Shown: in pieces, positions 1 through 34,674 of the stretch
Layout: every line of letters begins with the position of its first letter
Position numbering within the stretch: the first letter of the stretch is position 1
Assembly: GCA_913056395.1 (NCBI GenBank)
Contig: CAJXMG010000028.1
Coordinates: 1-34,674 of the forward strand
Source of the DNA: an uncultured bacterium
Lineage (GTDB): Bacteria; Planctomycetota; UBA8108; UBA1146
Reading direction: 5' to 3'
DNA: 34,674 nucleotides
Made by a program: the position numbers and the translations under genes
Notes under the pieces: generated by a model
What the model was told of the DNA's origin: nothing
The model's input: only the letters and a program-made list of their open reading frames with translations
Database searches by the model: none

Positions 1-282
1 CGAATGGGCTTTGCCATCGGTCGCAAGCTTCGCGAAATCGGCGAGAGTCATCAGGTGATGTGTGTCACCCATCTTCCTCAAGTGGCTTGCCACGGCAGTC
101 GGCAGCACCGGGTTTTGAAATCGGTGGATTCCGGCGTGACCCGCACCTCCCTTCAGGAGTTGACGGAAGAGGAACGCGTTGAAGAAATAGCCTCCATGCT
201 TCGAGGAGATCGCGCGACCGCACGTTCTCTGGATGAAGCGAGGGAAATGCTCTCGGAAGCGGAATCACTGGAGAACGCTTGA
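1..282 (+). CDS. recN: DNA repair protein RecN, C-terminal end (partial)
   Basis: Only the last 93 codons are present; the reading frame is open from base 1. RecN is an SMC-like ATPase that acts at double-strand breaks. The visible part carries the typical RecN tail: an RKLREIGESHQVMCVTHLPQ stretch (residues about 8-27 of the fragment), which holds the end of the ABC-type nucleotide-binding domain with the switch His in VTHLPQ. It is followed by the EEERVEEIASML segment common near RecN C-termini. The stop TGA (280-282) overlaps the TTG start of the following manA gene, so the two are translationally coupled. Start and Walker motifs lie outside the window. The family call rests on the C-terminal motifs alone but they are characteristic. 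Confidence 0.88.
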   Translation, partial: RMGFAIGRKLREIGESHQVMCVTHLPQVACHGSRQHRVLKSVDSGVTRTSLQELTEEERVEEIASMLRGDRATARSLDEAREMLSEAESLENA

Positions 283-1298
283 GTAGCAGGGCTCAACGGA
301 TGCTGGAACTGTCCTCTGTTGCAGTCGAGAAACCATGGGGTGGAACCCGTCTCAAATCTTTTTTTCCACAGAAAGACCTGCCCTCTGACCGCCTCGGTGA
401 ACTCTGGCTGGTTTCGACAGTCGGTGGGGAACGTTGTCACTCGAAAGTGACCGGGGGTGATTTTTCGGGACTGACTCTTCGAGAGTGCCTCCTCAGGAAT
501 CCCGAAGAGATTCTAGGGCAGAATCTTGCGCAGCAATTGCCAGCCGGTGATTTTCCGCTGCTCTTCAAATGGATCGACGCCTGTGAAGATCTTTCCGTTC
601 AGGTGCATCCGGATGATTCACTCGCCCAGAAACTGGGTCTGGGCGAGAACGGCAAGGAAGAATCCTGGCTGATACTCGATGCCGAACCCGGAGCTGCCGT
701 TCGTGCAGGGTTTTCCAGTGGTTGGGATATGACGCGACTGGTAGAGGCGGTGACCGCTGGAGCTGACATTTCTGAATCTCTTCAGCGGTACCCCGTACAA
801 AAGGGTGACCTTCTTCATATTCCTCCGGGCACCGTTCACTCCATAGGAGGAGGAGTTCTCCTCGCAGAGATTCAGCAGCCGAGTGATGTCACCTTCCGTA
901 TTTACGATGGAGAGACGTTGGGTCTCGACGGTCAACCTCGGGAGTTGCACCTTGATATGGCTGTCAAAACCTCGGCTACCGGGTCGCTTCATTATTGCGA
1001 AGAGAAAGAACTCCCCCGAAATGTCTGGCACCAGCGAGTAAATCCTGTCGCTTATCAGATCACCGAACTCCATGGAGAGTGGAACGGGCCTGTACCACTC
1101 CCTTCGGAGGAGTGCTCCATCTTTACCTGCCTCTCCGGAGAGGCTTCCTTGGACACCGGAATTGTGGGAGGGCAGGAGGTTCTCAGGGCTGGCGACGTCC
1201 GTCTGATTCTGCCGGGAACGACCTCTCTCAGCCTGAAGACAGCCGGGGAGGGGTGGTTTGCGGTCTTTTCCCCAAGGAGCGGCCTCGTTGACCCTTGA
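279..1298 (+). CDS. manA: Mannose-6-phosphate isomerase, class I
   Basis: This is a zinc-dependent cupin enzyme that interconverts fructose-6-phosphate and mannose-6-phosphate in the cytoplasm, feeding GDP-mannose and polysaccharide synthesis. At 339 residues it has the length of the short bacterial class I forms. Visible motifs are QVHPDD (Q108, H110), KEESW (E128) and PPGTVHSIGGG (H187), which together supply the usual Gln/His/Glu/His zinc ligands, then AEIQQPSDVTFRIYDG. The TTG start at 279 has GGAG at 270-273 and overlaps the recN stop. An in-frame ATG at 300 would shorten the protein by 7 residues and has a weaker ribosome site. The C-terminal cupin half (about 245-339) is less conserved. 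The family call is secure; the start is moderately sure. Confidence 0.93.
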   Translation: MSSRAQRMLELSSVAVEKPWGGTRLKSFFPQKDLPSDRLGELWLVSTVGGERCHSKVTGGDFSGLTLRECLLRNPEEILGQNLAQQLPAGDFPLLFKWIDACEDLSVQVHPDDSLAQKLGLGENGKEESWLILDAEPGAAVRAGFSSGWDMTRLVEAVTAGADISESLQRYPVQKGDLLHIPPGTVHSIGGGVLLAEIQQPSDVTFRIYDGETLGLDGQPRELHLDMAVKTSATGSLHYCEEKELPRNVWHQRVNPVAYQITELHGEWNGPVPLPSEECSIFTCLSGEASLDTGIVGGQEVLRAGDVRLILPGTTSLSLKTAGEGWFAVFSPRSGLVDP

Positions 1299-1410
1299 GC
1301 GGCGAGTGGCTACCATCACCGTTTACCCGGGGTTCACGGGGAAGGACCTTCAGCCTGTCCCGCTGCAGGGTCCATGAGGAGCCCGGGAAACCCAAGGAGG
1401 AGCAATCCCA
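1299..1410. other. Short intergenic leader before two membrane-protein genes
   Basis: This is a 112-base gap between manA and the next gene. A clear AAGGAGGAG ribosome-binding site (about 1393-1401) precedes the ATG at 1411. I see no convincing terminator hairpin with a T-tract and no clear sigma-70 promoter, so the downstream genes may be read from the manA transcript. Confidence 0.4.
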
Positions 1411-1929
1411 ATGAACAGAGCCCGTCGGCGACCCCAGAGTGGGCGCACCGGGGGCGGTAACGACCGCGACCCCGAGGAAAGACAGCCTTATCGCCCGCAA
1501 CCGAAGAAGGGGGCACACCCCGCTGTAGTGGTGGTGACCCTGGTTCTTCTGGTAGGGACCGTTTCGATGTTTGCTTTCAGCTACATCAACCGTCCGACCG
1601 AACCGGTAAAGGTGATCGAGGAATCGACCAACGACAAAGAGTACCGGGCGATCCAGAAGGATATTCAGCGTTCCAATTCTCTCGCGCGGGAAGTGGTTCA
1701 AAACAGGAATGACTGGGCCGCCAAGGAGTTTTCCAGAAAGTGGCAGAAGGCGATGGATTTCTCCAGTGCGACGCAGCAAAAGTTGCGCGAGATGCTGGCT
1801 GAAGTTCGAAATGAGGACGGCACACTGCCGCCAGAATATTCCGGATACAATTCGGACTTCACCCGCATTCAGACGATCATCGGTGACTTGGCCAAAGTGG
1901 CACCGATGTTTACCGATGACGAGGAGTAA
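1411..1929 (+). CDS. Single-pass membrane protein of unknown function (172 aa)
   Basis: I do not recognise the family. The first 35 residues are very basic and Pro/Arg/Gly-rich (cytoplasmic by the positive-inside rule). One hydrophobic segment follows (about residues 36-56, AVVVVTLVLLVGTVSMFAFSY), and then an extracytoplasmic helical, charged domain with coiled-coil character. There is no lipobox or obvious cleavable signal. A strong ribosome site, AAGGAGGAG, precedes the ATG. The next gene begins two bases after the TAA, and its product has the same layout (basic Pro-rich tail, one membrane helix, helical outer domain). The two may therefore be partners or distant paralogues. Coding status is well supported by the ribosome site and the overlap-free tight spacing. 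Confidence 0.78.
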   Translation: MNRARRRPQSGRTGGGNDRDPEERQPYRPQPKKGAHPAVVVVTLVLLVGTVSMFAFSYINRPTEPVKVIEESTNDKEYRAIQKDIQRSNSLAREVVQNRNDWAAKEFSRKWQKAMDFSSATQQKLREMLAEVRNEDGTLPPEYSGYNSDFTRIQTIIGDLAKVAPMFTDDEE

Positions 1930-1931
1930 CC

Positions 1932-2498
1932 TTGTCCCAACGCAGAGCACCACGAACCGGTAAGCAGGCTCCCAGGGCCGCCGCACCTCCCAGGCAGACG
2001 CAAAAGGTCGTTCGCCAGGAAGAGGATGACGACATCGACATGGGAGATCTCATCGTCGGTCTCGTTGCTCTGGTGGGACTTCCGGTAGTGACTTTGGTGA
2101 TTCTGTCATTTCTGGGGATGCCCTTTGGGGGAACGTCTGAAATGAACAGCCAGCAGGCGGATGTTTATCGGGGGCTCGACAAACACGTGCCGCCGATGAC
2201 GGACGCTGAAGCGGTCACGATCCTCAATCGTTCAAAGTTCTGGATTGATGACCGGGCCAAGGATTACATGAAGCGATCCAGGGCTACCGAGGATAATTCC
2301 ATCAAGAATTATTGGCAGGGAGCGGCCAAGAAGGTTCTCGGAAAAGCAGAGGCTGACCTGAAGCGTATACAGAACAACCTGCGCAAAGATCCGAATGCTT
2401 CTGTTCAAATACTCGACAGCGCCCAGCAGTATCTTTTGCAAATCGACACTCTTCAGGTGCAGATCCAACAGGAAGACCCATTCCGTCAGGTTCGCTAA
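1932..2498 (+). CDS. Single-pass membrane protein of unknown function (188 aa)
   Basis: The family is not recognised. The TTG start at 1932 follows GAGGAG (1921-1926) at good spacing, just behind the previous stop. The N-terminal 35 residues are basic and Pro/Ala-rich and end in an acidic EEDDDIDMGD stretch. A single hydrophobic helix (about residues 38-58) follows, then a helix-rich extracytoplasmic domain of about 120 residues containing AKDYMKRSRAT and AKKVLGKAEADLKRIQNNL. The length, layout and adjacency to the preceding 172-residue protein suggest they work together at the membrane. The downstream kinase gene begins 176 bases later and may or may not be co-transcribed. Confidence 0.77.
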   Translation: MSQRRAPRTGKQAPRAAAPPRQTQKVVRQEEDDDIDMGDLIVGLVALVGLPVVTLVILSFLGMPFGGTSEMNSQQADVYRGLDKHVPPMTDAEAVTILNRSKFWIDDRAKDYMKRSRATEDNSIKNYWQGAAKKVLGKAEADLKRIQNNLRKDPNASVQILDSAQQYLLQIDTLQVQIQQEDPFRQVR

Positions 2499-2528
2499 AG
2501 TGACCAGGGCGGTAGACGGTCTTTTTTG
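2499..2528 (+). terminator. Possible weak terminator
   Basis: A T6 run (about 2521-2526) directly follows a short GACC...GGTC stem (4 bp, loop about 12 bases) just after the TAA of the upstream gene. The stem is too short for a confident intrinsic terminator. Confidence 0.22.
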
Positions 2529-2674
2529 GGGAAGTGCCTGAAATCCCCAATAACCCCTCCAAATGAAGGTTCCGCTGACCCCAGCGGCCGAAATTCCTGC
2601 TCCGTCGTATTCTTATCTGGGAACGGTAGACGCACCTCAAACGCGCAATAGAGCCCCGTTCCCGGGGAAGTGCG

Positions 2675-5600
2675 ATGGCTTCTGTACAAGCCGGAGAATG
2701 CATCAACGGACGCTATCGTATCCTCCGTCAACTCGGAGCCGGTGCGATGGGAACGGTATTCTTGTGTGAAGACCTGACGCGTGTGAAACGCAAGGTCGCA
2801 CTCAAGATCTTGCGTTCCGATCGTCTCGAAGACTCCGAAGAGTGGTCCAAGGTTGAATACGAAGCCCTGACTCGATTGCGCCACCCCAATCTTGCAAAAG
2901 TTTACGACTTTGGAAGAGTTCAGCAGAGCCATGACTGGTTCATCGTCAGTGAATTCATCCGCGGAGATGATTTCCTTGCCGCTTCAACTTCATTTGAAGA
3001 GTCTGAATTCCTCGACGTTGTCGTACAGATTTGCCGAGCTCTGGAATACATCCATTCCCAGGGCTATGTCCACTTTGACATCAAGCCCGACAACATACTG
3101 GTTACCCGTACACGGCAGATGGGGACAGATCAATCTTCAAAGGTGATTCAGGATAATGCGGCCAATGGATCGACAGATCGCTGCTTGGGGCCGCCGATTG
3201 CCAAACTGATCGACTTTGGTCTCGCAGAAAAAATCAGTGGTACCTTCGATTTCGCCATCAAGGGAACACTGCATTACGTCGCACCAGAGATCATCGATGG
3301 TGGAACCCCGGACCGCCGAGCGGATCTCTATTCCTTTGGAGTCTCTCTCTACCAGTTGATGACTGGCAGGTTGCCATTTGTCTCGCCGGACGGAAAAACG
3401 GTGGGGCGAAATGACGGGCGTTGGCGCGACGACATTCGAAAAGATCTTTCCGGGGAATCCGATTGGCTCATCGAGATTATCGTTCGCCTCCTGGAGAAGG
3501 ATCCGCAAGCGAGATTTGGCAGTGCCCGTGAGATCATTCAGGCGGTCAGCGCCGGAGCGGGTCGCCACTGGCAGGTGGAAACTGAAGAGACGCAGATCTC
3601 TTATCTGTATTCAAACCGCCTGATCGGCCGGAGATTCGAACTGGAGCATCTGAGAGACGGAGTTGAGAAGGCTACGGGATTGGCACTTAGGGAAGGATCA
3701 GAGATTCCGACCATCGATCGTAGCCAGCCGATTTTACTGGTCTCCGGTGAGATCGGTATCGGTAAGAGCCGACTGCTCGATGAGTTTGCCCATCACTTGA
3801 AACTGAGAGAGATTCCCGTTTTTACAGGGAACTGCATCGAGTCATGTCAGGAAGCGTACCAACCTTTCCGAGCGATTCTTGAACAGATGGCACTCTCGAC
3901 AGGGCTCGATTCAGAAGTTTATGAAGAGCATGCCGAACTGCTGCAAAGAATCTGTCAAAGATTGCCAGAGTCGACTGTCGACCCATCGCAGAGCTCCGAT
4001 CCGATCGGGTATCAATTCGTCGATCAACTCGCACGATTCATGGAAGAGTGTTCCCGTGATCGACCATGCGTTCTGGTATTGAACAATTTACATTGGGCTG
4101 ACGATCCCACTGTTGCTCTTTTGCAAAGACTTGTAGAAAGAGTTCGTCACGAAGAATCAGGAAGTCGTTTGCTAATCGTTTTGACGATGCGCGACGACGA
4201 CCAACGATCTAATGCTTTGGTAGAGTTTCTTGAAGTGAACTCTGACGAAAGGGCACTGGATGAGTTGCACCTCAAGAGGTTTGGACGTCCTCAAATTGCG
4301 GAACTGATTCAGCATGTACTGCAAATTGATGCTGTTCCCTCGACCTTTCTTGATCGTCTGGAGGAGCGTACTGCAGGAAACCCTCTCTTTATCGTTGAAA
4401 TGCTCAAAGTGTTACAGGAAGAGGGGATCATCCATCGTGATTCCGAGGGTTGGAGCATTCGTGGAGGTGGAGAACTCTCAAGAGTAGAATTGCCGGTGGG
4501 CATTCATCAGGTTTTGCACCGCCGTATTCGGGTTCTCAACGGAGGAACCCGAAGCCTGTTAAGGCTTCTTGCGCTTTATGGACGCCCCGCACCCGTGAAG
4601 TTGTTAGATTCAGTTGAGGGCTTGGGTGAATCGCTGCGCGACGACTTGAGGGAGTTGGACTCCAGAGGAATGGTGTCCAGAAGCCTGGAGACTGGAAGGG
4701 CGACTTACTCGATTCCCCAGCCGAAGCTGCGGGAAATCATTCTGCGCGACTTGCCTCCCGCTGAAGAGAGACGTCTTCATGGCTTGTTGGCGGACAGCCT
4801 CTCCACATTTCATGAGGAGGACCAGTCTCCGGTCCATGAAGAACTGGCATTTCACTACCAGCGATCCGACGACCCGGGGAAAGCCTTGAAGCATCTCCTC
4901 GCTGCTGGGGAAGCTCTTCAGAAGATCCATGCAAACGAAAAAGCGCTGGAGCACTTCCAACAGGGTTTGCAAAGGTTGCAATCAGTAGAGGATCAACCCC
5001 TCGAGTATTTTGCGATCCGTGAAAAGATCGGTGATACCGCGATAGCCTTGGGTCAGTTGGATTTGGCGAGAGAGTCATTCCAGAAAATGGAAACGCACTC
5101 TGTGGAACGCGAATTGCGTTGCAGTGAAACGGATCTTTATCGCATTCGTGCATTGAGAAAATTGGGGAAGATAGAAGAGATCGTGGGGGATTACCCTGCC
5201 GCATTGCGGTGGCTGCGTGAATCTGCGGACATGGTGGTGCGACTTGACCCCGAAGATAACCATCGTGAACAGTTACGCGTTCTGGGATCCCTCGCGTGGA
5301 TTCAGCATTGCACCGGTGACCATGAGAAAGCGTTGAGTATCAGCGCAGAAGGTCTCGCACAGATGGCTGAAGATGACACGAGTGCGGAGAAGGCCCAATT
5401 CCTGACCACGATTGGTCATGCTTCCCATTGCAGGGGTGAGTACGACCAGGCCATCGATTTTCAAAACAGGGCTCTGGAAATTCATGAAGGGCTTGAGGAC
5501 TCGGCAGGAATCCGTCGAACCATGAATGCCCTGAGTAGCTCAAAGTTGGCTGCTGGCCACATTGATGAAGCACTCGATCTGATCGATCAGGTCATGAAGT

Positions 5601-6910
5601 CGTCGGAGGAAACCGGTGACAAGGCCGGTCATGCCATGTGTCTCCACCAAAATGCGGCAACTCTGTTGCGATGTGGTGATCTGGAGTCTGCGTACGAATT
5701 GGCAGAATCCTCTGCCGAGATGAGTGGACAACTGAAGATGCGTTTTCTGCGCAATCGGAATCATTTCCTGCGTGGAAAGATTCGCCGATTGAAGGGCGAC
5801 CTCGACGGTGCAGAGAGTGATCTCCTCAGAGCTTTCGGTGTTTACTCAAGAAGTGGCAAGGGCAGTTGGCTGGTGGAGTGCATGATTGAGTTGTGCACTC
5901 TTCATATCGATCGTTCCGACTCAACCAAGGCTGAGCAAATGATCGATCACCTTCAACGTGTAGAGGGTCTGGAGTCCAACCTTTCATTCGCACTTGAAAC
6001 AGATTTTTTGGAGATCTGTACTGATCGCCTGAAAGGCCACGACCCGGAAGGTCTGACTTCCCGGTTGAAGAAAATTGAGAAAAAAGCGCGGGATCGTGCA
6101 GCGCTGGATTTGAGAATCCGGGTTTTGACGAAACTCGCAGAGCTTCAGATCGAGTTGCGCCAATTGGAGGATGCGCGTCAGAGTTACCGCCGCTGCGATC
6201 GTCTGCATCAGGCGTTTTCAGAGTCTCTGCCAGGTCCCCTGAGACCGATTTACCTCGACAGCCAAAAAGTGGTGGCACCACTGGAGGGTGGGAATCAGGT
6301 TCCCGAAGTGCCTTCAGTGGAGGCCGACAGTGGCGATGTCTGTGAAGTTGTCGAAGAGGTTCAAGACTTACCCGTTTTTGAACAACCCACCAGCCATGCC
6401 GCTGACTTTCAGACAACGGAGTTGATTCGTGTCAGCCGACTCTTGTCGGAGGCTGCGGCTTTGCCGATGCCCAGAGTCATGATTCCAAAATCTCTGGCTG
6501 CTCTGGTGCGCGCACTGGATGGAAAACAGGGCTGGATTCTGATCCGCAAGGGTGACTCGATTCATGTGGCATGTGGAGTCGATGAAAAAGGACAACCCCT
6601 GAAAGGGTATCAGGAGCGGATCGCACTGCCCCTGGTGGAGGAGATCTGGAACAGCGGCAAGGGCCTTGTCGCCCCCCGAATTGTCGACGATCCCAGAACC
6701 CAGACCCTTGAGAGTCTGTACCGCAATGGTGTCAGCAGTCTTTGCGTCATGCCCCTGAAATCTGAGGGGTCGATTAGAGCTTTGCTTTATGTTGCCGATC
6801 CGGACGGACGCAGGGTGGAATCTGCAGAGGGACGGGCAGTTCTGGACGCCCATTGTGGTTTGCTGGGATTTCTTCTCCCGCGTAATCAGGCGGTTTCTGC
6901 AAAATCCTGA
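2675..6910 (+). CDS. Multidomain Ser/Thr protein kinase with AAA-like ATPase, TPR repeats and GAF-like domain
   Basis: This is a 1411-residue signalling protein. The N-terminal kinase domain (about 12-300) has the glycine loop GAGAMG (21-26), the VALK lysine (K44), the catalytic loop HFDIKPDN (133-140, HFD instead of HRD), DFG (180-182) and the VAPE segment. About 25 extra residues lie between the catalytic loop and DFG. An AAA/NACHT-like ATPase follows (about 310-600), with Walker A GEIGIGKS (358-365, K364) and a Walker B-type strand VLVLNNLHWADD (466-477). Helical TPR-like repeats fill about 700-1190. The end (about 1245-1400) resembles a GAF sensor domain. There is no membrane helix, so it is probably cytoplasmic. 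GGGGAAG precedes the ATG. The architecture resembles PknK-like and myxobacterial or planctomycete regulators. Substrates and signal are unknown. Confidence 0.92.
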   Translation: MASVQAGECINGRYRILRQLGAGAMGTVFLCEDLTRVKRKVALKILRSDRLEDSEEWSKVEYEALTRLRHPNLAKVYDFGRVQQSHDWFIVSEFIRGDDFLAASTSFEESEFLDVVVQICRALEYIHSQGYVHFDIKPDNILVTRTRQMGTDQSSKVIQDNAANGSTDRCLGPPIAKLIDFGLAEKISGTFDFAIKGTLHYVAPEIIDGGTPDRRADLYSFGVSLYQLMTGRLPFVSPDGKTVGRNDGRWRDDIRKDLSGESDWLIEIIVRLLEKDPQARFGSAREIIQAVSAGAGRHWQVETEETQISYLYSNRLIGRRFELEHLRDGVEKATGLALREGSEIPTIDRSQPILLVSGEIGIGKSRLLDEFAHHLKLREIPVFTGNCIESCQEAYQPFRAILEQMALSTGLDSEVYEEHAELLQRICQRLPESTVDPSQSSDPIGYQFVDQLARFMEECSRDRPCVLVLNNLHWADDPTVALLQRLVERVRHEESGSRLLIVLTMRDDDQRSNALVEFLEVNSDERALDELHLKRFGRPQIAELIQHVLQIDAVPSTFLDRLEERTAGNPLFIVEMLKVLQEEGIIHRDSEGWSIRGGGELSRVELPVGIHQVLHRRIRVLNGGTRSLLRLLALYGRPAPVKLLDSVEGLGESLRDDLRELDSRGMVSRSLETGRATYSIPQPKLREIILRDLPPAEERRLHGLLADSLSTFHEEDQSPVHEELAFHYQRSDDPGKALKHLLAAGEALQKIHANEKALEHFQQGLQRLQSVEDQPLEYFAIREKIGDTAIALGQLDLARESFQKMETHSVERELRCSETDLYRIRALRKLGKIEEIVGDYPAALRWLRESADMVVRLDPEDNHREQLRVLGSLAWIQHCTGDHEKALSISAEGLAQMAEDDTSAEKAQFLTTIGHASHCRGEYDQAIDFQNRALEIHEGLEDSAGIRRTMNALSSSKLAAGHIDEALDLIDQVMKSSEETGDKAGHAMCLHQNAATLLRCGDLESAYELAESSAEMSGQLKMRFLRNRNHFLRGKIRRLKGDLDGAESDLLRAFGVYSRSGKGSWLVECMIELCTLHIDRSDSTKAEQMIDHLQRVEGLESNLSFALETDFLEICTDRLKGHDPEGLTSRLKKIEKKARDRAALDLRIRVLTKLAELQIELRQLEDARQSYRRCDRLHQAFSESLPGPLRPIYLDSQKVVAPLEGGNQVPEVPSVEADSGDVCEVVEEVQDLPVFEQPTSHAADFQTTELIRVSRLLSEAAALPMPRVMIPKSLAALVRALDGKQGWILIRKGDSIHVACGVDEKGQPLKGYQERIALPLVEEIWNSGKGLVAPRIVDDPRTQTLESLYRNGVSSLCVMPLKSEGSIRALLYVADPDGRRVESAEGRAVLDAHCGLLGFLLPRNQAVSAKS

Positions 6911-6941
6911 TCTTGGAACTCTCAGCGGTTATCCTGTGGCC

Positions 6942-7718
6942 ATGAGAGTTGCATCCCTGACCTGCTCCAACACTGAAATTGTCTGCGCCCTCGGCCTGTC
7001 CCATCGACTGGTCGGTGTCGACGATCATTCCGATCATCCGGTCGCCGCTCTGGAGGGGCTGACCCGTCTGGGACCGGATCTCGCCATCGATTTGGACCGC
7101 CTCGCCGACCTGAAGCCGGATCTGACTCTGGCTTCCCTGACGGTGCCGGGTCATGAAAAGGTGGTCGAGGGAATCCAGCAGCTCGGTCTCGATCACATCG
7201 CCCCGGATCCACGCTGTATCGATGATATCTATCGCGACATCCGTCAGATCTCTGATCTTCTGGAGGTTCCTGCGCGGGGAGAGGCGTTGATCGACTGGAT
7301 GAAAAAAGGACTCGAGCCAAGGGAGAGCGGGATCGATCCGGTTCCGGTGCTGGTCGAATGGTGGCCGAAACCGGTTTACGTTCCGGCGCGTTTTTCCTGG
7401 GTCAATCAGATGCTGGAACTGGCGGGCGGGTTCAATCCGTGGGCACAGTCGGAAGGGCACAGCCGGGAAGTCTCCCCGGAAGAAGTGACCTCCAAAGATC
7501 CCCAGGCGGTGGTGATCTCCTGGTGTGGAGTGGATACCCATCAGTACAAGCCGGAGAAGGTGATCACCCGCAAGGGTTGGGAATCGGTCACGGCGGTCAG
7601 TCAGGGACGGGTCGTCGGCATTCCGGAGGCTTATCTGGGCCGACCGGGACCGCGCATCGTCGAGGGGGTGCGCCGGTTGAGGTCTCTGATCCGTTCAGTT
7701 TCCAGGGGAAGTGCATAG
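6942..7718 (+). CDS. BtuF-like cobalamin/metallophore-binding protein, no signal peptide
   Basis: This 258-residue protein has the type III periplasmic-binding-protein fold of BtuF and related orphan proteins. The start MRVASLTCSNTEIVCALGL matches the usual first beta-alpha unit, LVGVDDHSDHP the second, and the C-terminal part has VSQGRVVGIPEAYLGRPGPRIVEGV. BtuF proteins deliver vitamin B12 to BtuCD. This copy lacks a signal peptide or lipobox, and no permease or ATPase is adjacent, so it may be a cytoplasmic orphan. The ATG at 6942 is chosen because the conserved fold begins there; the in-frame GTG at 6936 is nearly equivalent. The frame stays open further upstream into the kinase gene, but that part does not match the family. 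The ribosome site is weak, so read-through coupling with the kinase gene (31 bases upstream) is possible. Confidence 0.82.
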   Translation: MRVASLTCSNTEIVCALGLSHRLVGVDDHSDHPVAALEGLTRLGPDLAIDLDRLADLKPDLTLASLTVPGHEKVVEGIQQLGLDHIAPDPRCIDDIYRDIRQISDLLEVPARGEALIDWMKKGLEPRESGIDPVPVLVEWWPKPVYVPARFSWVNQMLELAGGFNPWAQSEGHSREVSPEEVTSKDPQAVVISWCGVDTHQYKPEKVITRKGWESVTAVSQGRVVGIPEAYLGRPGPRIVEGVRRLRSLIRSVSRGSA

Positions 7719-7804
7719 GGCCCGGTGGGAAATTTCCTATCTGTGGGCATAATGAAGTTCTTGAATGTAACCCTCTGAAGTCCCTACAGACCGGGAGAGA
7801 AACG
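7719..7804. promoter_or_regulatory. Leader of the selenoprotein gene with a small palindrome and possible -10 box
   Basis: GGAAATTTCC (7728-7737) is a perfect 10-base palindrome. CATAAT (7748-7753) resembles a -10 hexamer but lacks a good -35 partner at 17 bases. GGGAGA at about 7795-7800 is the ribosome site for the ATG at 7805. Promoter assignment is tentative. Confidence 0.3.
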
Positions 7805-8152
7805 ATGAAAAAAATTGACTGGTGGTATCACCGCAACGGTTGAACGTCCTGCAAGAAAGCCCAGGAGTTCCTGGGTGATGAAGTGAAGGTCAAGGAACAG
7901 GTCGATGCAAAAAAGGTTCGCCTGGGAGTGGACGAGGCCCTGGAATTGGCTTCCAAGGCGAATCAGGTGATCGTCGCCCGCGGTAAAAAAATCGTGGAGC
8001 ACGACATGAAGAAGGATCGTCCATCGGATGAGGAATTGACCAAAGGCATCATGGGTCCCAGTGGCAATCTGCGGGCACCGACTCTCATGGTGGGCAAGAA
8101 GATGCTGGTCGGGTTCCATGAGGATGTTTACCAGGAAGTGATCGTCAACTGA
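7805..8152 (+). CDS. ArsC-like selenoprotein; UGA at 7841-7843 read as selenocysteine
   Basis: Reading through the in-frame TGA gives a 115-residue thioredoxin-fold protein of the ArsC/Spx type. It starts MKKIDWWYHRNG, then U13-T-S-C16-K-K, so Sec and Cys form the UxxC redox pair where relatives have CxxC. The fold continues with VDAKKVRLG, KKDRPSDEEL and the RAPT loop (presumably cis-Pro), then MVGKKMLVGFHEDVYQEVI. GGGAGA precedes the ATG at 7805. A conventional caller would start at 7883 and lose the active site. A hairpin right after the UGA fits a bacterial SECIS element. ArsC-family selenoproteins are known from some bacteria, and the substrate of this one is not known. Decoding needs SelA/SelB/SelC/SelD elsewhere in the genome. 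The rhomboid gene starts 12 bases downstream. Confidence 0.88.
7859..7876 (+). promoter_or_regulatory. Bacterial SECIS-like hairpin
   Basis: CCCAGG (7860-7865) pairs perfectly with CCTGGG (7870-7875), with a possible extra G-U pair (7859/7876), around the four-base loop AGTT. The loop begins 22 bases after the UGA codon and has G as its second base. This matches the published bacterial SECIS description: a short apical loop with G among the first two bases and about 16-37 bases between UGA and loop. It would recruit SelB to insert selenocysteine at 7841-7843. Confidence 0.8.
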
Positions 8153-8164
8153 GGGCAGGTATGA

Positions 8165-9034
8165 GTGGGCATCTTTGATCGTGATTACATGCGTGGCAGT
8201 GGATCGGGCAGTGGGACCCTGAGTCGTCTCTCCGGGTTGCAGCTTGTATTGGGGGTCAACGTCATCGTGTTTCTGGGCTGGTATCTTCTGCCCCGTGAGG
8301 TCATGGCCTACCACTTCATGACGAGTATGGCTCATGTCAAAGAGTTGTATTTGTGGACCTTGTTGACGGCTGCGTTTTCCCATATGGATTTGTGGCACTT
8401 TCTCATCAACATGTTGGTGCTTTTCTCATTCTCGGGACCTTTGGAAGCCCGCTGGGGAAAGCGCAGATATCTCAGTTTCTATCTTGGAGCAGCGCTCTTC
8501 TCGTCGATTCTTCACTGCAGTATGACATTCTTCGGTTTCCGTGATGTTCCTGCACTGGGTGCGTCTGGAGCGGTCTGTGCCATGACTACCGCGTTTGCCA
8601 TCTACTACCCGAAGGCCGTGATCTACCTTTGGGGAATCCTGCCGGTGCCAGCATGGTTGCTCGTCGGTGGATTTGCTCTCTTTGATATCAAGGGGTTGAT
8701 CGATCAGGCCGGCGGTGGAGGCGGAAATATTGGTCATGCCGCACATCTGGGTGGAACCGTGTTTGCCCTCATCGTCATTGGTGTCGTTGCAGGCAACCTG
8801 TTACCACGGGGTGGTACCGGGAATACCACTGTACGGCGCATGACGTCTGCGACCGGCAGAGCTCCATCCGATTATTATCCTCAGCCAAGTGCTCCTGCAG
8901 AACGGGATCTTGATGAGGAAATGCGTCTCGATGAATTGCTGACCAAGGTCAGCCGTTCCGGGATAGATTCCCTGACCGATCAGGAGCGGGATGACCTGCG
9001 CCGGATCGGTGAAAAACGCAGGGACAGTTCTTGA
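8165..9034 (+). CDS. Rhomboid family intramembrane serine protease
   Basis: This membrane protein (289 aa) cleaves transmembrane substrates. About six hydrophobic helices lie between residues 20 and 225. Signature positions are HFLIN (H78, N82; the oxyanion-side HxxxN), GASG with nucleophile S134, and GHAAHLGG with the catalytic H194. The C-terminal tail (about 226-289) is hydrophilic and ends in a short acidic region. The GTG at 8165 is preceded by GGGCAGG; an ATG at 8161 is out of frame and stops almost at once. It lies 12 bases after the selenoprotein and its stop overlaps the next gene's TTG, so the three look like one transcript. Substrate unknown. Confidence 0.93.
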   Translation: MGIFDRDYMRGSGSGSGTLSRLSGLQLVLGVNVIVFLGWYLLPREVMAYHFMTSMAHVKELYLWTLLTAAFSHMDLWHFLINMLVLFSFSGPLEARWGKRRYLSFYLGAALFSSILHCSMTFFGFRDVPALGASGAVCAMTTAFAIYYPKAVIYLWGILPVPAWLLVGGFALFDIKGLIDQAGGGGGNIGHAAHLGGTVFALIVIGVVAGNLLPRGGTGNTTVRRMTSATGRAPSDYYPQPSAPAERDLDEEMRLDELLTKVSRSGIDSLTDQERDDLRRIGEKRRDSS

Positions 9035-9384
9035 CCTGGTTTGCCGCACTGAAGCAATTTTTTCGCCAGAGAAAACTTCGCCAGCAGGCCCGGCGTGAAC
9101 TGCTGATGCTTTTCGAATCGGAGGAAAATCTCCGCGGAACCTCCCTCAAAATGCACCACCGGGGTCGATGCGATATCGTGGAACTGGAAGGTGATGAAGA
9201 GCTGAAAGCTTTCGTTTTTCAGATTCTGCGGCACCCGAGGCCTCACCCCTTTTCGAAGCAGCACCATCTGGTGGCGGAAAGGTGGCGATATGACCTCCAC
9301 GCCAAAACCCTCGAACGGGCCGGATCACTCAATCTGAGTCGCCTGAAGGGGGGAGATGGGGAACCTCCCGGGTCTTTTCCTTGA
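9031..9384 (+). CDS. Small hypothetical protein (117 aa)
   Basis: The family is not recognised. The TTG start at 9031 overlaps the rhomboid stop (TTGA) and follows AGGGA at suitable spacing. The protein is basic and rich in Arg, His, Leu and Glu, with an amphipathic N-terminal helix (WFAALKQFFRQRKLRQQARR), and has no membrane span or signal. Translational coupling to the rhomboid gene is the main support for it being real; an opposing frame over the same bases has no ribosome site or family match. Confidence 0.62.
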   Translation: MTWFAALKQFFRQRKLRQQARRELLMLFESEENLRGTSLKMHHRGRCDIVELEGDEELKAFVFQILRHPRPHPFSKQHHLVAERWRYDLHAKTLERAGSLNLSRLKGGDGEPPGSFP

Positions 9385-9420
9385 CCGGAGCGGGGTGCGG
9401 GGGCGACCATGAAGGATCTT

Positions 9421-9449
9421 GCGGCTCGAACCGAATTACGGTTTGCCGC
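9421..9449. promoter_or_regulatory. Stem-loop in the leader of the M42 peptidase gene
   Basis: GCGGC (9421-9425) pairs with GCCGC (9445-9449), and AACCG (9429-9433) pairs with CGGTT (9439-9443), around loop AATTA. Unpaired bases TCG and T form an internal loop. No T-run follows, so it is not a standard intrinsic terminator. It sits 35 bases before the ATG at 9485 and could be a processing or regulatory structure. Confidence 0.4.
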
Positions 9450-9484
9450 AGGTACAGAATCTGTCAGCCTGAAATGAGGATCCC

Positions 9485-10528
9485 ATGGAACTTCTGAAAG
9501 AACTGTGCGAGGCCCACGGTGCCCCCGGTTTTGAAGACAACATCCGAGCCATCTTCCGTCGCGAGATCGAACCCTTCGTCGATCGAATCGAAGTCGACGG
9601 TATCGGCAACTGTATTGCTATCAAGGAAGGCAAGCCGGGTAGCCCCAAAGTAATGTTGGCGGGTCACCTCGATGAGATCGGTTTTGTCGTCAAGCATATC
9701 GATGACAACGGCTTTTTGCGCCTGTCTCCTTTGGGAGGTTTCGATCCGAAGACCCTGATCGCCAAGCGCGTATTGGTGAACACCAGTCACGGAGAGCAGA
9801 TCACCGGTATGATTGGCTGCAAGCCGATTCATATCATGACACCGGAAGATCGTCAGAAGATGCCGACGGTTCCGCAGCTCTTCGTGGACGTCAGCCTGAC
9901 CGCCGATGAAGCTCGCGAGAAGATCGAGATCGGTGATCCGGTCACTCTCAAGCAGAACTTCGAAACCCACGGTAGCCGTTGCACCGGCAAGAGCCTCGAC
10001 AACCGTGTTTCCATCTACACACTCATCGAATCGGTCAAACGCTTCAGTAATGAAAATGTTTCCGTTTACGCCGTGGCCACGACACAGGAAGAGGTGGGTT
10101 TGCGCGGTGCGATGACCGCTTCTCACCGGATTGAACCTGACTGTGGCGTCGCCATCGACGTGACCCTCGCCTGCGATATTCCAGGTGCCACCGATCACGA
10201 ACAGATCTCCGCTCTCGGAAAAGGAGTGGCGATCAAAATCCATGACAGTTCGAGCATTTCGAATCCGAAGATGGTGCGGGCGATGAGAAACTTCGCTAGG
10301 GAGAAGGAGATTCCATTCCAGATGGAGATCCTGACCGCCGGGGGGACCGATGCAGGGGGCATTCAGCGAGGGGGATCCGCGGTACCTGCGATCACTCTTT
10401 CGGTGCCGTGTCGTTACGTTCACAGCGTGGTCGAAACCATCGACTCGGTGGACCTTGAGGCGACCGTGGCATTGTTGACGGAGTTCCTCAACAACGCCCA
10501 TGAAGTGGACCTCAGTTACGACTCCTGA
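9485..10528 (+). CDS. M42 family metallo-aminopeptidase (glutamyl aminopeptidase/endoglucanase-like)
   Basis: This 347-residue dinuclear zinc peptidase is usually a cytoplasmic TET-like oligomer that trims peptides. Metal and catalytic motifs are in family order: AGHLDEIG (His and Asp), GKSLDNRVS (bridging Asp), TQEEVGLRG (catalytic Glu and metal Glu), VAIDVT (Asp) and RYVHS (His). GAGGA precedes the ATG at 9485. The 100-base leader holds a stem-loop. Its last 13 bases overlap the 3' end of the convergent rsmD gene. Substrate specificity within M42 cannot be read from sequence. Confidence 0.94.
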   Translation: MELLKELCEAHGAPGFEDNIRAIFRREIEPFVDRIEVDGIGNCIAIKEGKPGSPKVMLAGHLDEIGFVVKHIDDNGFLRLSPLGGFDPKTLIAKRVLVNTSHGEQITGMIGCKPIHIMTPEDRQKMPTVPQLFVDVSLTADEAREKIEIGDPVTLKQNFETHGSRCTGKSLDNRVSIYTLIESVKRFSNENVSVYAVATTQEEVGLRGAMTASHRIEPDCGVAIDVTLACDIPGATDHEQISALGKGVAIKIHDSSSISNPKMVRAMRNFAREKEIPFQMEILTAGGTDAGGIQRGGSAVPAITLSVPCRYVHSVVETIDSVDLEATVALLTEFLNNAHEVDLSYDS

Positions 10529-11115
10529 GTTTTCTCTTCAGGTTTGAACCAGTAGATCAGGCTGGTATCCCCATAGCGCCGTCCCTCCCGGGCTTCAACT
10601 CCCGGCGGGGGCGGCGCTGTTTCTTCCCGTGACGGGTGTTCCATGACGAGCCAGCCTCCCGGTTTCAACCATTCTCCCGCAGCCAATTCCTGTGCGAGTT
10701 TCCATGGCTTGGAGAGTGGGCCGTGGTAATCGGGAAAGGGCGGATCGATCAGGATCAGATCAAAGGGGTCTCCGGGGGGAGTGGGGCCCAATCGATAGGC
10801 ATCCCGTTCGTAGATCTTGCATTGAGCTTCGATCCCCAGATCCCGAAGGTTTCTGCGTAACAGGCTGACTACTTCACGGGTGTTTTCTACATGGACAGCT
10901 TGGCGGGCACCTCTGGAAACGGCTTCGATCCCCACAGCACCCGAACCGGCAAAGACATCGAGAACCCTGCTTGCCGGGATTTCATCCTGCAGGCGATTGA
11001 AAAGGGATTCACGCACCCGGGTGCGCATGGGGCGGACCACCAGCCCTTCAGGAACGCGAAGGGTGCGTCCTTTGAGGGAGCCACTGCTCAAGCGGATGTT
11101 TCCATGTCGGGGCAT
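10516..11115 (-). CDS. rsmD: 16S rRNA (guanine(966)-N2)-methyltransferase RsmD
   Basis: This SAM-dependent enzyme methylates G966 of 16S rRNA during 30S assembly. The 199-residue protein begins with the typical LSSGSLKGRTLRVPEG segment and PMRTRVRESLFNRL. The SAM-binding loop is LDVFAGSGAVGIEAVSRGA and the catalytic DPPF motif is present. All family hallmarks are visible at normal length. It is the last gene of a minus-strand run and starts 28 bases after the stop of the cyclic-nucleotide-binding protein. It overlaps the convergent peptidase gene by 13 bases, leaving no room for a separate terminator. Confidence 0.95.
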   Translation of the reverse strand: MPRHGNIRLSSGSLKGRTLRVPEGLVVRPMRTRVRESLFNRLQDEIPASRVLDVFAGSGAVGIEAVSRGARQAVHVENTREVVSLLRRNLRDLGIEAQCKIYERDAYRLGPTPPGDPFDLILIDPPFPDYHGPLSKPWKLAQELAAGEWLKPGGWLVMEHPSREETAPPPPGVEAREGRRYGDTSLIYWFKPEEKTQES

Positions 11116-11143
11116 GGTGACCGGGTCGCCCTGTGCCGTAAGT

Positions 11144-11581
11144 CTAGTTGACGAGACGGTTGTCGGAAGCGGCGAGTCTCTTGGCGAGGATTCGGGCCAT
11201 ATTGAGAATCACCTTGTAGGCGACAATGTTTCCTTCATCGAGAAGTTTGCTGAACGGCTCAGATGGAATCTTTTTCAATCGTCCATCCTCGACACACATG
11301 ACGGTGGCGGAGCGTTTTTCACTGCTGATCAGGGACATTTCACCAAAGAAGCTCAGCTGCTCGAGGCGACCGAGAACCTCATTCCGGTTTCCGGACTTGA
11401 GAACCTCAAAGGCTCCGGCGCTGATGATGTAGAAGCCATCCCCGGGAGTATCCTGAAGAACGACGGTGTCACTCTTCTTGGCCTCGATATCCACAGCGAT
11501 TTTCAGAAGGTCCTGAATTTCGGTGGGGGCCAATCCCTCAAACAGGGGCACCTTTTCGAAGCTCTCGGTGTATTCGGTCAT
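11144..11581 (-). CDS. Single-domain cyclic-nucleotide-binding (CRP/PKA-type) protein
   Basis: A cNMP-binding beta-roll is visible: VPLFEGLAPTEIQDLL, VVLQDTPGDGFYIISAGAFEVL, LEQLSFFGEMSLISSEKRSATV (phosphate-binding-cassette-like) and a C-terminal helix MARILAKRLAASD. No DNA-binding or other output domain follows, so it is a stand-alone sensor of about 145 residues. The start is taken at 11581 because GGGAGA lies five bases before it. Upstream in-frame starts at 11593 and 11644 are possible, but the 11593 ATG has its AGGAGG about 14 bases away. The cassette Arg in KRSATV is present, but ligand identity (cAMP, cGMP or none) is unknown. It lies between rsmD and the pseudouridine synthase gene. 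Confidence 0.86.
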   Translation of the reverse strand: MTEYTESFEKVPLFEGLAPTEIQDLLKIAVDIEAKKSDTVVLQDTPGDGFYIISAGAFEVLKSGNRNEVLGRLEQLSFFGEMSLISSEKRSATVMCVEDGRLKKIPSEPFSKLLDEGNIVAYKVILNMARILAKRLAASDNRLVN

Positions 11582-11750
11582 GATATCTCCCATGTGGATT
11601 CTGGACGCCTCCTGGACCACTCCCTTTGAAGAGGGGATGGCCATGAAGGCCTTTCCGACGAATCTTCAGAGTATCCGGGCCCCGATACCTTCGCAACGTC
11701 AGCAAAGATTCTGCGGTGCGGTTTTCGGGGTTCAATCGGTCTGATAAGGC
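11582..11750. other. Gap between the pseudouridine synthase and the cyclic-nucleotide protein
   Basis: This is 169 bases on the leader side of the cyclic-nucleotide protein. It contains alternative in-frame starts for that protein (11593, 11644) and no clear promoter or hairpin. Confidence 0.3.
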
Positions 11751-12818
11751 TCAGGAGGAGGATTCGGAGGCGGCAGCCCACCAGGGGCTGAGGTCCGGAG
11801 GCAGGGGAGCCTCGAATTGCATCGATTTTCCATCGATCGGATGTCGCAGGTGTAACTTCCACGCGTGGAGAGCATGACGTTCGAGAATCGCTTCTGGCTG
11901 TTGGCGGCCCAGTTGGGACAGGTCGAGTCTCTTTTCTCGACCGTACAGGAAATCGCAGAGAATCGGATGCCCGATCGCCCTCAGGTGAACACGAATCTGG
12001 TGGGTTCTCCCGGTTCGTGGGAAGCAATGGATCCAACTGATGGGCAACCGCAGTTCTGGAAAGGTTTTGCTCAGCTTCCAGGCGGTAAAGGCCTGACGGG
12101 CATCCTGATCATGGCGAACCGTCCATTTCTTGGTGTCTGTGAAAGACCTCGCCAGGGGCAGGTCGATCTCACCAGAAGTTTCCGCAGGTTCGCCATGGCA
12201 GAGAGCCAGGTATTCCTTTGAGACTTCGCGATCATGAAATTGTCGGGAGAGTTCCCGGTGGGCCGCATTGGTTCGGGCAATCACCATGACCCCCGAAGTT
12301 TCACGGTCGAGTCGGTGAACGATGCCGGGTCGATCCTCTTCTCCGACCTGGGCGATGCCATTGGAATGACCGAGGAGGGCATTCACCAAAGTGCCTTCAG
12401 GGGGAGCCCCCGGAGATGGGTGAACGATCATGCCCGCTTCCTTGGAGATCACCAGGATGTGTTCATCCTGATAGAGCACTTCAAGGGGGACATTCTCTGG
12501 CAGGGGAGTGACCTGGGGCGGCGGAGGGGGGGTGAAGCAGACCTTTTCGTTCGCATTCAGTTTCCGGGAAGCTTTTTTCACCGGCTGACCATCGATGGTC
12601 ACCAGGCCCTCTTCGACACAGCGTCTCAGGACCGATCGGGAATGATCGGGGTGTTTCTTTGCCAGCCAACTGTCGAGGCGCTCACCGGCCTCAGCCTCCG
12701 TTACCGGGAGCTCTCGGGGCGAAGTGTCATGATCGGGGCCCGCTTCATTGGACCCCGAATAACCGGGCCCCGAACCGGTGGGATCGGAAGGAGGGGGGCC
12801 CTCAGCGACCGGAGCCAC
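11751..12818 (-). CDS. RluD-family 23S rRNA pseudouridine synthase
   Basis: This enzyme isomerises uridine to pseudouridine in rRNA. An S4 RNA-binding domain (about 45-95, ERLDSWLAKKHPDHSRSVLRR) is followed by the RluA/C/D catalytic domain with HRLDRETSG (catalytic D171), then RTGRTHQIRVHL and GHPILCDFLYG. The frame is open upstream into the neighbouring gene. The GTG at 12818 is chosen because GGAGAG sits about six bases before it, giving 355 residues and a 17-base overlap with the previous gene; an ATG at 12872 lacks a good site. The first 40 residues are low-complexity Pro/Gly-rich. RluD is the closest subfamily by motif, but RluC or RluA substrate choice cannot be excluded. Confidence 0.92.
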   Translation of the reverse strand: MAPVAEGPPPSDPTGSGPGYSGSNEAGPDHDTSPRELPVTEAEAGERLDSWLAKKHPDHSRSVLRRCVEEGLVTIDGQPVKKASRKLNANEKVCFTPPPPPQVTPLPENVPLEVLYQDEHILVISKEAGMIVHPSPGAPPEGTLVNALLGHSNGIAQVGEEDRPGIVHRLDRETSGVMVIARTNAAHRELSRQFHDREVSKEYLALCHGEPAETSGEIDLPLARSFTDTKKWTVRHDQDARQAFTAWKLSKTFPELRLPISWIHCFPRTGRTHQIRVHLRAIGHPILCDFLYGREKRLDLSQLGRQQPEAILERHALHAWKLHLRHPIDGKSMQFEAPLPPDLSPWWAAASESSS

Positions 12819-13494
12819 CGGTCTCTCCGGATTCTTCACCTTCTGCAGGAGCGGGATCCGCAGCGGCTCCATCCGATTCTGCTGCCTCGTTTTGAACTGA
12901 ATCGGGAAGTTCCTCTGTGATCGTCGGAGCGGCGGGGGTGACTTCCGGTGCGGTGATGGTCGTTTCAACGACTTCCGGTTCATCGATCGGCATCTCGGGC
13001 AGGACAAAGGTCTTGCCGGAGGCGATGGCGGTCGAATATTCCGTGATGCGTCTCTCGATCAGCGCATCGTTGGGGAACTTGCCTTTCGCCTGCTCCAGAA
13101 CGGTCACGCTGGAATCGCGCAGGGCTTCATCTTCCTGTTCCCACAACCATGTGGCGACGCGGGTGTAGGCGTAGGCTTCCACCGGTGTACCGGTCAGTTG
13201 CTTGAGGAGCTCCGGGTAGGATTGAACGACTTCCTGTGTCTCCTGGTTCAGGCAGGAGTCGATTTCGTTGTTCAGTTTTTGCAGTTTCTGTTCCTCGACC
13301 CTGTCGAGAACAGAGGGGAGTGCGAGTAACGCAACAATTCCCAGAACGACGATGATGATCAGATTGGAATTACTCTTCGCCGTTTCGACGACACCGGCGG
13401 TGGCGTCTTCGAGGGTTTTTTCCAAATCGGCTCCCTCGCCATCAGTGGTGGGAGCTTTCTTGTTTTCCGGGCGACCTGGTCCTGTCGTTGCCAT
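12802..13494 (-). CDS. Membrane-anchored helical-repeat protein with low-complexity tail
   Basis: The family is not firmly recognised. The 230-residue protein has a cytoplasmic N-terminus, one transmembrane helix (about 45-63, LIIIVVLGIVALLALPSV), and a helical domain (about 70-160) resembling a YfgM/TPR-like anchor (SYPELLKQLTGTPVEAYAYTRVATWLWEQ). A Pro/Glu/Ala/Thr-rich acidic tail (about 165-230) is probably disordered. GGGGAAG lies eight bases before the ATG. The stop overlaps the start of the pseudouridine synthase gene. YfgM-like proteins assist secretion at the translocon; such a role here is only a guess. Confidence 0.75.
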   Translation of the reverse strand: MATTGPGRPENKKAPTTDGEGADLEKTLEDATAGVVETAKSNSNLIIIVVLGIVALLALPSVLDRVEEQKLQKLNNEIDSCLNQETQEVVQSYPELLKQLTGTPVEAYAYTRVATWLWEQEDEALRDSSVTVLEQAKGKFPNDALIERRITEYSTAIASGKTFVLPEMPIDEPEVVETTITAPEVTPAAPTITEELPDSVQNEAAESDGAAADPAPAEGEESGETGGSGR

Positions 13495-13530
13495 GGTGGT
13501 GACTTCCCCTCAACTCCGTTTGCGGGAGCG

Positions 13531-14013
13531 TCAGGATTCGACACCGATCCTGACGATGAGCCTGGTAACGTAGTGCTTGCCATCTTCATCGGGCATGCGC
13601 CTTACGAGCACTTCTGCGTACTCGTCGTTCTTAGAATAACGCAACTGGGTTTCTCCTGCATCGATACTGTCGGATTTGAACTCCCAGCCATGGTTGGGCA
13701 TTTGCTCCTGATACCAGGCAGAAATCTCGTTTATCGGACGATCACCCCAGTAAATCACCTCCACAGAGCGCATCGGCAGGGGAGCATCCTGAAATTTCAG
13801 GTAGGACCAGGAGTTGGGATCGAGGTCGAATCCGAAGGGAGCAGGAATGTCATCGGGCTGGTGCTGTTCAACCACGGGAATCGAATCTTCAGGAGGAACG
13901 AGCCCTGCACACCCACTGACGAAGAGAGTGGCGAAGAGAGTGGCGAGGACCACCAGTGAAATCCCTGTCAGAGAACGCTGGAAACGATTTGCTGAAAGCA
14001 GTGATAGGGTCAT
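13531..14013 (-). CDS. Lipoprotein of unknown function (160 aa)
   Basis: The ATG at 14013 follows AGGAGG at five bases. The N-terminus has a basic stretch, a hydrophobic core and the lipobox VSG-C (C35), so it is probably an acylated envelope lipoprotein. The mature part contains SWSYLKFQDAPLPMRSVEVIYWGDRPINEISAWYQEQM and HYVTRLIVRIG, suggesting a small alpha/beta domain. Family not recognised. It is the first gene of the minus-strand run, 36 bases upstream of the membrane-anchored protein. Its promoter should lie in the 250-base divergent gap shared with the ABC exporter genes. Confidence 0.82.
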   Translation of the reverse strand: MTLSLLSANRFQRSLTGISLVVLATLFATLFVSGCAGLVPPEDSIPVVEQHQPDDIPAPFGFDLDPNSWSYLKFQDAPLPMRSVEVIYWGDRPINEISAWYQEQMPNHGWEFKSDSIDAGETQLRYSKNDEYAEVLVRRMPDEDGKHYVTRLIVRIGVES

Positions 14014-14263
14014 GGTGACCTCCTGTTTGATCAATTGAGCACACAATCCGAGCGGCACGATCGAGTGCGGTTGCCTCTGCACCTCCCCGGAGGATAATCC
14101 GAAGTGAGCCTTGAGGCGAGAACCGGCTTCCGATTCTCGTGGATTGGAATCCACATGGGATTTCCTCCCCCCGGGCCCTTCAGCCGACCTTGAATCGGCA
14201 GGCAGTGGACACCTCGAAGGCCCCTGAACCCAGGACCCCGAATTGCAGTAAGGAAGACCGGAT
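14014..14263. promoter_or_regulatory. Divergent intergenic region with three dyads
   Basis: This 250-base gap separates the lipoprotein gene (-) from the ABC exporter operon (+). It holds CCTCC-CC-GGAGG (14082-14093), a hairpin GAGAA/TTCTC with inner CGG/CCG pairing (14118-14138), and directly beside it GTGGATT-GG-AATCCAC (14139-14154), a 7+7 dyad with a two-base centre that suits a protein-binding site more than an RNA loop. AGGAAG is the ribosome site for 14264. Promoter elements are not clear. Confidence 0.45.
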
Positions 14264-15589
14264 ATGTCAGGTGCAATGCGGGAGTTGATCCGCCACCCGA
14301 TCCGTACCCTGCTGATCTGTCAGGGGATCCTGTGGGCGATGACCTTGATGGTCGCCCCCGCAGCCATTCTGGAGGGATCCCGCTCGGCAGCGGTCGACCG
14401 TTCCGGGGAGCTGGGCACCGACCGTATCCAGCTGGAGGCGGAGGACGGTTCCCCCAGACCGCTGGACACCGAAGATCTCACCGCCCTCAATCGTCGTCTC
14501 GGTGAGGCTGATCCACAGGTATTGGTCACCGGCATCACCTCTTTCAATGCCCGATATTCTGCTTCCCGCTCGATCTCAGGGTGGGTGCTTGCCGGTGACT
14601 CCCGGCAACCTGAGGCGCGGTCCCTCACTCTTCAGGCGGGTCGATGGTTAAAGGCCGGGGCCTCAGTGCCGGAAGTGGTGGTCGAGTCCACCCTTGCGGA
14701 TCGTTGGCTCGCCACCGGAGACAAAAAAGACGGAGACGGGATCAAGGGGGATCCGGTCAGCACACTTCTCGGCAAAGAGATCTGGATCGCCCCGGGATCC
14801 TTTGGCAGTTGGCGATCAGGGTTGGGGCCAAGCGACAGGACGGATGCGCAGGTATTCAGGATCGTGGGCGTGATGGCACCGACAGCCGGCATCGATCCCC
14901 TCGGGTTCGGCAAGGATCACACCTTTTCCTCGATGGTGGAGGGTGTACTCAAAATGCTTGGAGTGGCGCCCGATTCAGCCCCCTGGCTAGAAGCGGGGCT
15001 CTCGGTCCACGTTGACCGGTCCGATTTCGCCGCTGCCGAAGGGGAGGTCGATTGGGTCGTCGTCAGGACCGATCCCTCAGAAGTTCAGCGCATCGGTGAT
15101 CTTGCTGAAGAGACCCTGCTGACCAGAGGCTGCACACCCCTCGTTTACAGCAATGCCGCATGGGCCATCCTCGCAAGCCCGGAGCTGGATGGTTACCTGG
15201 TCCTTCACGATGTCTTCTTCGTGATCTCAGCGGTCACCGGATTTATCGTCCTCGCCAATTTGCTTCTTTTGACGGGCAGGCGACGTCGGGGAGAAGTGGG
15301 CTTGAGAAGAGCTGAGGGGGCGACCCGCTTCGATATTTTCTTCCAGTTTCTGTGGGAGGGAATTCTCATCGGCCTCACCGGAGCAGTACTGGGAACCATC
15401 GTCGCCATGATCCTGGCGATGATTCGGGCACAGATGGATCCATCGGTTTTGTTGGAAGTGTCTTGGCCTTGGGGAACGATTTTCGATTCAACCTTGATCG
15501 TGACCATCGGTGCTGCGTTGGCCTCTGCAGGGCCTGCATGGTCAGTCAGTGGAGTGGATCCCGCATCCCTTCTGAGTGAGAGGCGTTGA
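14264..15589 (+). CDS. MacB/FtsX-type ABC transporter permease (first)
   Basis: This 441-residue inner-membrane subunit has an N-terminal membrane helix (about 16-36), a large periplasmic domain (about 40-300), and three C-terminal helices starting near 310 (VFFVISAVTGFIVLANLLLL, GILIGLTGAVLGTIVAMILA, TLIVTIGAALASAGPAW). EVGLRRAEGATRFDI and SGVDPASLL are standard for the FtsX-like domain. Such permeases pair with a MacB/LolD-type ATPase to move lipoproteins, peptides or drugs by a mechanotransmission cycle. The next permease begins four bases after its stop and the matching ATPase follows, so 14264-17538 forms a complete heterodimeric exporter. Substrate unknown. Confidence 0.88.
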   Translation: MSGAMRELIRHPIRTLLICQGILWAMTLMVAPAAILEGSRSAAVDRSGELGTDRIQLEAEDGSPRPLDTEDLTALNRRLGEADPQVLVTGITSFNARYSASRSISGWVLAGDSRQPEARSLTLQAGRWLKAGASVPEVVVESTLADRWLATGDKKDGDGIKGDPVSTLLGKEIWIAPGSFGSWRSGLGPSDRTDAQVFRIVGVMAPTAGIDPLGFGKDHTFSSMVEGVLKMLGVAPDSAPWLEAGLSVHVDRSDFAAAEGEVDWVVVRTDPSEVQRIGDLAEETLLTRGCTPLVYSNAAWAILASPELDGYLVLHDVFFVISAVTGFIVLANLLLLTGRRRRGEVGLRRAEGATRFDIFFQFLWEGILIGLTGAVLGTIVAMILAMIRAQMDPSVLLEVSWPWGTIFDSTLIVTIGAALASAGPAWSVSGVDPASLLSERR

Positions 15590-15592
15590 TCG

Positions 15593-16846
15593 ATGATCTT
15601 TGAAGCCCTCTCCCGAATCATTCGCCACAAAGTCAGGGCATTGTTGATGGTCCTGACCTTTGTTCTCGGATTGGCCTCCGTCATCAGCATCGTGGGCACC
15701 ATCGAGGGTGGGCGCAAAGCCATCGGCCATGATCTGGAAGCACTCGGAACCGACCTGGTTGCCCTCGTCAATCCCATCTCACTCGGCACTCTCTCACTGG
15801 GAACGAGTACGGAGGGGGAACCAGTGGTGGAAGCGGATTTGGAATCCCTCGACCAAGTGGTGGGGCCGCTGGTCGATTCGATGTCACCGCTGGTGATCGA
15901 TCTGGGCTTGACCACCCACCAGGACGTTTCGTGTCAACACACCATGGTGTCGACCACTCCCGGTTTTCAGTCGGTACTCCGGTCAGGAATGCTGGCGGGA
16001 AGATTTCTGACAGACAGCGACCTTTGGCCGGAAGACCCGGACAAGCCCGTGCCGACGGTGATCGACGAAGCTCTGGCCTTGAAGTTCTATCCGCAGGCGG
16101 AAGACGCATTGGGAAAATCCTTCCGATCGATCCGCAAGGGTCAGGCGATCGATTGCGAAATCGTCGGTGTCGTCAAGGATCCCCTGTTGTTGCGCCAGCA
16201 TATGAGTTCCTTTGATGCGACTTCCAAAGCCCGATCGGTCCCGGCAAGAAGGCTTGAGTTCCTGAATCTGTACATCCCTTGGCGAACTGGGGTCGATGAG
16301 CCTTCCGTGGTCATCCTGGACGTCAGGGATGTCGACACGGTCGCCACCGTTGAGCCCGCCGTTGCCGCTTGGATCGGGGAAAACAAAAAGGGTGTCTACC
16401 TGCACGTTCAAAAGGAGTGGACCGGGGTCATTCTCGAAATGGTCGACCGGTTCCGGGGATTGGGGCATTTCATTTGGGTTCTCAATCTCATCATCGTCCT
16501 GATATTGACAGCGACGATTTCCCTCTTGGCCATCGACGAAAGTCTGGAAGAGGTTGCCTTGCGCAGGGCTGAGGGCGCTGCCATTGGACAGGTGACTGCA
16601 CCGGTTTTTCTTGAGGCCGGATTTCTTGCGCTGTTGGCTTTGGCACCCGGTTACTGGCTCGGATTGAAAGTCATCGAAGTGGGGATCGTTCCGGTTCTCG
16701 GTTGGCAGGCATGGCTGCCACCGACCACTCTGGTGGGAACCTTCTGTGCATTGATCGGAACAGCGATGCTCTCTGCATTGGTTCCTGCCTGGCGTGTTGC
16801 CACACTGGATCCTGCTCCGGTGCTTTGTGGACGGAGAGATTTGTAA
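15593..16846 (+). CDS. MacB/FtsX-type ABC transporter permease (second)
   Basis: This 417-residue partner of the previous subunit has the same layout. It has an N-terminal helix (about 17-36, ALLMVLTFVLGLASVISIVG), a MacB-like periplasmic domain, and three C-terminal helices beginning about 300 (FIWVLNLIIVLILTATISLL, FLEAGFLALLALAPGYWLGL, LVGTFCALIGTAMLSALVPAW). ALRRAEGAAIGQV and ATLDPAPVL are FtsX-domain motifs. The ATG at 15593 follows GAGAGG about nine bases upstream, and its stop shares a base with the ATPase start (TAATG). The two permeases probably form a heterodimer. Confidence 0.9.
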   Translation: MIFEALSRIIRHKVRALLMVLTFVLGLASVISIVGTIEGGRKAIGHDLEALGTDLVALVNPISLGTLSLGTSTEGEPVVEADLESLDQVVGPLVDSMSPLVIDLGLTTHQDVSCQHTMVSTTPGFQSVLRSGMLAGRFLTDSDLWPEDPDKPVPTVIDEALALKFYPQAEDALGKSFRSIRKGQAIDCEIVGVVKDPLLLRQHMSSFDATSKARSVPARRLEFLNLYIPWRTGVDEPSVVILDVRDVDTVATVEPAVAAWIGENKKGVYLHVQKEWTGVILEMVDRFRGLGHFIWVLNLIIVLILTATISLLAIDESLEEVALRRAEGAAIGQVTAPVFLEAGFLALLALAPGYWLGLKVIEVGIVPVLGWQAWLPPTTLVGTFCALIGTAMLSALVPAWRVATLDPAPVLCGRRDL

Positions 16847-17538
16847 TGTCTGCTACAGATAAAGAACTGATCGTCGACATGCAGGGGATCGAGCGCCGTT
16901 ACGGTGACGAAGAAACGGGAGTTCTTGCTCTTGCAGGAGTCGACCTGCAGATCGAATCCGGTGAGTTTGTGGCCATCGTCGGATCTTCAGGAAGTGGCAA
17001 GAGCACCCTGTTACAGATCCTGGGCTGCCTCGATCGGGCGACCCGGGGGCGCTACCTTCTTTCTGGCAAGGATGTCCTTTCTCTTTCAGAAAAAGAAATG
17101 GCACGGGCTCGCAATGAGACCCTTGGATTTGTCTTTCAATCGTTTCATCTTTTGGGAGATCGCAGTGCCCTGGAAAATGTACGCCTTCCTCTCGAGTACC
17201 GCAGGGGGAGCAAAGAACATGGCAACCCGGAAGAGGTGTTGCAGCGGGTTCAGCTTGCAGATCGAAGGGGTCATCGCCCTTCCCAGTTGAGTGGGGGTGA
17301 ACGTCAGAGGGTGGCCATCGCCAGAGCACTGGTCAAGAAACCGGAACTGCTGCTTTGCGATGAGCCCACGGGTAACCTCGACAGTGAAAACAGTCGACAG
17401 ATCCTCGATCTGCTTTCAGGATTGCGAGAAGATTTTCAGACAACCCTGATTCTGGTGACCCATGATCGTGAAGTTGCAGCCAGAGCAGACAGGACGTTGA
17501 CTCTCTTCGATGGACGCTGGCAACAGGAGGCCAAGTGA
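16846..17538 (+). CDS. MacB/LolD-type ABC transporter ATP-binding protein
   Basis: This 230-residue cytoplasmic ATPase has Walker A GSSGSGKST (46-54), a Q-loop in FVFQSFHLL, signature LSGGERQ (148-154), Walker B LLLCDEP (D172, E173), GNLD, and the switch His in LVTHD. The FQxFHLL and DEPTGNLD wording is typical of the LolD/MacB/FtsE group. The start is set at the ATG of the TAATG junction; an upstream in-frame region exists but lies wholly inside the permease gene. It energises the two permeases just upstream. Its stop overlaps the next gene's GTG by four bases (GTGA). Confidence 0.95.
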   Translation: MSATDKELIVDMQGIERRYGDEETGVLALAGVDLQIESGEFVAIVGSSGSGKSTLLQILGCLDRATRGRYLLSGKDVLSLSEKEMARARNETLGFVFQSFHLLGDRSALENVRLPLEYRRGSKEHGNPEEVLQRVQLADRRGHRPSQLSGGERQRVAIARALVKKPELLLCDEPTGNLDSENSRQILDLLSGLREDFQTTLILVTHDREVAARADRTLTLFDGRWQQEAK

Positions 17539-18530
17539 AAAACTGGCTTTGGATCATTCTCTTTGTCACAGGTTGTCAGGGACAGAATGACCCGGTGGTG
17601 ACCATCTATTGCGCTCATGACCGGGCACACGCCGAGCAGATTCTTGATCTGTTTGAAAAAGAATCAGGAATCCGTGTCGAGGCGATCTATGACACGGAGG
17701 CGAGCAAGACGGTGGGTCTGGCTGAGAGGCTTCGGGCTGAGAAGGATAGACCCCGTTGCGATGTCCATTGGTCCAATGAGCCACTGAGGTCGGTTCGCCT
17801 GGCCAATGAGGGCATCTATCGAACTTTGCCGGAGGACTTCGCTCCAGGAATCGATGCAAAATGGAGAGACCCGCAAAATCGCTGGTGTGGATTTGCAGGA
17901 AGGGTCAGAGCTTTGGCTCTGGACCCGCAATCGCCCGCAGGAAAAAATCCCCCGACTTCGGTTCGCGATCTGGTGAATGAGCAATGGCGTGACAAGGTGA
18001 CTCTGGCAGACCCCCGATTGGGAACGACCGGAACACACATGGCGATTCTCAAGTGGTCCTGGGGTGAAGCAGATTTCACCGCCTGGCTGCAAGGCTTGAA
18101 AGAAAACGGGATTCGTATCGCCGCTTCCAATTCTGCCACCCGGGACCGTGTCATCACCGGAGAAGTCTGGATCGGTTTGACGGATACGGACGACATCGAG
18201 GTAGTGAGAAGGCGCGGCATCGATCTGGGTGAAGGGTTTACCGAGGGCGATGGTGTCATCCTGCTCCCCAACGTGGTGGGTTTGATCGAGGGCTCCCCCC
18301 ATCCGGAGGAAGCGGAAGCTTTGGCTCGCTGGTTGCTCAGTCCCCGCGTGGAAGAGATGCTGGCCGCTTCTTCCAGTCGTCAGGTTCCTTTGGGAAAAGG
18401 GACAAAGGTGGGTCCCGGAGGACTGGATCTGAATTCGCTGGGTAACGTCATGACCATCGACTGGAGTGCTGCCGCCGAGACTCTGCCGGGTGCCATCAAG
18501 GATGTGGAGAGAGCTTTGCTGGATCGTTAA
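17535..18530 (+). CDS. FbpA-type (iron/organic-ion) ABC transporter substrate-binding lipoprotein
   Basis: This 331-residue class II binding protein is a probable lipoprotein (lipobox VTG-C, C14). Family features are VVTIYCAHDRAHAEQILDLF, VEAIYDTEASKTVGLAERL, DVHWSNEPLRSVRLANEGIY, TTGTHMAILKW and VWIGLTDTDDI. The FbpA/AfuA group binds ferric ion, while close cousins bind thiamine or phosphonates. The protein contains only three tyrosines, all in the N-terminal third (in IYCAHD, IYDTE and GIYRTL), so the tyrosine pair that holds iron in classical FbpA appears absent. AGGAGG precedes the GTG start. A fused permease and ATPase follow with overlaps, completing an importer. Confidence 0.88.
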   Translation: MKNWLWIILFVTGCQGQNDPVVTIYCAHDRAHAEQILDLFEKESGIRVEAIYDTEASKTVGLAERLRAEKDRPRCDVHWSNEPLRSVRLANEGIYRTLPEDFAPGIDAKWRDPQNRWCGFAGRVRALALDPQSPAGKNPPTSVRDLVNEQWRDKVTLADPRLGTTGTHMAILKWSWGEADFTAWLQGLKENGIRIAASNSATRDRVITGEVWIGLTDTDDIEVVRRRGIDLGEGFTEGDGVILLPNVVGLIEGSPHPEEAEALARWLLSPRVEEMLAASSSRQVPLGKGTKVGPGGLDLNSLGNVMTIDWSAAAETLPGAIKDVERALLDR

Positions 18531-20029
18531 TGATATCTACTTTGATCCGAACCTGGCCTCTGTGGGTGTTGCTCGCAGGATTTTATATTCCTGTGTTTCT
18601 CACGATGTATCAGGACACCCTGAGCGGCAGTTTTTCCGAGGCCGCTGACAGTGCATGGTCTGCACTTCCCCTGTTTTTCTCAACCGCTCTTTTGGCTCTT
18701 GTAGCAGCGTTCTTTGCCACTCTCATTGGCGGAATCGACGCTCTGGTTTTTTCTGCGTTCCGCCAGCCGCGAGGGGCATTCCTGTGGTTGTTGCCAGGGT
18801 TGTTGATCACCTTTACGACTCCACCCGCTGCCATCGCTTCAGCGATTCAGGCGACTATCGGATCTTCACTCTTGTTGGCGGGTACAAGTGACGAGTTGGG
18901 GGCAGTGCTCCTGTTGACACTGAGGTGGGCTCCGGTGGCGTTTTTGCTTCTGTCCGGATTGTCTCTCACGATTCCGTTGGCACAGGAGCAGGCGCTGAGA
19001 ACCCTGCCTCCCAAAGCGGCACTCAAACTTCGCTGGCAAATGCAAAAGCCCTGGCGTCGAAGTTGTCTTTTACTGCTGTTTTTGCTGATGTTGCCCGCGA
19101 CGGAGATCCCGTCCTACACCGGTGTGGAAAGTGTGGGGCGGCGAATCATGGCTCGATTGACCATCGGCGATGGTCTTTCCGGCTGGTGGTTGGCCGCCGG
19201 ATTGATACTGCTCGTCTTTCCATGGGTGATTCGGCTTTTGCCCAAAGGATTGTGGTTGGGGCGGTCTTTTCAGGCTCCGGCCACGGTGGGGCTGCCGGCA
19301 ACGAAATGGGTTTCTCTCTGGTGGATTCCCAGATTGTTGCCCGTGGCGGTCTTTCTTGGCGTCCTGATTTTCACAGCCTGGCCGCAGGCTTCACAATTTG
19401 AACGGGCGGTTGCCGAATTTCTGGAAGCAATTTGGGCCGGGTTCAGAGAGTTGCCGCGGGTATTGCTGATCGTCGCCATCGGGTTTTTGTCCTGTTGGGC
19501 TTTGGCTTTGAATCGCAGGCGCAAGTCACTGTTGATGTGGTGCCTGCCGACTTTCCTGCCCGGGAGTCTGGTCGGGTTGTCTTTGGCGACAACTGTCAGG
19601 CCGTGGATTCCCATCGCCCTGGACCATACTCCTCTTTTGCTTTCGCTGGCCCAGGTTACCCAGTTCGGTTCTTTGGCAGTAATCACTGCCCTGTTGTCGG
19701 TATGGATGATTCCTGAAACCGAAATGAAGGCGGCGCTCCAGTTGCCGCCTGGCTTTACCCGCTGGAAAATTTTGTTGCCGCGGTCGCTGCCAGTGCTTCT
19801 TCCTGGGGCGATTCTTGGAATGTTGCTCATCATGGGGGAGGTTCAGTCGACACTCTTGTTGGCTCCACCTGGGCACCCTTCCCCCGCTCTGGAGTTGCAT
19901 CAATTGCTGCACTTTCGCAATGATGAACAAGCCGCAAGACTGGCACTGGCGATGGTCGTCATCAGTACCCTTTGGACGTTGTTTTTTACGACCCTGATTC
20001 GCAGGAGAGGAGTGACCGGTGAAGAGTGA
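18530..20029 (+). CDS. Fused two-domain ABC transporter permease (FbpB/ThiP-like)
   Basis: This 499-residue inner-membrane protein has about 12 hydrophobic helices in two homologous halves, as in FbpB and ThiP. The second half has an EAA-like loop, EMKAALQLPPGFTRWKILLPRSLPVLLPG (about 400-428), which contacts the ATPase. The first half has a similar segment, EQALRTLPPKAALKLRWQM. It starts at the ATG of a TAATG junction with the binding-protein gene and overlaps the ATPase gene by 11 bases. Substrate follows that of the neighbouring binding protein and remains uncertain. Confidence 0.9.
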   Translation: MISTLIRTWPLWVLLAGFYIPVFLTMYQDTLSGSFSEAADSAWSALPLFFSTALLALVAAFFATLIGGIDALVFSAFRQPRGAFLWLLPGLLITFTTPPAAIASAIQATIGSSLLLAGTSDELGAVLLLTLRWAPVAFLLLSGLSLTIPLAQEQALRTLPPKAALKLRWQMQKPWRRSCLLLLFLLMLPATEIPSYTGVESVGRRIMARLTIGDGLSGWWLAAGLILLVFPWVIRLLPKGLWLGRSFQAPATVGLPATKWVSLWWIPRLLPVAVFLGVLIFTAWPQASQFERAVAEFLEAIWAGFRELPRVLLIVAIGFLSCWALALNRRRKSLLMWCLPTFLPGSLVGLSLATTVRPWIPIALDHTPLLLSLAQVTQFGSLAVITALLSVWMIPETEMKAALQLPPGFTRWKILLPRSLPVLLPGAILGMLLIMGEVQSTLLLAPPGHPSPALELHQLLHFRNDEQAARLALAMVVISTLWTLFFTTLIRRRGVTGEE

Positions 20030-20645
20030 AGTCACTCTGGAGTTGTCCGAAGTCGTCGTACGCCGGGGAGCGCAAAGGCTGGGACCGGTTTCCCTGACGA
20101 TCCAGCGGGGAGAATGCATCTCACTGGTCGGTGCTAATGGTTCCGGAAAAAGCAGCATTCTCGAAGCGGTCGCCGGCTTTCTTCAAATCGAATCAGGCAC
20201 CATTCGTATCGGTGGCAAGGATACCTCTGCCGAAGTCACTGAAAGTGAGCCGTGGCAAAGGGGAATCGGTTGGCTGGGACAACAGCGGGGTCTGTGGCCA
20301 CACATGACCCTGCGTGAGCAGGCCCGGTTGCTTGCCGGTCAGAATTCCGCAGGCCAGTTGGAAGAAACCGCTGCAGCCCTCGACCTGCAATCCTTGTTGG
20401 ATCGCCGTCCGGACCAGCTCTCCGGTGGAGAAGCCCAAAGAGGAGAGCTTCTGCGTACCCTTTGCGGGAGTGCCCCCCTGTTGCTTCTGGACGAGCCATT
20501 CTCTGCTCAGAATCGCCAGCAACGGGAGCGAATTCTGGAGGTTCTTCACAGAGAGTTGGAGGCTGGCAGAACGATATTGCTGGCGATCCATGAAGCGTTG
20601 CCTGACATCGAAGCCATCCCGCTCGGCGTGGGTTCCGACTGTTAG
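20019..20645 (+). CDS. ABC transporter ATP-binding protein (iron/thiamine-type importer)
   Basis: This 208-residue ATPase has Walker A GANGSGKSS, signature LSGGEAQR, Walker B LLLLDEPF and the switch His in LLAIHE. It is short: after the core ATPase domain the protein ends within a few residues, so it lacks the C-terminal regulatory extension found in longer FbpC/PotA-type ATPases. AGGAGAGGAG precedes the GTG at 20019. It completes the importer with the two genes upstream. Its 3' end overlaps the convergent lolD-like gene by four bases. Confidence 0.9.
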   Translation: MKSEVTLELSEVVVRRGAQRLGPVSLTIQRGECISLVGANGSGKSSILEAVAGFLQIESGTIRIGGKDTSAEVTESEPWQRGIGWLGQQRGLWPHMTLREQARLLAGQNSAGQLEETAAALDLQSLLDRRPDQLSGGEAQRGELLRTLCGSAPLLLLDEPFSAQNRQQRERILEVLHRELEAGRTILLAIHEALPDIEAIPLGVGSDC

Positions 20646-21394
20646 GAAGTTTCCGGGTTATCGGCGGAATCATTCTGGAAGCGTCCGTCGATCATTTGCA
20701 ATCTTCGGTCTGCTCGCGAGGCGAGGTCGGGATCATGGGTGACGACCAGGATCGATGTCGACAGATCCTGATGCAGTTCCCGCAGCAACTGGTGAATACT
20801 TTCGCTGGTCCGTGAATCCAGGTTGCCGGTGGGTTCGTCGCAAAGAAGAAGTTTGGGCGACATCATCAACGCCCTGGCGATGGCGACCCGTTGACGTTCT
20901 CCCCCGGACAGGGTTCCGGGAGATTGACGCTCTCGACCTTTCAGTCCGACTCGCTCCAACAGGGATTCACCCCGGCTTTCGAGTTTACTGCGGTTTCGAT
21001 TCCATTCGCCGGTTTCTTGACTGATCACCGTTGGCAACATGACGTTTTCAAGAACGTTGAGGTCGGGGAGCAGGTGGAAAAATTGAAAGACGAAACCGAT
21101 GAAGTGATTCCGCAATTGACAGCGATCGTCTTCACTCAAATCTGTTGAACGCCAGGTGCGGTCCCCATCCCGGTATGTGATTTCGCCGGTGGTCGGGGTG
21201 TCGAGGAGACCCAGGCAGTGCAGAAGTGTGCTTTTGCCCACTCCACTCATTCCAACGATGGCGACCATCTCCGACTCTTCGATCTGCAGATCGAGTTCCT
21301 GCAAGACCTTGAGTTCGGAGCCATTCGCCATGGGGAATGACTTCACCAGTTTTCTGGCACTGATCACCGGGAGGGAGGTAGAGAGATCACTCAT
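20642..21394 (-). CDS. lolD: LolD-like lipoprotein-export ATPase
   Basis: This 250-residue ATPase has Walker A GMSGVGKST, the Q-loop phrase FVFQFFHLLPDLNVLENVMLP typical of LolD, signature LSGGERQR, Walker B LLLCDEPTGNLD and LVVTHD. The ATG at 21394 starts MSDLST. It overlaps the permease stop by eight bases, and open frame further upstream lies inside the permease gene. With the LolC/E-like permease it would release lipoproteins from the inner membrane to LolA. Only one permease gene is adjacent, so the complex may be a homodimer (LolF-type) or use a second permease elsewhere. Confidence 0.9.
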   Translation of the reverse strand: MSDLSTSLPVISARKLVKSFPMANGSELKVLQELDLQIEESEMVAIVGMSGVGKSTLLHCLGLLDTPTTGEITYRDGDRTWRSTDLSEDDRCQLRNHFIGFVFQFFHLLPDLNVLENVMLPTVISQETGEWNRNRSKLESRGESLLERVGLKGRERQSPGTLSGGERQRVAIARALMMSPKLLLCDEPTGNLDSRTSESIHQLLRELHQDLSTSILVVTHDPDLASRADRRLQMIDGRFQNDSADNPETS

Positions 21395-22802
21395 GATGCA
21401 ACGCCTTGATGGGGTCGTGGCGGCCCGCCCGGATAGCCGGGAGGATGCTGCCAAAGAAGCCAAAGACCAGGGTTGGGAGGCTGACGAGAAGAATGTCCTG
21501 CCAACGCAACACCATGGGAATGCGCTCGAGGTAGTAAACATTCGGCGGGAACAATCTCAGCCCCGTCCATTGGTAGACCAGATCATGGAACCCATTGATG
21601 TTTTCGAGGAAAATCCAGCCAGCCAGGAGGCCGACCGCTGCTCCCACTGTGCACAGGAACATCCCCTGGCGAAGAACCAGGGACACGACTCCACTGCGGG
21701 TCGCTCCGAGGGCACGGAGGACTCCAAGATCCCGCTCCTTCTCGATCACGAGCAGCATCAGGATCAGGAAGATCATTCCCGCGGCAAATGCAACGATGAG
21801 CAACATCAAAACCGAGATGATTCGTTTTTCAATTTCGACGGCCTTGATTAGATTGGCCCTTTTGTCCTCCCATGTTTCAAAGGATGGACTGCGCAGGGGA
21901 ATCTTGTCCGGATGATCTTGGTCGAGGAACATTCGCCGGTCCACTTCCCTGCGAATCTCTCCCTTGATTCTGTCCGCTTGCGAATAGTCATCGAGTTTGA
22001 TGGAGATCCCGGAGAGCCTCATGTCCTCCGCTTCATCGTCCCACAATTCAAGAGTGTCCTGGAGTGAACGGATGTGGGTGTATGCCCAACGCAGGTCCTG
22101 TTCATAGACACCGGACTGGAATGCCCCGACGACGAGAAAATTGTCTGAGCAGGGTTCGAGGGTGATGGGGGAGTAGGAGGAAACCTGAACCACATCTCCC
22201 ATGCTCAGCCTGCCGCTTCGCAAAGCTTCGATACCGACGATGATGGGTTTGGGAGGAGAGTCCACAGAGAAGCCGGAACCGGGATCCTCTTGCAGTCGCC
22301 AGCGCAGGACATCCCTTCTGCGCTCCAGTGAGAAGAGCTGCTCCACCTGTTCCACTGGCATCGAATCCCGATCTGCCGGCAACAGCATGAAGCGATCCTT
22401 CAGCATTTCGTTGATTTCGTCGTCAGAGAGAATGAAGCGGGCGAGATCGGAGACCTGACACTCGGCGGCTGGCTCGATCCCCCTGAGGACACAGTGGTCC
22501 ATGACACCCACCTTGTAGAGGGCCAGGGTGGTCACGTTGGGAGCAGCAGCCTTGACTCCGTCGATGGATTTGATCGTCCTGAGTAGCTGATCTTCTCCGA
22601 CGAGCCCCCGGAATGGGTCCGCCTCGATAACCAGATGGGAGAGGGTGCCGCGGATCCGTTCCCGCATCTCTACTTTGAAGCCCTCCATGACTGCCAGAAC
22701 TGTCAGCAACGAAAAGACTCCCAGGGCCACCGCCACGGTGGCGGCCCAGGGTGCCCAGCGTCTGCTGAGATAGCGGCGAGTCAGGTAGTCGTGGTACTTC
22801 AA
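21387..22802 (-). CDS. LolC/LolE-family lipoprotein-releasing permease
   Basis: This 471-residue FtsX-superfamily permease has an N-terminal helix with YLTRRYLSRRWAPWAATVAVALGVFSLLTVLAVMEGF, a large periplasmic domain (about 50-320), and three C-terminal helices (about 325 onward). These follow the motif EKRIISVLMLLIVAFAAGMIFLILMLLVIEKERDLGVLRALGATRSGV, which is the LolC/E hallmark; LPAIRAGRHDPIKAL closes the protein. The TTG at 22802 is chosen because GGAG lies five bases before it and the family N-terminus begins there. The frame is open to 22859 without a better ribosome site. The periplasmic domain seems longer than in E. coli LolC. Confidence 0.92.
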   Translation of the reverse strand: MKYHDYLTRRYLSRRWAPWAATVAVALGVFSLLTVLAVMEGFKVEMRERIRGTLSHLVIEADPFRGLVGEDQLLRTIKSIDGVKAAAPNVTTLALYKVGVMDHCVLRGIEPAAECQVSDLARFILSDDEINEMLKDRFMLLPADRDSMPVEQVEQLFSLERRRDVLRWRLQEDPGSGFSVDSPPKPIIVGIEALRSGRLSMGDVVQVSSYSPITLEPCSDNFLVVGAFQSGVYEQDLRWAYTHIRSLQDTLELWDDEAEDMRLSGISIKLDDYSQADRIKGEIRREVDRRMFLDQDHPDKIPLRSPSFETWEDKRANLIKAVEIEKRIISVLMLLIVAFAAGMIFLILMLLVIEKERDLGVLRALGATRSGVVSLVLRQGMFLCTVGAAVGLLAGWIFLENINGFHDLVYQWTGLRLFPPNVYYLERIPMVLRWQDILLVSLPTLVFGFFGSILPAIRAGRHDPIKALHHE

Positions 22803-23202
22803 CGGAACTCCGTGGATTGGGGATCGTCTATGTCTACTTGTTGCCAGAAGGGATTGCAAGGCTTGGAATTGGTTAGTTCTTTTTTTGCAAACCTATGTCA
22901 GGTAATGACTTGTGGAAACGCTCATGGGGGTGGCACAGGTTTCCGATTCACTTCAGCACCGGTGGAGGAGCGGTTACAATCAGGATTATCCACGTATGTG
23001 ACCTCAGGGAAACATGCGGGACCGTTATCACCTCTTCCCTGCAACGGTTCGCAGTGGCGAATCGTTCCTTCGACGGTTTTCGGGGACCATGCAGGCGGAG
23101 GCGAGATGATTTTGGGATCCGGATAGCCCATGTCGAGGGTGTGAGCCCGGCTTCGGCAAATTGCCTGAAGTCCCACCAAACCCACAGAGACCAAGGGGAA
23201 AC
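22803..23202. other. 400-base divergent intergenic region
   Basis: This lies between the LolC/E gene (-) and the leucine dehydrogenase gene (+). It must hold promoters for both, but I could not pick a confident -35/-10 pair. A T7 run at about 22880-22886 has no strong stem before it. A dyad (23151-23170) and the AGGGGAA ribosome site lie just before 23203. Open frames crossing it (22895-23206 + and 22948-23295 -) lack ribosome sites and family resemblance. Confidence 0.4.
23151..23170. promoter_or_regulatory. Inverted repeat before the leucine dehydrogenase gene
   Basis: CTTC-GGCAA (23151-23159) and TTGCC-T-GAAG (23161-23170) are complementary around a single A, with one bulged T. The centre is too tight for an RNA loop unless the inner pairs open, so it may be an operator. 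It ends 32 bases before the ATG. Confidence 0.4.
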
Positions 23203-24285
23203 ATGAAGATCGATAAAATTGAAGCCGATGGATATGAAAACGTCGTGATGGCCAATGATCCCGAAACGGGATTGAAAGCGGTCATTGCAGTGCATGACAC
23301 CACCCTTGGGCCCGCCCTCGGGGGACTTCGCATGTGGAACTACACCACAGAAGAAGAGGCGATCTTTGACGTTCTGCGCCTCTCAAAAGGCATGACCTAC
23401 AAGAGTGCCTGCGCCAATACCGGTCTCGGCGGAGGCAAGGCGGTCATCATCGGTGACCAGAGAAAAGACAAGACCGAATCCCTGATGCGTGCCATGGGCC
23501 GATTCGTCGATTCCCTCGGCGGTTCCTACATCACCGCAGAAGATGTGGGCATCGGAATCCAGGAGCTGGAGTGGTTGCAAAAGGAGACCCAATACGTGAC
23601 CGGGTTGAGTCGTCAGTCCGGCTCCAGCGGAAACCCCTCTCCCTTTACTGCACGCGGTGTCATCCGTGGGCTCTTCGCCTGTACCGAAGAGAAGTTTGGC
23701 ACCAGTCACCTGGATCGCCTTCACTACTCGGTTCAGGGTCTGGGCCAGGTGGGTGGAGATGTCGTCCGTTGTCTCTCGATGCTGGGTGCTCGCGTGACCG
23801 TGACCGACATCAACGAAGATCGCTGCATGGATTTCGCGGCCCTTCCGGGAGTCGAAGTGGTTCGCGGTGATGAGATCTACGATGTGGATGCTGATGTGTT
23901 CATTCCCTGCGCCCTCGGCGGAATCCTCAACGGTGACACCATTCCCCGCCTGAAAGTGAAGGTGGTTGCGGGTGCGGCCAACAATCAGCTTCTGGGTGAA
24001 GAGCATGCTGCGGAACTGCACGACCGCGGAATCCTTTACGCACCGGATTTCATCATCAATGCCGGTGGAATTATCAACGTTTCGGTAGAGGTTCGACCGG
24101 AAGGTTACGACGAGCGCATCGCTGTCGCCAAGATTGAGAACATCTACGACGGACTCCGCGAAGTCTTTGAAACTTCCCGTCGGGAAAACCTGACACCTGC
24201 AGAAGCTGCGTACCGAGTCGCCGAAAACCGCCTTGAAGAAGCCCGCCACATGAATGGTCAGTCGGTCGCTGATTCCACCTCCTAG
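23203..24285 (+). CDS. Leucine dehydrogenase family (Leu/Val/Phe/Glu dehydrogenase)
   Basis: This is an NAD-dependent oxidative deaminase for branched-chain or aromatic amino acids; 360 residues is normal for leucine dehydrogenase. The N-terminal domain has GPALGGLRMW, KGMTYKSACANTGLGGGKAVI (substrate-side Lys in MTYK and catalytic K79), and TAEDVGIG. The Rossmann domain has the loop GLGQVGGDV (G179, G181, G184) and VTDINEDR, and FIINAGGIINVSVE is a family signature. AGGGGAA precedes the ATG. Its TAG stop lies inside a 22-base palindrome that also contains a ribosome-site-like AGGAGG upstream of rnpA. Substrate preference among Leu, Val and Phe is inferred from the short GGGK-type core. Confidence 0.93.
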   Translation: MKIDKIEADGYENVVMANDPETGLKAVIAVHDTTLGPALGGLRMWNYTTEEEAIFDVLRLSKGMTYKSACANTGLGGGKAVIIGDQRKDKTESLMRAMGRFVDSLGGSYITAEDVGIGIQELEWLQKETQYVTGLSRQSGSSGNPSPFTARGVIRGLFACTEEKFGTSHLDRLHYSVQGLGQVGGDVVRCLSMLGARVTVTDINEDRCMDFAALPGVEVVRGDEIYDVDADVFIPCALGGILNGDTIPRLKVKVVAGAANNQLLGEEHAAELHDRGILYAPDFIINAGGIINVSVEVRPEGYDERIAVAKIENIYDGLREVFETSRRENLTPAEAAYRVAENRLEEARHMNGQSVADSTS

Positions 24286-24294
24286 GAGGTGGAA
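24273..24294. promoter_or_regulatory. 22-base perfect palindrome spanning the dehydrogenase stop and upstream of rnpA
   Basis: The left half TTCCACCTCCT (24273-24283) is fully complementary to the right half AGGAGGTGGAA (24284-24294). As RNA it would form a stem of about nine pairs with a CTAG loop. The TAG stop (24283-24285) is in the centre, and AGGAGG (24284-24289) is paired with an anti-Shine-Dalgarno-like CCTCCT. It may act as an attenuator, RNA-processing site or translational switch for rnpA. No T-run follows. Confidence 0.6.
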
Positions 24295-24302
24295 GGGGGC
24301 AC

Positions 24303-24683
24303 ATGAGTGGTCACCATTTTCCCAGATCTTCACGAATCTGCCGCAAGGCGGATTTTGAGGAAGTCTTTTCCAAGGGTGTTCGCTCGAGCACCCGGCACCT
24401 CCGTGCGGTGGTCCATGAAGCGGGTCGTGACGAGAGTCGTCTGGGACTCGCTGTCAGTCGCAAGGTCGGTAACGCGGTCGTTCGAAACCGTCTCAAGAGG
24501 CGGTTGCGGGAAATCTTTCGGGTTGAGCGCTCCCTGGCTCCTGCACACAGGGATCTGATTCTGATTCCCCGACCAGGCTGCTCCGATCTCGATTTTCAGA
24601 AGTTGAGACTGGAAGTGATCGATCTGATCTCCCGTTCCGTCAATTCTTCCGGGGAGCCTCGACCTTCCGGAGAACCCCGATGA
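24303..24683 (+). CDS. rnpA: Ribonuclease P protein component
   Basis: RnpA binds the RNase P RNA and aids 5' maturation of tRNAs. The 126-residue protein has [14 protein letters not shown] near the start, [27 protein letters not shown] (about 48-73) with the family RNR signature, and [14 protein letters not shown] (24295-24299) and a palindromic AGGAGG further up precede the ATG. Its stop overlaps the yidD start (ATGA). It is not beside rpmH, its usual neighbour; a dehydrogenase gene occupies that place. The C-terminal PRPSGEPR tail is probably disordered. Confidence 0.95.
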
Positions 24684-24961
24684 CGGAGCATGGGGATGGG
24701 GATCAACGGGCTGAGCTTGAAAGTCCGGGCCTGCTGGCGAGAGGCTTTCTGGGGCTGATCCGGTTCTATCGCAGCGGGATCTCACCGCTGTTGCCGCCTT
24801 TGTGTCGCTTCGAGCCGACGTGCAGTTGCTATGCGGCGGAGGCGATTCGGGGTCACGGAGCTTTGCGCGGACTGTACCTCACCCTTCACCGGTTGTTTCG
24901 TTGCCACCCCTTTTCCCGTGGCGGCTACGACCCGGTTCCGGAGCCTCCCGGTAAATCCTGA
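24680..24961 (+). CDS. yidD: Membrane protein insertion efficiency factor YidD
   Basis: This small membrane-associated protein helps YidC-dependent insertion. The 93 residues include [31 protein letters not shown] (C42, C48, C50), [29 protein letters not shown], which is the full family signature. The ATG overlaps the rnpA stop, as in many genomes. yidC, usually next, does not follow; a MerR-type regulator does. Confidence 0.96.
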
Positions 24962-24996
24962 ATCAAATCCGCTACACAGAAGAGAAAAATCTGCTC

Positions 24997-25030
24997 TTGA
25001 ACTATGGTTTATAAAGTATAAAGTATAAAG
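24997..25030 (+). promoter_or_regulatory. Candidate promoter with three tandem TATAAAG repeats
   Basis: TATAAAG occurs three times head to tail (25010-25016, 25017-25023, 25024-25030), giving three -10-like TATAAA boxes. TTGAAC (24997-25002) is -35-like, but its distance to the boxes (7, 14 or 21 bases) misses the ideal 17. Copy-number change would alter promoter spacing. It lies between yidD and the MerR-type regulator. Confidence 0.45.
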
Positions 25031-25042
25031 CGCGCGGGGAAG

Positions 25043-25059
25043 CCGGACGTCAGGTCCGG
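25043..25059 (+). terminator. Perfect hairpin upstream of the MerR-type gene (terminator or operator)
   Basis: CCGGAC (25043-25048) pairs with GTCCGG (25054-25059) around GTCAG. A weak run, TGTGCATTTTG, follows. It could end the rnpA-yidD transcript or serve as an operator. It would cover the GTG at 25059, arguing against that start for the MerR-type protein. Confidence 0.4.
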
Positions 25060-25094
25060 TGTGCATTTTGATATCCAAGAGGGGAATACGACGC

Positions 25095-25352
25095 TTGCCC
25101 AAGCCTTCTGCAGGCCAGGTGCCGAGAAAACTCTTCAAGATCGGCGAAGTGATGGCAGCGACGGGGATCTCCCGTCAGACGATTCACGATTACACCGTCT
25201 CGGGATTCATCGAGGAGGAGGAGCGAACCCCCGCTGGTCACCGCCTCTATGCCGAATGGATCTTTGAGCGTTTAGCCAAAATGGCGCAACTGCAGGAGCA
25301 GGGGAAATCCCTGAAAGAAATCAAGCAACTGATCGACGAGGGGAAACTGTAG
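25095..25352 (+). CDS. Small MerR-type winged-helix regulator
   Basis: The protein is 85 residues from TTG 25095 (97 if GTG 25059 is used). A MerR HTH is clear: LFKIGEVMAATGISRQTIHDYTVSGFIEEEERTPAGHRLYAEW, followed by a helix, ERLAKMAQLQEQGKSLKEIKQLI, ending before any effector-binding domain. The full-length MerR coiled coil and ligand region are missing, so it is a short DNA-binding form. GAGGGG lies ten bases before the TTG. The stop touches the next ATG. Nearby tandem TATAAAG boxes and a hairpin could be its own operator region. Confidence 0.84.
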   Translation: MPKPSAGQVPRKLFKIGEVMAATGISRQTIHDYTVSGFIEEEERTPAGHRLYAEWIFERLAKMAQLQEQGKSLKEIKQLIDEGKL

Positions 25353-25502
25353 ATGTTCTGGACCGATCCTTCCTTCCTGACCACCGCCCTGATCGTGGCT
25401 CTGGCGATTCAGTGGATCCCCGCCCGCAAGAATTCCTCTTCACCGACCAGGGTTCGAATCCCGACCCGGGATGATCGTACAAGCGGTCCAAAAGGGGAGT
25501 GA
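25353..25502 (+). CDS. 49-residue putative membrane peptide
   Basis: The ATG directly follows the regulator's TAG, with GAGGGGAA as ribosome site. The peptide has a hydrophobic helix (about 8-23, FLTTALIVALAIQWIPA) and a basic, hydrophilic tail. Family not recognised. Part of it includes bases resembling a tRNA T-arm (25450-25463) and a hairpin ATCCCG-ACC-CGGGAT (25458-25472), so overlap with a non-coding element cannot be ruled out. Confidence 0.5.
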   Translation: MFWTDPSFLTTALIVALAIQWIPARKNSSSPTRVRIPTRDDRTSGPKGE

Positions 25503-25650
25503 TCCCTCCTCATTCTGATTCGGGAGCGGTGAACAGAGAAAACTGTGCAGCCGAATCGGGCATGATATTATCCAGATGGGTTCTCGCTCCTTGGGCTCAG
25601 GGTTTGCCCAATGGATCATTACCTCCAAATTGAGGGTGGGAGAAAACAAG
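25503..25650. promoter_or_regulatory. Leader with extended -10 box and hairpin before the radical SAM gene
   Basis: TG-A-TATTAT (25563-25571) resembles an extended -10 element; there is no strong -35. Downstream, TTGGGC (25591-25596) pairs with GCCCAA (25606-25611) around a nine-base loop. GGGAG lies eight bases before the GTG at 25651. Confidence 0.4.
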
Positions 25651-28524
25651 GTGTCTGACGAAAATTCCCTCTGGGATTCCATGGGCAAAGTCGGTTTTGA
25701 GAGCGGTGCATCGGAAGCTGCCGATGGCGAAGATCTCTCGATCCTTCCTGACCGCCACGATATCGCCCAACATCCGTACAGAGCTTTTCTCCATCGACTC
25801 GAAAAGCCTGGCCGTTACACCGGTGGAGAGCTGCATTCGGTCACGAAGACGGATGCCCGACTCTCATTCCTGCTGGCATTTCCCGATGTCTACGAAATCG
25901 GCATGAGCCACCTTGGTTTCAAAATTCTGTATTCCCAGTTGAATGGCCTCGAGGACGTTCGTGCCGAGCGGGTTTACACCCCGTGGATCGATTGCGAAAA
26001 AGAGCTGCGGGCCCGTGATCTTGAATTGGTCAGTCTGGAGTCCTGGCGAAGGATGCGAGACTTTGATGTCGTCGGTTTCTCGATGCAGTACGAGCTCACC
26101 TTCACCAATATCCTGACGATGCTCGATCTCGGTGGCATCCCCATTCGTTCCAGTGATCGCGACGACGATTGTCCGTTGGTCATGGCCGGGGGACCGGTGG
26201 CCTTCCAGCCGGAACCGATGAGCCCCTTCATCGATGCCTTTTTGATCGGCGACGGTGAGGGCCATTTCCACAAGGTGGTCGACCATTGGAAGTCACTCAA
26301 GGAACTCGGTGTTTCCCGAAGAGATCGACTGATTCAGATCAGTGGTTTCGACGGGGTTTATGTTCCGTCGCTTTACAGTACTCGTGTGGAGCCTGATACA
26401 GGTTTCACCGTTGTCGATTCCCCCCTTGATGAGAGAGTTCCCGCATCCGTGAAGCGGGCTCATGTCCCCGATCTTGCCGAGTATCCATTCCCGGCCAAAT
26501 CACCGGTTCCCAACACGGAAGTGGTGTTTGATCGCGCGAGCATCGAGGTCGCAAGGGGCTGTACCGAGGGATGCCGTTTCTGCCAGGCGGGTATGATCTA
26601 CCGCCCTGTCAGGGAACGCCCCCCCGAGGATATTCAGGAAGTGGTCCGCGATGCGGTCAAGTGCGGCGGCTTCGATGAAGTTTCCCTCACAAGCCTTTCG
26701 ACGGCGGACTACAGTGCCATCGAACCACTCGTCAAAAAGATCATGCCCGAGTTGCGGGAGAAGAATATTTCCCTCAGCGTCTCTTCTCTTCGTGCCTATG
26801 GTTTGACCGATGAAATGCTGGAAGAGATGTCGAGTGTTCGCAACACTTCCCTGACCTTCGCTCCGGAGGCAGGGACACAGCGAATGCGAGACGTGGTCAA
26901 CAAGAACATCACTGAGGAAGACATCGCCAAAAGTGCGCACCGGATCTTCTCCAGAGGTTGGCGCCGGATGAAGCTGTATTTCATGATCGGCTTGCCCACA
27001 GAAGATGAAAGTGACATTCGCGGTATCGCTGAAACGGGCAAACGCATGCTCGATATCGCCCGGGAGTATCTCCCCAAGGGGCGAGCTCAGGTAACGGTCT
27101 CCGTTTCAAGCCATGTGCCGAAGCCGTTCACTCCTTTCCAGTGGGCCGCAATGGATGATCTCCCTGACATCGAGTTGAAACACGAGGCGTTGAGGAAGTG
27201 GACCCGACATCCGGGCCTTCAACTGCGCTGGCACGATCCGTCGACGAGTCACCTCGAGGGGATCCTCAGCAGGGGAGACCGGACCATCTCCAATGTCATC
27301 GAAACTGCGTGGCGAAAGGGCTGCCGATTCGACGGCTGGTCCGATCGGATGAGATTTGATTACTGGATGGAAGCGATCGAGGAGAATGAGATCGATCGCT
27401 ACCGTTTCCTCGGCACCATTCCCATCGACGCAAGGCTCCCCTGGGACCACCTCGATTGCGGAGTGGAGCCCAAGTTCCTCAAGCGCGAGTACCAGAGGGC
27501 CCTCAAGGATCGGACTTCCCATCCGTGTGGCAAACCTGGCAAGAGATTGACCCACTACACCAATGTGGCAGAGGCGAGTGAAGACAAGCGCAGATTGGTT
27601 TGTTACGACTGTGGAATCGAATGTGATCTCAGTCGAATGAAAGAAGAGCGCATCGAGTTCCTCGATTTCCTCGACGCCAAAGAGAAAAAAGTGGGCAAGG
27701 CTTCTTCACAAACCGATGCGGGGGTTGAAGAGGTCAGGGAAGAAGCCAAAAAGCGTTTTGCAGAGCGCGAAAATCCCAAGCTTCCGCCAGAGCGAAAAGA
27801 GTTGGATCATGCCAGCCATGGATATCGAATCCGATACGCCAAGCTGGGTCGCGCCCGCTACATGAGCCATTTGGATCTGAACCGTTTCCTGCCAAGGGCA
27901 ATCCGAAGAGCGGGATTCTCTCCGGCATACTCCAAGGGTTTTCACCCGATTCCCCAAATGTCGTTTGGTCCGCCGTTGCGTTTGGGAATGGCGGGGCTTT
28001 CAGAAGTGGTCGATATTCGATTGCAGGAAGATCTCCCAGCAGACGTGGTTTTTGAGAAGCTCTCTCAGCAGTGTCCTGACGGAATCGTCATTCGCTCCTT
28101 GCATGCACTGGGTCCTGATGCTCCGAAGCTTTCCATCGTCAGCAACTGGGCTGATATTCTGATCTTTACACCCAACCAAGTCGCCGATCGAATCCCGGAT
28201 GAAAAACTTGTCCAATTCCTGGACCGCAAGGAGATTCCGGTCGACAGATTGACCAAAAAAGGCAAGCCGAAGGTGGTCGATATTCGGCCTGGCATCCAAA
28301 TCCTTGAATGGCTCGAGGAGGTACCAGCAGATGTGGAAGGCCTTCAATCCTGTCAACCAGAGGAGAGATTGCTGTCGATGCGGATCTGCTTACAGGGTGA
28401 CCATCTCACCAAACCTGAGGATGTATTAGTCCAACTGTTTGATGGAGAGTTACCAGTGGGATTACAGGTTGTTCGCCGTCGCCTACTGCCGGCTCCCAGT
28501 TCAAAAAGTTTTATCAGGGTCTGA
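25651..28524 (+). CDS. B12-binding radical SAM protein fused to a DUF2344-type domain
   Basis: The 957-residue protein joins two families often encoded side by side or fused (TIGR03960-like and TIGR03936/DUF2344-like). The N-terminal region (about 50-250) is cobalamin-binding-like (LAFPDVYEIGMSHLGFKILYSQLN, VGFSMQYELTFTNIL). The radical SAM core has C304-TEG-C308-RF-C311 for the 4Fe-4S cluster. A Cys-rich link (HPCGKPGKRL and CYDCGIEC) follows. The last part (about 700-950) has YRIRYAKLGRARYMSHLDLNRFLPRAIRRAGFSPAYSKGFHPIPQMSFGPPL, characteristic of DUF2344. The GTG at 25651 has a good GGGAG site; an upstream ATG at 25576 has none. Its reaction is not established; RNA modification has been suggested from the family's gene contexts. 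Confidence 0.92.
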   Translation: MSDENSLWDSMGKVGFESGASEAADGEDLSILPDRHDIAQHPYRAFLHRLEKPGRYTGGELHSVTKTDARLSFLLAFPDVYEIGMSHLGFKILYSQLNGLEDVRAERVYTPWIDCEKELRARDLELVSLESWRRMRDFDVVGFSMQYELTFTNILTMLDLGGIPIRSSDRDDDCPLVMAGGPVAFQPEPMSPFIDAFLIGDGEGHFHKVVDHWKSLKELGVSRRDRLIQISGFDGVYVPSLYSTRVEPDTGFTVVDSPLDERVPASVKRAHVPDLAEYPFPAKSPVPNTEVVFDRASIEVARGCTEGCRFCQAGMIYRPVRERPPEDIQEVVRDAVKCGGFDEVSLTSLSTADYSAIEPLVKKIMPELREKNISLSVSSLRAYGLTDEMLEEMSSVRNTSLTFAPEAGTQRMRDVVNKNITEEDIAKSAHRIFSRGWRRMKLYFMIGLPTEDESDIRGIAETGKRMLDIAREYLPKGRAQVTVSVSSHVPKPFTPFQWAAMDDLPDIELKHEALRKWTRHPGLQLRWHDPSTSHLEGILSRGDRTISNVIETAWRKGCRFDGWSDRMRFDYWMEAIEENEIDRYRFLGTIPIDARLPWDHLDCGVEPKFLKREYQRALKDRTSHPCGKPGKRLTHYTNVAEASEDKRRLVCYDCGIECDLSRMKEERIEFLDFLDAKEKKVGKASSQTDAGVEEVREEAKKRFAERENPKLPPERKELDHASHGYRIRYAKLGRARYMSHLDLNRFLPRAIRRAGFSPAYSKGFHPIPQMSFGPPLRLGMAGLSEVVDIRLQEDLPADVVFEKLSQQCPDGIVIRSLHALGPDAPKLSIVSNWADILIFTPNQVADRIPDEKLVQFLDRKEIPVDRLTKKGKPKVVDIRPGIQILEWLEEVPADVEGLQSCQPEERLLSMRICLQGDHLTKPEDVLVQLFDGELPVGLQVVRRRLLPAPSSKSFIRV

Positions 28525-28533
28525 TGATATAAA
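28525..28533 (+). promoter_or_regulatory. Extended -10 promoter candidate for the four-gene operon
   Basis: TG-A-TATAAA follows the radical SAM stop codon. With this promoter the transcript would carry a leader of about 210 bases containing the two dyads at 28568-28635. The -35 position is poor, which extended -10 promoters tolerate. Confidence 0.4.
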
Positions 28534-28567
28534 AGCGGCATAGCTGGGTGGTGTGTTTCGGATCAAT

Positions 28568-28635
28568 GGTCTCCACCCTCATCCGATCAAATTGAGACCT
28601 CCAAATAAGTCCACAAAGTGTTTAAAAATTTGTGG
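28568..28635. promoter_or_regulatory. Two inverted repeats in the operon leader
   Basis: GGTCTC (28568-28573) is complementary to GAGACC (28594-28599) over a 20-base gap, and CCACAAA (28611-28617) to TTTGTGG (28629-28635) over an 11-base A/T-rich gap. GATCAA also repeats (28561-28566, 28585-28590). Either RNA hairpins in a long leader or protein-binding sites; no T-run follows, so not a standard terminator. Confidence 0.42.
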
Positions 28636-28749
28636 TTCCGATATCGTAGTGCGAAGATCCTAATCTGATTCTTTCCAACTCCTTAAAAATAAACGTGATG
28701 ATCCTATGCAAGAGTTCTGGGGGACTTCGAGCATGGGGGAAAAGCACAG

Positions 28750-31122
28750 ATGACGATCAGTCAAGAAATTACTGCAAATATCGCTTTGGATCGTGCAGTT
28801 GCCGCGTTAAAGGCCGCAGGCTGTGATCCCAAAAATGCTGATACTCTTCCATATTGCCATAAAGACCTGACCGCAGGCTCTGAAATGGAGTTCCAGGTCG
28901 CGGTGCTGGGATCATGGAAAAATGTTGATCTTCCACAATCCATATTGGGCAGTGATGATCTTACTGACCAAAAAAAGCGAGTTGCCCGTGGTGAAAGCTC
29001 GAGTACTCGCTTGTCCCAATTGGTGGATTTTCTGAAAAACCCTAAGACTTCAGTTTGGGAAAACTCATGGGTTCGAATCCCGGTGAAAAAAACTTCCAAA
29101 TCAGTCAGTGAAGAGTTTTTGAATGATATGCATTCGGATCGCTTGGATTCAAGCAGTGTATTGAGATCTGATCGAAACATTTTTGAGTTTGAAAAAGACG
29201 GCGAGAAGTGGATACGTGTTCCAGTGTCATACCTTCTCAATCTCGCTCTGGCATCAATTCAGGGTGAATCAATCCCACAAGTAGAACAGCTCGCGGAAAA
29301 ACTCAAGATTCATTTTTTGAATGATAACACCTCGCCAGAATCGACTTCTTTTCATGTAATGAATCCAGGCGAGGCCAGTGGGCGCGGAATTGAGATCGCC
29401 AGGGAAGCCTCATTCAGATTTTTGTTCTCGCAACTTCTTGTTCAGTACGCCAATCAAAAATTTGGTTTGTTGGAGTCGGGGCAAAAAGTTGAGATTTTTT
29501 TCCAGCCTCACCCAGCAGAGAACCAAAAATCTCTTAATCGATTGATTTCAGATAATCAGTATCGGGAGCTTTTCTGCAGTCCATGTCTGTCGGGTTGGCA
29601 AAACGGAGAAAAAAAAGCAGCCTATATGAGGTTGTGTCATGAGGTTCTCAGTCGATCACATCTCAACATTATTCCAAAAATCAAAGACGCTGGAATTCTG
29701 AAAAACAATCTTGTCGTATTGCCGAGCACTTCAAGCACATCCCTTTCAAACAATGGCATCCATTTGACACTGGGTAGCAAATTGTTAACTGAAATGCGTA
29801 GTCGGCAAGATTCAGGTTTCGGGGCTGAAGAAGAGAAAAGCCTTGTTGATCTGGTTTCAAAAGTCGTTGAGCATTTTTTAGGCCTTTTTGTAGGTTATAT
29901 ATCAGCTTCTCCCTATCGCCTGGATTTCAAAGATTTCCATCCTGAAGTCGCCCTGGGGTTTCTTCCTCATCAATTGACAGGAAAACACCTCAGGATGATC
30001 TGGCGTCGTTGGAGAGTGAAAGCAAAAAACAGGTGCTTGGGAAGGAATATGAAACCGTATGGTCCATATTGGATAGACCGGATTCGCCAAATTCTCTTCA
30101 GGCTTAAAGGGGACCATGTACCAGACTATCGCTTGATTGATTATCCGATTTCATTTTTGAGTACAGAAAAAAAATCGTCACAAAATGGTCTGCTGGGAAA
30201 TCACGACCGATTGAAAAGAGACTTGGAAAGAGAAAGTGTCTTTGATAGTCGGATGTCAATGTATTTGCCATTCAAGCCGCGCTCATATGATTCTCATGGG
30301 TTTGTCGGTATTGAAAGTCGGATTCATTCACTGTTCCCCTCATTCAAGCAAGATTTTGCTCTATGTTCAGACCTGTTGATTCTGCTGACGGCATTTGCTC
30401 ACCAGCAGATTATTGCAGGGCGAGTCACCCATGATTCCATCCCTGATGATCAGGACTCAGAGAGTGAGCGAAGGCAGTTGATTTTCGCCTCAGCGCTGGG
30501 ATTGCCAACCGCCTTCATAAGGCCTCATGGACCTGATTTGTTCATGGGAAGAGTGTTGGCGTACTGCGATGGTTCTCGAAGAAGTTATCGATACAAAGGA
30601 AAAATACGAGTCTCTGTTCAGGAATATTTAAAAGGCTGTCTGAAGTTGATAAAAATCTCATCAAGTGAACTGATCAGTCACTTGGGAATGTCTGAGACCA
30701 TTCAGGAAATTGAATCAAGAATTGACTACCCACGAGAAAGGAGTAGTGCCGGAAGAATCACGGGTGCTGTCCTCGAAAATTTACAAGTTTCTTCTCCGAT
30801 GAATGTGTGTGCGCAGAAGTTTAATCAGGGGCTCGAAGAGTGGTGTCGTGGTGACCTCCGTAATGATCAGTTGAAGGAGGCATTTGAGGATTTACGAGCG
30901 ACCTTGATCAGATTAAAGCCCAGTGCGGAATTCCAGTCACAAGTAAGTGAACTTGGAAATATCCAGAACCCGTTGGGGTTTGTAGATGAAGTCCAAGAGT
31001 CGATCGTTCAGCAGGATTGCAGTGAAGACAGGATCGCAACCTTGATTTCATTGATGATTCTTGTTGAACAGTTTCTGCAAAAAGAATCTGAGAATCTTGT
31101 TGAGAAGGAAAAAGTATCATGA
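28750..31122 (+). CDS. Unrecognised 790-residue protein, first gene of PSD-like/Lgt-like/IMPase operon
   Basis: I do not recognise this protein and see no named domain. There is no signal peptide and no convincing membrane span. Notable parts are a CSPC pair (C276, C279), a strongly basic stretch (about 415-460, with KHLRMIWRRWRVKAKNR and RIRQILFRLKGDH), a moderately hydrophobic segment (SDLLILLTAFAHQQIIAG, about 541-558), the motif LGLPTAFIRPHGPDLFMGRVLAYCDG (about 580-605), and a helical C-terminus rich in Glu and Lys. GGGGGA precedes the ATG. Its stop overlaps the PSD-like start (ATGA). Base composition is lower in GC than most of the window. Its basic surface and lipid-enzyme neighbours suggest a membrane-associated or nucleotide-linked enzyme, but this is a guess. 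Confidence 0.82.
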   Translation: MTISQEITANIALDRAVAALKAAGCDPKNADTLPYCHKDLTAGSEMEFQVAVLGSWKNVDLPQSILGSDDLTDQKKRVARGESSSTRLSQLVDFLKNPKTSVWENSWVRIPVKKTSKSVSEEFLNDMHSDRLDSSSVLRSDRNIFEFEKDGEKWIRVPVSYLLNLALASIQGESIPQVEQLAEKLKIHFLNDNTSPESTSFHVMNPGEASGRGIEIAREASFRFLFSQLLVQYANQKFGLLESGQKVEIFFQPHPAENQKSLNRLISDNQYRELFCSPCLSGWQNGEKKAAYMRLCHEVLSRSHLNIIPKIKDAGILKNNLVVLPSTSSTSLSNNGIHLTLGSKLLTEMRSRQDSGFGAEEEKSLVDLVSKVVEHFLGLFVGYISASPYRLDFKDFHPEVALGFLPHQLTGKHLRMIWRRWRVKAKNRCLGRNMKPYGPYWIDRIRQILFRLKGDHVPDYRLIDYPISFLSTEKKSSQNGLLGNHDRLKRDLERESVFDSRMSMYLPFKPRSYDSHGFVGIESRIHSLFPSFKQDFALCSDLLILLTAFAHQQIIAGRVTHDSIPDDQDSESERRQLIFASALGLPTAFIRPHGPDLFMGRVLAYCDGSRRSYRYKGKIRVSVQEYLKGCLKLIKISSSELISHLGMSETIQEIESRIDYPRERSSAGRITGAVLENLQVSSPMNVCAQKFNQGLEEWCRGDLRNDQLKEAFEDLRATLIRLKPSAEFQSQVSELGNIQNPLGFVDEVQESIVQQDCSEDRIATLISLMILVEQFLQKESENLVEKEKVS

Positions 31123-32129
31123 ATCCGCATCAGTTTGTGTGCAGGGAAGACGGTCAGGTAATCACGGAAGAACTTTTCGGTGATCAAATCGTTCGCTTTC
31201 TCTATAGCGAGGCCAGAGAAAAAGCGCCTGCGTTGTTTCAAATGCTGACTGGAGAGCGGGCTTCTGATCTATTGGGGCTACTGAATTTTGATTTGCCTTT
31301 GAGTGCCACTTTTTCCGGAAGCCAACGTTTCTTGAAAGCTCGAGGAGTGGATCTGGAAGAATCCCTGATCTCAGCGAACGAGATGAAAACTCCCCGGGAT
31401 TTCTTCGAGAGGAAGATCTGTTATTGGAAATCTCGTCCGATGCCAGAAGATTCTGAAGTTGTCGTGTCTCCTGCTGATTCCCGAATGATTGTCGGTGGGC
31501 TTTCAGAGGTGAGTTATCTGAAGATCAAAGATAAGTTTTTCAAGCTCAATGAGTTGCTTGGCACCGACCGCACGGATCTTCATACCATCTTCCATGAAGG
31601 AGACTTCGCAATATTCAGGCTGACTCCGGAAATGTACCACTGGAATCATGTGCCAGTGTCTGGAGTGGTTAGAGAAATTTACACTCTTGATGGAGATTAT
31701 CATTCCTGTAATCCAGGTGCCGTTGTCAAAATGGTCACTCCATATTCCGCCAATCGACGAGTTGTGACGATCATCGATACTGACGTACCTCATGGTTCGT
31801 GGGTCGGAAGAGTGGCAATGGTCGAAATTGTCGCTTTGATGATCGGCGGGATCGATCAAAGGTATTCACAGCAAAAATATGACAGTCCTACCGATGTTGT
31901 TCCTCGAATGTTTCTGAAAAAGGGGCAACCCAAGAGTTTGTACCGGCCCGGAAGCAGTACAGATGTTTTGATTTTTGAACCGGGCAGGCTTGAATTTGAT
32001 CAGGATTTGGTCTCATTTCGCAGCCGTTCAGATGTTCAGAGTCGCTTCAATGCATTTGGTGGCCATCTCAATGAAACTGAAGTGAAAGTCAGGCAGTCCA
32101 TCGCACGTAAAATAGGGGGGCAGGGCTGA
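31119..32129 (+). CDS. psd: Phosphatidylserine decarboxylase-like protein
   Basis: PSD makes phosphatidylethanolamine from phosphatidylserine using a pyruvoyl group formed by self-cleavage at a Gly-Ser bond. Family motifs are SPADSRM (D120), FHEGDFAIFRLTPEMYHWNHVPVSG (H174, H177), PHGSWVGRVAMVEIVALMIGG and PGSSTDVLIFEPG, where G278-S279 or the next serine would be the cleavage point. The usual motif is GST, so GSST is a variant. No membrane helix. It is 336 residues, similar to PSD pro-enzymes of the long soluble type. Translationally coupled to the genes on both sides. It may act on phosphatidylserine or a related serine-headed lipid. Confidence 0.87.
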   Translation: MNPHQFVCREDGQVITEELFGDQIVRFLYSEAREKAPALFQMLTGERASDLLGLLNFDLPLSATFSGSQRFLKARGVDLEESLISANEMKTPRDFFERKICYWKSRPMPEDSEVVVSPADSRMIVGGLSEVSYLKIKDKFFKLNELLGTDRTDLHTIFHEGDFAIFRLTPEMYHWNHVPVSGVVREIYTLDGDYHSCNPGAVVKMVTPYSANRRVVTIIDTDVPHGSWVGRVAMVEIVALMIGGIDQRYSQQKYDSPTDVVPRMFLKKGQPKSLYRPGSSTDVLIFEPGRLEFDQDLVSFRSRSDVQSRFNAFGGHLNETEVKVRQSIARKIGGQG

Positions 32130-32131
32130 TC

Positions 32132-33184
32132 ATGATGATGTTCCTTACGATTTTAGGCCTTGTAACTCTTGTTCCCTTGATTCTTGGTATTCGAAAGTTG
32201 GCCGGTGATCGCTGGCAAGTTTTAGCCTCTATTCCATTACATTCCAATCCTGATGGAACCTGGGAGGCGGGTAACTTCACCTGGTATGGATTTATCTCAG
32301 CTTCTGCTTACGCTCTTTCGGTCAGTGTATTATGGATCTTGCTACTGGCTCTTGAATTTCAGTTTTCGGAAGCAGTGATATTGATTACGGCAGTGATGGC
32401 TGTCGTGATTCCTGCTTCAAGAAAAATTGCACAATGGATTGAGGGAAGAAAAAACACATTCAGTATTGGCGCTGCTGCCTTTGTCGGAATGATTTTGTGT
32501 CCTCTCTTGCTTTTTATTGTGAGTCAATTGGAGCTCTATGGCCGTCCATTGCCGATTCTTGAGGCTACCGCAGCCTTCACTATCGCTTATTCATTCGGTG
32601 AAGGTTTGGGGCGATTGGCGTGTATTTCATTTGGCTGTTGTTACGGTAAGCCAGTTGATGAATTAACAGGTATTGCTCAACGGATCTTTAGGCAATTTAA
32701 AATAACCTATAACTCCATGGAAACCCGGAAGGTTCAATATGATTCCGGGTATTCCCAAAGGCCCCTGGTTGCGATTCCTGCAATCACCGCTGTGCTATGT
32801 ACAGTTACTGGACTGATTTCTACGGCGTTGTTTTTATCAGGAGAATTTATTTTCGCATTGCTGTTGAGTCTTGGTGTTACTCAGATCTGGAGATTTGGTT
32901 CCGAGTTTTTACGTTCGGACTACAGGGGAGATAACAGCATCAGTGCATATCAGTGGATGGCTTTACTGGGATTGTTCGGCGCTATCGTGTTTGTTTCGTC
33001 AGTCTCAACCACAGGAGTTCTTCCTGATCTTGACAATGCGTTGACGATGGTTTGGCAACCTGGTCCGATTCTCGTTACACAGGGTTTATGGCTCTTCATA
33101 TTTTTTTTCATGGGTTGGAGTGATGTGACAAGTTCGACGGTCAGTCTTCATCTTTGCAGAAACAAGGTTGAGGAAGCTGTATGA
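32132..33184 (+). CDS. Lgt-like (prolipoprotein diacylglyceryl transferase family) membrane protein
   Basis: This 350-residue protein has about seven or eight hydrophobic helices. Lgt-like landmarks are FTWYGFISASAYA (about 48-60), SFGEGLGRLACISFGCCYGKPVDE (G156-R161, C169, C170) matching the Lgt signature GRxGN... in its GCCYG variant, and RFGSEFLRSDYRGD near the C-terminus, matching the conserved Arg region. The HGG motif expected before the signature is not seen; TFSIGAAAFVGMI is in that place. Lgt moves diacylglycerol from phosphatidylglycerol to lipoprotein cysteine. This divergent form may use another acceptor. The ATG is two bases after the PSD-like stop; its own stop overlaps the next start (ATGA). 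Confidence 0.83.
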   Translation: MMMFLTILGLVTLVPLILGIRKLAGDRWQVLASIPLHSNPDGTWEAGNFTWYGFISASAYALSVSVLWILLLALEFQFSEAVILITAVMAVVIPASRKIAQWIEGRKNTFSIGAAAFVGMILCPLLLFIVSQLELYGRPLPILEATAAFTIAYSFGEGLGRLACISFGCCYGKPVDELTGIAQRIFRQFKITYNSMETRKVQYDSGYSQRPLVAIPAITAVLCTVTGLISTALFLSGEFIFALLLSLGVTQIWRFGSEFLRSDYRGDNSISAYQWMALLGLFGAIVFVSSVSTTGVLPDLDNALTMVWQPGPILVTQGLWLFIFFFMGWSDVTSSTVSLHLCRNKVEEAV

Positions 33185-34080
33185 ACCCCAAACAAAAAAC
33201 CGAACCGGTTTCTCAAAGTGATTTGGATCAATGGATTCAATGGGCATTGATTGCTTCAAGGAAAGCAGCGTCCATTCAGAGAGATTTCTTTCGCAATCCG
33301 ATCATTGAGGCGGATTCAAAAGCAGATGGGTCTCCTGTCACTCTTGCGGATACTCAATCAGAAGAGATCATTCGCGAAGAATTGAGACTTCAGGGTTCCG
33401 AGTTTGGCTTATACGGGGAAGAGTTTGGTCAGGAGGGGGAACTGGAGGAATGCTGGGTGATCGATCCTATAGATGGGACCCGCAATTTTGTGGATGGCCT
33501 GCCAGGTTTTGCGATCCTGATCGGATTGAGGATCAGTGGATCACCTCTTTTGGGAGTGGTTCATGCTCCAGCCTTGGGGGCGATGGCCGGAGATCCTGAA
33601 CTCATGGGATGGACGTGGATAGGAATCGCTGACAGGGGAGCATGGCGTGGTTACGGAACTCACCCGCAAACAGCGCAAAAAGACGCCATCAGGGTTCGTG
33701 ACTGCAAGGCTCTCAGCGATACCTTTCTCTGTCATGGAGGACTCAGCCATATTCACGAATCCGGGAAGTGGGATTCATGGAGCAAGCTCACATCTTCTGT
33801 TCGAAGAACTCGGGGATTTGGTGATTGGTGGGGGCACTGTCTTGTCGCAGAGGGTGCAGCCGATGCCATGTACGACCCCAGAGTCGAGCTTCATGACACG
33901 GTGGCGGTGGAAGCACTGGTTCGGGGTGCCGGTGGAGTTCTGCTTGCTCGCGAGAAAGTGACGCGCAACTACATCGGCCCCACTGTGTCAGGAAGTACTG
34001 AGATCGCTGAGTCTATAGGCATATGGATGGAGGGGACCGGTATGGTCCCCGCCTCGAATGCTGAATGGAACAGAGACTGA
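33181..34080 (+). CDS. Inositol-monophosphatase/HisN-like phosphatase
   Basis: This 299-residue Mg-dependent phosphatase has PVTLADTQSEEIIREEL, GEEFG, WVIDPIDGTRNF (metal ligands D95 and D98; G99-T100) and the C-terminal LHDTVAVEALVRGAGG (D239), which are the two standard IMPase patterns. PVT-AD and the N rather than H after DGTR are closer to histidinol-phosphatase HisN-type members, but as last gene of a lipid-enzyme operon it may instead remove phosphate from a lipid head-group precursor. ATGA overlap with the Lgt-like gene. The stop is 10 bases from the convergent ferredoxin's stop. Confidence 0.9.
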   Translation: MNPKQKTEPVSQSDLDQWIQWALIASRKAASIQRDFFRNPIIEADSKADGSPVTLADTQSEEIIREELRLQGSEFGLYGEEFGQEGELEECWVIDPIDGTRNFVDGLPGFAILIGLRISGSPLLGVVHAPALGAMAGDPELMGWTWIGIADRGAWRGYGTHPQTAQKDAIRVRDCKALSDTFLCHGGLSHIHESGKWDSWSKLTSSVRRTRGFGDWWGHCLVAEGAADAMYDPRVELHDTVAVEALVRGAGGVLLAREKVTRNYIGPTVSGSTEIAESIGIWMEGTGMVPASNAEWNRD

Positions 34081-34090
34081 AGAGCACTCA

Positions 34091-34324
34091 CTAGGAGCAG
34101 TCGTCGCCAATCGCCTCAACGGGGCATTCTTCCTTGGCTTGCTCACAGAGTTCTTCCTCTTCCGGAGACTCCGGCTGCTTGAAGACGAAGGAGTAGCCCT
34201 CGTCCTCGTTGGCCTTGAAGTTGTCAGGAGCGGTAGTTCTGCAGAGATCGCAGTCGATGCACTCGTCATCGACGTACCACTTGCCTGCAATATTGCTTTC
34301 GACCTTATTTGCGGGATCTGCCAT
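34091..34324 (-). CDS. Ferredoxin, single [4Fe-4S]-type
   Basis: This 77-residue acidic electron carrier has C22-ID-C25-DL-C28 and a distant C67-P-VEAI as the four cluster ligands, the pattern of short single-cluster ferredoxins. C60 and C76 are additional. GAGG sits upstream of the ATG (AGGAGG, six bases away). A hairpin (34369-34390) lies in its leader. It has no partner on the same strand; redox partner unknown. Confidence 0.92.
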   Translation of the reverse strand: MADPANKVESNIAGKWYVDDECIDCDLCRTTAPDNFKANEDEGYSFVFKQPESPEEEELCEQAKEECPVEAIGDDCS

Positions 34325-34368
34325 CTGCGGCCTCCTGCTGATTCATCTCTGTTCAGTTTGTTGGTGTC

Positions 34369-34390
34369 GGCATTCCCCCTGGAATTTGCC
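34369..34390. promoter_or_regulatory. Hairpin in the ferredoxin leader
   Basis: ATTCC (34372-34376) pairs with GGAAT (34381-34385) around CCCT; the outer GGC/GCC pairs close it with two bulged bases. It lies 45 bases upstream of the ferredoxin ATG on the minus strand. Confidence 0.35.
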
Positions 34391-34518
34391 GCTGGGAAAG
34401 GTCTCAACCGGAAAATGACTCCGTGAAACCTGACAATACAGAGAATAGGATCCTGAACTGATCGTGGCAAGTGAACTATGGCCCCGCTTTGCTGGCAGGT
34501 GGTCGATTTTGCCCTTAT

Positions 34519-34532
34519 CTTGAATATTCAAG
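34519..34532. promoter_or_regulatory. 14-base perfect palindrome (operator candidate)
   Basis: CTTGAATATTCAAG is fully self-complementary, about 80 bases before the MqnD-like ATG. A palindrome with no spacer suits a dimeric regulator; the TTGAAT inside could also act as a -35 box. Regulator unknown. Confidence 0.45.
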
Positions 34533-34612
34533 TGATAACAGCGGTTTTGTGTGATTCGTCAAAACAGGGAGATCTTTCCTGCCTGCAGTAACGGATATCT
34601 ACGGAGGAGACC

Positions 34613-34674
34613 ATGAAAGTAGTCATCGCCCACAGTCCTGACTCTGACGATGCCTTCATGCATTTCGCCATTGG
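34613..34674 (+). CDS. MqnD-like protein of menaquinone (futalosine) biosynthesis, N-terminal fragment
   Basis: Only 20 codons fit in the window. MKVVIAHSPDSDDAFMHFAI has the SPDSDDAFM motif typical of MqnA/MqnD-type proteins, which act in menaquinone synthesis by the futalosine route. GGAGGAGACC precedes the ATG. MqnA versus MqnD and the rest of the gene cannot be seen; other binding-protein-like families remain possible. Confidence 0.55.
   Translation, partial: MKVVIAHSPDSDDAFMHFAI

Follow-up and report, generated by a model that had tools for sequence, protein, structure and literature searches.

The stretch of DNA analyzed here (the window, 34,674 nucleotides from an uncultured marine planctomycete) contains a run of four genes, all on the forward strand. 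Gene 1 (28750-31122, +) encodes a soluble protein of 790 aa without matches to any family; gene 2 (31119-32129, +) encodes a 336-aa pyruvoyl decarboxylase of the PSD family, of the long type (PF02666, E-value 1.6e-36); gene 3 (32132-33184, +) encodes a divergent integral membrane protein of 350 aa with the Lgt fold (PF01790, a weak match with E-value 9.7e-7); and gene 4 (33181-34080, +) encodes a 299-aa member of the inositol-monophosphatase (IMPase) superfamily (PF00459, E-value 7.1e-34), with the HisN-type enzymes as its closest relatives. As previously described for this DNA, all four genes are present on the same strand and are joined, in order, by an ATGA overlap, a 2-base gap and a second ATGA overlap. 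Genes 1-3 show GC fractions of 0.436, 0.470 and 0.443, respectively, as against 0.528 for gene 4 and 0.54 for the whole window. The run is flanked on its 5' side by a gene (25576-28524), shared by the seven genomes of the genus, for a 982-aa protein in which a TIGR03960 radical SAM module is fused to DUF2344/TIGR03936, and on the other side by a small ferredoxin-like gene oriented in the opposite direction (34091-34324, -), beyond which, from 34613 onward (+), there is the start of a gene whose product appears to resemble the MqnD-type menaquinone synthesis proteins. A search of the window against Rfam recovered no structured RNA.

Comparison of the window by blastn with the oriented empty sites of two congeners (G002 and G004) delineates an insert of 5.57 kb (28526..34096): the left flank aligns up to 28525 and the right flank from 34097, at 95.5-95.7% identity, and in both congeners only about 59 bp separate the radical-SAM gene, which ends at 28524 in the window, from the ferredoxin gene. 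Genes 1-4 are likewise all missing from two further congeners (G001 and G005). An assembly artefact can be ruled out, as the insert occurs in three assemblies and the empty site in two congeners. Near-identical copies (96-99%) were found in the MAGs Planctomycetia bacterium TMED53 and Planctomycetota MCMED-G47, which assigns the window to this planctomycete genus, and a genome-wide contig scan, in which window-specific peptides served as queries, returned near-identical copies only. Given the insert relative to the congeners and the low GC relative to the window, genes 1-3 look horizontally acquired; loss of the four-gene operon as a block from the congeners is a possible alternative to such an acquisition.

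Gene 1 is present in 9 of the 392 genomes of the phylum, namely in three from the window's genus and in six that belong to another class, and the trio of genes 1-3 is found in 3 of 7 genomes of the genus and 6 of 75 genomes of this second class, Brocadiae, a patchy distribution. In the six Brocadiae genomes, which represent two families, genes 1, 2 and 3 follow one another without interruption in an unchanged order (one of these distant carriers, G321, has gene 1 split across two contigs), with identities to the window copies of 40-45% for gene 1, 48-54% for gene 2 and 35-39% for gene 3. These genes are not chance ORFs, given that the 790-aa frame of gene 1 remains open in six distant genomes and is conserved there at 40-45% identity. 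The earlier note had asked whether the four-gene set recurs, and this holds for the trio, which was recovered with gene 1 beside the PSD and Lgt-like genes in every readable distant neighborhood, whereas the IMPase was never found there; thus, the homologs of gene 1 do not occur apart from PSD and Lgt-like genes, as might have been the case, but are adjacent to them in all six distant genomes. A profile of gene 3 retrieves 10 of the 392 genomes, i.e. the nine with gene 1 and one further planctomycete (G208), a fragmented genome of 90% completeness that encodes a PSD-Lgt pair without gene 1. Anammox bacteria are among the carriers, since three of the six Brocadiae genomes possess hydrazine synthase, which in G353 shares a contig with the trio. 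A role specific to anammox or ladderanes is ruled out by the presence of the trio in just 6 of 75 genomes of the class and by the window genome having no match to hydrazine synthase. Among the papers searched, none joins these genes.

Gene 2 is a clear member of the PSD family (PF02666, 126.3 bits against a cut-off of 22), resembling the long type typified by PRK00723 and matching the solved E. coli enzymes (6l06/7cnw). It shares with them the conserved Asp, the His-x-x-His region and the GS self-cleavage motif: D120, H174, H177 and the run P277 G278 S279 S280 T281 are invariant in six copies, and self-cleavage is predicted at Gly278-Ser279 of the PGSST motif. It differs in being a second copy, in a genome with a separate housekeeping PSD, and in falling below every PSD equivalog cut-off. 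As the module PSDs score 113-138 bits against the 371-bit cut-off of the nearest equivalog model, the substrate of gene 2 may be different from phosphatidylserine. The plasmid matches of gene 2 are ordinary PSDs; no homologs of gene 3 were found on plasmids, and none of gene 1 on plasmids or viral contigs.

Gene 3 matches PF01790 marginally (28.8 bits against a cut-off of 24.9). E. coli Lgt is inactive when mutated at R143, R239, E243, R246, H103, E151 or G145 (PMC4728403). Alignment of gene 3 with E. coli Lgt (5azb) and with housekeeping Lgts places it in the same fold family, with equivalents of Y26-G27 retained and those of R143, R239, E243 and R246 (R161, R254, E258 and R261 in gene 3) invariant across the Lgt-like proteins. 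In these proteins, however, H103 is replaced by Val in most copies, E151 by Cys and G145 by Ala; moreover, gene 3, with about 350 aa, has a changed arm-2 HGGL motif and extra N- and C-terminal segments, and its version of the Lgt signature reads GRLACISFGCC in place of the full G-R-L-G-N-F-I-N-G-E. Since H103 and E151 are likewise missing from the housekeeping Lgts of these planctomycetes, the loss of these two residues is not in itself proof of inactivity. Our reading of this pattern of conservation is that the chemistry on the donor lipid is likely kept while the acceptor has changed.

A housekeeping PSD separate from that of the trio is encoded in all 13 genomes checked (in the window's genus it adjoins a CDP-alcohol phosphatidyltransferase), and a separate housekeeping Lgt in 11 of the 13, the two where it was not found, G003 and G006, being less complete genomes. 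The module PSDs are 48-54% identical to each other across classes; against the housekeeping PSDs they yield a single weak match (29% over 89 residues). Likewise, the Lgt-like proteins are 35-38% identical across classes and show short weak matches only to the housekeeping Lgts, none of which is found by the Lgt-like profile at E <= 1e-20. With a separate housekeeping PSD in every carrier checked and a separate Lgt in nearly all, the module is accessory. One might still envisage a more conventional situation, in which the PSD serves to make more phosphatidylethanolamine, the Lgt-like protein attaches lipid to a special set of lipoproteins, and gene 1 encodes a soluble factor that has nothing to do with either, operon linkage being all that keeps the three together. 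The retention of the main catalytic residues of their families by both the PSD and the Lgt-like protein, and the existence of extra PSD copies elsewhere, as in G353 with its three PSD loci, would fit this scenario. We nevertheless regard it as unlikely: the trio has remained contiguous across two families and in a different class, at identities of 35-54%, the Lgt-like group stands apart from the housekeeping Lgts in the above profile search, and no gene for a lipoprotein or an acceptor is found repeatedly next to the trio.

Gene 4 scores 118 bits against the Inositol_P profile (cut-off 27) and possesses the metal-binding motifs GEEF and DPIDGTRNF. Its nearest family is that of the HisN-type histidinol-phosphatases (TIGR02067, 6.1e-52), yet its score of 176.6 bits lies below the 275.15-bit cut-off; the best PDB match is also a histidinol-phosphatase (5yht). 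It thus appears nearer to histidinol-phosphatase than to a lipid phosphatase. As it is missing from every distant module locus (the six Brocadiae loci and G208), gene 4 is not part of the recurring module, the unit being genes 1-3 only. At the insertion site of two trio-less congeners, between the radical-SAM and ferredoxin genes, there are short, degraded remnants of the phosphatase gene, derived from its 3' part (L029 in G005, with 46% identity over 37 residues and an E-value of 2e-7, and L030 in G001), and no remnants of genes 1-3 were found there. Gene 4 hence looks older at the site than genes 1-3, and its inclusion in the set by the earlier note was not upheld. We also considered that all four genes might go back to a single pathway in the ancestor of the genus, which the congeners have lost en bloc and in which the phosphatase would dephosphorylate the lipid product or its precursor. 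The tight ATGA junction to the IMPase, the joint absence of the four genes from G001, G002, G004 and G005, and the 3' remnants, which a block deletion would leave, are compatible with such a history; it is made quite improbable by the lack of the IMPase in all distant copies, its GC of 0.528 against 0.44-0.47 for the trio, the missing remnants of genes 1-3 in G001 and G005 and the HisN-type affinities of the enzyme.

Gene 1 did not turn out to belong to an already characterized family with an unrelated role: no match was recovered in Pfam, NCBIfam, PHROGs, PADLOC or the PDB, and relaxing the Pfam search to E-values of up to 10 yielded nothing except one spurious match. A role as a defense system was rejected, as PADLOC and PHROGs gave no match. 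The protein is hydrophilic, with a maximum of 1.47 in a 19-residue Kyte-Doolittle scan, in which no transmembrane helix, signal peptide or lipobox was apparent. Its conserved blocks comprise WENSW, FLNDNxSPE, NPCLSGW, LCHxVLSRS, LGFLPHE and ESERRQ. AlphaFold2 gave mean pLDDT values of 36.7 for the window protein with two near-identical relatives and 38.8 for a 405-aa core alone, both too low to be informative about the fold. We also asked whether gene 1 could belong with the carboxylate-amine ligases (glutamate-cysteine ligase/glutamine synthetase superfamily) and build an amino-acid or peptide head group that is then decarboxylated and lipidated by the PSD and the Lgt-like protein. This is highly improbable, and a glutamate-cysteine ligase is not claimed here: although GxExE (E45, E47), NNGxH (H338), SxxP and ExR (E522, R524) can be discerned by eye in the same order as E27/E29, H150, GASP and E328/R330 of E. 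coli GshA, with comparable spacing (50 vs 52 residues from H to P and 184 vs 178 from H to E in gene 1 and GshA, respectively), hhalign probabilities are 0.1-1.4%, a custom profile-profile alignment fails to outscore shuffled columns (Z of approximately 1), an anchored four-motif chain falls below the shuffle mean, and the Pfam search up to an E-value of 10 was empty bar the spurious match. The role of gene 1 could also be non-enzymatic.

Further contextual information comes from the genes following the trio. A lipid N-methyltransferase resembling PmtA and OlsG is encoded downstream of it in three anammox-family genomes (G285, G075 and G369); for the gene in G285 and G075 the nearest models are PmtA (NF045881) and OlsG (NF041658), though it scores 54-73 bits against cut-offs of 250-350. 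In G353, the corresponding position is taken by an AstE/AspA-methyltransferase fusion. No such methyltransferase is present in the window, G095 or G208. In G285 and G075, the PmtA/OlsG-like gene that follows the trio is suggestive of an amine-bearing lipid as the product of the module. A lipid role had earlier been proposed for the whole set; the methyltransferases beside the three anammox-family copies favor it, while the membership of the IMPase was not supported. Around the window copy, there is no gene for a protein acceptor of the kind that the earlier note had in mind.

Taken together, the explanation that we prefer, and to which we would give about an even chance, is that the trio is a horizontally spread accessory module that makes an aminolipid by decarboxylation and diacylglyceryl transfer, its product probably being an unusual membrane lipid. 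As for the chemistry, the order of the steps, the product and the part played by gene 1, we infer the following: the PSD paralog would cleave itself to the pyruvoyl form and decarboxylate a lipid of the serine type, or of another amino-acid type, resulting in an aminoethyl head group. The Lgt-fold protein would use its retained arginines to move diacylglyceryl from a phospholipid donor, probably phosphatidylglycerol, to an acceptor other than an ordinary lipobox cysteine. The cytoplasmic gene 1 protein would most likely be involved, as an enzyme or carrier, in preparing or delivering either the acceptor or the head-group substrate. In some anammox relatives, the PmtA/OlsG-like enzyme may N-methylate the amine, and the HisN-like phosphatase would be a passenger specific to the window's genus.

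A more specific form of the aminolipid explanation, which we consider very unlikely as it stands, posits an undescribed kind of lipid: an enzyme encoded by gene 1 would supply an amino acid, either free or conjugated, to whose thiol or hydroxyl group the Lgt-like enzyme would attach diacylglycerol, followed by removal of the carboxyl group by the PSD-like enzyme, giving a phosphate-free aminoethyl thioether or ether lipid that is N-methylated in some anammox bacteria. If this were true, a new family of enzymes would have gene 1 as its first member. A comparable logic is seen in the betaine-lipid pathway of BtaA and BtaB, also an accessory route, in which an amino-acid-derived head group is placed on diacylglycerol and then N-methylated as in the proposed module; to our knowledge, however, BtaA and BtaB belong to enzyme families different from those of the module, and no homolog of PSD or Lgt is involved. 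If a distinct lipid is indeed made by the trio, this would account for paralogs of two textbook lipid enzymes, provide a testable role for the large uncharacterized protein family of gene 1 and tie the lipid remodeling of marine planctomycetes to that of anammox bacteria. At 4.4 kb, the trio is compact and self-contained, which opens its product to direct search by expression combined with lipidomics.

Several other genes were observed around the distant loci. The fusion protein of G353 (L016, 4632-6077, -) has 481 aa and combines an AstE/AspA-like deacylase with a class I methyltransferase, its gene immediately following that for the Lgt-like protein; in G208, too, there is an AstE/AspA-like gene, located 5' of the PSD-Lgt pair (L047, 6918-7631). 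Several kb 5' of the same pair, an AfsA-type double hotdog protein and an AMP-binding ligase are encoded (L047, 258-3531). In three anammox-family genomes, a housekeeping Lgt accompanied by a gene that appears PanD-like is situated a few kb 5' of the trio (L013 10333-11552, L014 5580-6793 and L019 2647-3887). Finally, in two genomes the trio is followed, in identical order, by the PmtA/OlsG-like methyltransferase, a fusion of a PHP domain with a GT4 glycosyltransferase of approximately 815 aa and a radical SAM protein (L014 13910-18314 and L015 13272-17724), a stretch that may represent a longer lipid or glycolipid cluster.
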